From NCBI GenBank assembly GCA_026419785.1, contig JAODTK010002109.1, positions 114,312 through 178,311 on the forward strand: 64,000 bases of DNA, in the 5' to 3' direction. The position numbers and the translations under genes are program-made. Below the pieces are notes generated by a model. The model saw only the letters and a program-made list of their open reading frames with translations, was not told the origin of the DNA and searched no databases. Numbering within the stretch: position 1 is the first letter of the stretch; every line of letters starts with the position of its first letter. Below, in pieces: positions 1 to 64,000 of this stretch. Origin of the DNA: Sclerodactyla briareus (lineage: Eukaryota; Echinodermata; Holothuroidea; Dendrochirotida; Sclerodactylidae).

Positions 1-889
1 CATCATAATCAGACCCGGATCAGACAGACTATCGAGGATTTAACTAGGGCAGAAGGATGAATGCAGAAAAGCTCATGAATAACATGATAGAACCCTTAAC
101 ATTGCTTGACCTCAATAACAGATTGCCTGACTAATAATCTGGCAGCCATTCTCTCAACTTCAATAATCACCATGTTGTTAATGAAGTATAAAGTCAGTTG
201 ATATATAAAATCAACTTGATCTTGCATCAGTTCATAATTAGGTCACGGATACAGTATGTAAATGTTTAGGGAATAGTTTGGTATACCGATCAGTTAACTT
301 TACACTCTGCAACTTGCAATAACAAATTCATCATCTCAAATCAGGACAAGCGGTTATTACGGTTAATGTATTTGACCTGATTCCATGACAGGAATAAAAT
401 AGAAACCTCAACAGCAAAATATATAAAATAAATGTCTCAACCCTGGATGTGAAGCAGACACAAAATGATGCTTACAACTTGTACAGAGAGCTACTATTTT
501 TGGAAATAGAATTTCCTCTTTGCAAAATGAGGAGAAACGAGAAAGAAGACTTGAAACATCTGGAGTAAGTTCAATCAACCACTAAAAATGTTGCCATGTA
601 ACAATCAATATCATCTAAATCTAAGTCGGAACAGTTGTCCACCACCACAACTTGAAAAGACATAATGTTCAGTGACCCAATGAACCCAATTCCCTTGTGT
701 TTGTTCTCACAATGTGGGGCAACTGTGGTTGCCTATAAATCTCCGATAACTTATCGGCAACATTAAAACATTTTAATGTTCTGTGCCTATATGTTATGCC
801 AGTGTATTCCAGAGATTAGTGCTATATTATGGCCGATTAAGGTAGACCGCCATTGTTAGGCGTGATAAAAGCATTTACCTATACATTTG
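1..889. other. No gene recognised
   Basis: AT-rich, no open frame of interest, no repeat partner found elsewhere in the window. Confidence 0.55.
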
Positions 890-1115
890 AAGTTCCACTC
901 AGCCCTTATTTCATGTCCTCCTTTCCAACCACGGAGCTACCCGTACTGTTGTAATCTATTGTACTGACTGATACGAAAAACAGAAATTGAACAAATCTGT
1001 TGGAACGATAGTATTGGGACTGATCACCATTTTTCTAGAAGAATAGAAATGATTTGAAGCTGCCTGCCCCATCATTGACTGAAGTTCTTCTTGTAGATGA
1101 AGTATCGAACGAAAT
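890..1115 (-). mobile_element. MITE-like repeat, copy A (partial)
   Basis: This is the reverse complement of part of the elements at 47,022-47,388 and 54,596-54,982. It begins with the shared terminus AAGTTCCACTCAGC, followed by TTATTTCATGTCCTCCTTTC, and further in shares the reverse complement of CGTTCGATACTTCATC and GAACTTCAGTCAA. Similarity fades near 1,115 before the other terminus, so the copy is truncated. There is no coding capacity. Confidence 0.6.
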
Positions 1116-2540
1116 CAGATCAAAGACAAAGAAGTACAAAAGAGAAGCACTCGGGATTGGTGGAAAGAGACATCCAGGAAATTCAGTGAGAATCAATTAA
1201 TGTTCAATATACTGTAAGTGACTCTGGGAAAGGTGGCTCGCTAAGGGGCTTGCCACAGTGGGAAGGGGGTAATGTAGCAGAGCTGTACACAAAAAAGTGG
1301 GCTATATACACTGTAGGTCGCAGCTATGACCAGACAGATTGGAAGTGAAGGAGACTACTAGGGAACAGGGATGTCTAGTAATAAACAGTGAGTAGTAACC
1401 CTGGCAGTGGATTGATGGGTCTCACTGAGCATGAATATAGTCATATTGTACAAGGGTCCATACATGTAACTTCAAGTTAAATTCTACATTGGCAAATGTT
1501 GCCAAATAATTACTAGCAAATCTGGGGGATTATCAGACAACTGCATGCTTGGATGTGTAAGAGGTATGTATTGAGGAAAAAACTGTATCTATAGCTTCAA
1601 ACTTCATTTCAATGTGGAGTTACTGGCCTTTGGAGTTGGGTCCATTTGCAGAGAAATTAGGCTACTGTATATGACCAGGCCTTTTGAAAAAAAAAAAAAA
1701 TCAGAGGGGGTAGGAGACGGTAGGAGACATGTTGACTAGGGAAAAGCTGTGAAACTTTGATGAAACCCTGGTTGCCCAAGATGTTTGTCCTATCATAGGC
1801 AAAAGTACAGTCAGACATAGGAGTTGAGTGTGTCCAGTTGCAAGGGATGTTACTCTGAGTATGAACCTTTAGCCTAGATTCCTCAGCCTATCAGTGAAAC
1901 AGCCTCCATGTCAGAGGTAATGATGATTGTTACTGACAGTATTATGGAGATTAGGAAGATCAGCCATCAGGACCTGACATGAACTGTCAGCTGGGGAATA
2001 CATTCAGTTACCACTGAATGATACATGACAAATTATTTACTCTTGGAGAGTTTAGGGAACATTGCTTTTCAATTTGAGTCGGGTACGGCGTATAAATCCC
2101 ATCCATACAAAACAAGAAATAATTCTGGGTTTCACTGAAGCCAATCACCATGATGAAGCGAATAAGGGCCATGCCAGTGTGATTCTAATGAAATGGAAAT
2201 TCAATACCACCAAACAATTTTTCCTCTGGTATTCTTTCTGAGCAGAGCTTAGGATCAAACTTTTCCTTACAAGGCAGGGAAGCAGGGTGCAGTCCTTGGT
2301 ATGTCTGCACTGTTTGTCAACTGTGAATCGAGGTACAGGGAATGAGGTGATGAGTCTGATGAATCATGTGTGTTGTGGCTGGTGGCCTAATGTAGAGGTG
2401 GAGGCAAATCAAAAGCAGATAACTACTGCTTCATGTATATGCAAATTGCCTATTCCTTGTTACTCCATGCCCCACTTCTCTAATGCTGAGCACTAAGCAA
2501 GAAAAGAATAGAAAACCGGAACTATTTTTGAAAAATCCTT
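1116..2540. other. No gene recognised
   Basis: AT-rich with an A run (1,687-1,699). The short plus frame at 2,287-2,496 shows no domain. If the Ig exon belongs to ROR, CRD, kringle and kinase exons would lie in this direction, but none is visible. Confidence 0.55.
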
Positions 2541-2621
2541 GGTATCACCTGAGGTGGGTTTGAACCCTGATCTCCTCGTCATTAGGATGACACTCTACCA
2601 ACTGTGCTAATCACTTGGTCG
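2541..2621 (-). repeat. tRNA-derived SINE head or tRNA pseudogene
   Basis: On the minus strand there is a good RNA polymerase III A box (TAGCACAGTTGG, followed by TAGAG) and, at normal tRNA spacing, a perfect-consensus B box (GGTTCAAACCC). The anticodon stem positions pair poorly and the acceptor stem does not close, so a functional tRNA is unlikely. Loss of structure with both promoter boxes kept is typical of tRNA-derived SINEs. I see no clear tail or target-site duplication. Confidence 0.5.
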
Positions 2622-3250
2622 AACCTAAGTGCAAAATAGCAGAACGTCAGTCAATTTCTCAAAAATTTGAAGGGATAAGTGAATTGGAAAAGAAATGGTT
2701 CAGGGTCTGCTCTATATAACACTTCCTAAAACTACATGGCAATTGAAAATTCACTTATATTCCTGACATACCAGACACGATAAGCTATATTCCCCAATTC
2801 TGATGGGTACCCCAGCCTATACAAACTATGACTTGCTAGGTATTTTTCATCGTAAAGCTGAAATCATTCTTTTGCTGTAATCTTCCACCAATTTCACCTT
2901 TCTTCCCAAATCTTCAACTCATAGAATGGACCTATTGAGAACATTTGCATAAGGAGTGGGAACCATCTGAAATGAAAGTAGCAAATATATCAAAGCATGC
3001 GATTAATCCCCAGATTCTTATCTAACCTCTTACAATGGAATTGCTGCAGATTACAACCATCGTTTTCTGAGCCTATTTTTTATTCTAGGGACCAGGCCTG
3101 CCTGACATTTCTTTGCTTCCTCTTGTTTTAATAGGATCAAGTAATGATATTCTGTCCCTTGTGTGAAACTATAGCCTAGACAATCCAACGATACCGCCCC
3201 TACCATATACTGGATAGATGCTTGTAGGAGCAGTATGGCAACAAAACCAA

Positions 3251-3540
3251 TAACAGTGCAACACGTTATGGTTTGTAACTTCGCTATGTCTACGTGCGAG
3301 GCATGTGAAACCAGCTTCTGGCATCAGTATTGCCCACCTATAGCATAGAGCACGAAGAAAGTCCCCTACCCATGCTGTAAGGCGTTACACACATATATAC
3401 TTGCACTTTTCACATCCAGGTTGCTCTACTAGAAATTGTTCTCCACAGCTTTTCTCAATCTAAAGAGTTAACAACATACTGTATTTAGCTGATACAATGT
3501 TACACATACACCTTCCAGTTAATATGATAGCTCCTTGGTG
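3251..3540 (+). repeat. Dispersed repeat, copy 1 (pair with 55.45-55.86 kb)
   Basis: Collinear similarity with 55,451-55,860: TTTGTAACTTCGCTATGTCT here against TTTGTAACTTTGCTGTGTCT there; GCACTTTTCACATCCAGGTT against GCACTTTCCACATACAGGTT; GTATTTAGCTGATACAATGT against GTATTTTGCTGACACGATGT; and CCAGTTAATATGATAGC against CCAGTTAACATAACAGC. No frame is conserved between the two copies. Family unknown. Confidence 0.55.
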
Positions 3541-3589
3541 TGAGAGCATGCACAGGCTATTCAGTGGCAACTGACAACCCTTAAATTAT

Positions 3590-3897
3590 ATGAAACTGAA
3601 CCATGGTCTCTGGGGTGGTCGGTCTATGGATATTTGACCCTCTAGAAGACCTATATGCCTGCAGAGGTACTACAGGTTATGTATTGTGATGATCCCAGGG
3701 CGAGACCCCCCCTCCAAATAACCCACAACTGGCAACCTCAAACCAATGAAACTGAACCATGGTCCTCTGGGGTGGTCCACTGAGATTTGACCCTAGTATG
3801 CATGCCCTGCAATGGGTACAGGCTACTGTATGGTGATAATCTGAGGGCAAGACACTTCAGTACTTCCCTCTCTCAAATAACCTGCAAGTAGAACAGA
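3590..3897. repeat. Tandem duplication, two units of about 155 bp
   Basis: Both units begin ATGAAACTGAACCATGGTC, continue with CTCTGGGGTGGTC and a TTTGACCCT block, share ACAGGYTAYTGTATKGTGAT-like sequence, and end with CCTCYCAAATAACC-like sequence. No coding potential was seen. Confidence 0.7.
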
Positions 3898-4559
3898 TGG
3901 ATGGCACTCTGGGGAATTTACAGCACACCACACAAAGAGGTTAATGTTCTCTCCATGACCATGTAATGACTGGCTAGAATGAGTGGGCTATCAACAGGCA
4001 TACCCCAGTGCCTATAAATTATTACAGTGGAATCTATGTTGGGGTGTATATGAGCTGTGGTAATTAACTGGCCACAGAGGGTCCCAGATAGCCAATACGA
4101 GAAAAGCGTATAGTAATACAGAATCCCCTCATATTACAGGAATGAGTCATTAGCTATTAATGAACCAGTGTATTACTTAGCAGTTAATTCAGGAGCCAAG
4201 TCAGTCGGAAAGGCAATTCAAATTCATGAGAATAACAACGGCTAGGAAGAGTAACCTGTGAGCACTGATCTCCATGCTATAACTGGACATTGGTGGATTG
4301 GTGGATTATTTGCCTTCCGATATAAGGGCAGGCTAATGGATACTTGGAAAATAGCCCCCAAAGGAGGAGCCACAGGGGGGATTTTACTCATATAGTTAGT
4401 GTGGGACAGACCCATCTGAGGGCAGATTTCTGCCAACTGCCCCCAAAAAGCTGCCATCCATCAAAACTTAATTCCTGCCCTGATTGGTATCATATTTGAA
4501 CAATTATTATCGAGATGGGATATCCATGACCGGGCCATCGATCACATTCACCAAGTTAT

Positions 4560-4720
4560 GTTCAAATCTGACAAAGTTTGAGATACTGCATCAATAATAA
4601 TAATTTGACCTCAGATGACCTACTATCTATCAGTTGATCCAGTTCCAAATGTAATTTACACCCACCAAATCCAACAGTTCGAAAAATTGCATGAATTATG
4701 CAAACTCAATGGATGATCTG
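4560..4720. repeat. Diverged dispersed repeat, GACCTC / GCATGAATTATGCAAA family
   Basis: Contains TTTGACCTCAGATGACCT and GCATGAATTATGCAAACTCA, in the same order as at 53,150-53,580. There, GACCTCCGGTGACCTC is followed by GCATGAATTATGCAAATTAA. Related sequence also occurs at 20,261 (GAATTATGCAAATTATATGA). Boundaries are vague. Confidence 0.4.
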
Positions 4721-5480
4721 AAGATTCCCTTTCCCTCTTGTCTGTCCAGAGGCATGTTGATCCCACAAACTTACCAATGACAGCAGCTGCCTAAATGCAC
4801 TGATATTTGTGTGAAATGGGAAATTTTATAATTCTTCAAGTAAGAACTTCAAGGGTCTGCGAAATATAAATTTACGTAGTATAACCTGTATGTCTTGCAA
4901 ATGTGTACACAATGCAACAGCAAGAATCATTATCCTGTCTTACGAAGTTATGTAAAATTGAAAAAGACCTAAATGGCAAGTAAATTGCAACAGTAGGGCT
5001 ATTTGGAATTTCGACAGGTAACCTCAGCACTACAGCAGATATAACACCTCCGGGCTGGGAAGCTGCATGGCTCTTAAATTATTAGCCCACCTCAGGAAGT
5101 CAAGGTGAGAATGAAAGGGTCCATAAAAAATCTTTAGAGCCCCATTACCTGTCAACATTGGGGTGTGATTTAAGAGTGCCAAATATTATCACCTTCCCTG
5201 ACTGAAAGAAATTTACAGCCATTATTTACAACTAACCAAGTTATTCTCTCTCAGGGCTTAACCGGTGTTTTCTTTTTTACTCAGGTGTTGTAAAAGAGAA
5301 GTTTCTCTTTCTGAAGGGCCTGTCGGAAAGAGAGGCACAAAGACCTGGTGGATTTAATGTGCAGGATATGTTATTGCACACGGCCGCTAATTTCCCAAAA
5401 CACATGAATCACGTGCAACATATATGTCATCTGGCGGAACTTTTTACAATGGAATTTTACAGTCTGGAGGGGTTGCTCGT

Positions 5481-6177
5481 AGTCTGAAGAGTTTCGCACA
5501 ATCGCCAAATTTAATCACTCAGGGAGCATCGGTTGTGGTTCTCATTCTATAAATGTATAGCTATGCCTATTCAGCGACTCGCCTATTATGGTGATTGGAA
5601 GGTGTAACCAGTGGCAGGCAGCACCTGGTTTCTATACTTAAGCTACAGATGGCAAATGATGACAACAGCTGAAAAACAGATTTTTTCCCCTTTTTTTTGG
5701 CTGCTTATCTGGGCAATAGTATCCCATTCACTGTGCGTTGATACATGATGAAAGGTTACTCCAAGTTGAGATGGAATGGAATTCAGCCCCTCTCCATCTG
5801 AAATCCTGTGCACATTACTGATACTCATAGTCCGAAGAGTTTCGCACAATCGCCCAATTTAATCACTCAGGGAGCTAGCATCTGTTGTGGTTCTAATTAT
5901 GAATGTACAGCTATGCCTATTCAGCGACTCGCCTATTATGGTGATTGGAAGGTGTAACCAGTGGCAGGCGGCAAGGGGGGCAAAGGTTTTGTACTGGAGC
6001 TACAGATTGGCAAACTGATGACAACAGCCAAAAAGCAGATTTTTCTCCTTTTTTTTGCTGCTTATTCGGGCAATAGTATCCCATTCACTGTGCGTTGGTA
6101 CACGATATGAGGTTACTTTATATTCAGACAGAATGGAATTTGGCCCATACACATCTGAAATCATGTGCACATTACTG
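5481..6177. repeat. Tandem duplication, two units of about 345 bp, beside the Ig exon
   Basis: Unit 1 is 5,481-5,820 and unit 2 is 5,829-6,177. Both contain GAAGAGTTTCGCACAATCGC, a long identical stretch around TATTCAGCGACTCGCCTATT, then TCCCATTCACTGTGCGTTG, and both end TGTGCACATTACTG. The right end of unit 2 lies 29 bp from the last base of the Ig exon, so the duplication sits in the intron just past the splice donor. Similarity is high but with many small differences, so it is not very recent. Confidence 0.85.
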
Positions 6178-6206
6178 TACAGAGCAGAACAGAGTTACAA
6201 ACTGAC

Positions 6207-6513
6207 CTGGATTTAGAGAGATTTTTCCGACAACAGCCCTCTGTCCCGCCTCATTTTGGGACATGCACTTGAACTCCCCGATGTCGAGAGTATCAACGTT
6301 ACGTATCCGTAGTCGGGACCCCCAGGAGTGGTTCGAGACCGACATGCGTCCTATGTCGGTCTGGAAGTATGCCCCGTTGCGGTACCACCAGTAGTGTGGG
6401 GTGGGGTATCCTCGTATCCTGCACCGTAGGATCACTGTTTCACCAATGTTTGCTGTAACATTGTTCATGGGCCGTCTACATGGATGTACTTTGTCCCGGG
6501 TGGTGGGGTGGTC
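6207..6513 (-). CDS. ROR: Internal exon encoding an Ig (I-set) domain of a ROR-like receptor tyrosine kinase
   Basis: Seen: on the minus strand a frame of 102 codons runs from an acceptor (CCTACAG|GAC, first base 6,513) to a donor (AATCCAG|GTCAGT, last base 6,207). The exon is 307 nt, phase 0 in and phase 1 out. It has the Ig hallmarks: Cys at residue 31 (LRC), a Trp pair at 42-43, and the DIGEFKC motif at 77-83 supplying the second Cys. There are N-glycosylation sequons at residues 18-20 (NVT) and 61-63 (NHS). Family knowledge: the run GSRLRIRNVDTLDIGEF (65-81) closely resembles the Ig domain of animal ROR1/ROR2, where GSRLRI followed by a DT-D-G-Y/F-C motif is characteristic. In that family the Ig domain is extracellular and precedes a Frizzled-like CRD, a kringle, a membrane segment and a kinase that responds to Wnt5-type ligands. 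None of those other domains is visible in the window. Other Ig receptors remain possible; the Ig call is firm and the ROR call is probable. The upstream in-frame Met belongs to intron sequence and is not the start. Confidence 0.7.
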
Positions 6514-7941
6514 CTGTAGGTTATGAATAGATTCAAATGGTTTATGATATATACCGAGATGCAAGTGAAATGTTAATTTACAATATCCAGTTCTGGATAT
6601 GATATAACAATTTTAGATAGGTAGATAGATAATTTATTCAGCCATACACGTATGAAAATACAATGGAAATTGTATTTATAACTTTACATTGTTCATCAAA
6701 ACTAGGAACACAAGTCTTTCAAGGTCAGTGGGTGGGAGCCTAGGACATGACTTCAATTATGATTCCTTATATAATCCAACCTGCAATAAATGTTCAGTCA
6801 ATGAGATAGTGAAAATGCATAAGGCAGACTTATATATTCAATGTCTTTATGACACGACAGAGGGAAGTAAAAAACCTGCCCTATGCGAAGCTGATGCACT
6901 ATGGGAACCCCCTGACAAACATCTGTCACACGAGAATGGTGACCCTGATCTAATAAAAATCACAGAATTCTTAAGACTAAATGAATGCATGCATTTATTG
7001 ACTTTGAAGAAAATAATTCCTTGAACTCTCCACGTAATAAAAAATGATGGAAATCAGCAATTACTGCATAACTCAATAACAGAATTCCTTTGGTTCCCCT
7101 TGTGACTCCATTGGACTTGACACAAAAACAAAATGAGTTTGAACTTCAAAATTCAAGATTTTAGGAAGTAGAGTAGAAATATGCTCTTTCCATCTATGTT
7201 AAGCCTCAAATTGATCACTGCACTGAAAAAAAATGTTAGTTTACATTTCCACTGACCTTCAAATAGTTGGAAGTTCAAACTAGAAGCTCTGTCGTTGGTC
7301 CCAACATGCAAAGGAGGGCCAGCGGTTCATTTCAGTCATCAGACCATCACTCTGTAAAGCCCATATGAACAAGTGGAATAATGTCAGAATGACATAAGGA
7401 TGGGCATCAAAGGTTCCTGGCTATAAATAATAGGGTTTGTCCAGGTTTGTCTGAAGTTTGGTGTTTCTTACTGTTTCAAATGATTGTTAAATACTCTATC
7501 TTGTGGCAAATATAAAGTAATTGGAGATTAAGTATGAACATGTATGAGGCTTGGGAAAACCTGAATGACTTTCCAAGACCCAAGTTAGAAAGGGAAAGAT
7601 ACATTTTTTTGGGATGATTTGATTTTTTTCCTGCTTGAGAATATTATTACTTGAAATATTAATTACCTCAGACAAAGAATACATAACCCAAAAACTGGCT
7701 ACAAAATAATTCGTGAACTAGCTAACCAAACATCAGAAGGAGCAATTAAATCTCTGCATCTCAGAAGAAAACAGATTATATCCATTCAATATATTATTAT
7801 AGGTAATTACGTATGAACATGAAAAAAATTATATAGATAAATTCAGTAATAGTAGGGATTATTGATTTTTACATTAGTAAAAACATTATCAATCAAATTT
7901 TTTTTGAGGTTATTGGAGAAAACCACAAAAAAGGGGGATAT

Positions 7942-7972
7942 GGTGGTGGGGGGGGGGGGGGGGGGGGAGGGG
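7942..7972. repeat. Poly-G tract (20 consecutive G)
   Basis: An uninterrupted run of 20 G from 7,948 to 7,967 is flanked by GGT and AGGGG. Runs of this length can form G-quadruplexes, and their exact length is often unreliable in assemblies. Confidence 0.9.
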
Positions 7973-10900
7973 TAATGTATTGGTAGGTTGAAGTTTTGGA
8001 AATTTCATTTGATGTGACAGGGATACCGGCCCATACACAAGCAAAGTGCCAACAATGCAATTAAGGAAGTAGGCTATCTATTGGAAGTTATACTAATCAT
8101 GATTCTCAATCACTGGGAAGGAAGGTCTGAAGGGGCTCATCGTCTAACATGTGTTTTATCATTTGTAACCGACTTAGTTTTGTTCTATCTTTTGTTTTTG
8201 GTAGTCCTGGTAGCAATTGACAAATACGCCTCTCAACAGACTAGCATCTATTGATTTTACTGAAGTTGTGAGTTGCAATTACGGTATCCGCATGTGCTCC
8301 GGAACGCATAGGACTAAATTCACTCTTGCTGTAAAGTTCTGGTAATTGTTGGTCCATTCCGACTCGAATTCGAAACAGCATGAATCAGTGCTATAGAGCT
8401 ATAGAGTAATGTGTAAGTGTGTATCGTGGCTTCGCCTTGAATCTCTTCACAAGAAGTTACAAAACATTACTCCTGCTAACCTAGGCTACAGAACAATGCA
8501 CAAAAAAAAATATGAAGGCATACACCATTCTTTGAAAAAGATGTGCTATCATCAGTACTCCTTGTATTCTACAATTTTAGGAACTTTTTAAAAGTCCAGT
8601 TTGGCTGCTTTGAATGCAGAATCTGATATCAAAGGCACAATGATTTTAAGATTCAATTTGACAGTCCTCCACACTGGCCTGTGCAAGATAACCACCATCT
8701 GGAGGTGTTTTTACACAATCAAGCAGAAGCAGAAGAAGCATGGAAGACTTTGTGTTTTTCAGGTATAAACCTTAATATTCCTATCATTTGGCATCCTATT
8801 AGCAAACACAGTTTAACCAACTACTGTACTGAGTATTCTAACTACTAACTAGTGCAAAGTTCTATATTATAAGCCTCCTAACTTTCAGTTGTGGCAGAAA
8901 AATGCTATTGAAAGAAATACCAATTGACAACAATTTATGATGGTGGTCAGTTATTATGTTTCATAGGTCCCCTGGCCCCTGGAAATGCCATCAATTCAGT
9001 GATCACTACTTACTGTATAGTACACTGTACAGTGCCTCCACTTTGACCAGTAGACTAGCTGTGGACATACCTGTAGTGCACTGTTGAACTAATCTTTTTC
9101 CTTGTGTCCCAGTGCATCGATCAGTACATGCCCTGAACCATGAAACAGGAACAGTGGTGTGCCCCCAATCATACTTTGACCCAAAAATTATTTTTGCTTG
9201 AGAATGCATTTGAGCAATCTTCACTAGCAGGGGGAAGGGTGAGGTGTATTGTAAATATAGGGGAAATGTGACTATGAAGTAGCACCATACTGCGTCTAAG
9301 GATGTTTCAATATATCAAAATTTTCCTGCACAGAACAACTTATGAAAATCTCTTCACTTTGTTCAGAAACATTCATTACAATGAAGACACTAGAAAACTA
9401 AATGCAGCTTCGAGAACTGGAATGGTACAGTGCACCTGAAACTAAAAGTATCATCTTAGATCACTAAATTATATTAAACAGTGATCCTCCATTTCAACCG
9501 TGTGTTCTACTATGTGAATTGTATACATCAGAATTAAAACAGATTTATGAAATAGACAGCACTGTGAAACATTCAGCTACAAATTACAATTCCCAATATG
9601 AATATACATGTACTCCTGGTCTGAAATGCTATCCTGAGTATTTTCTATTCAGAAACACCAACTCAAATTTGATTTTAGTTGTATGCTCACCATGATGTCG
9701 CAACTGATTCGGTGAAAATGCACAGAATGAGATAAAAAGCCTCAAGATACCGACACTCCATCCTAAATATTTGTGTCTTTGCCTTCCAAGTATTAGTTTT
9801 CTTCATTTATCAGAGTTTTCATGGATTCAATTTGATTCAATTTATTGCCCAATAATATTTCAATTGAGAAATGGCATGTTCCACAACAACTTCATCTTGT
9901 TTAGTTGTTGATTCAATCTTGTTCATATCGAATTGCTAAACATGACTCAATCCATTGTTCCATTAAAGAAATGTAGTTTCCTTCAACGACGTCAGAATTC
10001 AGAGTCTTTCCACAAAGAAAACAGATCCGATATTCCGATCAATATAGAGCTTCGTAAATCCACAATCTTTCCGCTAGGAAGAAGGGTCAATATTCCAATC
10101 AATGAGTGTGTCGCAAGTAAGACCTACTCTGACTACTTGTGAAGCCCTAATGCCACACAGCGTTCACTTCAAAACCTATTTGAATGAATTCTGCCGTTAA
10201 ACCCGTTTGCGATTGAAAAAGGCACTTGTTATTACACTATAATCCTCAGGGGCTGTGAAGAACATCAAAACGAACACATCAATCCACTGGCCTGAAATGG
10301 TGGAATGAGACAGTCATCAAACTCTGCATGGATGGAATAAAACTCATCGCTGGAGAGGCCGAAGCATAGGTTACAGAGACACCATTCCTCTTCGGTTTAT
10401 AGGCTACACTTGACTTTTACGATCTGCCCTAGTTTCGATAGTATAACCTATTGCAAAATCAACTGCCTTTTTAAATGCTCCAGTGCTTGTAAAAAGCCTC
10501 CACCAAATTCCCTGTAACAAATTGGTCAGGCTAGTAGTATTTATTGTAAGCCCCTCCTTGGAACCACTTGGCTGGGAAATTATCTATACCATAGATTTGG
10601 CGACCTATTCTGGTAACCTCTGGGAGAACAATTGGAATCCCAAGCGTGACCAAAGGACAAAAGAGTAGCAAACAGTTGCACATGTCCATAGATGAAATTG
10701 CTTATAATGATCCTCCTGCTTCCTGTTAATCCTCCCAGCACCTGATGATAGCACAAGCAGCATGTAGTCCCCAGCCAAGGGTTACCTACTTCTGCATGTC
10801 AACAACTCTCTAATGGGGGGCTTGACCTAGTTAGTCACTCACTGCATAGTTAAAGACCTATTACAAAACAAGGGACCAAAAGCGGCTGCAGAATGCCTGG

Positions 10901-12303
10901 CAGAAACAAGCAGCTCTCTCTTTGCGCAGGCTAGATCTGTCACCGGTGGCTCCTTGATCAAGATTGTGGTGTATATTATATTCAAATATACAGAAGGAAG
11001 ATGACAGATTTGGAGACCTGGGGCTGTGTCTAGTAACCACTGCTATTGTGATGGAGAATCATGACCTTAGTTCAGTGTGTAGTCCAGCAGTCCAGCACAG
11101 ACTGACTGAATTCCCTACCAGGTTATTGGTTTATACTGTCATAATGCCAGGAAGACTGATGACCAAGGGGGGTATCACGCAATCAATGAATAGCTATGGC
11201 GTAAGGCGAAAACAGCCATGACCTACCCACCCAACTAGCTAGCAGACCATGGTGGTTTGTATGTTTAACTCTGGGCAAGACAGCCACATTTGTATTATCA
11301 CTGACCCAGTGTGCCAACAGATCAATCAAATGGAGCCAGCAGGGGGCTGACCAGTGAGCAATTTACCTTGAGCTTCCCAATGATAGCGTGGAAAAGGATG
11401 TGGGTTTGATGGAATGGCAATGCCTCATTTAGGGACCGAGCCCCATGATTGTTTCCCAAGTCAACAAACAGTTACAGCTAGGGCAAGCAAGTGCCAAGTA
11501 TAGCAGGAATTCGAGGAAAGTGCATCCTTGAACCGTTTCAACCAAGGTAGCGTGGAGCTCTCTTTCAGTATGGCATCCATTAAAGTAATAATAATGAGAA
11601 TAATGATGAAAAAATCACATTCCCAAAGTTGGTGATCTAAGAATTGCATTACAGTAGGAGCCTAACATAAAATCTAAAGATCGAGGGGTGGGGGGGTGGG
11701 GGGCAGCAGAAGGATGCGCGAATACAAATGGCAAGTTCAGGATTTTAGTGTGAAAAAGTATACTGTGCAACTGCATGACACACTCTATACAAGTCTAAGA
11801 GGGTCATTGTACAAATTATGTAATGTAACATGGTGACACCTTTTGAATGGTCAGTCAAAGTTGACTGGATGTGTCCAATACTCACATTGTGTGGAAAATA
11901 CAGACCAAACCTGCCCCACTTGTGGGTCATTTTCAAATTGTAGTCATCTGGGTGAATGAAGCGGTCCATCCTTCCCTCCCTTATTAGAAACAATGAACCT
12001 CAGACCAACACTTCTTGGTTCACTCTTTCCATTAATTGAACAAAAAAAAAAATTAACAGAAATGAATCTATATAGGAAGTAATGAACGGACACAAGATCC
12101 TTTGTTGCAGACTGGGAAACTGGGATCGTCATAATAGGAGGTTAGGAAATACTGAGCCTACCCGGGGGTTTGCCTCCGTTATCAAGACGTCATTAAGCCA
12201 GTTTTTCCATGCACTGCGGCAAAGGCACGTTTTTAACCAATCATGCACCTCTTCACTTTCAGTGTGTATATTGAGAGCATGATTTAAGAACCGTGTAATA
12301 TTC

Positions 12304-12330
12304 TTATTATTATTATTATTATTATTATTT
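12304..12330. repeat. (ATT)n microsatellite
   Basis: About nine consecutive TAT/ATT units. On the minus strand it produces a spurious poly-Asn reading frame. Confidence 0.95.
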
Positions 12331-12649
12331 ATCAAACACGGACGCTACTAGTGTGTAAACATGAACGGTGTTTTGAATAATCAGAACCATGTTCTAATGG
12401 TCAACGATAGCCGCCTACAAAATACTATTAAAATTTCACAATCGACAGGTTTTGGAGATTTAATTAGCATAAAACTGATACGCCAATGGTTTAAACATGC
12501 GATAGATGGTTCAAATAGGTGTTGCCGTTAAAAATAGAGAGGAAATTTTCATTACGAGTGTTGAAAAGTTATGAGCGTTGCTGGAACATGATTTGAACAT
12601 AACCTTGTTCTCTACTCTGCACTTCTGGCTACAAGGCCAGTATTGATTG

Positions 12650-12830
12650 CAGGGGAAATCCCCGGAAATCTATTACGAAATACCACGTGGGCACGCGGGG
12701 AAAGGGAAAAAACGCTACATGAAGCGATGCGAGGGAAACGCCCGCCGCGTGCTGGAAAAAGTTCATTGAAATAACGATGAGTGATTTAACCGCCCGCCCG
12801 CCGCAGGCATGAAAGCCGCTTCACTGTTTG
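12650..12830. other. Small CpG-rich patch
   Basis: CpG density is visibly higher than in the flanks (ACGTGGGCACGCGGGG, CGCCCGCCGCGTGC, CCGCCCGCCCGCCGC). It could be a promoter-associated island or a repeat fragment. No frame or transcription start element stands out. Confidence 0.35.
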
Positions 12831-14029
12831 GTTGGAAAACAAAGGGCCAGCGTATTCTGTTCATAAGTTAGGAGGTTAGAGAATCCCAAGGCGATAGCAA
12901 TTGACATATTATCTTCACATTCACCAGTTTTTCTTGGCCCTACATAGTAGACTCATGATTTTATTGCATTCGGACTGCCAAGTACATAACACTAACCCCA
13001 AGTGGTGTCATGACAGGAGGACAAAGGAAGTTCAGGTGAGTTGAAGGCAGGTGATAAAAGTATAAAGGCTGGTTATATCTGAAATTGAAATATGTTGTGC
13101 AAATACTGAGGTAGGTCTAAAGTTATATGAATTGGAATACGTAATGCTTTATGTGATAAATAGTAAAAATTACTGACGCAATATATGCCCTATATTTGTA
13201 TGCAAATTGCACACAGTGAAAACATATTTTTCCCAAATTCCATGCCATTTCAAGTTATCCCAAGTAACACATATCCAACCAGTATCAAGTACTGGGAATA
13301 TGAGGGTTTGGTAATTAAGTTACTTACATGCGTGGGGGAAAATAATCATCCCCTTCAAAAATTATCTGCCGACAAATCGAACCATATGGGTTCAAGCATA
13401 GTAGCACTGAGTTCAAGTGAACTTTTCAAGAGCTATGAAGGACCCAAGATACATTTCCACCAATCAACATATTTGAGGTTATTTCATCTTGTCATTTTGC
13501 TGAGCTAACCTCCACTACAACCCTGACAGATGCATATAGTGAAATAGTTGAATGCCTGCATGCATGTGCAGAATAACTAAACCCCAACTGTCTATATTTT
13601 TCTCATTTGGATTGGACCGGAGCCCGCTTCCAATGGCATGACCCTCTCCCACCAGAGGCCAGTAGCAGCTGGGGAGTTCAAGACAGATCACTGGCCCCAA
13701 TATTAACCAATTCATCATCAAAATTTGAATGGGAAATAATCGGAATGGGAGAAAGAGCCAAACGATTCGCGTATATTGCTTAGCCAAACTGATTAGGGGC
13801 TTGATGGATTTTAGCCCTCCTTCCAAGATTGAACAGATAAGGGGGCCGAGGTTACTGGGTTGGAACCAATGCCTCTAGTTATGACCCGGTTCTAAGGTTG
13901 AAAATATTATGTCAGTAGCCTAGAATTCCAAATAGAAAGTTTGTGGCATTGCAAATTCAGCAGTTGATACAATGCTAAGTGGTACAGTATGATGGGCACA
14001 AATGAGTTTGGAGTTATATTCATAGTATG

Positions 14030-14550
14030 ATTCTATCCACCAAGGTAAACTACCCTATCATGCTTGTTGGAATTAGTATAACTGCATTACATTTTGGTGT
14101 AAGGAAATCTTCATGGTCACTGTATGCTGGTTAGGGGTCTACATGCAGAGCATATTGAAGCGTGAGTCCTGAAAATGCGGCTTGGGTTGAATTGATTCGA
14201 AGTAGGTTTCTTTCTATCGCCAAGTGACCTACCCCTAGTCATGCTTGCGGAATTAGTGTATCGCCATGTGCTATTTGGCAAGAGTCTAATTAAGCGTGAG
14301 GCTGAAATATGCTCCGGAAATTGAACTTTCTGAGTAGATTCCCAAATCTGTCAAGGTAACCACACCCTAGTCAATGCCTTGCGGAATCATAGAGACTGCA
14401 TGTTGCTTTTGGCAAGAAAAATCTTTAGGTCAGCATGTATGCTTTGAGTTAGGGTCAATGCAGAGCATTAATTGAATGTGATCTGAAAGATGCTGCTTGT
14501 AATTGATTGGTGACCATCCTAAAGCCTACCTCACCCTATACGGAGTTCAA
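14030..14550. repeat. Degenerate tandem repeat, about 3.5 units
   Basis: Recurring landmarks: AAGGTAAACTACCCTATCAT (14,042), AAGTGACCTACCCCTAGTCA (about 14,220), AAGGTAACCACACCCTAGTC (about 14,354) and AAAGCCTACCTCACCCTA (about 14,520). Each full unit then has a TGCTTGYGGAATTAGT-like block and a GCATRTTGCTWTTTGGCAAG-like block, and ends in a block resembling GAAAATGCGGCTTGGGTTGA. Unit length varies between about 134 and 177 bp because of indels. Not coding. Confidence 0.6.
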
Positions 14551-17500
14551 CTCCGATCGCTTACAATCACCATTCGCGGAACTGCAATCGGCGGCCTAAG
14601 TCCTTGCGATCCCTTGAAAAATTCACTGCAGTCGAGTTACCAGACAGTGACTGCATTGTATTGGACGTGAACAAGAGGAGGAATTCACAGCCAAAGACAC
14701 ACAAGGAGATCTTCATTCTAAAGGGTCTGTTCGTATACACTCCAAGAACTCAAAATTATTGGAGACGTTAAGGAAGAGAAAGTTAGACAATAATCGCAAA
14801 AAAAAGAATACGTCTTTCATTTGAGCTTTTCACGCGTTCATGATACCCGTTGCTTTTGATTTATTTGCCATCAATGTGGGACTTCGTTCAAAATTTGCCA
14901 CAATGATCGCGCCATCTTGGCCACTCGCAGTGGCTAGACCAAGCGTGTTGCGGTTATATCGCCTCGCCCCTTACTGTACTACAGCGACCTTGAGTATGAC
15001 CGTAAGCTCTCACAGGCCTTGCGGTCAGCAAATTCCATACAGTGTGAGGCAGGAGGCAAGATGATTGTTAGTCCCTTGTCTAAAAAATATCTGAACTGTG
15101 GGACTGCAGACAAACTTCCAGGGGAAAAAAATGTGATAGAAAAATGTAGTGGGCCTCTGCATTCAGTTGCAGCCTAGCTGTGGATACACACCAAACATGC
15201 AAGCGCTTGACACCTGCATTCGAGTCTGTACTGGATTTACGAAACAACCCAGCCTTCAAACACATACCGGTATGAGGGCTAGGACCATTAATGAGCATGC
15301 ACTCTGGACTCCTGGAGGCTTTTAGCGCAATGAATTTCGGATACAGTATGCGATTTTGATACCTATATGTTATGGTTGTTCTGGAATTAGATAAATTGAA
15401 TTGAATTTTGAATGAATTCAACTGCAGATTTTCACTCAAGATCACTCCATGATAATATACTTCTACACTTTACTTTCAGCATAATAATTTTAATACGCAC
15501 AGCAGGTTTTGTTGCAAATCTGGCACTGTGATTGCTTCCCTCTTTAAAACAAAGCATGAATTCCATCTACATTACTGGGCATTTGAGGGAACTTTCAGAA
15601 CAGGTCAACAGCCTACCTACCATGTAGACATTAACTCATAGATAGAGCTGTCTACAGGAGCCAGTTGTCACAGATATTGTGACCCAACATGAAAGAATAT
15701 ATCAGAGCAAGATGTGAATTCTAAGCCAAGTGTTGTTTGCCTTAAATGACCAGCCAACCAGAGATAGAATGTTTATAGAAAATGAAACAGGACAGGGAAG
15801 CTACAGACCAGGCCACAGAGTATGACTGCATTCTCTTTCCAAGAATGCTGTCAGATCTGTTAATTACCCTGTCTTTTATTGGTGAAAGGTTACTACCAGT
15901 GCAAGTCTTCAGTTTCAATCAGTGACATTTTTCAAAGCCATCATGGGTTCTTTTTGGGATAAGGGGGGGGGGGGCATTCACCATGACATGGCAGACACCT
16001 CATTGACAGCATTGGAAGGATGAGGCCACTGGAAGAAGGAATTACTGTGTAAGAAAATCTTCAGTCAATTAGTTTGTGACGTAATTGTTTACCAAGATTC
16101 AATCATTTATTCTACGTCCCAATTGAGTATCCAACCTCACCCCCCCCCCACCCCCCACCCGAGGAATGTTCCACGGTACTGAATCTGTGCTGTGGGAATC
16201 TATAGGTTTAGGAAGAATCTTGGGGTTATCCAAGACACCCTGGCATGTGATCCCTTGAGTGAATTGATGTATGATAGTAAAGAACAATGATTCACACATA
16301 GGATACTGTTTACATGCATCATTTCTTCTGCTTGCAAAACCATAAAATATTCTCTGCTTGGGTATTTCCAAATTCACATTTTAGAGACAGAATCAATCAG
16401 AAATGTGGAGAGCTTCTAAACAATTTGAAAAAGTATACATCACTAGGACATCTTGTACCAGGAAGGAAAAGGATATGTGTTATTCCTAGGTATGTTGTTG
16501 TAAATACACTATCGGTTTATGGCTCACCAATCGATCAGTTTTACACTAGTATCATTTCGTTCATGTGTAAATGGCGCTCTTGGGTTTGAGCTGGGTGGTT
16601 GGGGTTTTTGAGCCATAATTTTTATTGCATGTTATTGTTAAATGGCTTCCATTCCTAAAACTGGAGTATTTGAGTATGAAGTATAAACATGACAGCCATT
16701 CAAAACACATCTCAATCAGATGAATCAGATCAGCGTTGGGCCATGATTGAAACAAGTTGGACAACTGGCAACACCAAGGCTGACAGATAGTATATTTAAG
16801 GTTCCATTTTGCAGGTAATGTTTGAAAAAGACTATAAACAATGTGAGCATAACAATCCATAGCATGAGATGTTTATTGTGACCAGTATAGACCATTCAGA
16901 CCTTCTCGCTTTGGTGGCAGCTAATTAGAAAGGGTCAGATAGTTGTATATGCTCAGAGATGAGCAGGACTGAGGGAGATAACTTCTAGAAATGTATTCTC
17001 TCTTGAGGATTCATCACATGAAGTTCACCAATAGAAGCATTATAAATACTCTTAAATCTTCTAGCTTCAGTTAGTAGTGCTTTTGTACTTCGGTGAGAAA
17101 AAAAATAGGATGATATCTTCAAAGACATCAATCGGGAGAATGTCAGATATAAACATGGCAGTCAATCCTTTTGTCATGCAACCTAAATAAGAACTGAGAA
17201 GAATATATATTATATATATATATATAGTAATACACACTTAACACACTCTCAGGTCAATAAATTTATTTATAAGGGAAACATGCGCTCATCAAGGATGGAA
17301 GGAACGGCAATACAGAAAGAAAGGCCTATTATTCACAGAACCTGCATGATCCAAGTCTCCAAAGAGTCACATAATGGCGCCCTTTCACTAATTCATAGAG
17401 GGTGTCGCATGACTCCTTATAGGTTTACCACTAGCTCTAAATAGAGGTTTCATAGCCTCATTTTTGTGAGTCTCTCTGGCCACTTGCTTGTTCATAATGC

Positions 17501-20259
17501 TTATTCATAACTTCATTCATCATAACTCAAAGCTGGGTTAGGTGCAAGGTTTTTTTGACCGTGTGGGCCCAGACAGGTGGTTTGTTTTAATGGGTTGTGA
17601 TTAGAATCTTATTCTATGTAATTACCACAATTAGGTATTTTCACCTATACCCTATTCAACTCTATGTGAGAGAGGTTCCTTTACAACTTGAACTCCCTAT
17701 CTCTACAGTGAAGAATTACCCACAGACTGCAATTACCAATCCTAGCCAGAACCCCCTCCCCCCTCCGTTATTTTTGCTAACATTAGCGATTGTATGTACC
17801 TTTTATACATACACTTGCAATGTCTTAAGCCTCCTATTGGCCCCAATTTGGCAAATCGTTTAAGCCTGGAGGTGGTCAGCTCGGCACTCCAAAAATGCCA
17901 GGGATGGAGTCCCATATCCTTGGTGACAGGAAATTTGGTGAAGAAAAGCAGAGACTGACTGCCCAAAACGAGGGTGAAGTCCAGCATTATTTACACAATT
18001 TACACATGCACAGTTACCGGTTGGAGTGAGTTCCACAGCCGAGGACTGGGCACGTGGACGGCTATCTCCCATTGCCTTTTGACTTGGATCATAAGCAGCA
18101 AGAGATGTTCACCATCTAGTGGTCCCGGTCCGGCGTCACTGTTGAAGAGTGACAAATTGACTATCTTTTTTTTTTATTTTGAAGGCCAGCACAATTCATT
18201 CTGCCAATCTCTCCAGAGGAAAGTGCCCAAAAAAACGTCATGGCAAATTATGTCAGCTGAAACTTCACAAGGAAGATTCTTCTGATCTAGAAGCTTGGGA
18301 GAGTGTCGGCTGGCATAATTGGAAGCACAGGTTAGTGGTAGAAGGTAAGTGCCATCTGCGTAATAAATTGCACATCACCCAACAGGGGCCTTGGCATTTG
18401 CAGGAGGGAATACTAGTTCAACCCACCAGACAGAATGAATGCAGTTGAATCTATTTCCTTCAAGCAGGAACCTAGTTAAGGATACCTTGGCATCCAGAAA
18501 CAAGCCGTAAAATTATCACTGGTGGATCCCCAAAAAAGTGGGGGGGTGGGGAACCACAAAAACCCCCCAAATTCCTTAAGTAAGCTATCAATCTTCATCT
18601 TTTTCTATTTATGGCCACCCTATATCAAACCATTAGAACCTGACACTGGCACCTCCAGACATTATATCTAGATTACATTTGCAAAAAGCGTTCTCTCAAG
18701 GCACAGGCAAGACACAAGGTGCCAGAGTGGAGTCCAGGGTGGAACTATCACCAAATCCAACAGCTCCACATGGTCTGTGGCATACTCCTGTGGAAAGCCT
18801 ATTGCCCTGACAAACAGAAATGGGTAAAACCACTAGCTTGGGATGGAGGACATGGTTGAGCTCAAATTCCATTGCTCTCAAGTCTACTCACCTGTTTTGG
18901 CCTATTTGCTCTATGGGGATGACAGGCAATGATGTGGTTTCCTTTACATCTTGTAGAATGTGATTCTGAAGCATCTTTCACCCATTTAAGTTTGGGAACA
19001 TGCATCACAAAGGGGGGGGGGGTTGACATTTTGGAATTCTATGCAGTGTCTACCACCCACACCCACCATGCTTTAGCTGTAGCTGCCCCATCACCAGCTC
19101 CATTCTCGTTGAAATGGAGAATACCAAATCATAGGCAATGACTCCAAACATTAAATCCTTCCAAATATATCTCTGCATAAGAGCAAAATACATCGGTGTT
19201 TTAGAGTGGTCAGGATGAATATCTCAAGTCATGCAGGGTACTGATAACTGTGAAACTGTAGGTGACCCCGTGAGCCAGGGGTCCAAGGTCATATAGGGGA
19301 ACACACTAAAATGCTATATTTACTGAATACACGAAGGTTATGATTCTCTGCCAAAAAGAATGTTAAAAATATTTTGCAAATGCGAAGCAGTCTTTCTTCG
19401 GAATGATGCTAAACTGACGCCTACCAGACAATCAATTTACATATATGTTTTAACAGCTGATTAGTGATAGCAGTATGATATATTGGAGCCAAAGATTAAA
19501 CTAAAATTGGAATAAATTCTTGTACCTTTAATTCCAATTTTAAGCCATCAATTTTTTCGAACGTAATGTGGTTCCTGTCTTACTCAAGCGGCCAGCTGCG
19601 CTGCTGAGTCTGTACGGTTTAGCTCACCATCCTTGAAATGAAAAATTAATGTTTGGTATTGTATCGCGATGTTAGGTGCCCTGAAAATTCTAAGGTAAAC
19701 ACAAGCGATTATTCCCAATACTATCAGATTAATCATCAAAATATTCAGTGAATTTGGGCACATTGGAAATTAACAGCCTTCAAAAACAAATGAATGAAAT
19801 GAAGCTATATAGGCTGATAAAACTCATGTCCCCTTGAATTAGAGAAGTTTGTTAAGTTCGCATCCTCTCCCCCCACCCTACCACACCTGACATAGACCGA
19901 CACATTCCAAACGGAAAAAAGTCAGGTTATAACAAAGCAACATGTAAACCAGAGACCCGCCCACATGGGTTATGATCCCAAGGGGCCCATCCGCTGTGCA
20001 ATCTTGGCAATTTTTATGAACTCGCGCGAACAGTTGATTGAAACCTGAATGTAAGGTTCTAAAGACAGGAAGTGGCGTTTACATTTGGCAAAACACGCGA
20101 AATTGCCTAACGGAACGTTGGAATGGGAGAGAGGTGGGAGATAGGGCTGTAGCTAGACCCAGTCTATTGTAGGCCACAACATTTACACATTCATCACAAT
20201 GAACGAACGGGGAAAAATGCTTTTTGGATGGTGCAAATTGTACTGGCACGTTTCCGGAA
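14551..20259. other. No gene recognised
   Basis: AT-rich sequence with short frames only. It contains a G run (15,962-15,974), a C-rich stretch (16,139-16,160), a TA microsatellite (17,202-17,227) and further G runs at 18,540 and 19,012. The overlapping 17.7-18.4 kb frames on both strands are short and show no domain. Confidence 0.6.
17202..17227. repeat. (TA)n microsatellite
   Basis: Alternating TA with one phase slip. Confidence 0.95.
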
Positions 20260-20260
20260 T

Positions 20261-20665
20261 GAATTATGCAAATTATATGACTTAATTACCTATTTTACGC
20301 AAAATCCAAGCAGTTCATCCACTTTATATCCTGGCCTCTATGTGCCAAACCAAGTAACCACAGCACCTACGGTTAATCTTTAATCTTGCTACGGCCTAAA
20401 CGATAACGTAAATTACATAGGCTAATACTCACTTAGTAGTGACTTGTGCCAAAATCTAATCCAGAGCGTTTCACCCAACCCCGATGCTTCCCTGAAAAGT
20501 TTGTCGCAATTACACATTACCGTTCGGAAGATAACTGTAACGAAAAAGTGTGACACAAACACATACACAAACACATGCCAGACTTCCTAGTGACCACTAA
20601 GTCTCCTCCTGAATTTCATGAAGGCGAGACAAAAAGCTCACAACTGATCGAATGGGCTCAATCCG
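20261..20665 (+). repeat. Dispersed repeat with (AC)n-CATGCCA core, copy 1
   Basis: Landmarks shared in order with 28,935-29,315 are GGTTAATC...TAATCTTG, CCAAAATCTAATC, TTTCACCCAACCC, a GTGTGACACAAACACATACA tract, CATGCCA, and a final GGCGAGACAAAAAGC-like block. I recall similar non-LTR-derived or SINE-like families from marine invertebrates, but I cannot name the family from sequence alone. Confidence 0.55.
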
Positions 20666-21359
20666 CTATATATAACTTTAGCCTGATTGGGACAAATCAC
20701 AGACGTTTTATTGCTAATTGACAGGCTCATGGGCACTCATGGAACACATCCCCACGTTAGACTTACTAAAGTCTCTGCCCGACTTGGTCACACCATTTTA
20801 CCAGTATAGTTCAAGGTGTGGTGGACATCTACCACACACTCAAGTGAACCGAACCCTTCTAAGTTACTCACGCTACCATCTACAGCCACGAAGTATGAAA
20901 GTGGTTTTGGCCCAAGACCAGGCCCAAAAATCCAGTGCCTCTATAAACAATCTGTCTGTTCGCCAGTGGGCGCAACACAGGATTCCCACGTTAGTCTAAT
21001 TTCGATAGGCTTGACACGAGTTGATAAATTTGACAAGCCTAACTGGACTTGCGTACGAAGACTCGCAAATTCAGAAAATTTTGATTAACGAATACTTAAG
21101 GCAAACAATAGCCGAGGTGTAAAGGTAAACTTTCTACTAAGCAATTCTCTGAACAGATGAATAATGAACAACGATTAACAACTGATAACAGGCAACAGTG
21201 AGACGCGACATGGCGAATAGGTGATTACACATAATCAATGCACATAACATACACTCTGTATAGCAAAAATACCATGCACACCAGATACAGCAGTTAGTGA
21301 TGGTACAGCGCAGTATACACATAAAATATGTGTGTTTCGCGAGGATTCTAATGGAAGAA

Positions 21360-21740
21360 AGGTCAAGACCGCACGGAGGGGGAAAACCCTGTTCAACCCC
21401 ATTACGTTTACAATACGAAGTTGAACCTCACACTTGGGAGTTCAAAACATAGTCTATTGTGGGTAGTCTCGGGGGTGACACGAGGTTGACCTAGGGTGAA
21501 CTTGACACGGGGTTGAAGAGCATTCACCCGACAATTTTACCCTGTGGAACCCCAAAGCACAGGGCTGAACCCAAAGGGCGGGGTTGAGTGCAAACACACC
21601 CCAAGTTACTCAACCCAAACTTTCGCAGATGGGTACGCCAAATTCCAGTCATTAACCTAGCAATTAGAGAATTACCAGGGACAGTGCCCTGTGACTGACC
21701 TAGGGAATGGGACAAGGTTGTTATTGGAGCTGTGGTCATA
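21360..21740. repeat. Region rich in GGTTGA / TCAACC motifs in both orientations
   Basis: The motifs TTCAACCCC, GTTGAACC, AGGTTGACC, GGGGTTGAAG, GGGGTTGAG and ACTCAACCC alternate in direct and inverted form over about 350 bp, with GTGACACGAGG and CTTGACACGGGG also repeated. This can fold back on itself and suggests a mobile-element terminus or foldback repeat. The overlapping short frame (21,524-21,739, minus) has no recognisable domain. Confidence 0.4.
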
Positions 21741-21931
21741 ATTGGCCCAGTAGAACAGTTATGAGGCTTGCTAGGGTAAGACGAGGGATGGTAAGTTAAT
21801 CCTGCACTATAGATGGCAGAGAAAGGATATCTTGATTTGTAGGGTTAATCTCGGGGATTGGATGAGCTCACTTGCAAAGCTATTACATTCTCTTATCAGC
21901 CACAGAATCAGAAACATCCTTAGGCAAATGT

Positions 21932-21951
21932 GGGGGGGGGGGGGGGGGGGG
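21932..21951. repeat. Poly-G tract (20 consecutive G)
   Basis: Uninterrupted run of 20 G within otherwise ordinary AT-rich sequence. Confidence 0.9.
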
Positions 21952-24889
21952 ACCAAATATGACAGAAGCCTCAAAATAAACATGACATTCTCTCTCTCTT
22001 CAACATTAGCTTCTCTCCCCCCCCTTTTCTTTTATCAGAGAAGGCCACCAATTGATGTGTGTGGAGGATGGGATGAGGTAGGTATGTTGGGGGCTCCTTA
22101 TAACGCCAAGGAAAATTAAAGGAGTACTCTGATGAATTTTACTTGACATCTCCACAGCCAATTTCTGTATTATTATTGCACCCCCTATTCCTCCTGGGTA
22201 TTTTTTATTTGAGGTGGTACCCATGACACCCCATATTATTTATATATCATAACCATTCCGGGAGGCTTCAATCTACGGATCTGCCAATCAAGGGATGCAT
22301 GCCGAGTGCAGAGAGTGAATTATTTACTTCAGCTGCTATCAAAACCAGCATTTCTGGTGGAGCTGAGCGAGTGTCATCTTCAGTGCATGCAGAGGGTAAG
22401 AAATCTAAAAATAACTGCACCAACATACAAAAGAGGGACGGAGGATGTTTACTGTGGATGATGGGTTATCAAAGTTGAGTGAAAGGTGACAACTTCGCAA
22501 ACAGAGAAGGACATAATGATAAATGGGAAAATTTGGAGGCATGATACTTGACTCTCTATATGACTTGCTCATAAGGTAGTACAAAAGGCGATGTGATGTG
22601 AAACACTTGAAAACATGGGTTGAGTAGTAGGCCTATTACTAGCCTTGTAAACTAGTCATGACTGGATCCGCTACTGTTCGCAAATGTATAATGACGGAAC
22701 GAAAAAAACTGAAATTTTCCCAATTGAAACAGTACAGTGAATCGAGGTGGTTGGGTGGTGTGACTCCATCTAGTTGCAGTGAAAAAGTACTCACGGATTC
22801 AGATAATTTAACACATTACAGTTCCCCGTAATTATCATAGGCCTGAGACGTAACGTGATATTAATAGAATCCCAGCGGATCAGATGGACATTAGCTTCTA
22901 TGAAAAACAATTTCGGCAACTGTTATGTAGCAAATCCGTGAATTCATAAATGTCAAGACTGCTAGATTTCCTGATACAGTCATGGAATCAAATAACAATT
23001 GCACAGTCGCTTTTCATATGATGCTATGTCACGGAAATTTGGGCCTTTATGGTAAATAGCTTAAGCCACTGCGAAAGGGCACAAAGATCCTAGCAAATAT
23101 TATTGGAGAAATTACACTACACAAGCTCTCAGAGAATTTTTCAGCTGCACAAAGCAAGGCCCAGAATCAAATGACAATCCGGGGTCTCAGCAGTTATATG
23201 TGTTGCCAATTAGGGTGTGAATGAAAATGCAGTTATTCACCAAAGTGGCGGGATGGACTGTACTAAACCCAAACCAAACAACGCATATCAATGCATAGTA
23301 TATAAAACAATCACTAGTGCTAATGTCATAAACGCTTCAAATATCAATTTTTAGGGGTGCTAGAGATTTTCTCCCGGCCTCGCCACTTCTCCCTTATTTT
23401 GACACAGTTATGGACCATGTAAATCAATCGGGACCTCTGTAATTCACCATGATTTCAAAACTAGGTTGTTCTCTTCCTCTTTACACATGCCTCGTGAAAC
23501 AGGTAATCATGCCAGTTATATCATTTGTAAGCGATTTTCTCCCTAGCGCCACAGAAACATACAAAGAATTTCAAAAATTGCCACAGCCAAATGAGAGATA
23601 CACTCGCTAAGTGATTACAAACACTTGATTTGGTACAGATCCGAGGGATGGAAGTCGCTAAATTCTCCTTGTTTTTATGCAACGGCGATCAATTCATCCA
23701 CGATCCTGATTGACATTGAAATCATGGCAAGACAGTGTCCACACTGAGTCATACCTTTCTCCGGGCAAATTTCGATTCCCCTCGTATCCCCGAGTTGAAA
23801 TCGTTTGAAGAGAAACGGTAGATTTGGACAGGTCTGATGTCTGAACCAAAATAAATTTTGCCGGGCTGGATGAGCTAAGGAGTGGTCATGGCCACTCCTT
23901 TACAGTTAAACGCGCCCCCGAGAGATATCTGTAGTGGTTGAGATGTGCCATGAGAGCGGGTGTAGGGTGATCTGGGGCAGCGATGGATCATGGACTGAAG
24001 CCACTCAGCGGTAAAAAAACAGAATGGGATGCCCTCAGGTATCTATACAACTCAGGAAGGAACAGAGAATAATAGCACCAGTAGCTGGAGTAGGCCTATG
24101 CATGCCTAGCCAGAGAGAACTAGAATGGAGAGCAGGCTAAAACGACTATGGTTGATTGTAGATATCAAACAATCCAAAAGTAAGTCAACTAAAGGAACGA
24201 TATAAAAATTATTCTGTCGAGCAAAACAACCGTAGTATTATTAGACAAGGTGTCTTAGGCCGAGCCATTGTTCATAGATAGTTAAGTTCTCTCAGAAGGG
24301 TATTCTTGGAGCCTCCATGCTATCTCCCCATACTCTACTTCCATATCGCGCATTTCCCAGTACTTCCCCGAATAGTTCAAAATTTGAAATGTGCCCGTGA
24401 AAATTGATAATCCTCCGATAATGATTCTGTAAAGGGGCTATATCAATCAGACATTCCACCTGATTTATTACCAATTACACATTGCATGAAGAAATTAACC
24501 TTATTCTTATTAGAAGTTGCCACTAGGGTTTTTAAGCATACTCAAAACTGTTATAACTACAGTATCATTTAAGTAGGTACATAGCCAAGAACCCCAAGAT
24601 AGTATCAAAGCAGGAGGAAAGGTTTTGTTGTGAGGCAGTAACATGGTGTAACGCAGAAAGCAGTCTTTGTTTTATAAATCAATTCTTTATTTGATATTCC
24701 CTTGCTCCCCTGTGAGACTTTCTGTTTGCTGTAGGCTTGTCTGCGGCGCGCTAGCCCAGCTAGCTGAAACAGTATTTTACGCTCACGGAGTCCTTGGTCG
24801 TTTCTGCCTTGGGCTATAGACAGCGGTGCGCGAACAATGAATCCTTTGTATAGCCTCACTGGTGTGCTAGGGTAGTGTTTTTGGCGATA
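21952..24889. other. No gene recognised
   Basis: AT-rich sequence with no frame that resembles a known exon. A short perfect hairpin lies at 23,877-23,900. The frames at 24,292-24,474 and 24,605-24,859 (minus) show no domain. Confidence 0.6.
23877..23900. other. Perfect 9-bp inverted repeat (hairpin)
   Basis: AAGGAGTGG and CCACTCCTT are separated by six bases (TCATGG). It is too short for a microRNA precursor; it could form a small stem-loop or be chance. Confidence 0.5.
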
Positions 24890-25760
24890 GGCGAACGGAA
24901 TGTTTGGTTAGAGTAACGGCCCGCGGTAGCGCCAGGCATTAATGGTATTACGGGCTACACATTCATTTAATTGTAAGTATTTGCTACTTGGGCGTGGGTT
25001 ACTCTAGCCTGCGAGCAAGCCGTAGGCTTTGGGGCGAGACGCATGATCGATTAATTAGTTTTAAACTAGTTCGATGCGCATGTCAGATGCTCATAGGTTT
25101 AGCTGCTGGATTAGTTGCGGGTTGTGATGGTTTGAGATATTGTGTCTAACCCCCGCCCCGTCGCATCACTGGCTGTGAGCAGTGCCCCCTGGCATGTACC
25201 CGTTGTATGAAAGACTTAGGCTATGCTTATCATTTTTATGGCGTAGTATATAACGGGCTACATTTCCGCGTCTCGTCAGTTTTTTTCTCTCTGAAATTCT
25301 CAGACTGCGAGCCAATGATAGTTTCGGCCAAGGGCCCCTTCAAAGATATATGTTTGAGTTACGGACTGTATAAGTCTTTAGCCTGAAGAAGCCTGCTAGA
25401 ACTGTACCTTTGGAGGCGGTGCTTGTGCCGAACTCGCGCACAGAAGGCCGCCGGCGTGATTAACTGGGTGCCCGGGGACTCAGCGCAGAGTGCAGTGCCG
25501 CGTTTAGTGCGGGGTGCCAGGCAATATAGTCTCGTGCCACAGCTGAAATAAAGGCTTATTGCATAACCACTTACCGCCGCGTTAACGAAATTGACTGAGC
25601 CGACAACAGGAGAGACTGAGCAAGGCTGTCGGTACACGGCAGTGACGCCGCGCCAGCGCTCCACCGGCGCTACGCCTGCGCTGCGCATGCGCTACGCCGG
25701 CACGGGTTCGTTGACGCCGCGAGCTGCCTGAGTAAGGCTACTGGCGTATCTCCCATGAGC
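24890..25760. other. CpG-rich patch, no gene recognised
   Basis: GC and CpG content rise here compared with both flanks, most strongly at 25,640-25,730 (CGCCGCGCCAGCGCTCCACC). It contains a pair of ACGGGCTACA motifs (about 24,950 and 25,253) and an imperfect palindrome around TTAGTTTTAAACTAGTT (25,056-25,072). The 109-codon minus frame at 25,359-25,688 has no recognisable domain. It may be a CpG island/promoter or an inserted element; the sequence does not decide. Confidence 0.4.
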
Positions 25761-28619
25761 ACAAACCTACTGAGTATCGGGACTAGAAAAGAATTAGGAG
25801 TTGATCAAGTGGCCCCCAATTTAGTAACGTAATTAATTATTAGGATATTGCTGGCTAATTAAAAAATCTGTGCTCCCCACCATTACTGTAACCGATTAGT
25901 CATATCGAGCTGTGTTTATCCCAAAGTATCACGGTGAGCACTTTTGAGTGCACTACCTCAATGTAAATATATTTTAGAATACAAATGTAGATATACGAAA
26001 TTTACGGATAGTAATAGTTTCTTATCAAAAAACCCTGGTCCCCTCCCCTGTCGTGGTTGACACAATAGTGTTCCGACTGGAGACTGCGAGTTTGGTTCTC
26101 GACGCCACAGAAGATCCTCGTCCCCAGAGGCTGGTCCGTTACAATACATAGAGCATGACCAGGATCATATTCATAGGGTACACCGATCTGTGTGTTTTGG
26201 GGCTATTCTCACTGCAGGATTCTGGAGACATTGAAAGGGTAATGAATTGAGGATGAAGGCAGGCCAGAATGAGATAATCTCCAGTCACACATGATGATAA
26301 TGATAACTATACTGCTAGGGAGAATTGGAGGAGTCACACCGTAGCGATTAGGAGCCCAGCACAGCAGCTGGGAGCTGAATAAGCTGTGACCTGAATGTGA
26401 TCATTCTTCTGATTGGACAACTGTTCATCGTTCAAGGTAATCGAATAGTCCATCGCTCACGGAACAATCCACATTTTCAACATTATCTAACGATACATCC
26501 CCAAAACTAACCCTAACATATGTTCGAAATGTGTGATTGGCACTTCTGGGTTTGTGAAAATTTGATTGTCATTGATATCAATACAGGGTGAACAGGCCTT
26601 TACAGAGTCTAGCCTGCTGCTTATTAGCAGTGGGGCACATCGATGTGGAAAACGGGGCGAGGGGGAGGGGGTGGGGGGGAGGGGGATGATGGGCCTCTGA
26701 AGTTTGAACAGAAATTACGGTCTTGTGTGCATGTTAAAAGTGCAGCACTGCGTCCATTACCTAGTATTATACCAGACGCATGCTCATTTGGAAATGGTAG
26801 GTCATTGCCAAATCCAAAGAAAATGTGACTCACATGGGCATTTTTCCCCACAAATAATGTGTACAATCACCAAACTGACTTGGTGTGAGTCTCTAATACT
26901 CATAATTTAAGGAAATATTTGACAAAGCCAGTCTGGCAGAATAAAGGAGGATTTTCGGGAATTTGACAGGTAAGTGGACGATTAGGTATGTATGATGCAC
27001 CTACCGATGACAATTTCCCTTGTAAGGAGGCGCGTATGCAAAGCATAATGGCAAAATTGACCAATCTTGTCAGGGCATGCACGGTGCAAAATTTATATGG
27101 TATTAACATGACCAAATATAGTCACCAGTTGTTTACAAACATCCTCAACTTGCCATTATCGATGCAGATTACCACCTCGCTGGCAAAAGAGCAAGAAAAA
27201 AATTACAGACGCTCTTTATAAAGGTAATCCTTTCAGCGACCAACACAGGTAATCAATGACGAAGTACAGCCAGAGTCTGGAAGGATCTAATGATTTTTTT
27301 TAAAGCAACCGGCTGAGAATACTTTTGGTCTCGAAAGAGGTCTAGAAGCGAAGTAATGCATGAAGCATACAAGCACAATCTGGGTATAATGGATAAGTAT
27401 ATATGGGTGCTTTTTTTACCCCCCAAACAGAGCGGAGTCAGTCTTGTTGCACTAGCTTTGTTTTTTCCCAGGGTGGTAGATACCGCACCCGAGGGCCAGC
27501 ACAGATATGACACTGTGCTCCCGAGAAGTAATTGTGCAGTAAGTGATCAAGTCATAAGCTTGTGTGTGAGGGAATATAAATTGGGCTAAGTAGATCAATG
27601 GCCTGTTAAATGCACGTGGATCAGCGAGGCGGGGTGAAGTGAAGAGCTAATCCTATTGACAAAGAACGTTGCCTGGAATGTAAAGACATCATATTAAGTG
27701 CAAATATGATGATGGGCATACACCTGCACGAATAACATATGTTGGTTCAAACAAGGCTTAGACATTGCTACATAATAGTTTCTTTGAGCTCAGAGAATGG
27801 CACCCAGAGGAAAGGTTTTTTTTTTTTTATAGGTGATATCGAAAAACGAAAAGAATGCGAAGCTGCAAGTGCACCCCCCCCCCTTACACGGTTCACCATA
27901 CGACTCCCTGCCCCCGTGACGTCTAGGCGAGCCGTGCCTTTTGGGTATTTCAGGCCAGTACCCAACAAATTTTGGTGCGGGCACCCGGGTACCCAAAATT
28001 TACGGGCCGAAAATTGCACAATCAGGCACACTAGTAAAAATGCAGTGTCCACTACTCCGCTCCCAGTCATGCAATAATGAAAAGATGCCTCAGTCAGGTA
28101 CGATCGATACATCGCAGTAATAGTACACCATAGATTTACGGTGAGAATAATTTATGAATGAGTCACTGAAAACTGTGTGGCGGCACAGATGTACAGCTCT
28201 GATGGGTAAAGAGTTGGACAACCGGAGGCCACTCTTCGCACTAGCAAGGAGTTGTGCAGGCCTGCGGGCCGTTGCAGACGCTTAAGGAGAATAAAGGGGA
28301 AAATCGCATCGAATTTGTTCTATTAAAAACATAATATAATGATCATTTTTAGGGTTCTCGGTGAGTTGTGTATTTTCTACCCGGGGCAGGACAGTAGGGC
28401 AGGACTCGATACCCGGGACCGTTCACAGCCCTACTGAGTCTTACATTTCTTACATCAGGTGATTGTAAGCATCACTCCCCCTGAACGAGTAGTCCCTCTA
28501 ATCTATGAGTTCATTTTGGCAGGTTTAGTAGTAAGTCATGCCCTTGGCATCTTGGCATTGAAGGTTTACAAGGATTTATGCAGGACAGGAACTCTCTGCT
28601 AAAAAACCGGGGGGACCTG
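25761..28619. other. No gene recognised
   Basis: Short frames only, on both strands. It contains a G-rich tract (26,653-26,686), a T run (27,818-27,828) and a C run (27,874-27,884). The three overlapping frames around 27.74-28.11 kb lie on opposite strands of the same sequence and show no domain. Confidence 0.55.
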
Positions 28620-28830
28620 TTGACTTTTGAACTCACTCAGATTTCAGGACATCCTTTAATATGAGGTGGATAATCGTTGACCCGACTTCCAAGAACAATA
28701 GGGGTCATACTTAATTTCAAATGCCCCCCACCTATTGCCTTGAACAGCTTACATTGTTCACAGATTTTCAAACGTTGGATGAAATCTTGATTCTGGAGCG
28801 ATTTTTGACCGGACTTCAAAACAGTCAAGG
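28620..28830 (-). repeat. Fragment of the CAATAGGGGTCAT repeat family
   Basis: Contains TTGACCCGACTTCCAAGAAC directly followed by AATAGGGGTCATAC, then further on a TTTTGACCGGACTTC block. It is closely related to the units at 62,560-63,300. The single 63-codon frame is not credible as a gene. Confidence 0.5.
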
Positions 28831-28934
28831 GTTTTGCATTAAAATTGAATGAAAGTCAGTTCAATTCATCAGGGCTGAAGATTAGCACCAGTTCATCAGG
28901 TTTGTGGAGAACTGACGAGTGACAACATTGACCA

Positions 28935-29315
28935 TTTGCATGAATGATACAATTAGGCTATTAATTAAACATTAATTTATGTAGAACATTTGAATAATTC
29001 ATCACCGCTAGTCTGTCCTATATGCTAGACCAACTCACCTATGGTTAATCCTAATCTTGTAACCGAGCTCGAACAATCACATTTACTGAAGTACCCCACT
29101 TAATCAATAACTTTCTCGCCCAAAATCTAATCATGATTGTGTTTCACAGTTCACCCAACCCACTAATATGTACATAAATTCATAAGTGAAATCCTGCTAA
29201 AAGATACAGTAGTGTGACACACACACACACATACATACATACAAATACTCATGCCAAAGTAATCGCCACGTTTCTATCTGAACTCGGCGAGAAAAACAAT
29301 TAAAGTTTGAGCAAT
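28935..29315 (+). repeat. Dispersed repeat with (AC)n-CATGCCA core, copy 2
   Basis: The landmark order matches copy 1: GGTTAATCCTAATCTTG, CCCAAAATCTAATCATG, GTTCACCCAACCC, then GTGTGACACACACACACA followed by ATACATAC, CATGCCA and GGCGAGAAAAACA. Divergence between copies is large. The AC/ACAT microsatellite at 29,213-29,243 is part of it. Confidence 0.55.
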
Positions 29316-29591
29316 ACATATGTGTGTTAAACCGTTATCTGTTCAACGGATTCAGACTTCCACCCCTCTTTTCATCTTCGACCAGACTCTAAAAAAACAT
29401 ATATGGGACCACCCAAGCCATATGGCTACATTCTAAGTGGAGTCCTCTGCACCCTTTGTGATGGACAGGTATTGTGTTTATAAGAATAGCAGATTTGACC
29501 TCAGGCGATCTTTGACCTGACAAGAGAACAATAGGAAATCATCTACTACAAAGGCCCTATGGCCAAACTACATGGCCAGTTAAGTACTAAT

Positions 29592-29695
29592 TGCAGCTAT
29601 AGTTTTCACAAGAAGTATGACAAACACACAGGCACAAACACGCACACACAGCATGCCAGTGATTGTATCGATTACTTCTGAGAAAAAAATCCCGA
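29592..29695 (+). repeat. Dispersed repeat with (AC)n-CATGCCA core, copy 3 (3' fragment)
   Basis: Only the distal part is present: AAGAAGTATGACAAACACAC, GCATGCCAGTGATTGTATCG and CTGAGAAAAAAATCCC. It lies about 280 bp after copy 2 in the same orientation. Confidence 0.45.
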
Positions 29696-30073
29696 TATTC
29701 AGAACGCTTACAAACCGCCCATATATTGGAATGAATTAATATTTCATTATTTGGGATTCCCAGTAAATACTTCCACAATGCAGCTTCAACTAGTTTGGCA
29801 GTGAGTGAGTGACACACAACTTTATCAGGAGATCTGGTTAAGATCAGAAAAATACAGTTGATCAGTTGGATAGGAGATGGGATAGAGTCTGTATCATTTT
29901 CACAAAACTCCCTGCCCCCCAGACCCACCAATTGGGTTTACTGTACTTTGTTGTAAGAAGAAATTTTTCGGGAAGGCCCATGCCTATTGCAAAGGCCCAT
30001 GCCACACACCCATATATGCTGCGTATGCATCAAATCATCAAGACCATTCATAGAGCATGGTGATGTTTTGATG

Positions 30074-30165
30074 TTCATGATCATTCAAGAGCGGTCACTT
30101 ATTGTGATAATCATGATCATTCAAGAGCGGTCAATTCTTGTGATATTCATGAGCAGTTAATTTTT
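30074..30165. repeat. 36-bp tandem repeat, 2.5 copies
   Basis: Units start at 30,074, 30,110 and 30,146 (partial). The first two share CATGATCATTCAAGAGCGGT and end TTGTGATA; the third keeps TTCATGAGCAGTTAAT. TGATCA inside each unit is a palindrome. Confidence 0.8.
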
Positions 30166-32494
30166 TCTCTCTTGCAACAGGACTTTCACTCCTCCGAAGT
30201 TGTGCAGAGATCCCTGTCAGTCGCCACATGTTAAGTGAACAACCTTCCCCAAATCCCCAGAATTCTAACCATTGTCTCATCCTACTAAAACCTTGGCAAT
30301 GCTGCAAAACGCCAAATCCATCGCTTTACTAGAGTATATATGGGAAATCAGAGGGGACTGACAAGAGATACGCAGAATACAAGGCACGAGGCTGTAGGCA
30401 GCAGGCAGTAGCGCGCCAGACAGGCGGCTTCCTGCGGCGAGGCGATGTTGATGTTAGCTGCTAGCATCAGTCAGGGAGCTATCAGCACCCCTGAAAATTC
30501 AGAGGAGGCTGCTGCTGCCATCAGGACAAACCATGGCAGTCTTCTGCTGCACCAATCTTACCAGAATCAGCCTGAAAGTGTGAAGATCTGACAGAGCAAA
30601 AAATGTTAGCATTATTACCTTGGTGAGAGAAAACCTGCAAGAAAACAAAAATTCTTTCATCAAACGAAAAGGCCCTAATACATATATCCCAGGTTCTGGG
30701 CATATGGCTCTGTTTCCCATAACTGGTTGGTGAATTATTGGTGGATGTGTATACTTACAAATCTCACTATAAGATTGCCCCCCCCCACCCATGCCTGACC
30801 TATTCATCCAGCAGACTAGACCAACCTAGATATGGTCACTCTGCCCCCATATCACTGCTGAAACGACTATTATCATATTATTAAAATAAATTGAAAACAG
30901 GAAAGATTTCCTCAAGAGTTTCATCTGTTCCAATTATTCATCACACATTTGGTGTTTCCATTTAGGAGTAGGCTTTGTTATGATTGTCATAATTAAATGG
31001 GCTACACTGGATTAGCCAGGTATGAGATTGCAGGACTCACAGTTTGACATGGAACTTCTGGCAAAGAGGGAATAAACTGCTGCTCTGAAGTGAAGTGCCT
31101 ATATTTAGGCAGTACTGACATCAACTGCATCATGAGGAGGATATTCCATGGATTCCTCCAAAGTGATGCTGCAACAATGTTCCATAGGTTCATGTCGTAA
31201 ATTTTGACTACTCTGGTGATTGTACATGTCGGGGATATTATGTCTTTGGGTGGTAAGCCCAGTATGTCTGCGCGTGATTTAGTTACTGCGCCTGTGCGCG
31301 CGTCGGTATGTTTATTCAAAAGCCCTTTAAATCAAACCGCTCGAGGTGGGCGGTAAACTAACCAGTTGTACTCAGTCTATTGAGCAACTTCTGAGGGTTA
31401 TATGTAATCCAAATCACTGGAAATGTTCAAAATACACGCTTTCCAAAAAATTCACTTTGAAAATAGCAAATTTTAGAATATTTTCGCCACAAAGCGACCA
31501 TGATTTGCCATGAGTCATTTGGAGGAATTTGGGCTGTTTTTCAACAAAGATTCCTTAAAATGCATTTATCGAGTAAATGACACTCATAACACTATCATGA
31601 TATTTCCACGGATAAAGGACAAGTAATTAGTCTGAGAGAAAACAGTCCTGAAAATGCTCCGATGGCGGTTGTCAACAAACCGTGATGGAAGTACCGTTTG
31701 CGGATTTTTCAGTAACACAAGCTGTTTTGTGTTACGCACTCAATGCAAGAGTGTAGGAAACTACTGAAATGGCATCCTACAAATGAAGTAGCGAATATTC
31801 AAGCAGGGTAAGGGAAAGAGGTAACTTTTATAAAAATGTAATAATTACCAACACACTTCCTGGGGTCAACTGGGATGAAGAGCGAACCGATTGTAAACTT
31901 AGGCCTTACATACCTAATTAGAGAAGTATGAAGGTTATCTTGGTGTTGGGTAACTTTCACTACGGCACATGTATATACCCGAGACACGACTACGCCTACA
32001 TACAGACACTGTTACTGGTACTGGTAAGTTATGGGAATATGTTTTTTTGCATAGGACATGGCCTGCTTTTTCATGTGAAGTCGAGCCTGGGAGTAAAGTG
32101 AGCTTGGATTCCAAAGGACTAGTACAAACTAGACCTGAAGAGTGCAAGTCCCTCGTGGCAAATTGGCAAAACTGTCATAGAAGTGTTGGTACCCCCAGCC
32201 AGCTCTAAAGGATATTGTTTCTAGTTTTGAGGACCAGGACATTGTCCGCCCCCATCACCCTCCCAATCAGCGGCACCTGCATAGGCGGACTCATGGGGTC
32301 CGACTGTGTGGGGGCACTTTTAATCTCATCCTTCAGTTTATGGCGGTGTAGGACAGCCAGGCCCACACCCAGACAAACCTACAGTACAACCCGCAAAAGG
32401 GGGGCATTGCCGAATTTGGAGGCGACGGCCTACTTTGAAGCTGCAGTCAGTTGGTGGCTGGTCACAAAGGACCTACACTTCTGGGATTAGGTCT
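30166..32494. other. No gene recognised
   Basis: AT-rich sequence with short frames on both strands. The 105-codon minus frame at 31,002-31,319 has no recognisable domain. A C run is at 30,779-30,786. Confidence 0.55.
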
Positions 32495-32865
32495 TATCCT
32501 CCGTCTCATGTTGTTCTCCCATCTCATTGGTTACCCTGTCTCATCAATCAATATTGTCATAGTCCCTGTGTCATTGATCTCGTGCTATTCGTTCCTCCGT
32601 GTCATCGGTTCCCTGTCTCATTAGTTTGCATCTTGTTGCTGTATGAAGACATGGTGTGAGATGAGAACCGGCCAAATTTCATCCTTCATAGACCGGGGCT
32701 GACGTGAATATGGATGTACTATTGCCGATTGGGGTTACCGTTCATCCTCTGGCAATCGGGCAAACGTCAACGAATAATAAAATCGGAGGACGATTGAGAC
32801 GGGACTAAAGGGGAGGTTTTACGCTAGATAGGGGCCAATGAGACGGGGGGACTATAGAGCGGACA
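32495..32865. mobile_element. Possible foldback element with GTCTCAT repeats
   Basis: The left part repeats a short block in one orientation (CCTCCGTCTCATG, CCCATCTCATTGG, CCCTGTCTCATC, CCTCCGTGTCATCGG, CCCTGTCTCATTAG). The right part carries its complement (GATTGAGACGGGAC, CCAATGAGACGGGGGG). This head-to-head arrangement of short repeats resembles foldback transposons. No coding region and no certain target-site duplication. Confidence 0.4.
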
Positions 32866-35241
32866 CCCATTTCATACAAAGGTTCCATTTTTTTTTTCAA
32901 ACCATTTTTTCATAACTGATGGACCTGCGGCAGTGTTGTGATGACAGGTGGGATTGGTGCTGTGGTTGCTTCATTCATTGATATGGTTGGTATACAAGCA
33001 AATCACTCTCAAGCTTATCATTGCTGTTATCCCTAATATTCTCATAATACTCGTTGACTCTAGGATGTTTAACATTTTTTTTACGGGCTGGAATACGCTA
33101 CCGTAAAACAGCGATTATCAAGAATGCAGTTAGTACACCACGGGAGGCCACTTCAGACGGTCTAACAGTGTTAATGTGGCTGCCAACCATATTTCTGGTT
33201 GTTCGCCTCCTGACAGGAGCGTTGACTGGTATCAGGTTCAAGGTTTACTTCTAACCTGACGTTTCAATTTTTCGATTCATTTCTCCAGCATTTTTTCTGG
33301 CTTCGTGACATTCATAGTTATTTGCCATCCCAGCAAAGTAGGGGGAGTGGGTTCATATGCTGATCCCCGACAGATGGATTAGGCATATCAGATGCCTACC
33401 TAATGTACGGATTCAATGCGGATAGTTATATCATAGATATCATATAATGCACTGTCATCAAATTAGTTGATGTCAGCTTCTCCAAATTCTAATGAGAGGT
33501 ATATCAACCTTCTTATGTGTGCAAGTCATGACCAGATGCTAAACCCTAAATTCTGGATGATCAACCTATGAAATCAAGTTGACAAGAGTCAAGCTAAATC
33601 ATCTACAACAAGACTGGAGCTTCTGCTAGCAAATTACGCCTGGGACGACAAAGAAAGAGGGTCAAGCTTTAGATGATGGGGAGGGGGCTGCTGTTAACAC
33701 TGACGCCACTTGACACGGCATTATTCTTTAAACCACACCCGCCCTACACAGTACCATCATACTTTGTGGGTGCCGTTAGCAGCGACCCATTTTAAACGTG
33801 TCTCTAAAAATAATTTACTCTCAGTTGGCAGCTGAAGCTGAAATGTTCATATCGGGAATCATTTGATGAAATAGTTGTTATTCAGTGACATAACCATGAT
33901 GGAGCCTTTCCCCCCCCCTTGTAGATTGCCTTGTAAGGGTGTTGTATTTAACCATCACATCTCTGACAGCCGAGGTTATATGGTGGCCCCGAGTATCAGC
34001 CACTATTGCTATTTGTACAAAGACAGCCAACCCCTATAACACCAGAGGGTGTTAATATAGAGAGAATAAAGCTAAACATCAGACCAATCACCAAAGGACT
34101 TATCACCGAGTTTGAATAGATTACACTCCCCATCCTCCCCTATGACCAAGTGGCAAACAAAAAATATGAACACACATGGGTCCTGAGTTCCCCCATCCCA
34201 CCCCTCGGCTCCTTCATCTACTGATCACACACATCGGTCTACTCAGTCACACCATTCCAGTATTGCTTTTGTTGCATTGGATGGGACTATCCATATTACA
34301 CTCAGTGCTGTCATATACCGACAATGTGTATTACTGGGTATGTTCTGAATGTCAGAAACCTGGGCTTGTTTGAGGCCAAACGATTGCACTTCATCAGGAT
34401 TTGTTTCCAATTTTCATGTAGTAATTTGTCGAGGAACAAAATATTGAGTTTTGTGATAACATTACTTCCAACATGAATACAATTGTGGAATTTACTTCTC
34501 TCGACTCGCGAAACGTAACTTGTGTGCATTTGAGCAACTAATGCCCATGACTAATGTGCGGTAATTTTTTTTCCTTTTTTATTCCTTTTTTTTTTTCTTT
34601 TCTTCTTCTGGGTTAAGGTGCCGTACTCCGGAAGATTACACTCATAACACATTCCATTTCACTAGTGCATTGAAAAATTCCTGCCAAAGAGCACTCGGAT
34701 TCATATTGTATGAACACTTAACGATCTATTTTTAGTTTTCGAAACCTCCTCGTGAAATGAGTGTTTTGAACCGCAATAGTCGGGTATTCTGGAGCTCATA
34801 CAAGAATGATTCACTTACTATTTGTGTTTAACTTGACCCTTATAGTGTTACGGGTTTGAGCTTTCAAGGCTCTTAAGTTGTGATCCGTATCCTTGTCATG
34901 CGAATTTGGTCATGATGGGGAAATATTTCGTGAACTTATAGACGAGAAAGAATTGTCATAATCTTTGGCTTCTAAAAATTAAAATACCTGCCGAAATGAT
35001 CATTTTAAACAATGGTTGTTGATTATTCCGGCCTAAGCTAGTTTGCGTGATTCTCACCACCTAATTAAAGACGTAGTCTGCGCGTGGTATAATACTATGC
35101 AGATTCAACAATATGGGCGTGTGCTAGTCTGGTTAACTAAAAGTGTACAGCGCGTATGTTGTACGAACATACGTGAGCCGCGCCGTCCAGGCTCCGCTAA
35201 ACATGTCTGGTTCTACAAAAACAGTACGGGTTTTGGAATCT
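32866..35241. other. No gene recognised
   Basis: AT-rich. It contains T-rich and TTC-rich tracts at 32,888-32,898 and 34,564-34,608 and a C run at 33,910-33,918. No frame resembles a known exon. Confidence 0.6.
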
Positions 35242-35471
35242 TGAGCCTATGAATACTTACCCTTATAGACCATGCCACCCCTCAATTATGTACCGAGTGT
35301 AGGCATTTAAACATAGTACCGGGTTGCCACCCCATCGCCCTTCTCTTTTTTCCAGGCTAGGCGTCCTGCATCTCGAGGGTTACCCGGAAGCGAATGTGTG
35401 GACGCTTGCGACGGCCCGGGGGGGGATGGATGGGAGGGACTGTCGTATAAGGGTAAGTAATCATAGGCTCA
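35242..35471. repeat. 230-bp segment with its own 29-30 bp inverted termini
   Basis: TGAGCCTATGAATACTTACC (35,242 onward) is mirrored by the reverse complement of 35,441-35,471, which reads TGAGCCTATGATTACTTACC. Both then continue CTTATA and end GAC. The left terminus overlaps the left inverted repeat of the larger block, so an insertion, duplication or inversion has occurred at this edge. Confidence 0.75.
35251..35358 (+). repeat. Left inverted repeat of the GC-rich element
   Basis: Reads CTTACCCTTATAGACCATGC, then a less conserved stretch, then TTTAAACATAGTACCGGGTT and GCCACCCCATCGCCCTTCTC. The reverse complement of 41,229-41,345 reads CTACCCTTATCGACCATGCA, TTTTAACATAGTACCCCC and GCCACCCCATCGCCCTTCTC in the same order. 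A stretch of 20 bases (GCCACCCCATCGCCCTTCTC) is identical. Confidence 0.8.
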
Positions 35472-35504
35472 CAGATTCACAGAACCCCGGGACTGTGTTG
35501 TAGA

Positions 35505-35545
35505 ATCTATTCACCTACTCTACTTACCCCTTATCGAACCAGCAC
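35505..35545 (+). repeat. Extra copy of the element terminus at the left edge
   Basis: ATCTATTCACCTACTCTACT followed by TACCCCTTATCGAACCAGCA matches the reverse complement of the right edge, ATCTATTTCACCTACTCTAA followed by CTACCCTTATCGACCATGCA. It is in the same orientation as the left inverted repeat but about 250 bp further in. Confidence 0.7.
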
Positions 35546-38500
35546 CAGTCTAGCACAGGGCGCTGGTGGTGGGACCGTGCCGTCGCGCCGTGCAGGCGGA
35601 CGCTGAGTAGTCGGCGGTTGCAGAGCCGCTATGGCAACTGCCCTTCCTTGGACACCGCGTCCGTCCCATAAGTACGCGACAAAGGTGTTCGGAGTTTCCA
35701 CGCCACCGCTTTCCTCACGACTTCTTTCTAGCCGGGCGCTCGAGACCATGCTGCCGGCGGATGCGGAAGCCAAACATTGATCGCTGGGAACGGATCAAAC
35801 GAGTCCCTCGATAACCAAGCCCATGGCCCGGACGGGCACCAGTGCTTGCGACCCGATCGCGGGGAGTTCAATCTCGCGCGAAAACGGCACCGAATGACTG
35901 ACTCTGTGACAAGAAAGCCGGATCCGACAGGAAACGGATCCCGTCTAGACCGTGCCAGGGAAGGAAGGCTTAGTAGGAAGCGGCCTCAAGACAGCTCATG
36001 CGGCTCGCGGAGGCCACTGCCGCCCCCAACAAACGGCGTTTGAGGTTGAGGAGCTCCAGCGTTTTCGAAAGCGTTTCGCGGGAGATTTGTGGCGAGGAAA
36101 CCTGCCGGGCCAAAAAGAGCTGAGGAGACGACTCGCAACGTCCGGAATCGTCGAGCCCTGCTTCACATGTAGAAGAGGCCAAGACGAAGACATCGCAAGG
36201 GCGTAACGATGGCAACCAAGGGCGTTACAACCGAGGCTGTTGCGACGTCCGCAAAACCGGTCCCGAATGGCCGCTTGTTCGGAAGCATTGTTCGGCTCGT
36301 CACCCCGCAGAAGAGACACAAGGGAGCAAGGGCCGTGGTACCACAGATAACCCATCTGCCCGAGCCGGAAGGGTCGGAAGCAGAGGTCTGAAGTCGCGCA
36401 TTGTTAGCCGTCCCGAAGAGACGACGAAAGGTCGGGGGTCGATCGGGACCGTCACGGCGTGCCTTGCCGTGATCGCCAAAAAGGGGCCGTCGTCCTAAAG
36501 CATGGCACCCTCACCCCGAGAAGCGCCGCGTCTGTGGTCACGTCGCCGGGGATAGGGGAAGGGAAGTCGCAAAAAGCGACTATACCGCGCCACCCATGTG
36601 CTCGGCCACGATGCCCCTATGTGGCTCCGTCCATGAGGACAGGAAGAGCCCGAGATCCACACGAAGAGGGATCGGTTGGCGGATCGACAACAGACTGCGC
36701 CGAGCGGCCGGCGCGGCGCGCGACGGCACAGAGGAGATCGAGATATCGATCATAGGGGCCGCCGGAACCCAGGGGCCGAGTCACTGCCCCGGGCGGGAAT
36801 ACTCAGGATGACCGCTGCAGCCGCGGCAACTTCCGAGACGCGCTGAGATCCGCGCTGGTAGAGAAATGGACCCGCTTTCGACGGGGCCACCCGGGGCCAA
36901 TCGTCGTTGTGAGCGACGACCGTACTGCCATCCTGCCGCAAGAAGCGAAGATGGGGGGCCGACCCAGGTGAAAGAGCCGGGGCCAGCGGGAGGCCGAAAG
37001 GAGAGGCGACCACCCAAGCGGTTTAGTATGCCCCGAGCGAACGCTAGGAAGCGGCCGTTGATGAGAGGGTGCCTGGGCAGATGAGGGTCCCGTAGGCTCT
37101 CGACGTAGCCCGCCCCCTCTTGAGGAAGGATCGGGATGGCGGGTAGCAAGGGACCCCAACCGAATTTCCTTGGCGGACGGGGCGATACCCTCCACTGGTG
37201 GTGCTTCCGACGAGAAACGATGAATGCGTAAACGAACTCGTTCGCCTATGTCTTCGGCATCCCCTTCAGCTTTAGAGGTAGAGGTCGGCGGCGCTGGAGG
37301 AGGCCGGCCTCTGCCGTTCTCGACCGCGGGCGGCACTGAAGCCCACAAAAAGGGGTCTACGCCCAGGAGGGCAAGTCCGCACGAAGCAGCTTTCATGGCC
37401 TCTGTAGGTTGTGACACCGCCTCGAGGACGGTGTCCCGACACATGCCCGTGGCCCATCCGGATCACGTTTCCGGTGTCCCGCCGAGAGCTGCGGGGTCCC
37501 TCCTACGCCGCCCACGGAAAACGCCGTCGTCGCGTCGTAACCACGATTTCCACGGACGAGCCGGTAAGCGCATGCGTAAAAAACAATGCGACGACGGAGA
37601 GTCGAGGTCCCAGAGTTCATTAGCCGCCTAAGAGTTCGAGAATCCTCTTTGTGTGGAAGGTCCCCCGGTAGTGGACTGAAGTGGGTGGAACCTCACCATC
37701 GATCGGCCCACCGGGTGGTGGTCTACGGCCCGGCAATGAGGGATAGGCGGGACGGCGGCGCGGTGGCTGTTCCGATCGGAAGGCTCTTCGGAGCCCAGTC
37801 ACCGTTGGATAAGTGGCGACCGCTCATTCCGGAGCGGTCACGGGAAATGTCCGTGCCAAGGAACAACGCCCGCTCGGAGCCCGAGAAGAAAGAAACCTTG
37901 GGTATCAGAGGCGCGTGAACGAAACGAACAAAGGCGGCCTCTACCGAGAACGGTTGACGCGGGGGCGAGGCCTGCTCCAACGGGACCCGAGACTGCCGAA
38001 AACGTGGTTTTCAGGGGGGCACTCAAGACTGGGTCCCTGAGGGAGGGGGAGGTGTGGTCGAAGAGACCCAAACAAAAAATCTCGCCGGTCGCCAACCTCT
38101 CGCGCACGTGATGCACGAGAAAGACAGAGAATGGGCCTTGCCGCCCCTCCACCTCCTGAGGCTAGTGCGTAAGAAGTCCCACAGGGGCTCCTACCGAGCT
38201 GCGGCAGGGGCATGCCTCGGCGGAACCCCCCGCACCGGTGAGGACGGGCCAACGCGGGCACACTCTGCTGGGATGACTCAGACTGGCGTCTGCGCCGAAA
38301 CCCCCCAACCCAAACGAAGCACGTGGTCCACTCCTCCAGGGGTCCTGACTGGTGTTCGAAAACCAAAATCGGAAACCCTGGAATCCGAGTGGTTGATTCG
38401 GCCAGCCGAGCCAAACCGAGCGCCGGTGGGGCCTCGAAATCTGACCTTCAAAGCCCTCGAGAGGCCGGTCGGCCCTGCGCTTCGATGCGCCCAGCCCCGA

Positions 38501-38949
38501 CCGAAGCCGTGGTCTCCGCGGAGCCTTGGGATTGGTTCTGTCGTGCCCCAGGATCGTAACCGATCTGGTCGCTGAAAAAACGTATGGTGCTCCTCATGCG
38601 GACGGGGCCCCCAGCCGAGCCATGGGCGCCTCGCGACCCCCGCGAAGCAGACCAAGCGCCCCAGGATCCGAACCGAGAGCGACTGTCGGTTCGGCAGGCG
38701 GAAAAAAAGCCTGGCGCTTCTCATTCGCCGGGGACTCCAACCTCAGGCGTAGGCCCCCCCGTTCATTGAGGTCCGTACCCGGTGACCGACCTACCGGGGC
38801 CAACGGAGTCCTGGGCCTCGGTGGTTGCCCAGTCTACCGAGTCCACAGTGATCCGTGTGCCTGCATGACGCCCTCGGATCCGACGTCCGTTTGAAGACGG
38901 CCGGCGCTCTCGACGCCCCAACCAGGCTAGAAACAGCGCCCGGGCACAA
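35546..38949. other. GC-rich interior of the element, no gene recognised
   Basis: Very high CpG density and no dominant reading frame. The longest frame is 213 codons (36,803-37,444, minus), overlapped by comparable frames on both strands. None has a recognisable domain or a codon pattern that sets it apart. From about 38,280 onward, weak echoes of the tandem unit appear (GGTTGATTCGGCCAGCCGAG at 38,391; TCGGTTCGGCAGGCGG at 38,686). I see no match to 18S, 5.8S, 28S or 5S rRNA. Confidence 0.5.
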
Positions 38950-40060
38950 CTTCTCTGGGATGCTGGTCTTTCCACCGGCCCGGCTCTCCTGCCACCGGCC
39001 ACAACCGAGCGTTGACCCCCCTCGGAGACCGGACTCGGTTGTTTTGTCAGACCGCCGGCGTCGACGGTGGTCGGTTCGGCCGGCCGAGACGAATATAGTT
39101 CCGCCGGCGCCCTCTCTCAGGTACGGATATCGGTGTTATGGTCCACCGGAGCCACCTGCTTTCCCGGCGGTTGGTCGGCTTAGCGACCGGGGCGCTCCGC
39201 AGGCGCCCTAACCGAGCCGTCGCCACCCTCGGGTACGGGACCTCGGTGTCGACCCACGGGAGCCCGTGCCAAGGGTATGTTCGGCCGGGCGGAAGCCGAC
39301 CCGGGCACTCCGCCGGCCCCTTTAAACCGAGCCGTCGACCCTCGCTCGGAAGTCCCGATCTCGGTGTCTAACCCACCAGAGGACCTCCTGCATCCCAGTG
39401 GTCGGTTCGGCTGGGGCAAAGCCGACCGGGCGCCCTGCCGGCGCCCCCTAACCGAGCCGGTCGACCCCTCAGGAGTCCGGATCTCGGTGTCTAACCCCCC
39501 GGGCCTCAGATCACAAGTGGTCGGTCGGCCGGCCGAAGCCGACTGGGCGCTTGCCGGCGACTAAAACCGAGACGTCGATCCCCCCTCGGAGTCCGACTCG
39601 GAGTCCAACCCACGGAGACCCGGATCCCTGTGGTCTGTTCGGCACCCGGCGCCCCGCGGCGGCCCTGGACCGAGCCCTCGACCCCTCGGGGTCCGGACCT
39701 CGGTGTCCGACCACAGAGACCCCAGCTCCCGGTGGTCGGTTCGGCACGGCAAAGCCCGGCCGGTGCTCCGCGGCCGCCCGCCAAGCCGTAGGGGACTCTC
39801 CCTCGGAAGGTCCGGACCTCGGTATACGACCCACCAGAGCCCCCGGATACTGCGTGGTCGGTTCGTCGGCCGAAGCCGGCCGGGGCGCTCCGCCGGGGCC
39901 CCTCCGAGCCGTAGACCCTCCTCAGAGCCCGGACCTCGGTATCCGACCCACCGGTTGCCCCCGGCACCCGGTAATCGATTCGGCCGGCCGGAGCCGATGG
40001 GACGCACTACATGACGCCCCTTGATCCGACACTCAGGAAGCCACCCGATAGTGACGGTCG
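38950..40060 (+). repeat. Degenerate tandem array, period about 113 bp
   Basis: A GGTCGGTTCGG block recurs near 39,069, 39,173, 39,278, 39,400, 39,519, 39,632, 39,734, 39,856 and 39,972, so the spacing is 102-122 bp. Typical units run GGTCGGTTCGGCCGGCCGAA, then GCCGACCGGGCGCTCCGCC, GGCGCCCCTAACCGAGCCGT, CGACCCCTC, and GGACCTCGGTGTCCGACCCA. The period is not a multiple of three and unit lengths vary, so the 267-codon minus frame across it (39,561-40,364) is most likely a by-product of high GC. Confidence 0.8.
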
Positions 40061-41228
40061 GGTTCGGCGGCTTTCGCCGGACTGGTGTCCAATGCGCCTG
40101 GGGTTTCGGGACCGCCGCCAGCCGGAGCCGGTTGTGACGATACCAGGTTCCTTTCCCTGCGGAGGTGAACTCGGACACTGCATGGTCGATCCGACCTAGT
40201 TCACTCCCGAGACCAGCCCGGAGGGAGCAGTCCCCCCCGGTCTTAAACCTGCTTACCCTTGGCCCCTTGGTTTCTTCGGCTGTCTCCCCGTTGAACTGCA
40301 GGGTTCGGCTCTGTCTTCTCCCGTAGATACTGCAGCGGGTTAGACCAGTGAAAAACAACAGCACCTACTGGATACTCTGTGGCACGCGTCCGACAATGGG
40401 GAAAGAGGTCCCATACGGTTCACACAGTCAGGGCATCTTACCACGGTGGTCGTACTGCTGCGTGGAACCACCTGCCGGGCGACGTCGTTCATGGCACGGC
40501 GCTCCACGCTTGATGAGCCAGCGGTTGTCTGCCGCATACGATGGGCTCCTTTGGCGCTGATGCTCCTCAGGATGTGAACAGCCGAAACTTCCTATAGAAA
40601 ACATCAACTACCTATCTATGCCGTCTACTCTCTCTCTCTCTCTCCCTTACACACAGCAAGTGTCGCACGCGAAAACTTCCCAAGCGCACACGCGACAGCA
40701 ACCAAACCACCACCCCCGGGCACGGGAGGGACGGGAGGGGACAGGGACCCCCCCAGGATGGGACGGGAGTAGGGACCCGAGGGAGGGGTGAAGGAGGGGG
40801 AAGTGAGGGGAGGGGAATCCGGTAATGACCAAACTTATGAACCCAAAGCACCCCCAAAACACAACGGCCAACGACCAAACAAGCGAACCTCCGCAGAGGT
40901 GAGATCGGTGAGAGAACGCCAAATGGTTAACCACACAAGTGACTGTTAGGCACGGGAGGTACACACACCACCTCCTACGTTAGGCGCCAGCTAGGCTGGT
41001 AGGAACGTACTTACGCGCGATGGCGACAAAGAGAGAAAAACAAAAGCGACCAAAACATCGCGAAAACGAACACAACTCTTGCCAAAATGCTTCTCCACGA
41101 AGCTGGAGAGTAGTTCGGTCTCCCCAAACGGCAGATTTTTTCACCAAGCAGGAACACCAACTTCCATTTGGTCGAAAAATTTTTGGAAAAAAAAACAAAA
41201 AAAAACTTTTCGTTTTTGGCAGACGAAT
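40061..41228. other. Right interior of the element, no gene recognised
   Basis: GC content declines towards the right edge. It holds a CT microsatellite (40,628-40,646), a strand-asymmetric purine stretch (GGGACGGGAGGGGACAGGGA and similar, 40,718-40,820), and an A-rich stretch (41,177-41,210). Short frames only. Confidence 0.5.
40628..40646. repeat. (CT)n microsatellite
   Basis: About nine CT units. Confidence 0.9.
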
Positions 41229-41363
41229 AGTCTGGCAAAAGAGAAGGGCGATGGGGTGGCAACCCCGGGGGGGGGTACTATGTTAAAATGCCAGACACCG
41301 GGTAGAATATTATTGAGGGGGTTGCATGGTCGATAAGGGTAGTTAGAGTAGGTGAAATAGATG
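41229..41363 (-). repeat. Right inverted repeat of the GC-rich element
   Basis: Inverted partner of 35,251-35,358. The inner part is AGTCTGGCAAAAGAGAAGGG followed by CGATGGGGTGGC; the outer part is GCATGGTCGATAAGGGTAGT followed by TAGAGTAGGTGAAATAGATG. The outermost 18 bases match a separate fragment at 35,505-35,545 rather than the sequence directly outside the left repeat. Confidence 0.75.
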
Positions 41364-44300
41364 TTTGATAAATTTTTGCTGGTGTAAATATGGAGGAATA
41401 TTTATCCCGTGGCAAACTTTAGAGCTCATCATGTCACTTTCCACATGTCATGATCATCGCATATGCCCAGAATAGAAGGACGTGGGAATTGACATGAAAC
41501 TGCAAATGATGATGTTGATGCTCACATAAAACCGACCTTGATGGACTCCTGACTGCTTCCTCCAATAAGTACAGTGTAAGCCTGAAGTGCAAAATAGCCT
41601 TCTCAAATTAATCAGTCGCCCGAAATGATGAGGGAACATCTAACACCTTCCAGTACAAAGTGGGGACATCCCAATGGTTGCTAAAATTTGCAAGCTTTTG
41701 CAAAAGGAAAGAAAAAGAAAAATATTCTTTCTCTTACAGGCGATGTGAATATTCATAGTTTCCTATATACACTGTTCTTAGCACAGTAAAAATCGCAGTA
41801 TGCTGCATTAGTGTATGGGAGAGTGACAGGGTTGTCACAGACCATTTAGAGCCAGGTATAATTTGTGAGGCCAGCGATGGCGCGTATAGCGGGAGGGTTA
41901 TAAGAGAAGAGGGCATCCCTTGAAAAAAATAAGGGGGGCCTACATGCAAAATGGTGGCATTTAAAAAGGATTTGATCTTAAAATACCATGAGATACCTTT
42001 GTTTTTTCTTTTGGATAACTATTTTCCTAGGATTTTTATTCAGTTAGGTTAAAAAGTTTGTGCTGGATGGATAGGCTGAGACTGACTTTGAGAGCTGGGT
42101 AAGCACCGCCCCCTGCCACGCCGTCGTGGGTGACAACCTTACCATGAAACCAAACATTATGATGAGACTGTACCCGCTTGATGATCCACAGGGCTGTTAC
42201 TTACCCCATGGTCCAAGGGAACTGTCGTTGAGTGAAGAGGTTATCTATCTGTCGGAGCCGATCCTACAAAATCAACAGAAAGATGCTAGTTAAAACCAGG
42301 CTCTCCATACTGTAGTCTGAAGCCCTCCCGCCCCTCAAGTGCCTGCCTATTCATAGTGCCAGTAGAAGTGAGGAAGTGCAATGTGTTAAGCTACCCAGCT
42401 ACATGGCATAGCCCCCTTAGTCAGTGGCCTTAGATGACATAAGGCGGGGGGGGGGGGAGGGGAGGGGGGAGGGGGGTGCTGCCATTAGGGACAAGGACTA
42501 TTCCTGTAATTAACTTGTTGGCCATTGTTCTCATGGCACACCACCCCTCCTTTCTAGTGATTTCAGCATCTTCCTCGTTCTCATTCTGCCTTCCGCTTCC
42601 CTATAATCCATACGAGGCTTGCTGATTGCTGATATATGAGCAAACTGCAACCCCCCCCCCCCACCTATTTTTACACACAAAATTATTACGTAATCTAACT
42701 GTATACAGTGTGTTTTTTCTCTCTCTCCATTCACAACCTCCTACAGCAGCCTCCGGGTTCTATGATCTTTTATGGGGGTCATATATATTCTATAGTGTAG
42801 GTGCCCTAACCCTAATCCTCAAGTGGACATTTGGTGCCTTTATACCTTGTTTGAACACCACCAATTGTTACACAACGGACCTGGAATACACCTGTCATTG
42901 CCATACACACAACCATTCAGCAGCACCACTGTATTGTTGAGTAAATCAACAAGATCACATAAAAAGACCTTTTATGAGATGTTAGCAAACCACCAAAGTA
43001 GTACAATAGGTATAAATGCAGCTATGCAAGATGAGATTATTAAAGAAAATAAAACAGAGTACCCCAATGGAACAAGTGAACATGGAATTGCCTCAACGAG
43101 CTAGATCATATCAAGTGGTTCTATTGACAGTGAAATTATTCGAACCTTCCCTATTTGTACTAAAATGCCAATCATTTGACCTTAGCAATTTTCATATTGG
43201 GAGGTGCATTATAGCCATCTCCAAGGCGACCCACATCTGGTTATTCATTTTGACCTTCAATATGACGTCTCTTGACCTAGGCTTTGGGTGCTTACACGAG
43301 ATTATGTGGTCATTTTCCATTTTCAAAGGTACCTTTTGATCATATTTCTGCATGGTTCAACTTGTGTGACCTATATATGAGTAAGAAGATCATTATACAA
43401 GATCAGTATGGGGGAGTAGATAAGTACATTGGTAGGTAGGTCAGTCGGTCAGCAGTTGGTAGGTACATGGATGGTTTGTGTTTAAATGAACATCCCCAGG
43501 TTAACCCCACCGGCATGATCCTACAGGGTCCTGCAATTGATTTTGTGCTTTGATAGAACATAACTATACATGAGCTGAATTTGAAAAACGGTGAAGTTCC
43601 ACAAGCCATTAGACGAATGTGCTAAGCTGCCAAACTGCAAGCCACGATGTATGGAGATTTACACCCAGTGTGTGCCAACGCCACACTGAAACCACAGTTC
43701 TGTTGTACACCAGGATGTACGATCTCCAGCGTTTAAACTACACTGGCTGATAACTGATACTGTGGACTAGTGGACCACCTCCGTCTGGTCCGAGAAGCAG
43801 AAACGCAAAGATTTGATCAAGCGCCGAACTCTATCTCATTTGGGTCCTGGTATGTAAGCAACGACAAAAATTACCCATACTTACGGTCCCCACCCCGTCC
43901 CCTATCAGCACAATCTGGAAAACTGGGAAATGATGGTCTTAATGCATGCCGGTGAAAGAAGTGGCAGCCAATGCAAAGTAGCGGGGGACTCAGATAAAAG
44001 GACCCATTATTCATGCCAAGCAATAAAATGCAGGAAACTGCCTTAGGTGAAACCAACACTCCACCAAACCCCCACCTCTCCCCTCCTACTCCCACATGTT
44101 TCCATCTCCATGCTGTTTGAAGGGGTAAATTATGACACGAAAAATTCTAGATGTAGGAGAAAAAATCTAAGGCAGCTAAGGCTGGCATATCGGAATGGCG
44201 GAGATGCCCACACCTTCAGGCCAGACAATTATGCCAGATCTAGCAATAGCTGGTAGGTGGCATACTCCAAACAAGGTAGTGCGGAAAAAGTAAGTGCAAT

Positions 44301-46439
44301 CAGCGCAATATTGAAAGTTCATGTCAGAATTTTCAAATGGGAAGATCAACCCCCCAGCCCCTGTGAATGCGGGTGAGTGACACAACCATCCTCTGAGTGT
44401 AGTCACCATTGATAGAAAGCTGTACAAGGGGAATTCGGCCCGCCAAAGAAATAGAGTTCTAATTTAGTCATCTATCACAAACAACAGACAGAAAATACCA
44501 CAGGAGTGGTCCCTAACTTCAAAGACCCCTCAAACAAAACAAGGTTGATAACATAGGGAGTGATGACATGCAGTGATGGATGAAGTGTTGTGGTAAGCAA
44601 GTCACATTCACACCAGGAATCAGTCCTTATTTCCCCACTTCGCTAGATCATCAACTATTTTGACAGCTCTGCTGCAGGAAAGACATTATTCTGCGACCAA
44701 TGTCAGTGACAGAGTAGAAGTTAAATATGCCCGACAATCCTCTCAACAAATGGGGGAGCTGTACTGCTCGTGTTTGCATGTTTGCATTTGGGTGTGCAGT
44801 AGGTTGGCAGCCCTGTAGAGTTCACCAACAAACCAATACATCGACCGAGGTCATAAAGGAGGTGCCTCAAAGTGTCAAAGGTAACAATCAACATTTGAGC
44901 TCTCTCCTATTGGTGAGGAGCAATACCTACATACATCTGCTACAATATAACACGAAATCGCTTGTGATTGTGGAGGAAAATTGTGGGGATTTTCCCTACA
45001 TGAAAAGATTGCAATAAATTCCCAGGTGACTTGACAAAAGTACAGTGCTTAAGTCTCTCAAATTTTGAAAGATGTTTCATGGCATTGAATTGACATACCT
45101 TAGCACCAGCATTCAAAATAGCTGTAGCGTTCGCATGGCGGAATACTCCCTCAAAATGGAGCAGATTGCTACACACACGTTTGGATGTGGCATAGCATCA
45201 GTTTGCCTTCAAACTATAGACACTGACAGCATACAGGTTTTCCACAATTCCTCAAAAATAACGCTGCTCGCACGTGCAATTTTTTTGCTTTCATGTACTC
45301 TTGAAGGGCCCACAAGCTACGGCAAATGCACCAGGACCTAGGAAGGGCTTAAACAGCGACTTTGCAATGCATAAAGACAATTTACAACTGCAACTCCAAC
45401 CGGCGTAGGTACCTGTTAGCATGTATATCGGTGAATGGGCAATTCGGCTGGAAGTTTTTAGGCTGTCGCGACCGGAAATGTTTTTCCTACAATTGGGCTT
45501 TGTCGCGTTTCAACCTCTCTTCGGCATGAATAGTATTGGTGTAGAAATTAATTGACCCATCCATACTTTTTCACCCAAAAACATGTCTGGGTCGAGAGCC
45601 CCCTCTTGACTCACCAACTTTGTATCAATGGGTGTTTGTGGAGACCCTTGGAAGAGCAGTTTGCTCATTGGACATGTCCCTTAATATAGACATACCGTAT
45701 GTTGCTGCAGATTTTGCAAAGTTTGCTAGACCAGACGTTTGGAGATCATAAGCATCTAATCATTGCCCACAGTGCCTCTTACTTTCATATTTCCTCTTCC
45801 TTTCCCTAATTAATAGTGTTCATTTACTGTTACCACAACCTGATGGTTGTAAACCACATCTCAGAAGTGTTACAATTTTGACAGGATAGGACCTGCCCCT
45901 ATGCTTGTTCTCTCTTATTGGAAGTTTGTTTAAATGAGGCATCCTGCTGCCCAGAGGTGACACTGGTAGTGCGAATATGCATCACCCTCACACACCCTCA
46001 CATCAGGGGCAATAAATGGAAGATGAAACTAGTATCAAAACACCACCACATGTGGTTTTGAGAACATATCTTCAGGTCCATTTATATTATGTCTACATGT
46101 GCAAATGGTCCGTTGAGCCCCTGCCCTAACCAGGGGCAAAACCATCTATTGAAATTTGTGGTGTCCAAGTGGTTATGAACACACACAAAATTGGAAGTGC
46201 AGAGAAGAAGTATGGAGGCTGTGATAAAAGTTGAGGGGGTCGGTGGTCCCCCCCTCATTCTCCATGGTAGTGCTCCTGTGCCCCACGTGTTCCTGACACC
46301 ATCAAACAATCTCTCATTATAATCCCCGCACACTGAAGTGTCCGGGTGTATATTATGGTTTTGGGTGTGTGGCCCGCCCCCACCGTCCCAAGGCTCCGCC
46401 GCCGGAAACTCTAGGCGTTAGCGCAATAACTCTTAACGT
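41364..46439. other. No gene recognised
   Basis: AT-rich sequence with short unremarkable frames. It contains a G-rich tract (42,446-42,477), a C run (42,651-42,662) and a GGTA/GGTC tetranucleotide patch (43,431-43,468). The overlapping frames at 42.6-43.3 kb show no domain and no paired splice sites I would trust. Confidence 0.6.
42446..42477. repeat. Interrupted poly-G tract
   Basis: A run of 12 G followed by G runs separated by single A. G-quadruplex-capable by pattern. Confidence 0.9.
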
Positions 46440-46559
46440 CTTATCTGATTGATCTGGGAAACTGGTTACACAATCTGCCTTAGTGAAATCTGGACGATGT
46501 TCGAAACTGGTATCACTGCAATGCTGGGGGCCGTTAATTACATCATTTATGCGAAAGTT

Positions 46560-46830
46560 TCAAGTTAGGGTCGGATTTGAACAAAACTTGGGGGGTAGGG
46601 ATTATAGTTGACCTGAAAATTGTAGTTGCTCATTTCAGGTAATCGGAGGAAGTGCATTTTTGATTTATGCGATTTTCCAAACTTTGTCAGATTTGAACAA
46701 AACTTGGGGATGGGGGACTCATTTGTTCCGACAAGGGTATTTCAAGGCCATCGTAAGTCAACTTTGATAATTTGTTGACTTTTGTAATTCATCGGATTAC
46801 AACAAAACTTGATGAATGAAGTTTATCTTG
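46560..46830 (+). repeat. Degenerate repeat with GATTTGAACAAAACTTGG units
   Basis: Three units: GGATTTGAACAAAACTTGGG (46,573), AGATTTGAACAAAACTTGGG (46,689) and GGATTACAACAAAACTTGAT (about 46,795). Spacing is 105-120 bp. Each is preceded by a GATTTATGCGA-, CTTTGTCA- or TTTGTAATTCATC-like segment. Non-coding. Confidence 0.6.
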
Positions 46831-47021
46831 TTTTTGACCAAATTCAATGGAGGGGCTTTATGGGGTGTTAGATACTTCTTCAAATGATTGCTCCCAAGCG
46901 GAGAGCTATACACATGGGGTTTACCCGTACATGTCTTCTAGCTGACATGTTAAATGTGACGAAGATGGGGCACACACAAATCACGTTCATAGCATAGCAT
47001 AGCAGATAAGCATTTAACTTG

Positions 47022-47388
47022 AAGTTCCATTCAGCCTTTGGAATATTCAAGAAAATAAGCATCACTGAAATTGAAATGAATGCCGCACCCGTCAATACCA
47101 TGTACAGGAAGAACTTCAGTCAAAAATACAGCACTGAAAATCATTTCAATACTTGAAGGAAATAGTGATCAGTCCACCAATTTCCAACAAGAGCTGGTTG
47201 ACTGCCAACAAATGTATATGTTTTGCCACCGGGACCTATTCCACAAAATAACTAATTTGACCTAATAACTATCGTTGTTTCAACATTTTTTCCAATTGTA
47301 ATAGTATTTTAATATAAATACACTAGATACTACAGTATGAATGTTCGTGGCTGGAAAGGAGGACATGAAATAAAGCTGAATGGAACTT
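47022..47388 (+). mobile_element. MITE-like repeat, copy B (both ends present)
   Basis: The left end is AAGTTCCATTCAGCCTTTGG and the right end is AAAGCTGAATGGAACTT, so the element closes with inverted termini of about 15-17 bp. Its 367 bp hold no meaningful frame. The interior shares GGAATATTCAAGAAAATAAG, GAACTTCAGTCAAAAATACA and GACATGAAATAAAGCTGAAT with copy C. This architecture suits a non-autonomous DNA transposon. I could not define a target-site duplication with certainty. Confidence 0.65.
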
Positions 47389-47518
47389 GAATGAAAGGCC
47401 AATGGTCATGTTAATGACAAACATTGGTACCAGTACGTTCACTATTAACTTTATGACAGCCAAAAATTCAGACAATTTCAGCCGAATTGAGGCACAATCA
47501 GCTACGCATTTTTTGGTT

Positions 47519-47544
47519 GGGGGGGGGGGGGGGGGGGTGGGGGG
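47519..47544. repeat. Poly-G tract (19 consecutive G, then GGGGGG)
   Basis: Long G run interrupted once by T. Confidence 0.9.
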
Positions 47545-47871
47545 AACGCAGACCCTCTAAGTACAAAGGCAATGCAGGTTGTACCCCCAAATTTGTTGTA
47601 CCAAAACAACTGTAGAGGGGATCCGAATGAAAAACTACAAATCGTCAGAAAATATTCAAGGGTAATCTCATTAAATGACTACCTTCTCTCATCTTCTTGC
47701 TATCATGGAAAAAAAAATACCACACTCAATGTTGGGTCTATAGCTATGGCGACCTTTGCATTCCTCATGTCCTAAATTTCCGGAAATTTCTCAAAAGCAA
47801 GTTGAAATAACTCAAAACAAGACAAATGCTAGAACCTCCAAATTTTGAAAGTGGAGTTGGGGTTTAGGGAA

Positions 47872-47892
47872 GGGGGGGGGGTGGGGGGGGGG
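47872..47892. repeat. Poly-G tract
   Basis: Two G runs of about ten separated by a single T. Confidence 0.9.
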
Positions 47893-50800
47893 ACATGTCC
47901 TCTTTTCAGCGTGCCTGACAACAAGCAAGGTATGTCCATGAACCATTGGCCTTAAAACCAGTTGGGGAATTACTTCATCAGGCCATGCTTCATGATAAGG
48001 TCAGCGGCTCTGCCTATAAACCACGCTATAAAGTATGTGAAATGAATGTCCTTTCTCAAAGATCGAGAGACTCCTCTGGAACTGTGAAATGTCAGAAGTG
48101 TCACAGACAGGCCAACTCACAATGAAGGTACAGTACGTAGGCAAGGCCCAACATCAAAGATGAAAAATGTATGTGACCTCGAAATGGAAACTAGTTCAAT
48201 TACCTGTATATATTAGGAAATGGCTAACAAGACACCCATGCAGGAGAGGAGCCTGGGGGAGCTGTGGAAAACACAGATATACATACCCTCAACCCGCCAC
48301 ACCAGGGGGCTAGTATATACAAGGGAAGATGAAATTGTATCAAAACATCAAAATCCAGGGATGGAAGCATGATCATGATATGTACAGTAGTAAAGGCTGA
48401 TACTGTAGTACCGCACATACTATATCTCAGGAAACACCAGGCATTTGAAGTTTTAAAATGTGTAATTTACAGAACAATGCAAGTGGGGTACTATCCTAAA
48501 GAAGGGTTCAGGTGATCTCATAGGAAGCTGATATATTACGGGCTAATGCACTTGCCGTAAGATATATGATGTAGGGAACTTGCCTCTCAAACCCAGATGA
48601 ACTAGAGGTGGCCAACCACCATTCCCCCTGTTACACCCTGGTGCAGAATTTGTTTATTCTATCATTGCTCATAGAGAACCATGGTGTCTGGGGACAGGAT
48701 TGTCCACCAGAAAAATCATGATCATGGATCATGACTATACCCTATCCTGAGGATTAGAGTCTTGGGTCAGGATGGTTTCATTCTCTTCAAAACACAGAAA
48801 CATCCTTAGAGCAGTTATTTGTACATCATGGTTGGATACGAGAAACTGTCCCTGGAATACTCTCCATTCCTGCTTCGTCTGATGTCAAAGCGAAACTGAG
48901 CACCATAATTACCAACTGTATGATTGTTGAGTTTAATTTAATATTAAATGTCTGCATATTGACCCTAATAGTTACACTAATGTGCATTTGATTGGCTCTC
49001 ATACGCATATGTTAAGGTTATGCAATTCAACATGGTGATTGGTGAGTGCACAAGGAAACGTTTTGATAGACACAGATCATGGAAATATATTCGCGGGAGA
49101 AGAGAGCATTGAGTACGAGTGAAGAGGCACAAAAAACAAACATCAACAAGCTTTTGGCAAGACAACAAGGATGAGGCAAGATTAGATGGTCCATAAATAA
49201 ATCCCATCATCTCAGCTTCACATTATTAAAGGGCTCGAAGTCAACAGCATGGTCTGATGATCAGCCAAACTTAGCTTTGCTCCTGTGATCACCAAATGAG
49301 CTTGAATCACACAAATATATTTTTCACCAGCCACAAACTATCTTTCCTGTATAGAATAGGTATAACTTCTATTCCCCGACATGGTACATGTGGATATGTT
49401 TAAATAACCTGATCACCACCTTGCCTTCTTTAACTTTCATCATCATCCAATGGTTGATGGGTAAAGAGGAACCAATCAAAGAGGGACCCCTCCCCCCCCC
49501 CACCTAAATCCGACACTCATAACACAAACCACAATGAGACAATTAGGGCCAGTACCCATGGGACAGTTTGGTAGTATACCATGTATTGGGTACTACCAAC
49601 TGCTACCATGGCAAGCTGAAGATACATTCATAAGCTGGTTTTGATCAGTCTGGTATTACCATTTGACCTGTGGTATAATACTGTACAGCAAGTCGGTTTG
49701 TTGCAATGATAAACACAGAATAAAATTACAACTTACAAAGCCAAACCACGGCGATCCAGAGTGAGCGTACCCTTTCTTCGAACAAGGTTTTATTTTTCTC
49801 CTCATCCTTATTAGGATCCCAGAGGAAAGCGTATGCCCACCAAGCCATTGCACTCTAACTTAACTGACATAGAACCAAAAGATTTGTAGCCTACCATGCA
49901 AATCTGTTATATACAGTCTATATAGCTGAGCCAGGCCCCTCCTTCTTCCAACCGAGGTTGGTTCTGGTTAGACTGGGCAAAATTTAATAGATGTGAACAT
50001 TCCTTGGTGACGTCGAATAGTTTTACGCCAACTGGTTCGCTTACACTGCAATCACCAGTCATTTAACTTTGATGATCTATAGGTCCAACCCCATTTCAAT
50101 ACGATGTTTCTATGTGGAGTTATTGCCAACACATGAAATCATGTTATGTATTTTGAATGTTTAGTTTTGTTGAATAAGTCAACTTTAAAAGAATTTCTGT
50201 TGTCTAGTCTCTCACCAAAGTAAACATCAATAACCCTCCCAACCAACTACGCAATCCTCTCCCTAGACTAAATGCGTTTGAAGTGAAATTATTGTTTGAA
50301 TTCAATATAACAAAGAATGTTGCAGGGTGTGCAATATGCATCATTATATTGCATGTGGGATGCAATTTTGATCTTGCACAATACCATCTTCACAATTACA
50401 AACTGCAATGTACCTATAAACTCTGTAACGAGAAAGTCCTATTAACTTCTGGTTTGGACTGACGCGATTTCATTTTTTTATCCCAGCTATTGAAAATTAA
50501 CCCTGTATAATCACCTCAGTTGTCCTTTAACTTTTTTTTCTAGAATTGGGATAGATTGACTCATAAAAGTTGCCATTCGACAAGGTCACCACATATATGA
50601 ATTTGAGGAAGCCATATCTTTCTCAACGAACATGCTATAAACCTGGAAATAAATGATATTCCATGATTTTATTCTCTATTATAACACAAAAAGAGTAATT
50701 AAGTTTGCCTTTAAGGCTGACTGGGTAAGCTTTCTCTATTTCTCTGTTGCAACATCATAAGTGGTGTGGATTAGACTCTTAGACAAAACGGTCCGAACAG

Positions 50801-51257
50801 GAAAAATGGGTGAAAACATTGCTTATTCTATGCTCCTGTTAATCACTGATCATCTATTGTGCAACTAATACTCAATTAATCTTTAGTTAGCATAGCCCTA
50901 GCTCGCCTCATAGGGTAGCAACACCGACTCGAATCAAATGGGTCTGGATAGAGTTTCCACTGTCCCAATGTATAAAAAAAAAAAGTCACAACCATATTTA
51001 GTTCATTTACATGGCCTTTCAGTTCTTCAGTTTAGGTACACTGAATCAGCATGCTCAGCAATTGCTTAACTTGAACCAATTAACTGTAAGTATTTGTTAG
51101 ATACGAAACTATGGCCTGAATATATACTACATTTTGCATGTCAAGCAGATTTTTTTGTCTCCATCAGCCATACCCACATACTATAGCTTAAACGCCTGGC
51201 CAGTAACGCTCTGGCTCTGGAACTGCAAGATCTCCTTATTCATGGTATAACTGGGCA
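47893..51257. other. No gene recognised
   Basis: AT-rich, no recognisable exon on either strand. A C run lies at 49,492-49,500 (CCCCCCCCC). Short frames at 48.2, 48.8, 49.0 and 49.7 kb (minus) show no domain. Confidence 0.6.
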
Positions 51258-51647
51258 GGTCTGTTTTGAGAAACGAATAGTCTTATATCAAGTCGTTCTG
51301 AGAATTCTACTGAATATTCCCCATGCCAAATTTCACGCATCTGGTGTCTGACAACCCCAGAACAGTCCTGATTTTGACAGACAAAGTATCCTGCTTGTCG
51401 AGCATTTCCGCTTCGCCAAAAAAACTCAATTTCAACTTTAAGCTTCGCCACTGAGCTGAACCAACTCCTTCATGTTTCTTTCCCTGACTGCTTTGCAGCC
51501 TTTAAGTGTATCTATCCTTTCCGATTGAATGAGAATTGCCATGGGTTGCCAGACCGGGATGCGTTGTGAAATTGCCAGATCTCGATATACGGCATAATTG
51601 GATGCTGATCGATAAGGGTTAAGTAAGAGGTAGTGAAATAGATTGCA
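51258..51647 (-). mobile_element. Solo end of the GC-rich element family
   Basis: GATCGATAAGGGTTAAGTAA followed by GAGGTAGTGAAATAGATTG (51,607-51,646) matches the right edge of the 35-41 kb block in the same orientation. Similarity continues inward: the minus strand reads GATCTGGCAATTTCACAACG then GGTCTGGCAACCCATGGCA, against GTGTCTGGCATTTTAACATA and GGTTGCCACCCCATCGCCC in the block. GACTATTCGTTTCTCAAAAC here compares with GACTATTCGTCTGCCAAAAA there. The two short minus frames in this interval are therefore best read as repeat sequence. Confidence 0.5.
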
Positions 51648-53049
51648 CTTGTCAGTGTATGTCAAGGTACCCCCCCTATACATCTGAACAGGGCGAGTCA
51701 TTGTCAAGGAGAGTCAATGAGTTCTTATGCATTGAAAGCACGCCTCACTTTCCCAAGTGTGGACACATTCATGTTCACCTATCAAACCTACTGCATGAGG
51801 TTTTCCGAGCGATGAAATCGCTGTTATCTGGTAGTTCTACAGCTCTTTCCACAGCAAGAATAATCAATAGCCTTACATGTATAAACAACGTTAGAGCGAA
51901 GAGGAGGTGTCAGCTGTCAATGAGTGTTTTCCTCCCAGGATGCCTACACCATGTGTGAGCCTGAACACCCCCACAGGAAGGCCGCCATCCCTTATACAAC
52001 ACTTCAATAAATGAAGTTGATTATTAGTTTAGCTTTCATTTTAAAAATTTTCGAATTGCATTGAATAAACAGGAACAGGTCTTCCAGTGCCCTTAATTTA
52101 AAAACAGTGTGTGCCATTGATGATTATATATCATTGTCTTGGAACAAGGAAGAGCCAGCCATACCATGTGATCAGAGAAATATCACTCAATCACACACCA
52201 AGCCTTGGGGCTCCATCGAGTGGCCTACTGTGGTATACGGGAGATAGAGAGAAGGACTGTTTTCATGTTACTATGCCTGTGAGACATTCTCACAAACCCT
52301 GAACACTTGAATACTACAACGTTAATTTCAACAGCACGACGTTCCAATAAAAAAAAAAAAAAAGCTCATTTGAACTAAGTGGGTGAAGAGAGCAAGGTGT
52401 CCCAAGCTGGTGCATAAATTTGATGAGAGAGCCCAAATGGCAGTGCAATGTCCACATCAATGGCAACCAGCATGGATACTAAGCACACTGCTGCTGTCCA
52501 TGTGTTGTAGGCTGTAGCCAGTGATTAGCCATGATTGCCTGCCTGCAATCACTTTTTAACATCCACATGGTTTGTTCGCCCTCTCTCACAGACCACATGC
52601 GTGTTTCCGCTATATTATTTTCTGAGTCGAGACGACTCTTGGTACTAAGGCTAACTGTGTAATTGTGTTATTACTCCTCATAGCGCCCCCTTTCGAAAAA
52701 AAAGTTGCAAGCGTCCAGAGCCGGAAATGAGGAATATGGTGAATTAGGCAGGCAATCACGTCCAGTGTCTCGCCTGTTGTGCGCAATCAGTGCTTTCTTC
52801 CATCATGCACAGCAAACAGTTAGAGGCATTTCCCATATTGTTTGCGTTCAGATTTTAGTACTAGCATTTCAGAAACAGCTTCCTAATCAGTGACCAATTC
52901 AGTTCATAGAGACTGATAATGATCAGACTACTTGAGTCCTGAGGAGGTACTAAGTTCTTGGAAATGTGACTGAAATTTGCCTAAATTATCTGCAATTAGA
53001 CCCAATGTTTACTTTGAAGACCCAGCTCCAATTTTATTATCTCAGGAAT
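51648..53049. other. No gene recognised
   Basis: AT-rich. An A run of 15 lies at 52,349-52,363 (preceded by CCAATAA), and could be a poly-A remnant of a retroposed sequence. No exon recognised. Confidence 0.55.
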
Positions 53050-53600
53050 AATAGTGGGCCGCAATAATCTGTTCCTGGAATCCACAAAGCTGAAAATATG
53101 CTACTGAAGGCAAATTGTGCGCATTCAATAAACCCCACTGACTCAAATTCTATGTTAAGAATTTTTTGGACTAATGGTCTACCTCACCCATCAAGCTTTT
53201 TTGTCATGAAATCAACCAACTTGGAGTTTAGAATAAATTAATGCAACTAGACATACTGAATGACCTCCGGTGACCTCAAATTAATCCTATATAAGAGTTG
53301 GAGACTGGAGGTAAACCATTACCCACAAGGTTCATGGTTTATCTGGCGAACATTAAAATTATGCATGAATTATGCAAATTAAATATGTTGATGGCCTCCA
53401 TTGACCCTGAAGCCATGTTAAAAAAGTTTTTGCAACTGCAAGGTAAGATTTTGCCTATAATTAATGCAAATTATACACATTGAATGAACTCCAGAGACCA
53501 ATTTTTGGGGGGACTGAAGGTAACCATGTGAAACTAACTTTAAAATTTTGCATGATTATGCAGATAATGGCTTAATTACATATATTACATAGAAATATTC
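53050..53600. repeat. Diverged tandem repeat, GACCTCC / ATGCAAATTA units
   Basis: Three or four degenerate units of roughly 110-130 bp. Each has a GACCTCC, GGCCTCC or GAACTCC block (around 53,263, 53,394 and 53,488), and most also have a TGCATGATTATGCA-like block. Nothing in it looks coding. Confidence 0.5.
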
Positions 53601-54595
53601 ATCTAACCTATATCTCTGTCCCTGTGTGCAACACAAAGCACCACAGCACCATAGCTCCACAAATTATTAGTTTATTGGTGATAGATGTTGCTGTGACGAT
53701 TGGGCTGGTATGAGAGTATTTTTCCATCTGAGATAAAAACAGAGACGTTTTGAAATGTTAACAGTACTTGACAGGAACAACAATGAAAACACATGAGGAA
53801 TTATCAGATTGTGTAACATACACATTTGGAAGCTTTTTCACTAACTGAAGATAAGGTTGAGACAGAAACCGAGAGGATGACACTTCCCTGCTCAAGGAAC
53901 CGCATTACAGTGTGCCCTAGTGCACACAATCTGTTGTTTGCCCTGCCTACGGTACCCTAATGTGACAAGTTTGAGGACATGACTAATGGATATGTTGCCC
54001 TGCCCTTCACAGACTAGTACCTATTTGGCAAGTGTAGATATATACTTCCATTGGCCCCCAAACCCCCCCCTTCTGTAATTCATAACGCATGGCCCCGATA
54101 CATGTATTGTGTCCTAGTCATGATGGCGACGTTAAGTGATAGGAAATCGGGACCCAGATTGAAATGTTTTTTATCAGTTGCCTGACAGGCCAGGGCTAGG
54201 CAGAGTCGGAATGTCTCAGTGTACTAGTGATTGATTGGGCTACTAGAACCAAAATCTGATCATTAATCAGAATGACATACTGTTGGTAATGATTTGATAT
54301 GCAGTGTGCCTGCTTCTATTAGGATTAAACCTATTAGATATGGGTACTGCATGGTTCACTACACATAGGTTTTACAAATTAACATCCTCCTTCACAAAGG
54401 TGTAGGCTGCCATATATCCGCAATTCTAGCCAGAAGGCAGTCAACTGCGCTGTGCACAGTTTTGTTTTCAGTTTTTTTAGTTCAACCACCCATATTGGGA
54501 ACATAGCACCTGATTGTGGAAATTTTTAGTACCTGGTTCGATTTTTAATTCCCAATATTTGTCAAAATATGGGCATGCATCATGATTTTCGTTAT

Positions 54596-54982
54596 AGTTC
54601 CATTCAGCCTTTGAAATATTCGAGGAAATAAGTATCAAGCTTTGAAATTGAAGGCCATCGTTCGATACCTCATCCACAAAGGGAACTTCAGTCAAAATTA
54701 CAGCACTCAAATTGTCTCTATTCGTGGAGAAAATGGTGATAATTCTCAAATTTTCAAAAAGCCGCTGCAAGTTCATGGCCGTAACAAATTACACATAATG
54801 TTTTTGCCACATAACCTATCACACGTAATTTTACAATTTTTTATTCCCCAATACTATCGTTTCAATCAACAGTCTACAATATTTTCAATTGTAGTTTTTG
54901 CACGCATCAAAACAATAGATTACACAGTATGCGTAGCTTGCGGCTGGAAAAAAAGACATGAAATAAAGGCTGAATGAGCTTT
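54596..54982 (+). mobile_element. MITE-like repeat, copy C (both ends present)
   Basis: This second near-complete copy of the family is 387 bp, starting AGTTCCATTCAGCCTTTG and ending AAAGGCTGAATGAGCTT. It carries the same internal landmarks as copy B (GGAACTTCAGTCAAAATTAC, TTTTCAATTGTAGTTTTTG, GACATGAAATAAAGGCTGAA). A 111-codon open frame crosses it, but that frame is not preserved in copy B and I do not regard it as a gene. Divergence between copies suggests old insertions. Confidence 0.65.
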
Positions 54983-55450
54983 AATTTGAAAACAAACGAA
55001 TCGCACCCCTGATGCTCATTTGCTATGGCATGTTAATTAATGGGTGTGGGTACATTACAGTACTGAAAGTTGGAAACCCAGTCGATATTTTCCCATGGTT
55101 TGGACGCTTTGCATTTGTATGCAGTGCAAATGTTGATTAGGCTTTGGTTTATAAAATTAAATAAGAATAACAGTGAGCTAGTTTTCAAACATGAAGTAAA
55201 AATAAAACCATGATATGAGTGGATAACTTTGTTAGAGATTGTACAGTAGGGATATGAGGTCCGGTAGTATAGTACACTGAGCCTAGTCGCAACATCATAA
55301 AAGAATATCCTGCTACAGGTTTGATGGGTATAAATTTTGTTTAGAGAATTTAGACCGGTTGGGCGATACTGAAGATAAATTCATGACATCTCCAGCCACA
55401 ACACCTCCCTCCAGTGACATCAGTGTAGTACATGGTACAGTAGAATATGG

Positions 55451-55860
55451 AGAATCATACAAACTATGCTCAACATATCAAGTTTTTGTAACTTTGCTGT
55501 GTCTATGTGTAAGGCATGTACAAGAAACTCTAGAAATCAGTCACCCTACCAATAACCTACCAGGAAACGGTATGTTTCAACAACCTGTGCTGGAAGGGAA
55601 TTGCACTCCTTGTGTCGATACTACATGCACACCTACTGGCACTTTCCACATACAGGTTGATCTACCAGAATATGTCTCCCGAGATTCTGCAGTCACAAAA
55701 AATTGTATTTTGCTGACACGATGTTACACTTTACAAATGTAATTGCTTGTTCTATATAGAGTGTACGCATAACTTACACGAGGCCATTCTTTTCCTCTTC
55801 AAATAGTTATAACCATTAGGCTGCCATTGCATCTCCAGTTAACATAACAGCCCCATGTAG
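55451..55860 (+). repeat. Dispersed repeat, copy 2
   Basis: Same orientation and landmark order as the copy at 3,251-3,540, with roughly 85 extra bases near its right end. A 127-codon open frame (55,359-55,742) covers most of it, but copy 1 is interrupted by stops and indels. The frame is better explained as chance within a repeat than as a gene. Confidence 0.55.
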
Positions 55861-56825
55861 AGAACTCACATGGAACATGGGTTAATACCTACCCACTAGT
55901 CATGAACAAAACAAAAATTGTGATGTTCATTTGGGAAGTGCACTGATAATGATTAACTATCTGTACATACAGGGTCCACACTGTAATAACAGAATAAACA
56001 TGATTCATGGCTGGCCCTGCTTACAACACCTCCCCTCCCACATGGTCCATCTCCCTGCTCTTGACTCTACCCTTAATTGCAGTTTACAGTCATATTTCAT
56101 TTTATGTGCAATTAACTACACCAATAAAATAACTTTCCACAGCCATAAAATCACCTTCCCCCCATATAGGTTGACACCCATAGCCTCCTGAGTCCTGACA
56201 CAGCAGTCATCTTATCTGCCTGGTATTGGTATCATACTATAATGGTCCGCTGCCTTCCTTTCTTACTCAGTATACAGTACATGTCTCCTTCCACAAAGGC
56301 AGTTTCGCCTCAGGATTAATATCTGGCAGCATTTGTCTGCGGTCAAGCAGATGAGCTGCTGAGATATAAACATAGGACTGTCTTCTGGTTAGACCAAAAA
56401 CCCATAAACAGAGAGAACCTCTATCTGTCTTTTCTCTCACGCTAGGCATCCCTCCACACCAGTGTGTGCCAGTCATCAACTGTGAAATGGATTAGTAACT
56501 GACTTTGTAATGAACAGGATGCATATAGTTGGAAGGCCATGGTCACACAACAGATAGGCTTCAAAATTAGCACTGGTGATAAGAGGAAATATCAAACCAC
56601 ACCCAATGTTTTCATTTATTATGATACGAAAACTTATTAGGCGCCCTATCCAAAATGAATGCCCTAAGGAATGTACAATGTGAAAAAAAATTCAATAAGA
56701 GAACAAAATACAATACAAATGCTTAGGGCGGACCGGAAAAAATATAGCTTTTAACATTTCTTCAAAAATTAGGACACCTTTGGCACACTTAGCATCAAGG
56801 ACAGTTTGATCCAAGGTTTTTGGAG
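55861..56825. other. No gene recognised
   Basis: Ordinary AT-rich sequence with short frames on both strands and no domain. Confidence 0.55.
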
Positions 56826-57380
56826 GTTCTGGCATTTTGCCTTGTTGAGATATTTCAAATTCACTTTCGAGAAACTCTATAGGAATCCATGCCATCATTG
56901 GGGGAACAATGCATAGGCTGCCCATATACCCAACACAGTAAATGCTGCATTTTGGCATACACAGGAGGACAAAAACGATTATTCAATTAGAAATTAATGA
57001 GATGATTCGTTATCCATTTTGTGAACGATTTTGAAGGTTTTTCATTAAGATCCCATCCATCGTTTGTTTGGTACAAGATTTTACAAAAGGTTGGTTTTTT
57101 TTTTTTACATGTTCTGGCATGTTGCCTTGTTGAGATATTTCAAATTTACTTTCGAGAAATTCTATAGGAATCCATGCCATCATTGGGGGAACAATGCAAG
57201 GGCTCCTCATAGACCCTACACAGTAAATGCTGCATTTTGGCATACACAGGAGGACAAAAACGATTATTCAATTAGAAATTAATGAGATGATTCTTTATTA
57301 TTTTGTGAATGATTTTGAAGGTTTTTCATTAAGATCCCATCCATCGTTTGTTTGGTACAGGATTTTACAAAGTCTGACAT
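56826..57380. repeat. Tandem duplication, two units of about 285 bp, nearly identical
   Basis: Unit 1 starts at 56,826 (GTTCTGGCATTTTGCCTTGT) and unit 2 at 57,111 (GTTCTGGCATGTTGCCTTGT). Long shared runs include GGAATCCATGCCATCATTGG, GTAAATGCTGCATTTTGGCA and AAGATCCCATCCATCGTTTG. Identity is visibly higher than in the other tandem repeats here, so this duplication is relatively young. Short minus frames start MPKCSIYCVG in both units; they diverge by frameshift after MPE. Confidence 0.85.
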
Positions 57381-57442
57381 GTTCTGCATTAACTTAGCAT
57401 TATACAGGATCTCGCGGTTCTCCTGTATGTTGGCACACTTAC

Positions 57443-57577
57443 CGGCAAATGTTTGCAGATACTGATTGTTCGTATCCATACCTTCCATTGTATGTACCAT
57501 AGGTCCAGTCATATTGACCTGACATTGGGCCTTCTGGATTGACTGATACTCAACTGTGAATTTGATTTTGATAATGT
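57443..57577 (-). CDS. Possible internal exon, unknown protein
   Basis: Seen: a 135-nt minus-strand segment lies between a plausible acceptor (GGTCACTCAG|ACATT) and a strong donor (TTTGCCG|GTAAGT). Only one of the three frames is open. It gives 44 whole codons, phase 2 in and phase 1 out, with the segment GPMVHTMEGMDTNNQYLQTF near its end. The same frame stays open past the donor for roughly another 50 codons, so a read-through or a non-spliced frame is also possible. I do not recognise the protein. It lies directly beside a 285-bp tandem duplication (56,826-57,380), so it may instead be the remnant of a repeat or mobile element. Inference only; low confidence that it is coding. Confidence 0.25.
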
Positions 57578-58499
57578 CTGAGTGACCCAGTATGCGAGTT
57601 ACTGTTAGGGTCTTCTAGTTGTAAAACAATACAGGTTCCCAGGCCAGGGGCGGCTGTCTCATGGGTCTGGGGCTAATAGCCCCTGGGGTCTTAACTTGGT
57701 CACATTTAATCGGTCCTAACTAGTCACTATTTCAATAGCAGACTGCACTTCAGTGGTAATTTAGTGATGCAGGTAGGCTAGGTTATAGACTCTGGGATTA
57801 ATTCTCTCATTTGAATCCCTGGTCCTCCTCAATGCAGAAGTTGAGAAAGTGATCAGAGGCCTCTATCAAATAACCCCTGGTCCATGCCAGATTGCCATGA
57901 ACGGGCCCTCTTTCTTCTTTCTTGGGAAATAACCGCTGGGAATCTGATTCCCTTCTTTTGATCCCTGTCCCCAGCCCAGATATTCCACCATCCAAAGGGA
58001 CCAAGCAATGTTATTTGAGCAAGTTTTTCTGCAATTTATAATATTTTTTTAAACAGGCCTAAACATTTAAACGTTTTCCCAGATACGTCCTACTGTAAAG
58101 CATTAATGTGGGAATGTACAGATTATGTATCATTTTGAACCCTGATCACCATTTTGACATTTGTACAATGGCCGAAAGTAGATGAGAATACTTGCGGCTT
58201 TCAGCCAACCGATCTTACCTTGCTTCTGTTCCGTCTATCCTGTGGTATCTTTGAAGCTCATATATGGCATTATGTTTCCTAGACACTAGTCCCTAGGCCA
58301 TATCACTTGGATCTATCTACTAATACCGGATTGACATAGATGTGAAAAATTTGTTAAATGCAATTCAATACCTCATGGTTAACACTTTTACTCTCCATCC
58401 CTCGCAGGGCCAGATGAATATTATAGTCAGTTTTGCCTTTTCACTCATTAAACTGTTTTGCTGGTTGCCATATAGCGATGGATACTCTTGTTGCCTGGA

Positions 58500-58628
58500 G
58501 GACTCGAGTCGTGCTCAGACCGAGTCCCTATTTTTACAAAGACTCCAGACTCGGACTCGAGTTCACAATGACTCAGACTCGGCTCGACCCCGAGACTCGG
58601 GACTCGGTCCGAGTCCCGGTCCGAGTTC
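58500..58628. repeat. GACTCG satellite-like repeat, array 1
   Basis: Repeated GACTCG / CGAGTC hexamers with both orientations mixed (GACTCGAGTC, GACTCGGACTCGAGTT, CGAGACTCGGGACTCGG, CCGAGTCCCGGTCCGAGT). Low complexity; the overlapping frames are artefacts. Confidence 0.8.
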
Positions 58629-61600
58629 CTCTCTTTTTTTCCAAAACAGAACTTGATTTTCACGATCGTACAATACAACCAAAATAATACCACAATGCCG
58701 CTGACAGGAAGTAGCGTCAGCTTATCCCACGTACTTCTGACTGCCCCATGTTCTAAATCCTGAGGAAATTAACATCATTCTCACACATGCGCTCGCATGA
58801 TTGTAGTCTTAGGTGGTTTCACATAATCAATTATGAAATAGCAGATACATGCAATGAAAAAACATAGTATACATTGTGCCGCACATTTACTACTACAAAG
58901 AAATTTTTCGCATTATAATTCGGGATGGATAAATATATCTACAAATTTGCCGACGAATAAAATAAAGTGATACCTGCTAACAAAACCTTACAACATTAAC
59001 AACAACCTGGAAAGACTTCAATCTGTCTTGGGAAGATTTCTAGCCTAGCTTTTTTTTCACACCTGTGCCAGTGTACTGTATGCTAGGATATTTTTTTAAC
59101 CATGTGCCTTTCATATTTTTGTTAAAGCGTAACTGGCATGGGTACTCCACTTCTCCGCGTACATTATAAACCAATTAGAATAGACATGGCGGCGTTTCCT
59201 GGCAGGCGGTGGTGATCTCTGTGTTTCATTGGTGTGCGAATTGCTTCTGCCCCGCAAACATTTTCAGTAGGCCTGACCTTTCGATATCTCTTGATCGATA
59301 TGCGTCTGCTCATTTTAATTAATGTGGCTAGATAATGAATATATAGTTGGATAGTGAATACATAATGTATTAAATAAAGAAGGAATGATTCACAGGGAGT
59401 TGAGGTATGGGTCCAATGATGGAAGAAGCTGCCATACAAGACGCAAAACTCTGCGTAGTGATTCCTTGCTTTTCCCCGACATGTTCCCGTTACAAGGTTG
59501 TGGCATCACCATGGATTATTCAGCTATATCAAACCCTGCCAAAGGAGTGTGTTGCCAAACTCAAACCACAAACTGCACACAAAACGAAAAACACATTCAC
59601 CTGCCCAATATTTAATAACCGCAAGAGATGCTGGTTGCTTTGACCAAGGTCAAAAAGTCATATGAGGGCAATTGAAGTAAAAGTAAAATTACTGAAAAAA
59701 AATCGGTAAGTAAGTGTAACTTGAAGAGAGAAAGGTAAAAGTTACAATTCTAACCAGTGAGTCCAACGTTCCATCAGGTGAGAAAAGAGTACCATGCGAT
59801 CGTAACACTGAGTCGGCAAGACTGCAGGCAAGGCTAAATGATGAAGAACACTTAGCGAAATTATCACTCATAAGTGACTGTGGTCAAAGCAGATAGATGA
59901 ATGAAGTGGCAGTTCTTCGAAATCGGACAGACCAACATCATCAACAATTGTAAACAATCGAATCTCCTTTGGGGGTAGATGTGTGGGGAGAGAGAAGTGC
60001 ATTCTGCATACAGGCCTATTATTGTCAATGCATCCCTCCACTACCCGGGACAAGTGTGAGTCATTGTAGGTACAGTCGTGTCCAAATAGCATGGTGTCTC
60101 ACCTGTTGGTCATTTTACCATATGTGTTCAATCACTAATGTGTGACTGAGGGGTAGTGACTGAGGGGTAGTGACTGAGGGGTAAGTCACCTGCCAGTCAA
60201 TCGTTTCAAATTTGTACAGCAGAGTAGTCGGTGGTCTTTGAAAGTGATGTGGTTGTGTATAATTTTCATTATTTTCCAGGCACAAACAGTGACTGAGGGT
60301 GCCATCATTTTGTTTTGAAACCACCTAAAGCATGGACTCACCTTGTCTGGGTCTTAAAGGGGTGTGTCATGGCAATGACAAGTGATAACACTGTTCAAAA
60401 AACCAAACATGTATCAATAGCCATTTTATAGTCCATCAAAGTCTAGGCCATTTTTAGGGTCAAACTTTTCACAAGGCTTTCAATCACCATCTTCCCTTCC
60501 TCAGTGGTGGGGTGGGTATATGGCCCACCCCATGCAAGCACCTCCCATAACACATTATATCTGGGCTGCATGATAATAATACAAATAAATAATAGACAGA
60601 CAAGATCTTGCAATTTCTAGTGTATATAGTATATATATTAGCCCCATGTTGAAACATTCCTGAATTATGTGGGCTCATCAATGTCGATCCAGTAGACTGC
60701 TGGCCATTGTTTAAATGTGATATCCCGGCAACCACCTTTTCACAAATAGTAACATCATGTGACTGTCAACTACCAGCTAGATGGCCTGGGGAAGAAGGGC
60801 TCAAACCCCTACCCATTTCTGCATGGGGTACAGGGTAATGCCCTCACTTTTGCTCAATAGCGAAAAATGCCACAAAGTGTGGCCCTTCCCCACTTTCAGA
60901 AAAAGCTTCCTTGACCCTGCTTTCGTCTGCCTCCTAAATCACTACCCTCTCACTGCTCTACACAACACCACAGTTAATCACCTCATTAGGGCTTGTCTAT
61001 GAATATGTAATAAACAAGGTAATAATACCCAATGTCAGTCCTGACCTGTCAAGTGATTACATACTGGAAGTGTGCTTCAAGAGAAGTGTCAACTAAAATG
61101 TAAACCAATCAGATAATCAGTAGAATGAGGGCACACAGGAATAATTGGAATACACACTCTCAATCCTCTGAGCACTGATGTCTGCCAGCAGTCAAAAACT
61201 TTGGGTGTTTACCAGCTCACAGTTCACAACACAACTCAAGAGATAACCCTTTTGGGAAATGGGGCCAGAACAAGGTGACCAGCCAAACTACGGGCTTATT
61301 ATAGTAGGGCTTATATAGTATACAACACACAATGCAGGCAGTGGTTGTAGAGGATTGTGGCCCAGCAGAGGTGTCTATGTGAATTCGGACATTTCCTGGT
61401 GTGCTTCTGCTGTAAAACTAGTCAAATGGGAAAATTGAAGATCATTCAACGTTTTCAAATTAATGTGAAGCAATCAAACTTGGCATTACCCCCTCGAGTA
61501 AAATAATATATGCTTATGGAAAAAAATTGCCAAGTTGTCTCCCCCCCCCTCGCACACCCTCCATTGATTATATCAATGGTTACTAATCCCATTTTTGTAC

Positions 61601-61629
61601 CTTCCTTGAGGAAATGCCAATGGGATCAA
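58629..61629. other. No gene recognised
   Basis: AT-rich. It contains a 14-bp tandem repeat (60,143-60,183). The overlapping plus-strand frames at 59,385-59,643 show no domain. C run at 61,541-61,549. Confidence 0.55.
60143..60183. repeat. 14-bp tandem repeat, three copies
   Basis: TGACTGAGGGGTAG repeated at 60,143, 60,157 and 60,171, identical apart from the truncated last unit. Confidence 0.9.
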
Positions 61630-61973
61630 ATGTAAAATATAACAAAATGAAAGGATGTATACACCAGAAGAGACGGTTCTGGCCTTGCAATTGGAATTTG
61701 TCAATAAATGCAGTGAGTGATTTGCAGGCTTCAACTAGGGCTACATTTTTCAATTCACAAAGCTGCCCATGGACCTGGGGGGGGGGGGTGCATGCAAGAC
61801 CAAAATTACCACCCCCACCCGTCGCAACACCCCACTACTTGATTCAGGAGGAACATAATAGGTGGTCCACTGGTGCTTGTCCAATATTCAAACATATCAG
61901 GAAATAATTAAATAAAATACAATTCAAGGAATTTGTTACTGTCTCACTGGGGAGGAAATATTTGTATTGGGGA

Positions 61974-62001
61974 GGGGGGGGGGGGGGGGGGGAAGGGGGG
62001 G
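61974..62001. repeat. Poly-G tract
   Basis: Run of 19 G, then AAGGGGGGGG. Confidence 0.9.
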
Positions 62002-62206
62002 GAGTGGAAGCAAACCCAGGTTTTATACAGAGGGGCACACAACATTTGAGTGTGGTCATAAGGCTAAAGCGAATAGAATGAGAGAAAGTATACGCAAGAA
62101 GTGGCGTATCTGCCTTGCAACTAGGAATTTGTCAATAAATGCGTTGATGCAGGCTTCAAATAGGGGCTACATTTTTCAATTTTCATAAGCTGGCCGATTA
62201 AAACCT

Positions 62207-62259
62207 GGGGGGGGGGGGGTGGGGGGGGTGCAGGGGGGGGGGGGTGGGGGGGGGGGGGT
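62207..62259. repeat. Long interrupted poly-G tract
   Basis: Over 50 bases, G except for single T and one TGCA interruption. It is the longest G-rich run in the window. Confidence 0.9.
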
Positions 62260-62559
62260 GCATGCAAGACCAAAATTGCCACCCCACCCGTAGCATTCAC
62301 CACTAATGATCGGGGGGTACTATAGGCTGGTCACTGGTGCTAGTCCAATACTGAAAACATATCAAAGAATAATAATAAAAAATGAAAAATCCAAGAATTT
62401 ACTTTGTATTAACTGGGTGGGAATTTTTTGGGGAATAGTGGTGCTGGCTATGTAGTCCAATACTCGACCATATCAGGAATAACACTAAAATGAAAATTAA
62501 CGAATTTGGGGGGGAAATATTTGTTGGGTTGGCATAGCTTGGTCTCACTCTGTACAATG

Positions 62560-63300
62560 AATGTTGCCAAATATGTAAGGATTGTCCTATGGTGTACATG
62601 GACCTTGACCTGATACCAAAAAACAATAGGGTGATCTCCATCAGTGTACAATCCACCACACTTAATTGAACTTAATAGATATTGCATTATTAGATATCAT
62701 GCTGACGAAGCAGATGTCAACAATGCAAAATTTATCCACATTCCAGTGTTTTAGGCTGTTTCAACCTTCTACATTCAGCGATGCCGTAGTGATAAGAGTA
62801 TCGTTTTAGAAGGTAGGGTCATTTGACTTTTTGGTTGGTCTTAACAAGACGCATCTGGCCAACACAAAAAACATGCAAAATCACCAGGTCAAAAGGTTTC
62901 AAATGAAGGTCCAACAGGTCAAAAATGAGGTCAAAGTTGGTCACCAGATGTATTTCACCCAGACGAACGGAACTTTCCCTTACGACAGTCCTCCCAAAAT
63001 GTTTCGTTGCCGAGATATATGACGATTTCCTGTGGTGAACTTGATCGACCTTGACCCGACACTAAAAACAATAGGGTTAATCCTCACCATAAGTGCACCC
63101 ACATACCCAATTGAAACGTTGATCGTACTCGCGTTGGTAGTTATCGTGCTGGCAAGCTTTTGAACTTTGCCCTCTGACCTGAATGAACGTGAAAGGGCAC
63201 CAAAAAACAATAGGGGTCATCTCATATGTGCAACCCACATACCAAATGTGAACTGATACAAGTTTGGGTATGTTAGATATCGTGCTGACAAGGGGTGTCA
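62560..63300 (+). repeat. Degenerate repeat, CCTTGACC ... CAATAGGGGTCATC units
   Basis: Units carry ACCTTGACCTGATACC (62,602), ACCTTGACCCGACACT (63,048) or CCTCTGACCTGAATGAACG (63,171), each followed by AAAAACAATAGGG (62,617, 63,063, 63,202) and then a TTAGATATCATGCTGAC or GTTATCGTGCTGGCAAGC block. The family also occurs at 28,620-28,830. Not coding. Confidence 0.6.
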
Positions 63301-63805
63301 CCACACAGCCACACACACGACTCACACAAACACAACGCACTGTGCAGGACTGCATAGATTCCTGTTGCCTCGGCAAGGAATCAAAGGAGATGAATGTGAA
63401 GAGAGCAATTTCATTCTCGTATGCTTTTCAATGCTCGAAATGCATGCAATCGATATTTTACAAGTATTTTCGTTTTCCAATGAATTGAATATTATTTTTT
63501 CTTCATGAAATGTGCTGTACGCTTCATGGGAGTCCAGCTTACCATGAGACAAAAGCCCATCTGTGCACCCGAAGTATAGTCATGCCCTTTGATTTCGGCT
63601 ATTGGACCATGGACCTCTGATATTTGCACTGTCCTGAGGTATTGACTAGGCCCCGTTCTTACTTCTCTAGTTCTTGTTATGTCAGTTCATTGTTAATCAG
63701 TAGCCACTGCATTTCCCAATAATGGATTGGTATATAGTAAGCAATACCGTGGTTGTAAATTATGCCCTAAATTTGTAGGACAAAGCACAGGTCAAATTTG
63801 CATAA

Positions 63806-63907
63806 GGACTCAGGACTCGGACACGTGACTCGGCTCGGAAGCCAATGATCGGACTCAGGATGCTGATGACTCGGACTCGAACTTGGATTACATGATGCAC
63901 TCGAGTT
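63806..63907. repeat. GACTCG satellite-like repeat, array 2
   Basis: Same hexamer family as 58,500-58,628: GGACTCAGGACTCGG, GTGACTCGGCTCGG, GATGACTCGGACTCGAACTT, CACTCGAGTT. Confidence 0.8.
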
Positions 63908-64000
63908 AGCACTATATTACAGTAAGCAATGGATACTACATGGTACCAAGGTGGTGGTAGAAAATATTCACGCGGGTGGTACTATTGGTGGGGTACCTAT

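Follow-up and report, generated by a model that had tools for sequence, protein, structure and literature searches.

DIRS1-like elements are defined by inverted terminal repeats (ITRs) together with two internal complementary regions (ICRs) whose 3-bp overlap, close to the 3' end, forms the circular junction. They integrate without target-site duplication and carry one terminal extension (PMC3266345). The text of that paper gives lengths of 3,974–6,283 bp, ATT is the commonest end, and SkoDIRS1 is described at 6,052 bp with ATT/ATT/AAT. PAT, Ngaro and Viper appear there as further tyrosine-recombinase retrotransposons. Split direct repeats bound some of these, whereas the repeats of the block described below are inverted.

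The stretch of DNA analysed here, referred to as the window, comprises 64,000 nucleotides of the Sclerodactyla briareus assembly. It holds a block of unusual composition, with a GC content per kilobase of 0.54–0.70 as compared to 0.35–0.50 outside, and a CpG observed/expected ratio of 1.04 (35501–40600) as compared to 0.43–0.50 outside. These figures confirm the sharp compositional difference and high CpG density pointed out in the initial annotation, which had read the block as a mobile element with no recognisable gene. We consider it very likely that the block is a minus-strand DIRS1-like retrotransposon that has been made to look gene-less by uncorrected long-read errors in the assembly. 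The features on which this reading is built are as follows.

35211..41362, minus strand: DIRS1-like retrotransposon copy of 6,152 bp, from the common ends of fetched copies and the error spectrum
41222..41362, minus strand: left (5') terminus with inverted terminal repeat, pairing with 35258–35365 and beating shuffles in 14 of 14 copies
40600..41221, minus strand: less GC-rich 5' leader adjoining the left terminus, by eye
39168..40005, minus strand: GC-rich tandem repeat inside the element, its roughly 7 units each about 115 bp long, from copy alignments
36400..37330, minus strand: reverse transcriptase/RNase H (RT/RH) region, limits approximate and frames broken, from tblastn, frameshift-tolerant alignment and majority sequence
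35560..36150, minus strand: tyrosine recombinase (YR) region, limits approximate and frames broken, from piece-majority alignment, raw copies being weak
35505..35546, minus strand: left internal complementary region, the reverse complement of the left terminus, by shuffle test
35429..35505, minus strand: right internal complementary region, the reverse complement of the right terminus, by shuffle test
35211..35365, minus strand: right (3') terminus consisting of ITR and outer extension, from copy comparison and repeat scores

The element is oriented with its 5' end at 41362 and its 3' end at 35211, and its GC content is 0.62–0.64 against approximately 0.42 in neighbouring host DNA. Imperfect inverted repeats of about 110 bp had been noted at its borders and were recovered at 35258–35365 and 41222–41341 (78.5% match over 121 columns, E 1.3e-19); by eye, the identical run within them is about 29 bases long (20 in the annotation). 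Comparison of copies left the previously proposed right edge in place (41363 by the annotation, 41362 here) and moved the left one from 35251 to about 35211, 40 bases further out. Near this end lie two features that had been overlooked, a second inverted repeat (35429–35505) and, at 35505–35546, a short stretch copied from the opposite end. An outer extension of about 24 bp, its length judged by eye, is found only at the right (3') end (35211 to about 35235). At 36141–36150 the window copy is without some 70–120 bases that most fetched copies have there, which is either an error or a real deletion. The number of units in the approximately 115-bp tandem repeat at 39168–40005 varies between copies, the stretch being absent from the copy at locus L015, and it is possible that the repeat codes for a repetitive part of a gag-like protein. 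Two features elsewhere in the window were also recorded. An exon on the minus strand at 6172–6612 encodes an immunoglobulin I-set domain (Pfam, E 9.6e-15) and by eye is reminiscent of what we take to be a ROR-type receptor, and at 56817–57371 a unit of about 285 bp is directly duplicated in tandem, its two copies being 93.7% identical.

Searches of the source genome (319 Mb in 3,171 contigs) with the left and right kilobases of the element gave matches at 40 of 40 scored places in both cases, these being the best 40 of 448 and of 339 candidates, respectively, with the window copy counted. The GC-rich family thus has at least 40 places per end, and these copy numbers are lower bounds. Twenty loci picked by their match to the left kilobase were fetched; 20 of the 40 scored places lie in them, in some cases more than one to a locus. 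They contain 24 left ends that start at positions equivalent to 35205–35219, and the complete copies among them have both ends in common and stop near 41362. The terminal letters read TCTACAAAACAG... at one end and ...GGTGAAATAGAT at the other, with scatter. That the block is a mobile element with defined ends and has other copies in its genome was therefore borne out. As far as we have seen, the family is new as a family.

Structural tests were performed on 14 copies, namely 13 full copies from 13 loci and the window copy. The copies in L009, L010, L014, L016, L017, L019 and L027, the second of those in L018 and the first of those in L023 are truncated, broken or at contig ends; they were kept outside these tests and remained eligible for the piecewise majority sequences used below. 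The ITR scored at least 82 in all 14 copies, at a shuffle maximum of 27. The right ICR scored 67–97 in 14 of 14 (shuffle maximum 30), and the left ICR scored 28–70, again in every copy (shuffle maximum 23), L021 being marginal at 28. The two ICRs meet at the trinucleotide AAT, as GTAG-AAT-CTA, which is the circle junction, the sequence formed where the element's two ends join, as it reads on the opposite strand. By eye this junction is present letter for letter in 7 of the 14 copies and only partly visible in an eighth, and in the remaining copies it is one or more letters off. No target-site duplication was seen in the 14 copies, the longest word shared by a copy's own flanks being 4.57 as compared to 4.34 between copies, and the exact letters of the target trinucleotide are obscured by errors in these copies. 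Two early ideas, a MITE lying beside a TIR element and a Helentron, were dropped once the inner repeat turned out to match the joined ends in reverse complement.

The block is assigned to the DIRS1-like elements on the account of its length, ITR, ICRs, junction, lack of a target-site duplication and ATT-like ends, each of which fits the description in PMC3266345. What it has in common with these elements is a size of 6.15 kb, the ITR, one terminal extension, ATT-like termini, the lack of target-site duplication, a pair of ICRs (about 42 and 77 bp long) that meet at AAT, and RT/RH and YR sequence. It differs from them in that its frames are broken in the assembly. A GC content far above that of the host and the GC-rich tandem repeat of about 115 bp are the block's own, possibly without being unusual for DIRS1-like elements.

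Conventional domain searches returned little from the block. Out of 10 raw open reading frames searched against Pfam, none of the 8 that came from the block rose above the curated cut-off, nor did any of 9 piece-majority block fragments, the best sub-threshold matches of block fragments being Nha1_C (E 0.023) and Phage_P2_GpU (E 0.13). Nothing in the window matched Rfam at gathering scores, and a protein-database search with a 238-residue RT piece gave 1,271 candidates, none of them at E 0.1. As each copy has a gap event roughly every 20 bases (529 events in 5,725 aligned bases for one pair), the Pfam result is not taken as absence of domains. In a search of the genome with RVT_1, the block was not among the best 150 scored of 1,330 candidates, as expected from its broken frames. 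Minus-strand fragments of the piece majorities contain stretches that we take to be RT, RNase H and YR motifs, and by eye one further motif-like stretch might belong to a methyltransferase domain. Three of the piece majorities (36400–37250, 38000–38850 and 39600–40450) have a minus-strand frame that stays open over their full length. Open-frame length nevertheless proves little here since the DNA is GC-rich, 3 of 7 majority pieces (one more is tied) and 4 of 8 of a second set have their longest frame on the plus strand, and the piece majorities still switch frame under other settings. Mutual information at lag 3 was dropped as a coding test because on/off values over six regions were mixed (0.51–1.50) and a true retroelement coding region reached only 1.04.

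A related locus was more informative. Beyond the family's own copies, a genome search with the RT piece matched contig C1979 at E 3.5e-6, in a frame that was also among the matches of the RVT_1 genome search. This locus, L031 (C1979:196600–201600), contains an RT frame that is open and matches Pfam RVT_1 at E 1.7e-12, and over 360 aligned columns its DNA is 68.6% identical to the 3' terminus and ICRs of the block. Its RT frame overlaps a frame of 605 residues that by eye ends in YR-like sequence. In a second locus, L032 (C1986:396300–399300), RVT_1 is matched only below threshold (E 0.024). Both loci are DIRS-like elements related to the block and equally GC- and CpG-rich but more diverged, and L031 has longer open frames. 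Two other RT loci, L029 and L030, were considered as DIRS references and discarded, as by eye they read as Gypsy-like rather than DIRS; L029 (C2301:173700–178900) has protease/RT and integrase frames of Gypsy-like appearance.

By tblastn the L031 RT matched 36876–37001 of the window on the minus strand (E 1.7e-4 for the 64-kb window), and the sole other match at E 0.01 was between the middle part of L031 and 38448–38807 on the plus, that is the wrong, strand (E 0.007). Parts of L031 were then aligned to the 14 raw copies with tolerance of frameshifts, 100 Markov-simulated sequences serving as the null. On the minus strand, RT/RH outscored every one of the 100 null sequences in 13 of the 14 raw copies, the window copy having a z of 6.3; on the plus strand it did so in none. 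For the two YR parts, 3 and 0 of the 14 raw copies exceeded the null maximum on the minus strand and 1 and 0 on the plus strand. The putative gag of L031 exceeded it in 3 copies on the minus and 4 on the plus strand, and the middle part in none and 1, respectively, so that neither stands out on the expected strand and homology to gag was not detected. Piece-majority alignments were scored against 200 null sequences per strand. The RT/RH majority reached a z of 15.8 and lay above all 200 on the minus strand, not on the plus strand, and the YR majority was above the null on the minus strand only (z 7.6 for the N-part and 6.0 for the C-part). These alignments argue strongly for the presence of RT/RH in the element and with moderate strength for YR sequence, in which no intact frame was seen. 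The order of the coding sequence is as expected for DIRS, with RT/RH followed by YR adjoining the ICRs. The absence of a recognisable gene thus holds for the assembled letters, as the Pfam searches show, and fails for the element, which carries RT/RH and YR sequence on its minus strand; the same split applies to the suggested domain search of the interior, where Pfam found nothing and frameshift-tolerant alignment to L031 matched both regions.

The nature of the differences between copies was evaluated from their substitution and gap spectra. The 14 copies form a star at 0.75–0.82 identity with GC and CpG intact (CpG observed/expected about 1.0). In the parts examined, each copy has 3.5–6.3% private substitutions, 1.7–5.1% deletions and 1.4–5.6% insertions, and 1-base gaps between copies are many. 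Transitions over transversions (ts/tv) among the private substitutions are 0.54–0.55, near the random value of 0.5, and the ratio of CpG to non-CpG transitions is 1.04, meaning that there is no CpG excess. In a first control, consisting of repeats in the flanks (3 of 10 rows from one repeat in L022), ts/tv was 0.88 as compared to 0.49 for the block, and gap events per substitution were 0.30 as compared to 0.52. As this contrast was only moderate, a cleaner control was fetched. A short AT-rich repeat occurs in the window at 54596–54985 and 47023–47392 and has 1,573 candidates genome-wide. From the best 40 of these candidates that were scored, 45 matches were listed, and the 17 longer ones were fetched and combined with the window copy at 54596–54985. 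At 11.2% substitution this dispersed repeat has a ts/tv of 1.35, 0.17 gap events per substitution and transition frequencies of 0.183 at CpG and 0.064 elsewhere, a 2.9-fold difference. At 9.9% substitution the block has a ts/tv of 0.69, 0.36 gap events per substitution and transition frequencies of 0.038 at CpG and 0.039 elsewhere. With private substitutions only, the contrast in ts/tv is modest (0.74 in the control, 0.55 in the block). Two further repeats in the window look natural, with ts/tv of 1.0 and 1.9 and 0.06 and 0.24 gaps per substitution.

The same spectrum extends beyond the element. Positions 1–3473 and 4520–7956 of L014 are head-to-tail copies of a stretch that includes a portion of the element together with its AT-rich flank, at 79.8% BLAST identity. 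The duplicated 2.4-kb AT-rich flank, which is non-element DNA, has 1.3 gap events per substitution at a ts/tv of 0.20. Probably the assembly contains a single locus here two times over, built from reads that were not corrected. Non-element flanks in L010 gave ts/tv of 0.43 and 0.38. Since element and flank share a spectrum that is not biological, uncorrected long reads are favoured over decay, and most of the differences between copies look like errors of this kind. At approximately 7–17% substitutions and small indels per copy, such errors would destroy reading frames and mimic an old, gene-less repeat. The suspicion of an assembly problem was close to the mark for the letters inside the block, which look error-rich, and not for the element itself, which is real. 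The GC-rich repeats would have been left as, or filled with, uncorrected long-read sequence. The use of such reads to fill gaps is established: in the PBJelly paper, gap filling starts from reads of about 15% raw error, skewed to insertions, and simulated fills reach 97% identity (PMC3504050). The DENTIST abstract cautions that the sequence given for a closed gap is often not the true one. The error level in the copies is above that of PBJelly's simulated fills, and the error mix, unlike that of raw PacBio reads, is not insertion-dominated. A minority base was shared by at least 4 copies at 101 of 2,650 columns (51 transitions and 50 transversions), where about 7 would be expected under independent errors; a portion of these columns probably reflects genuine differences between subfamilies, and another portion misalignment. 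In the parts examined, the copies therefore probably differ in truth by a few per cent, and the family is probably young.

An old and truly degenerate DIRS family, amplified once and then decaying independently so that no protein is encoded today, would share the DIRS architecture and account for the star-like divergence at 0.75–0.82 identity and the broken frames of the raw copies, and the ts/tv of 0.74 for control singletons is close to the 0.55 of the block. We nevertheless hold this to be very improbable, as the control repeat, taken from the same genome and diverged to an equal degree, differs in ts/tv (1.35 against 0.69) and in its 2.9-fold CpG excess, of which the block, at a CpG observed/expected ratio of about 1.0, has none, and as the non-element flanks of L014 and L010 carry the same error spectrum.

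The initial annotation had suggested a large non-autonomous transposon, taken here as a TIR DNA transposon free of coding content, or else a carrier of a GC-rich satellite. The former would explain inverted repeats at both ends, the many copies and assembled frames that contain no Pfam domain, but the circle-junction ICRs in 14 of 14 copies, the one-strand RT/RH match in 13 of 14 raw copies and the lack of any target-site duplication seen among the 14 copies make it barely credible. Both proposals fail on the DIRS-type termini and the RT/RH and YR coding sequence, and the supposed satellite, the repeat at 39168–40005, is an internal part of the element. A rolling-circle element of Helitron or Helentron type is just as implausible. 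It would fit the lack of target-site duplication, the asymmetric (subterminal) inverted repeats and the internal tandem repeat, and does not fit the RT/RH and YR sequence or the circle-junction ICRs, which are not known as a feature of Helitrons.

If the block is a DIRS1-like retrotransposon, the DIRS model predicts that it would be transcribed from the end at 41362 and that the RNA would then be reverse transcribed. The ends would be brought together with the ICRs as template to form a circle, which the YR would recombine into an ATT-like target trinucleotide without duplicating the target.

An apparently gene-less, satellite-like element is in this way returned to a retrotransposon family of ordinary kind, and the case illustrates that an assembly containing uncorrected long-read sequence can imitate an ancient, non-coding repeat. 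Repeat dating from such assemblies would be badly wrong. A ts/tv of about 0.5, one-base indels and the lack of a CpG excess relative to a control from the same genome are diagnostics that could be used on other orphan GC-rich blocks. Somewhat speculatively, and with the odds against it, the family may represent a recently active DIRS lineage that is GC-rich, has its CpG intact and bears, in its coding portion, a GC-rich tandem repeat able to expand. If this were true, its copies would escape the CpG decay of neighbouring DNA and repeats, being either young or unmethylated.
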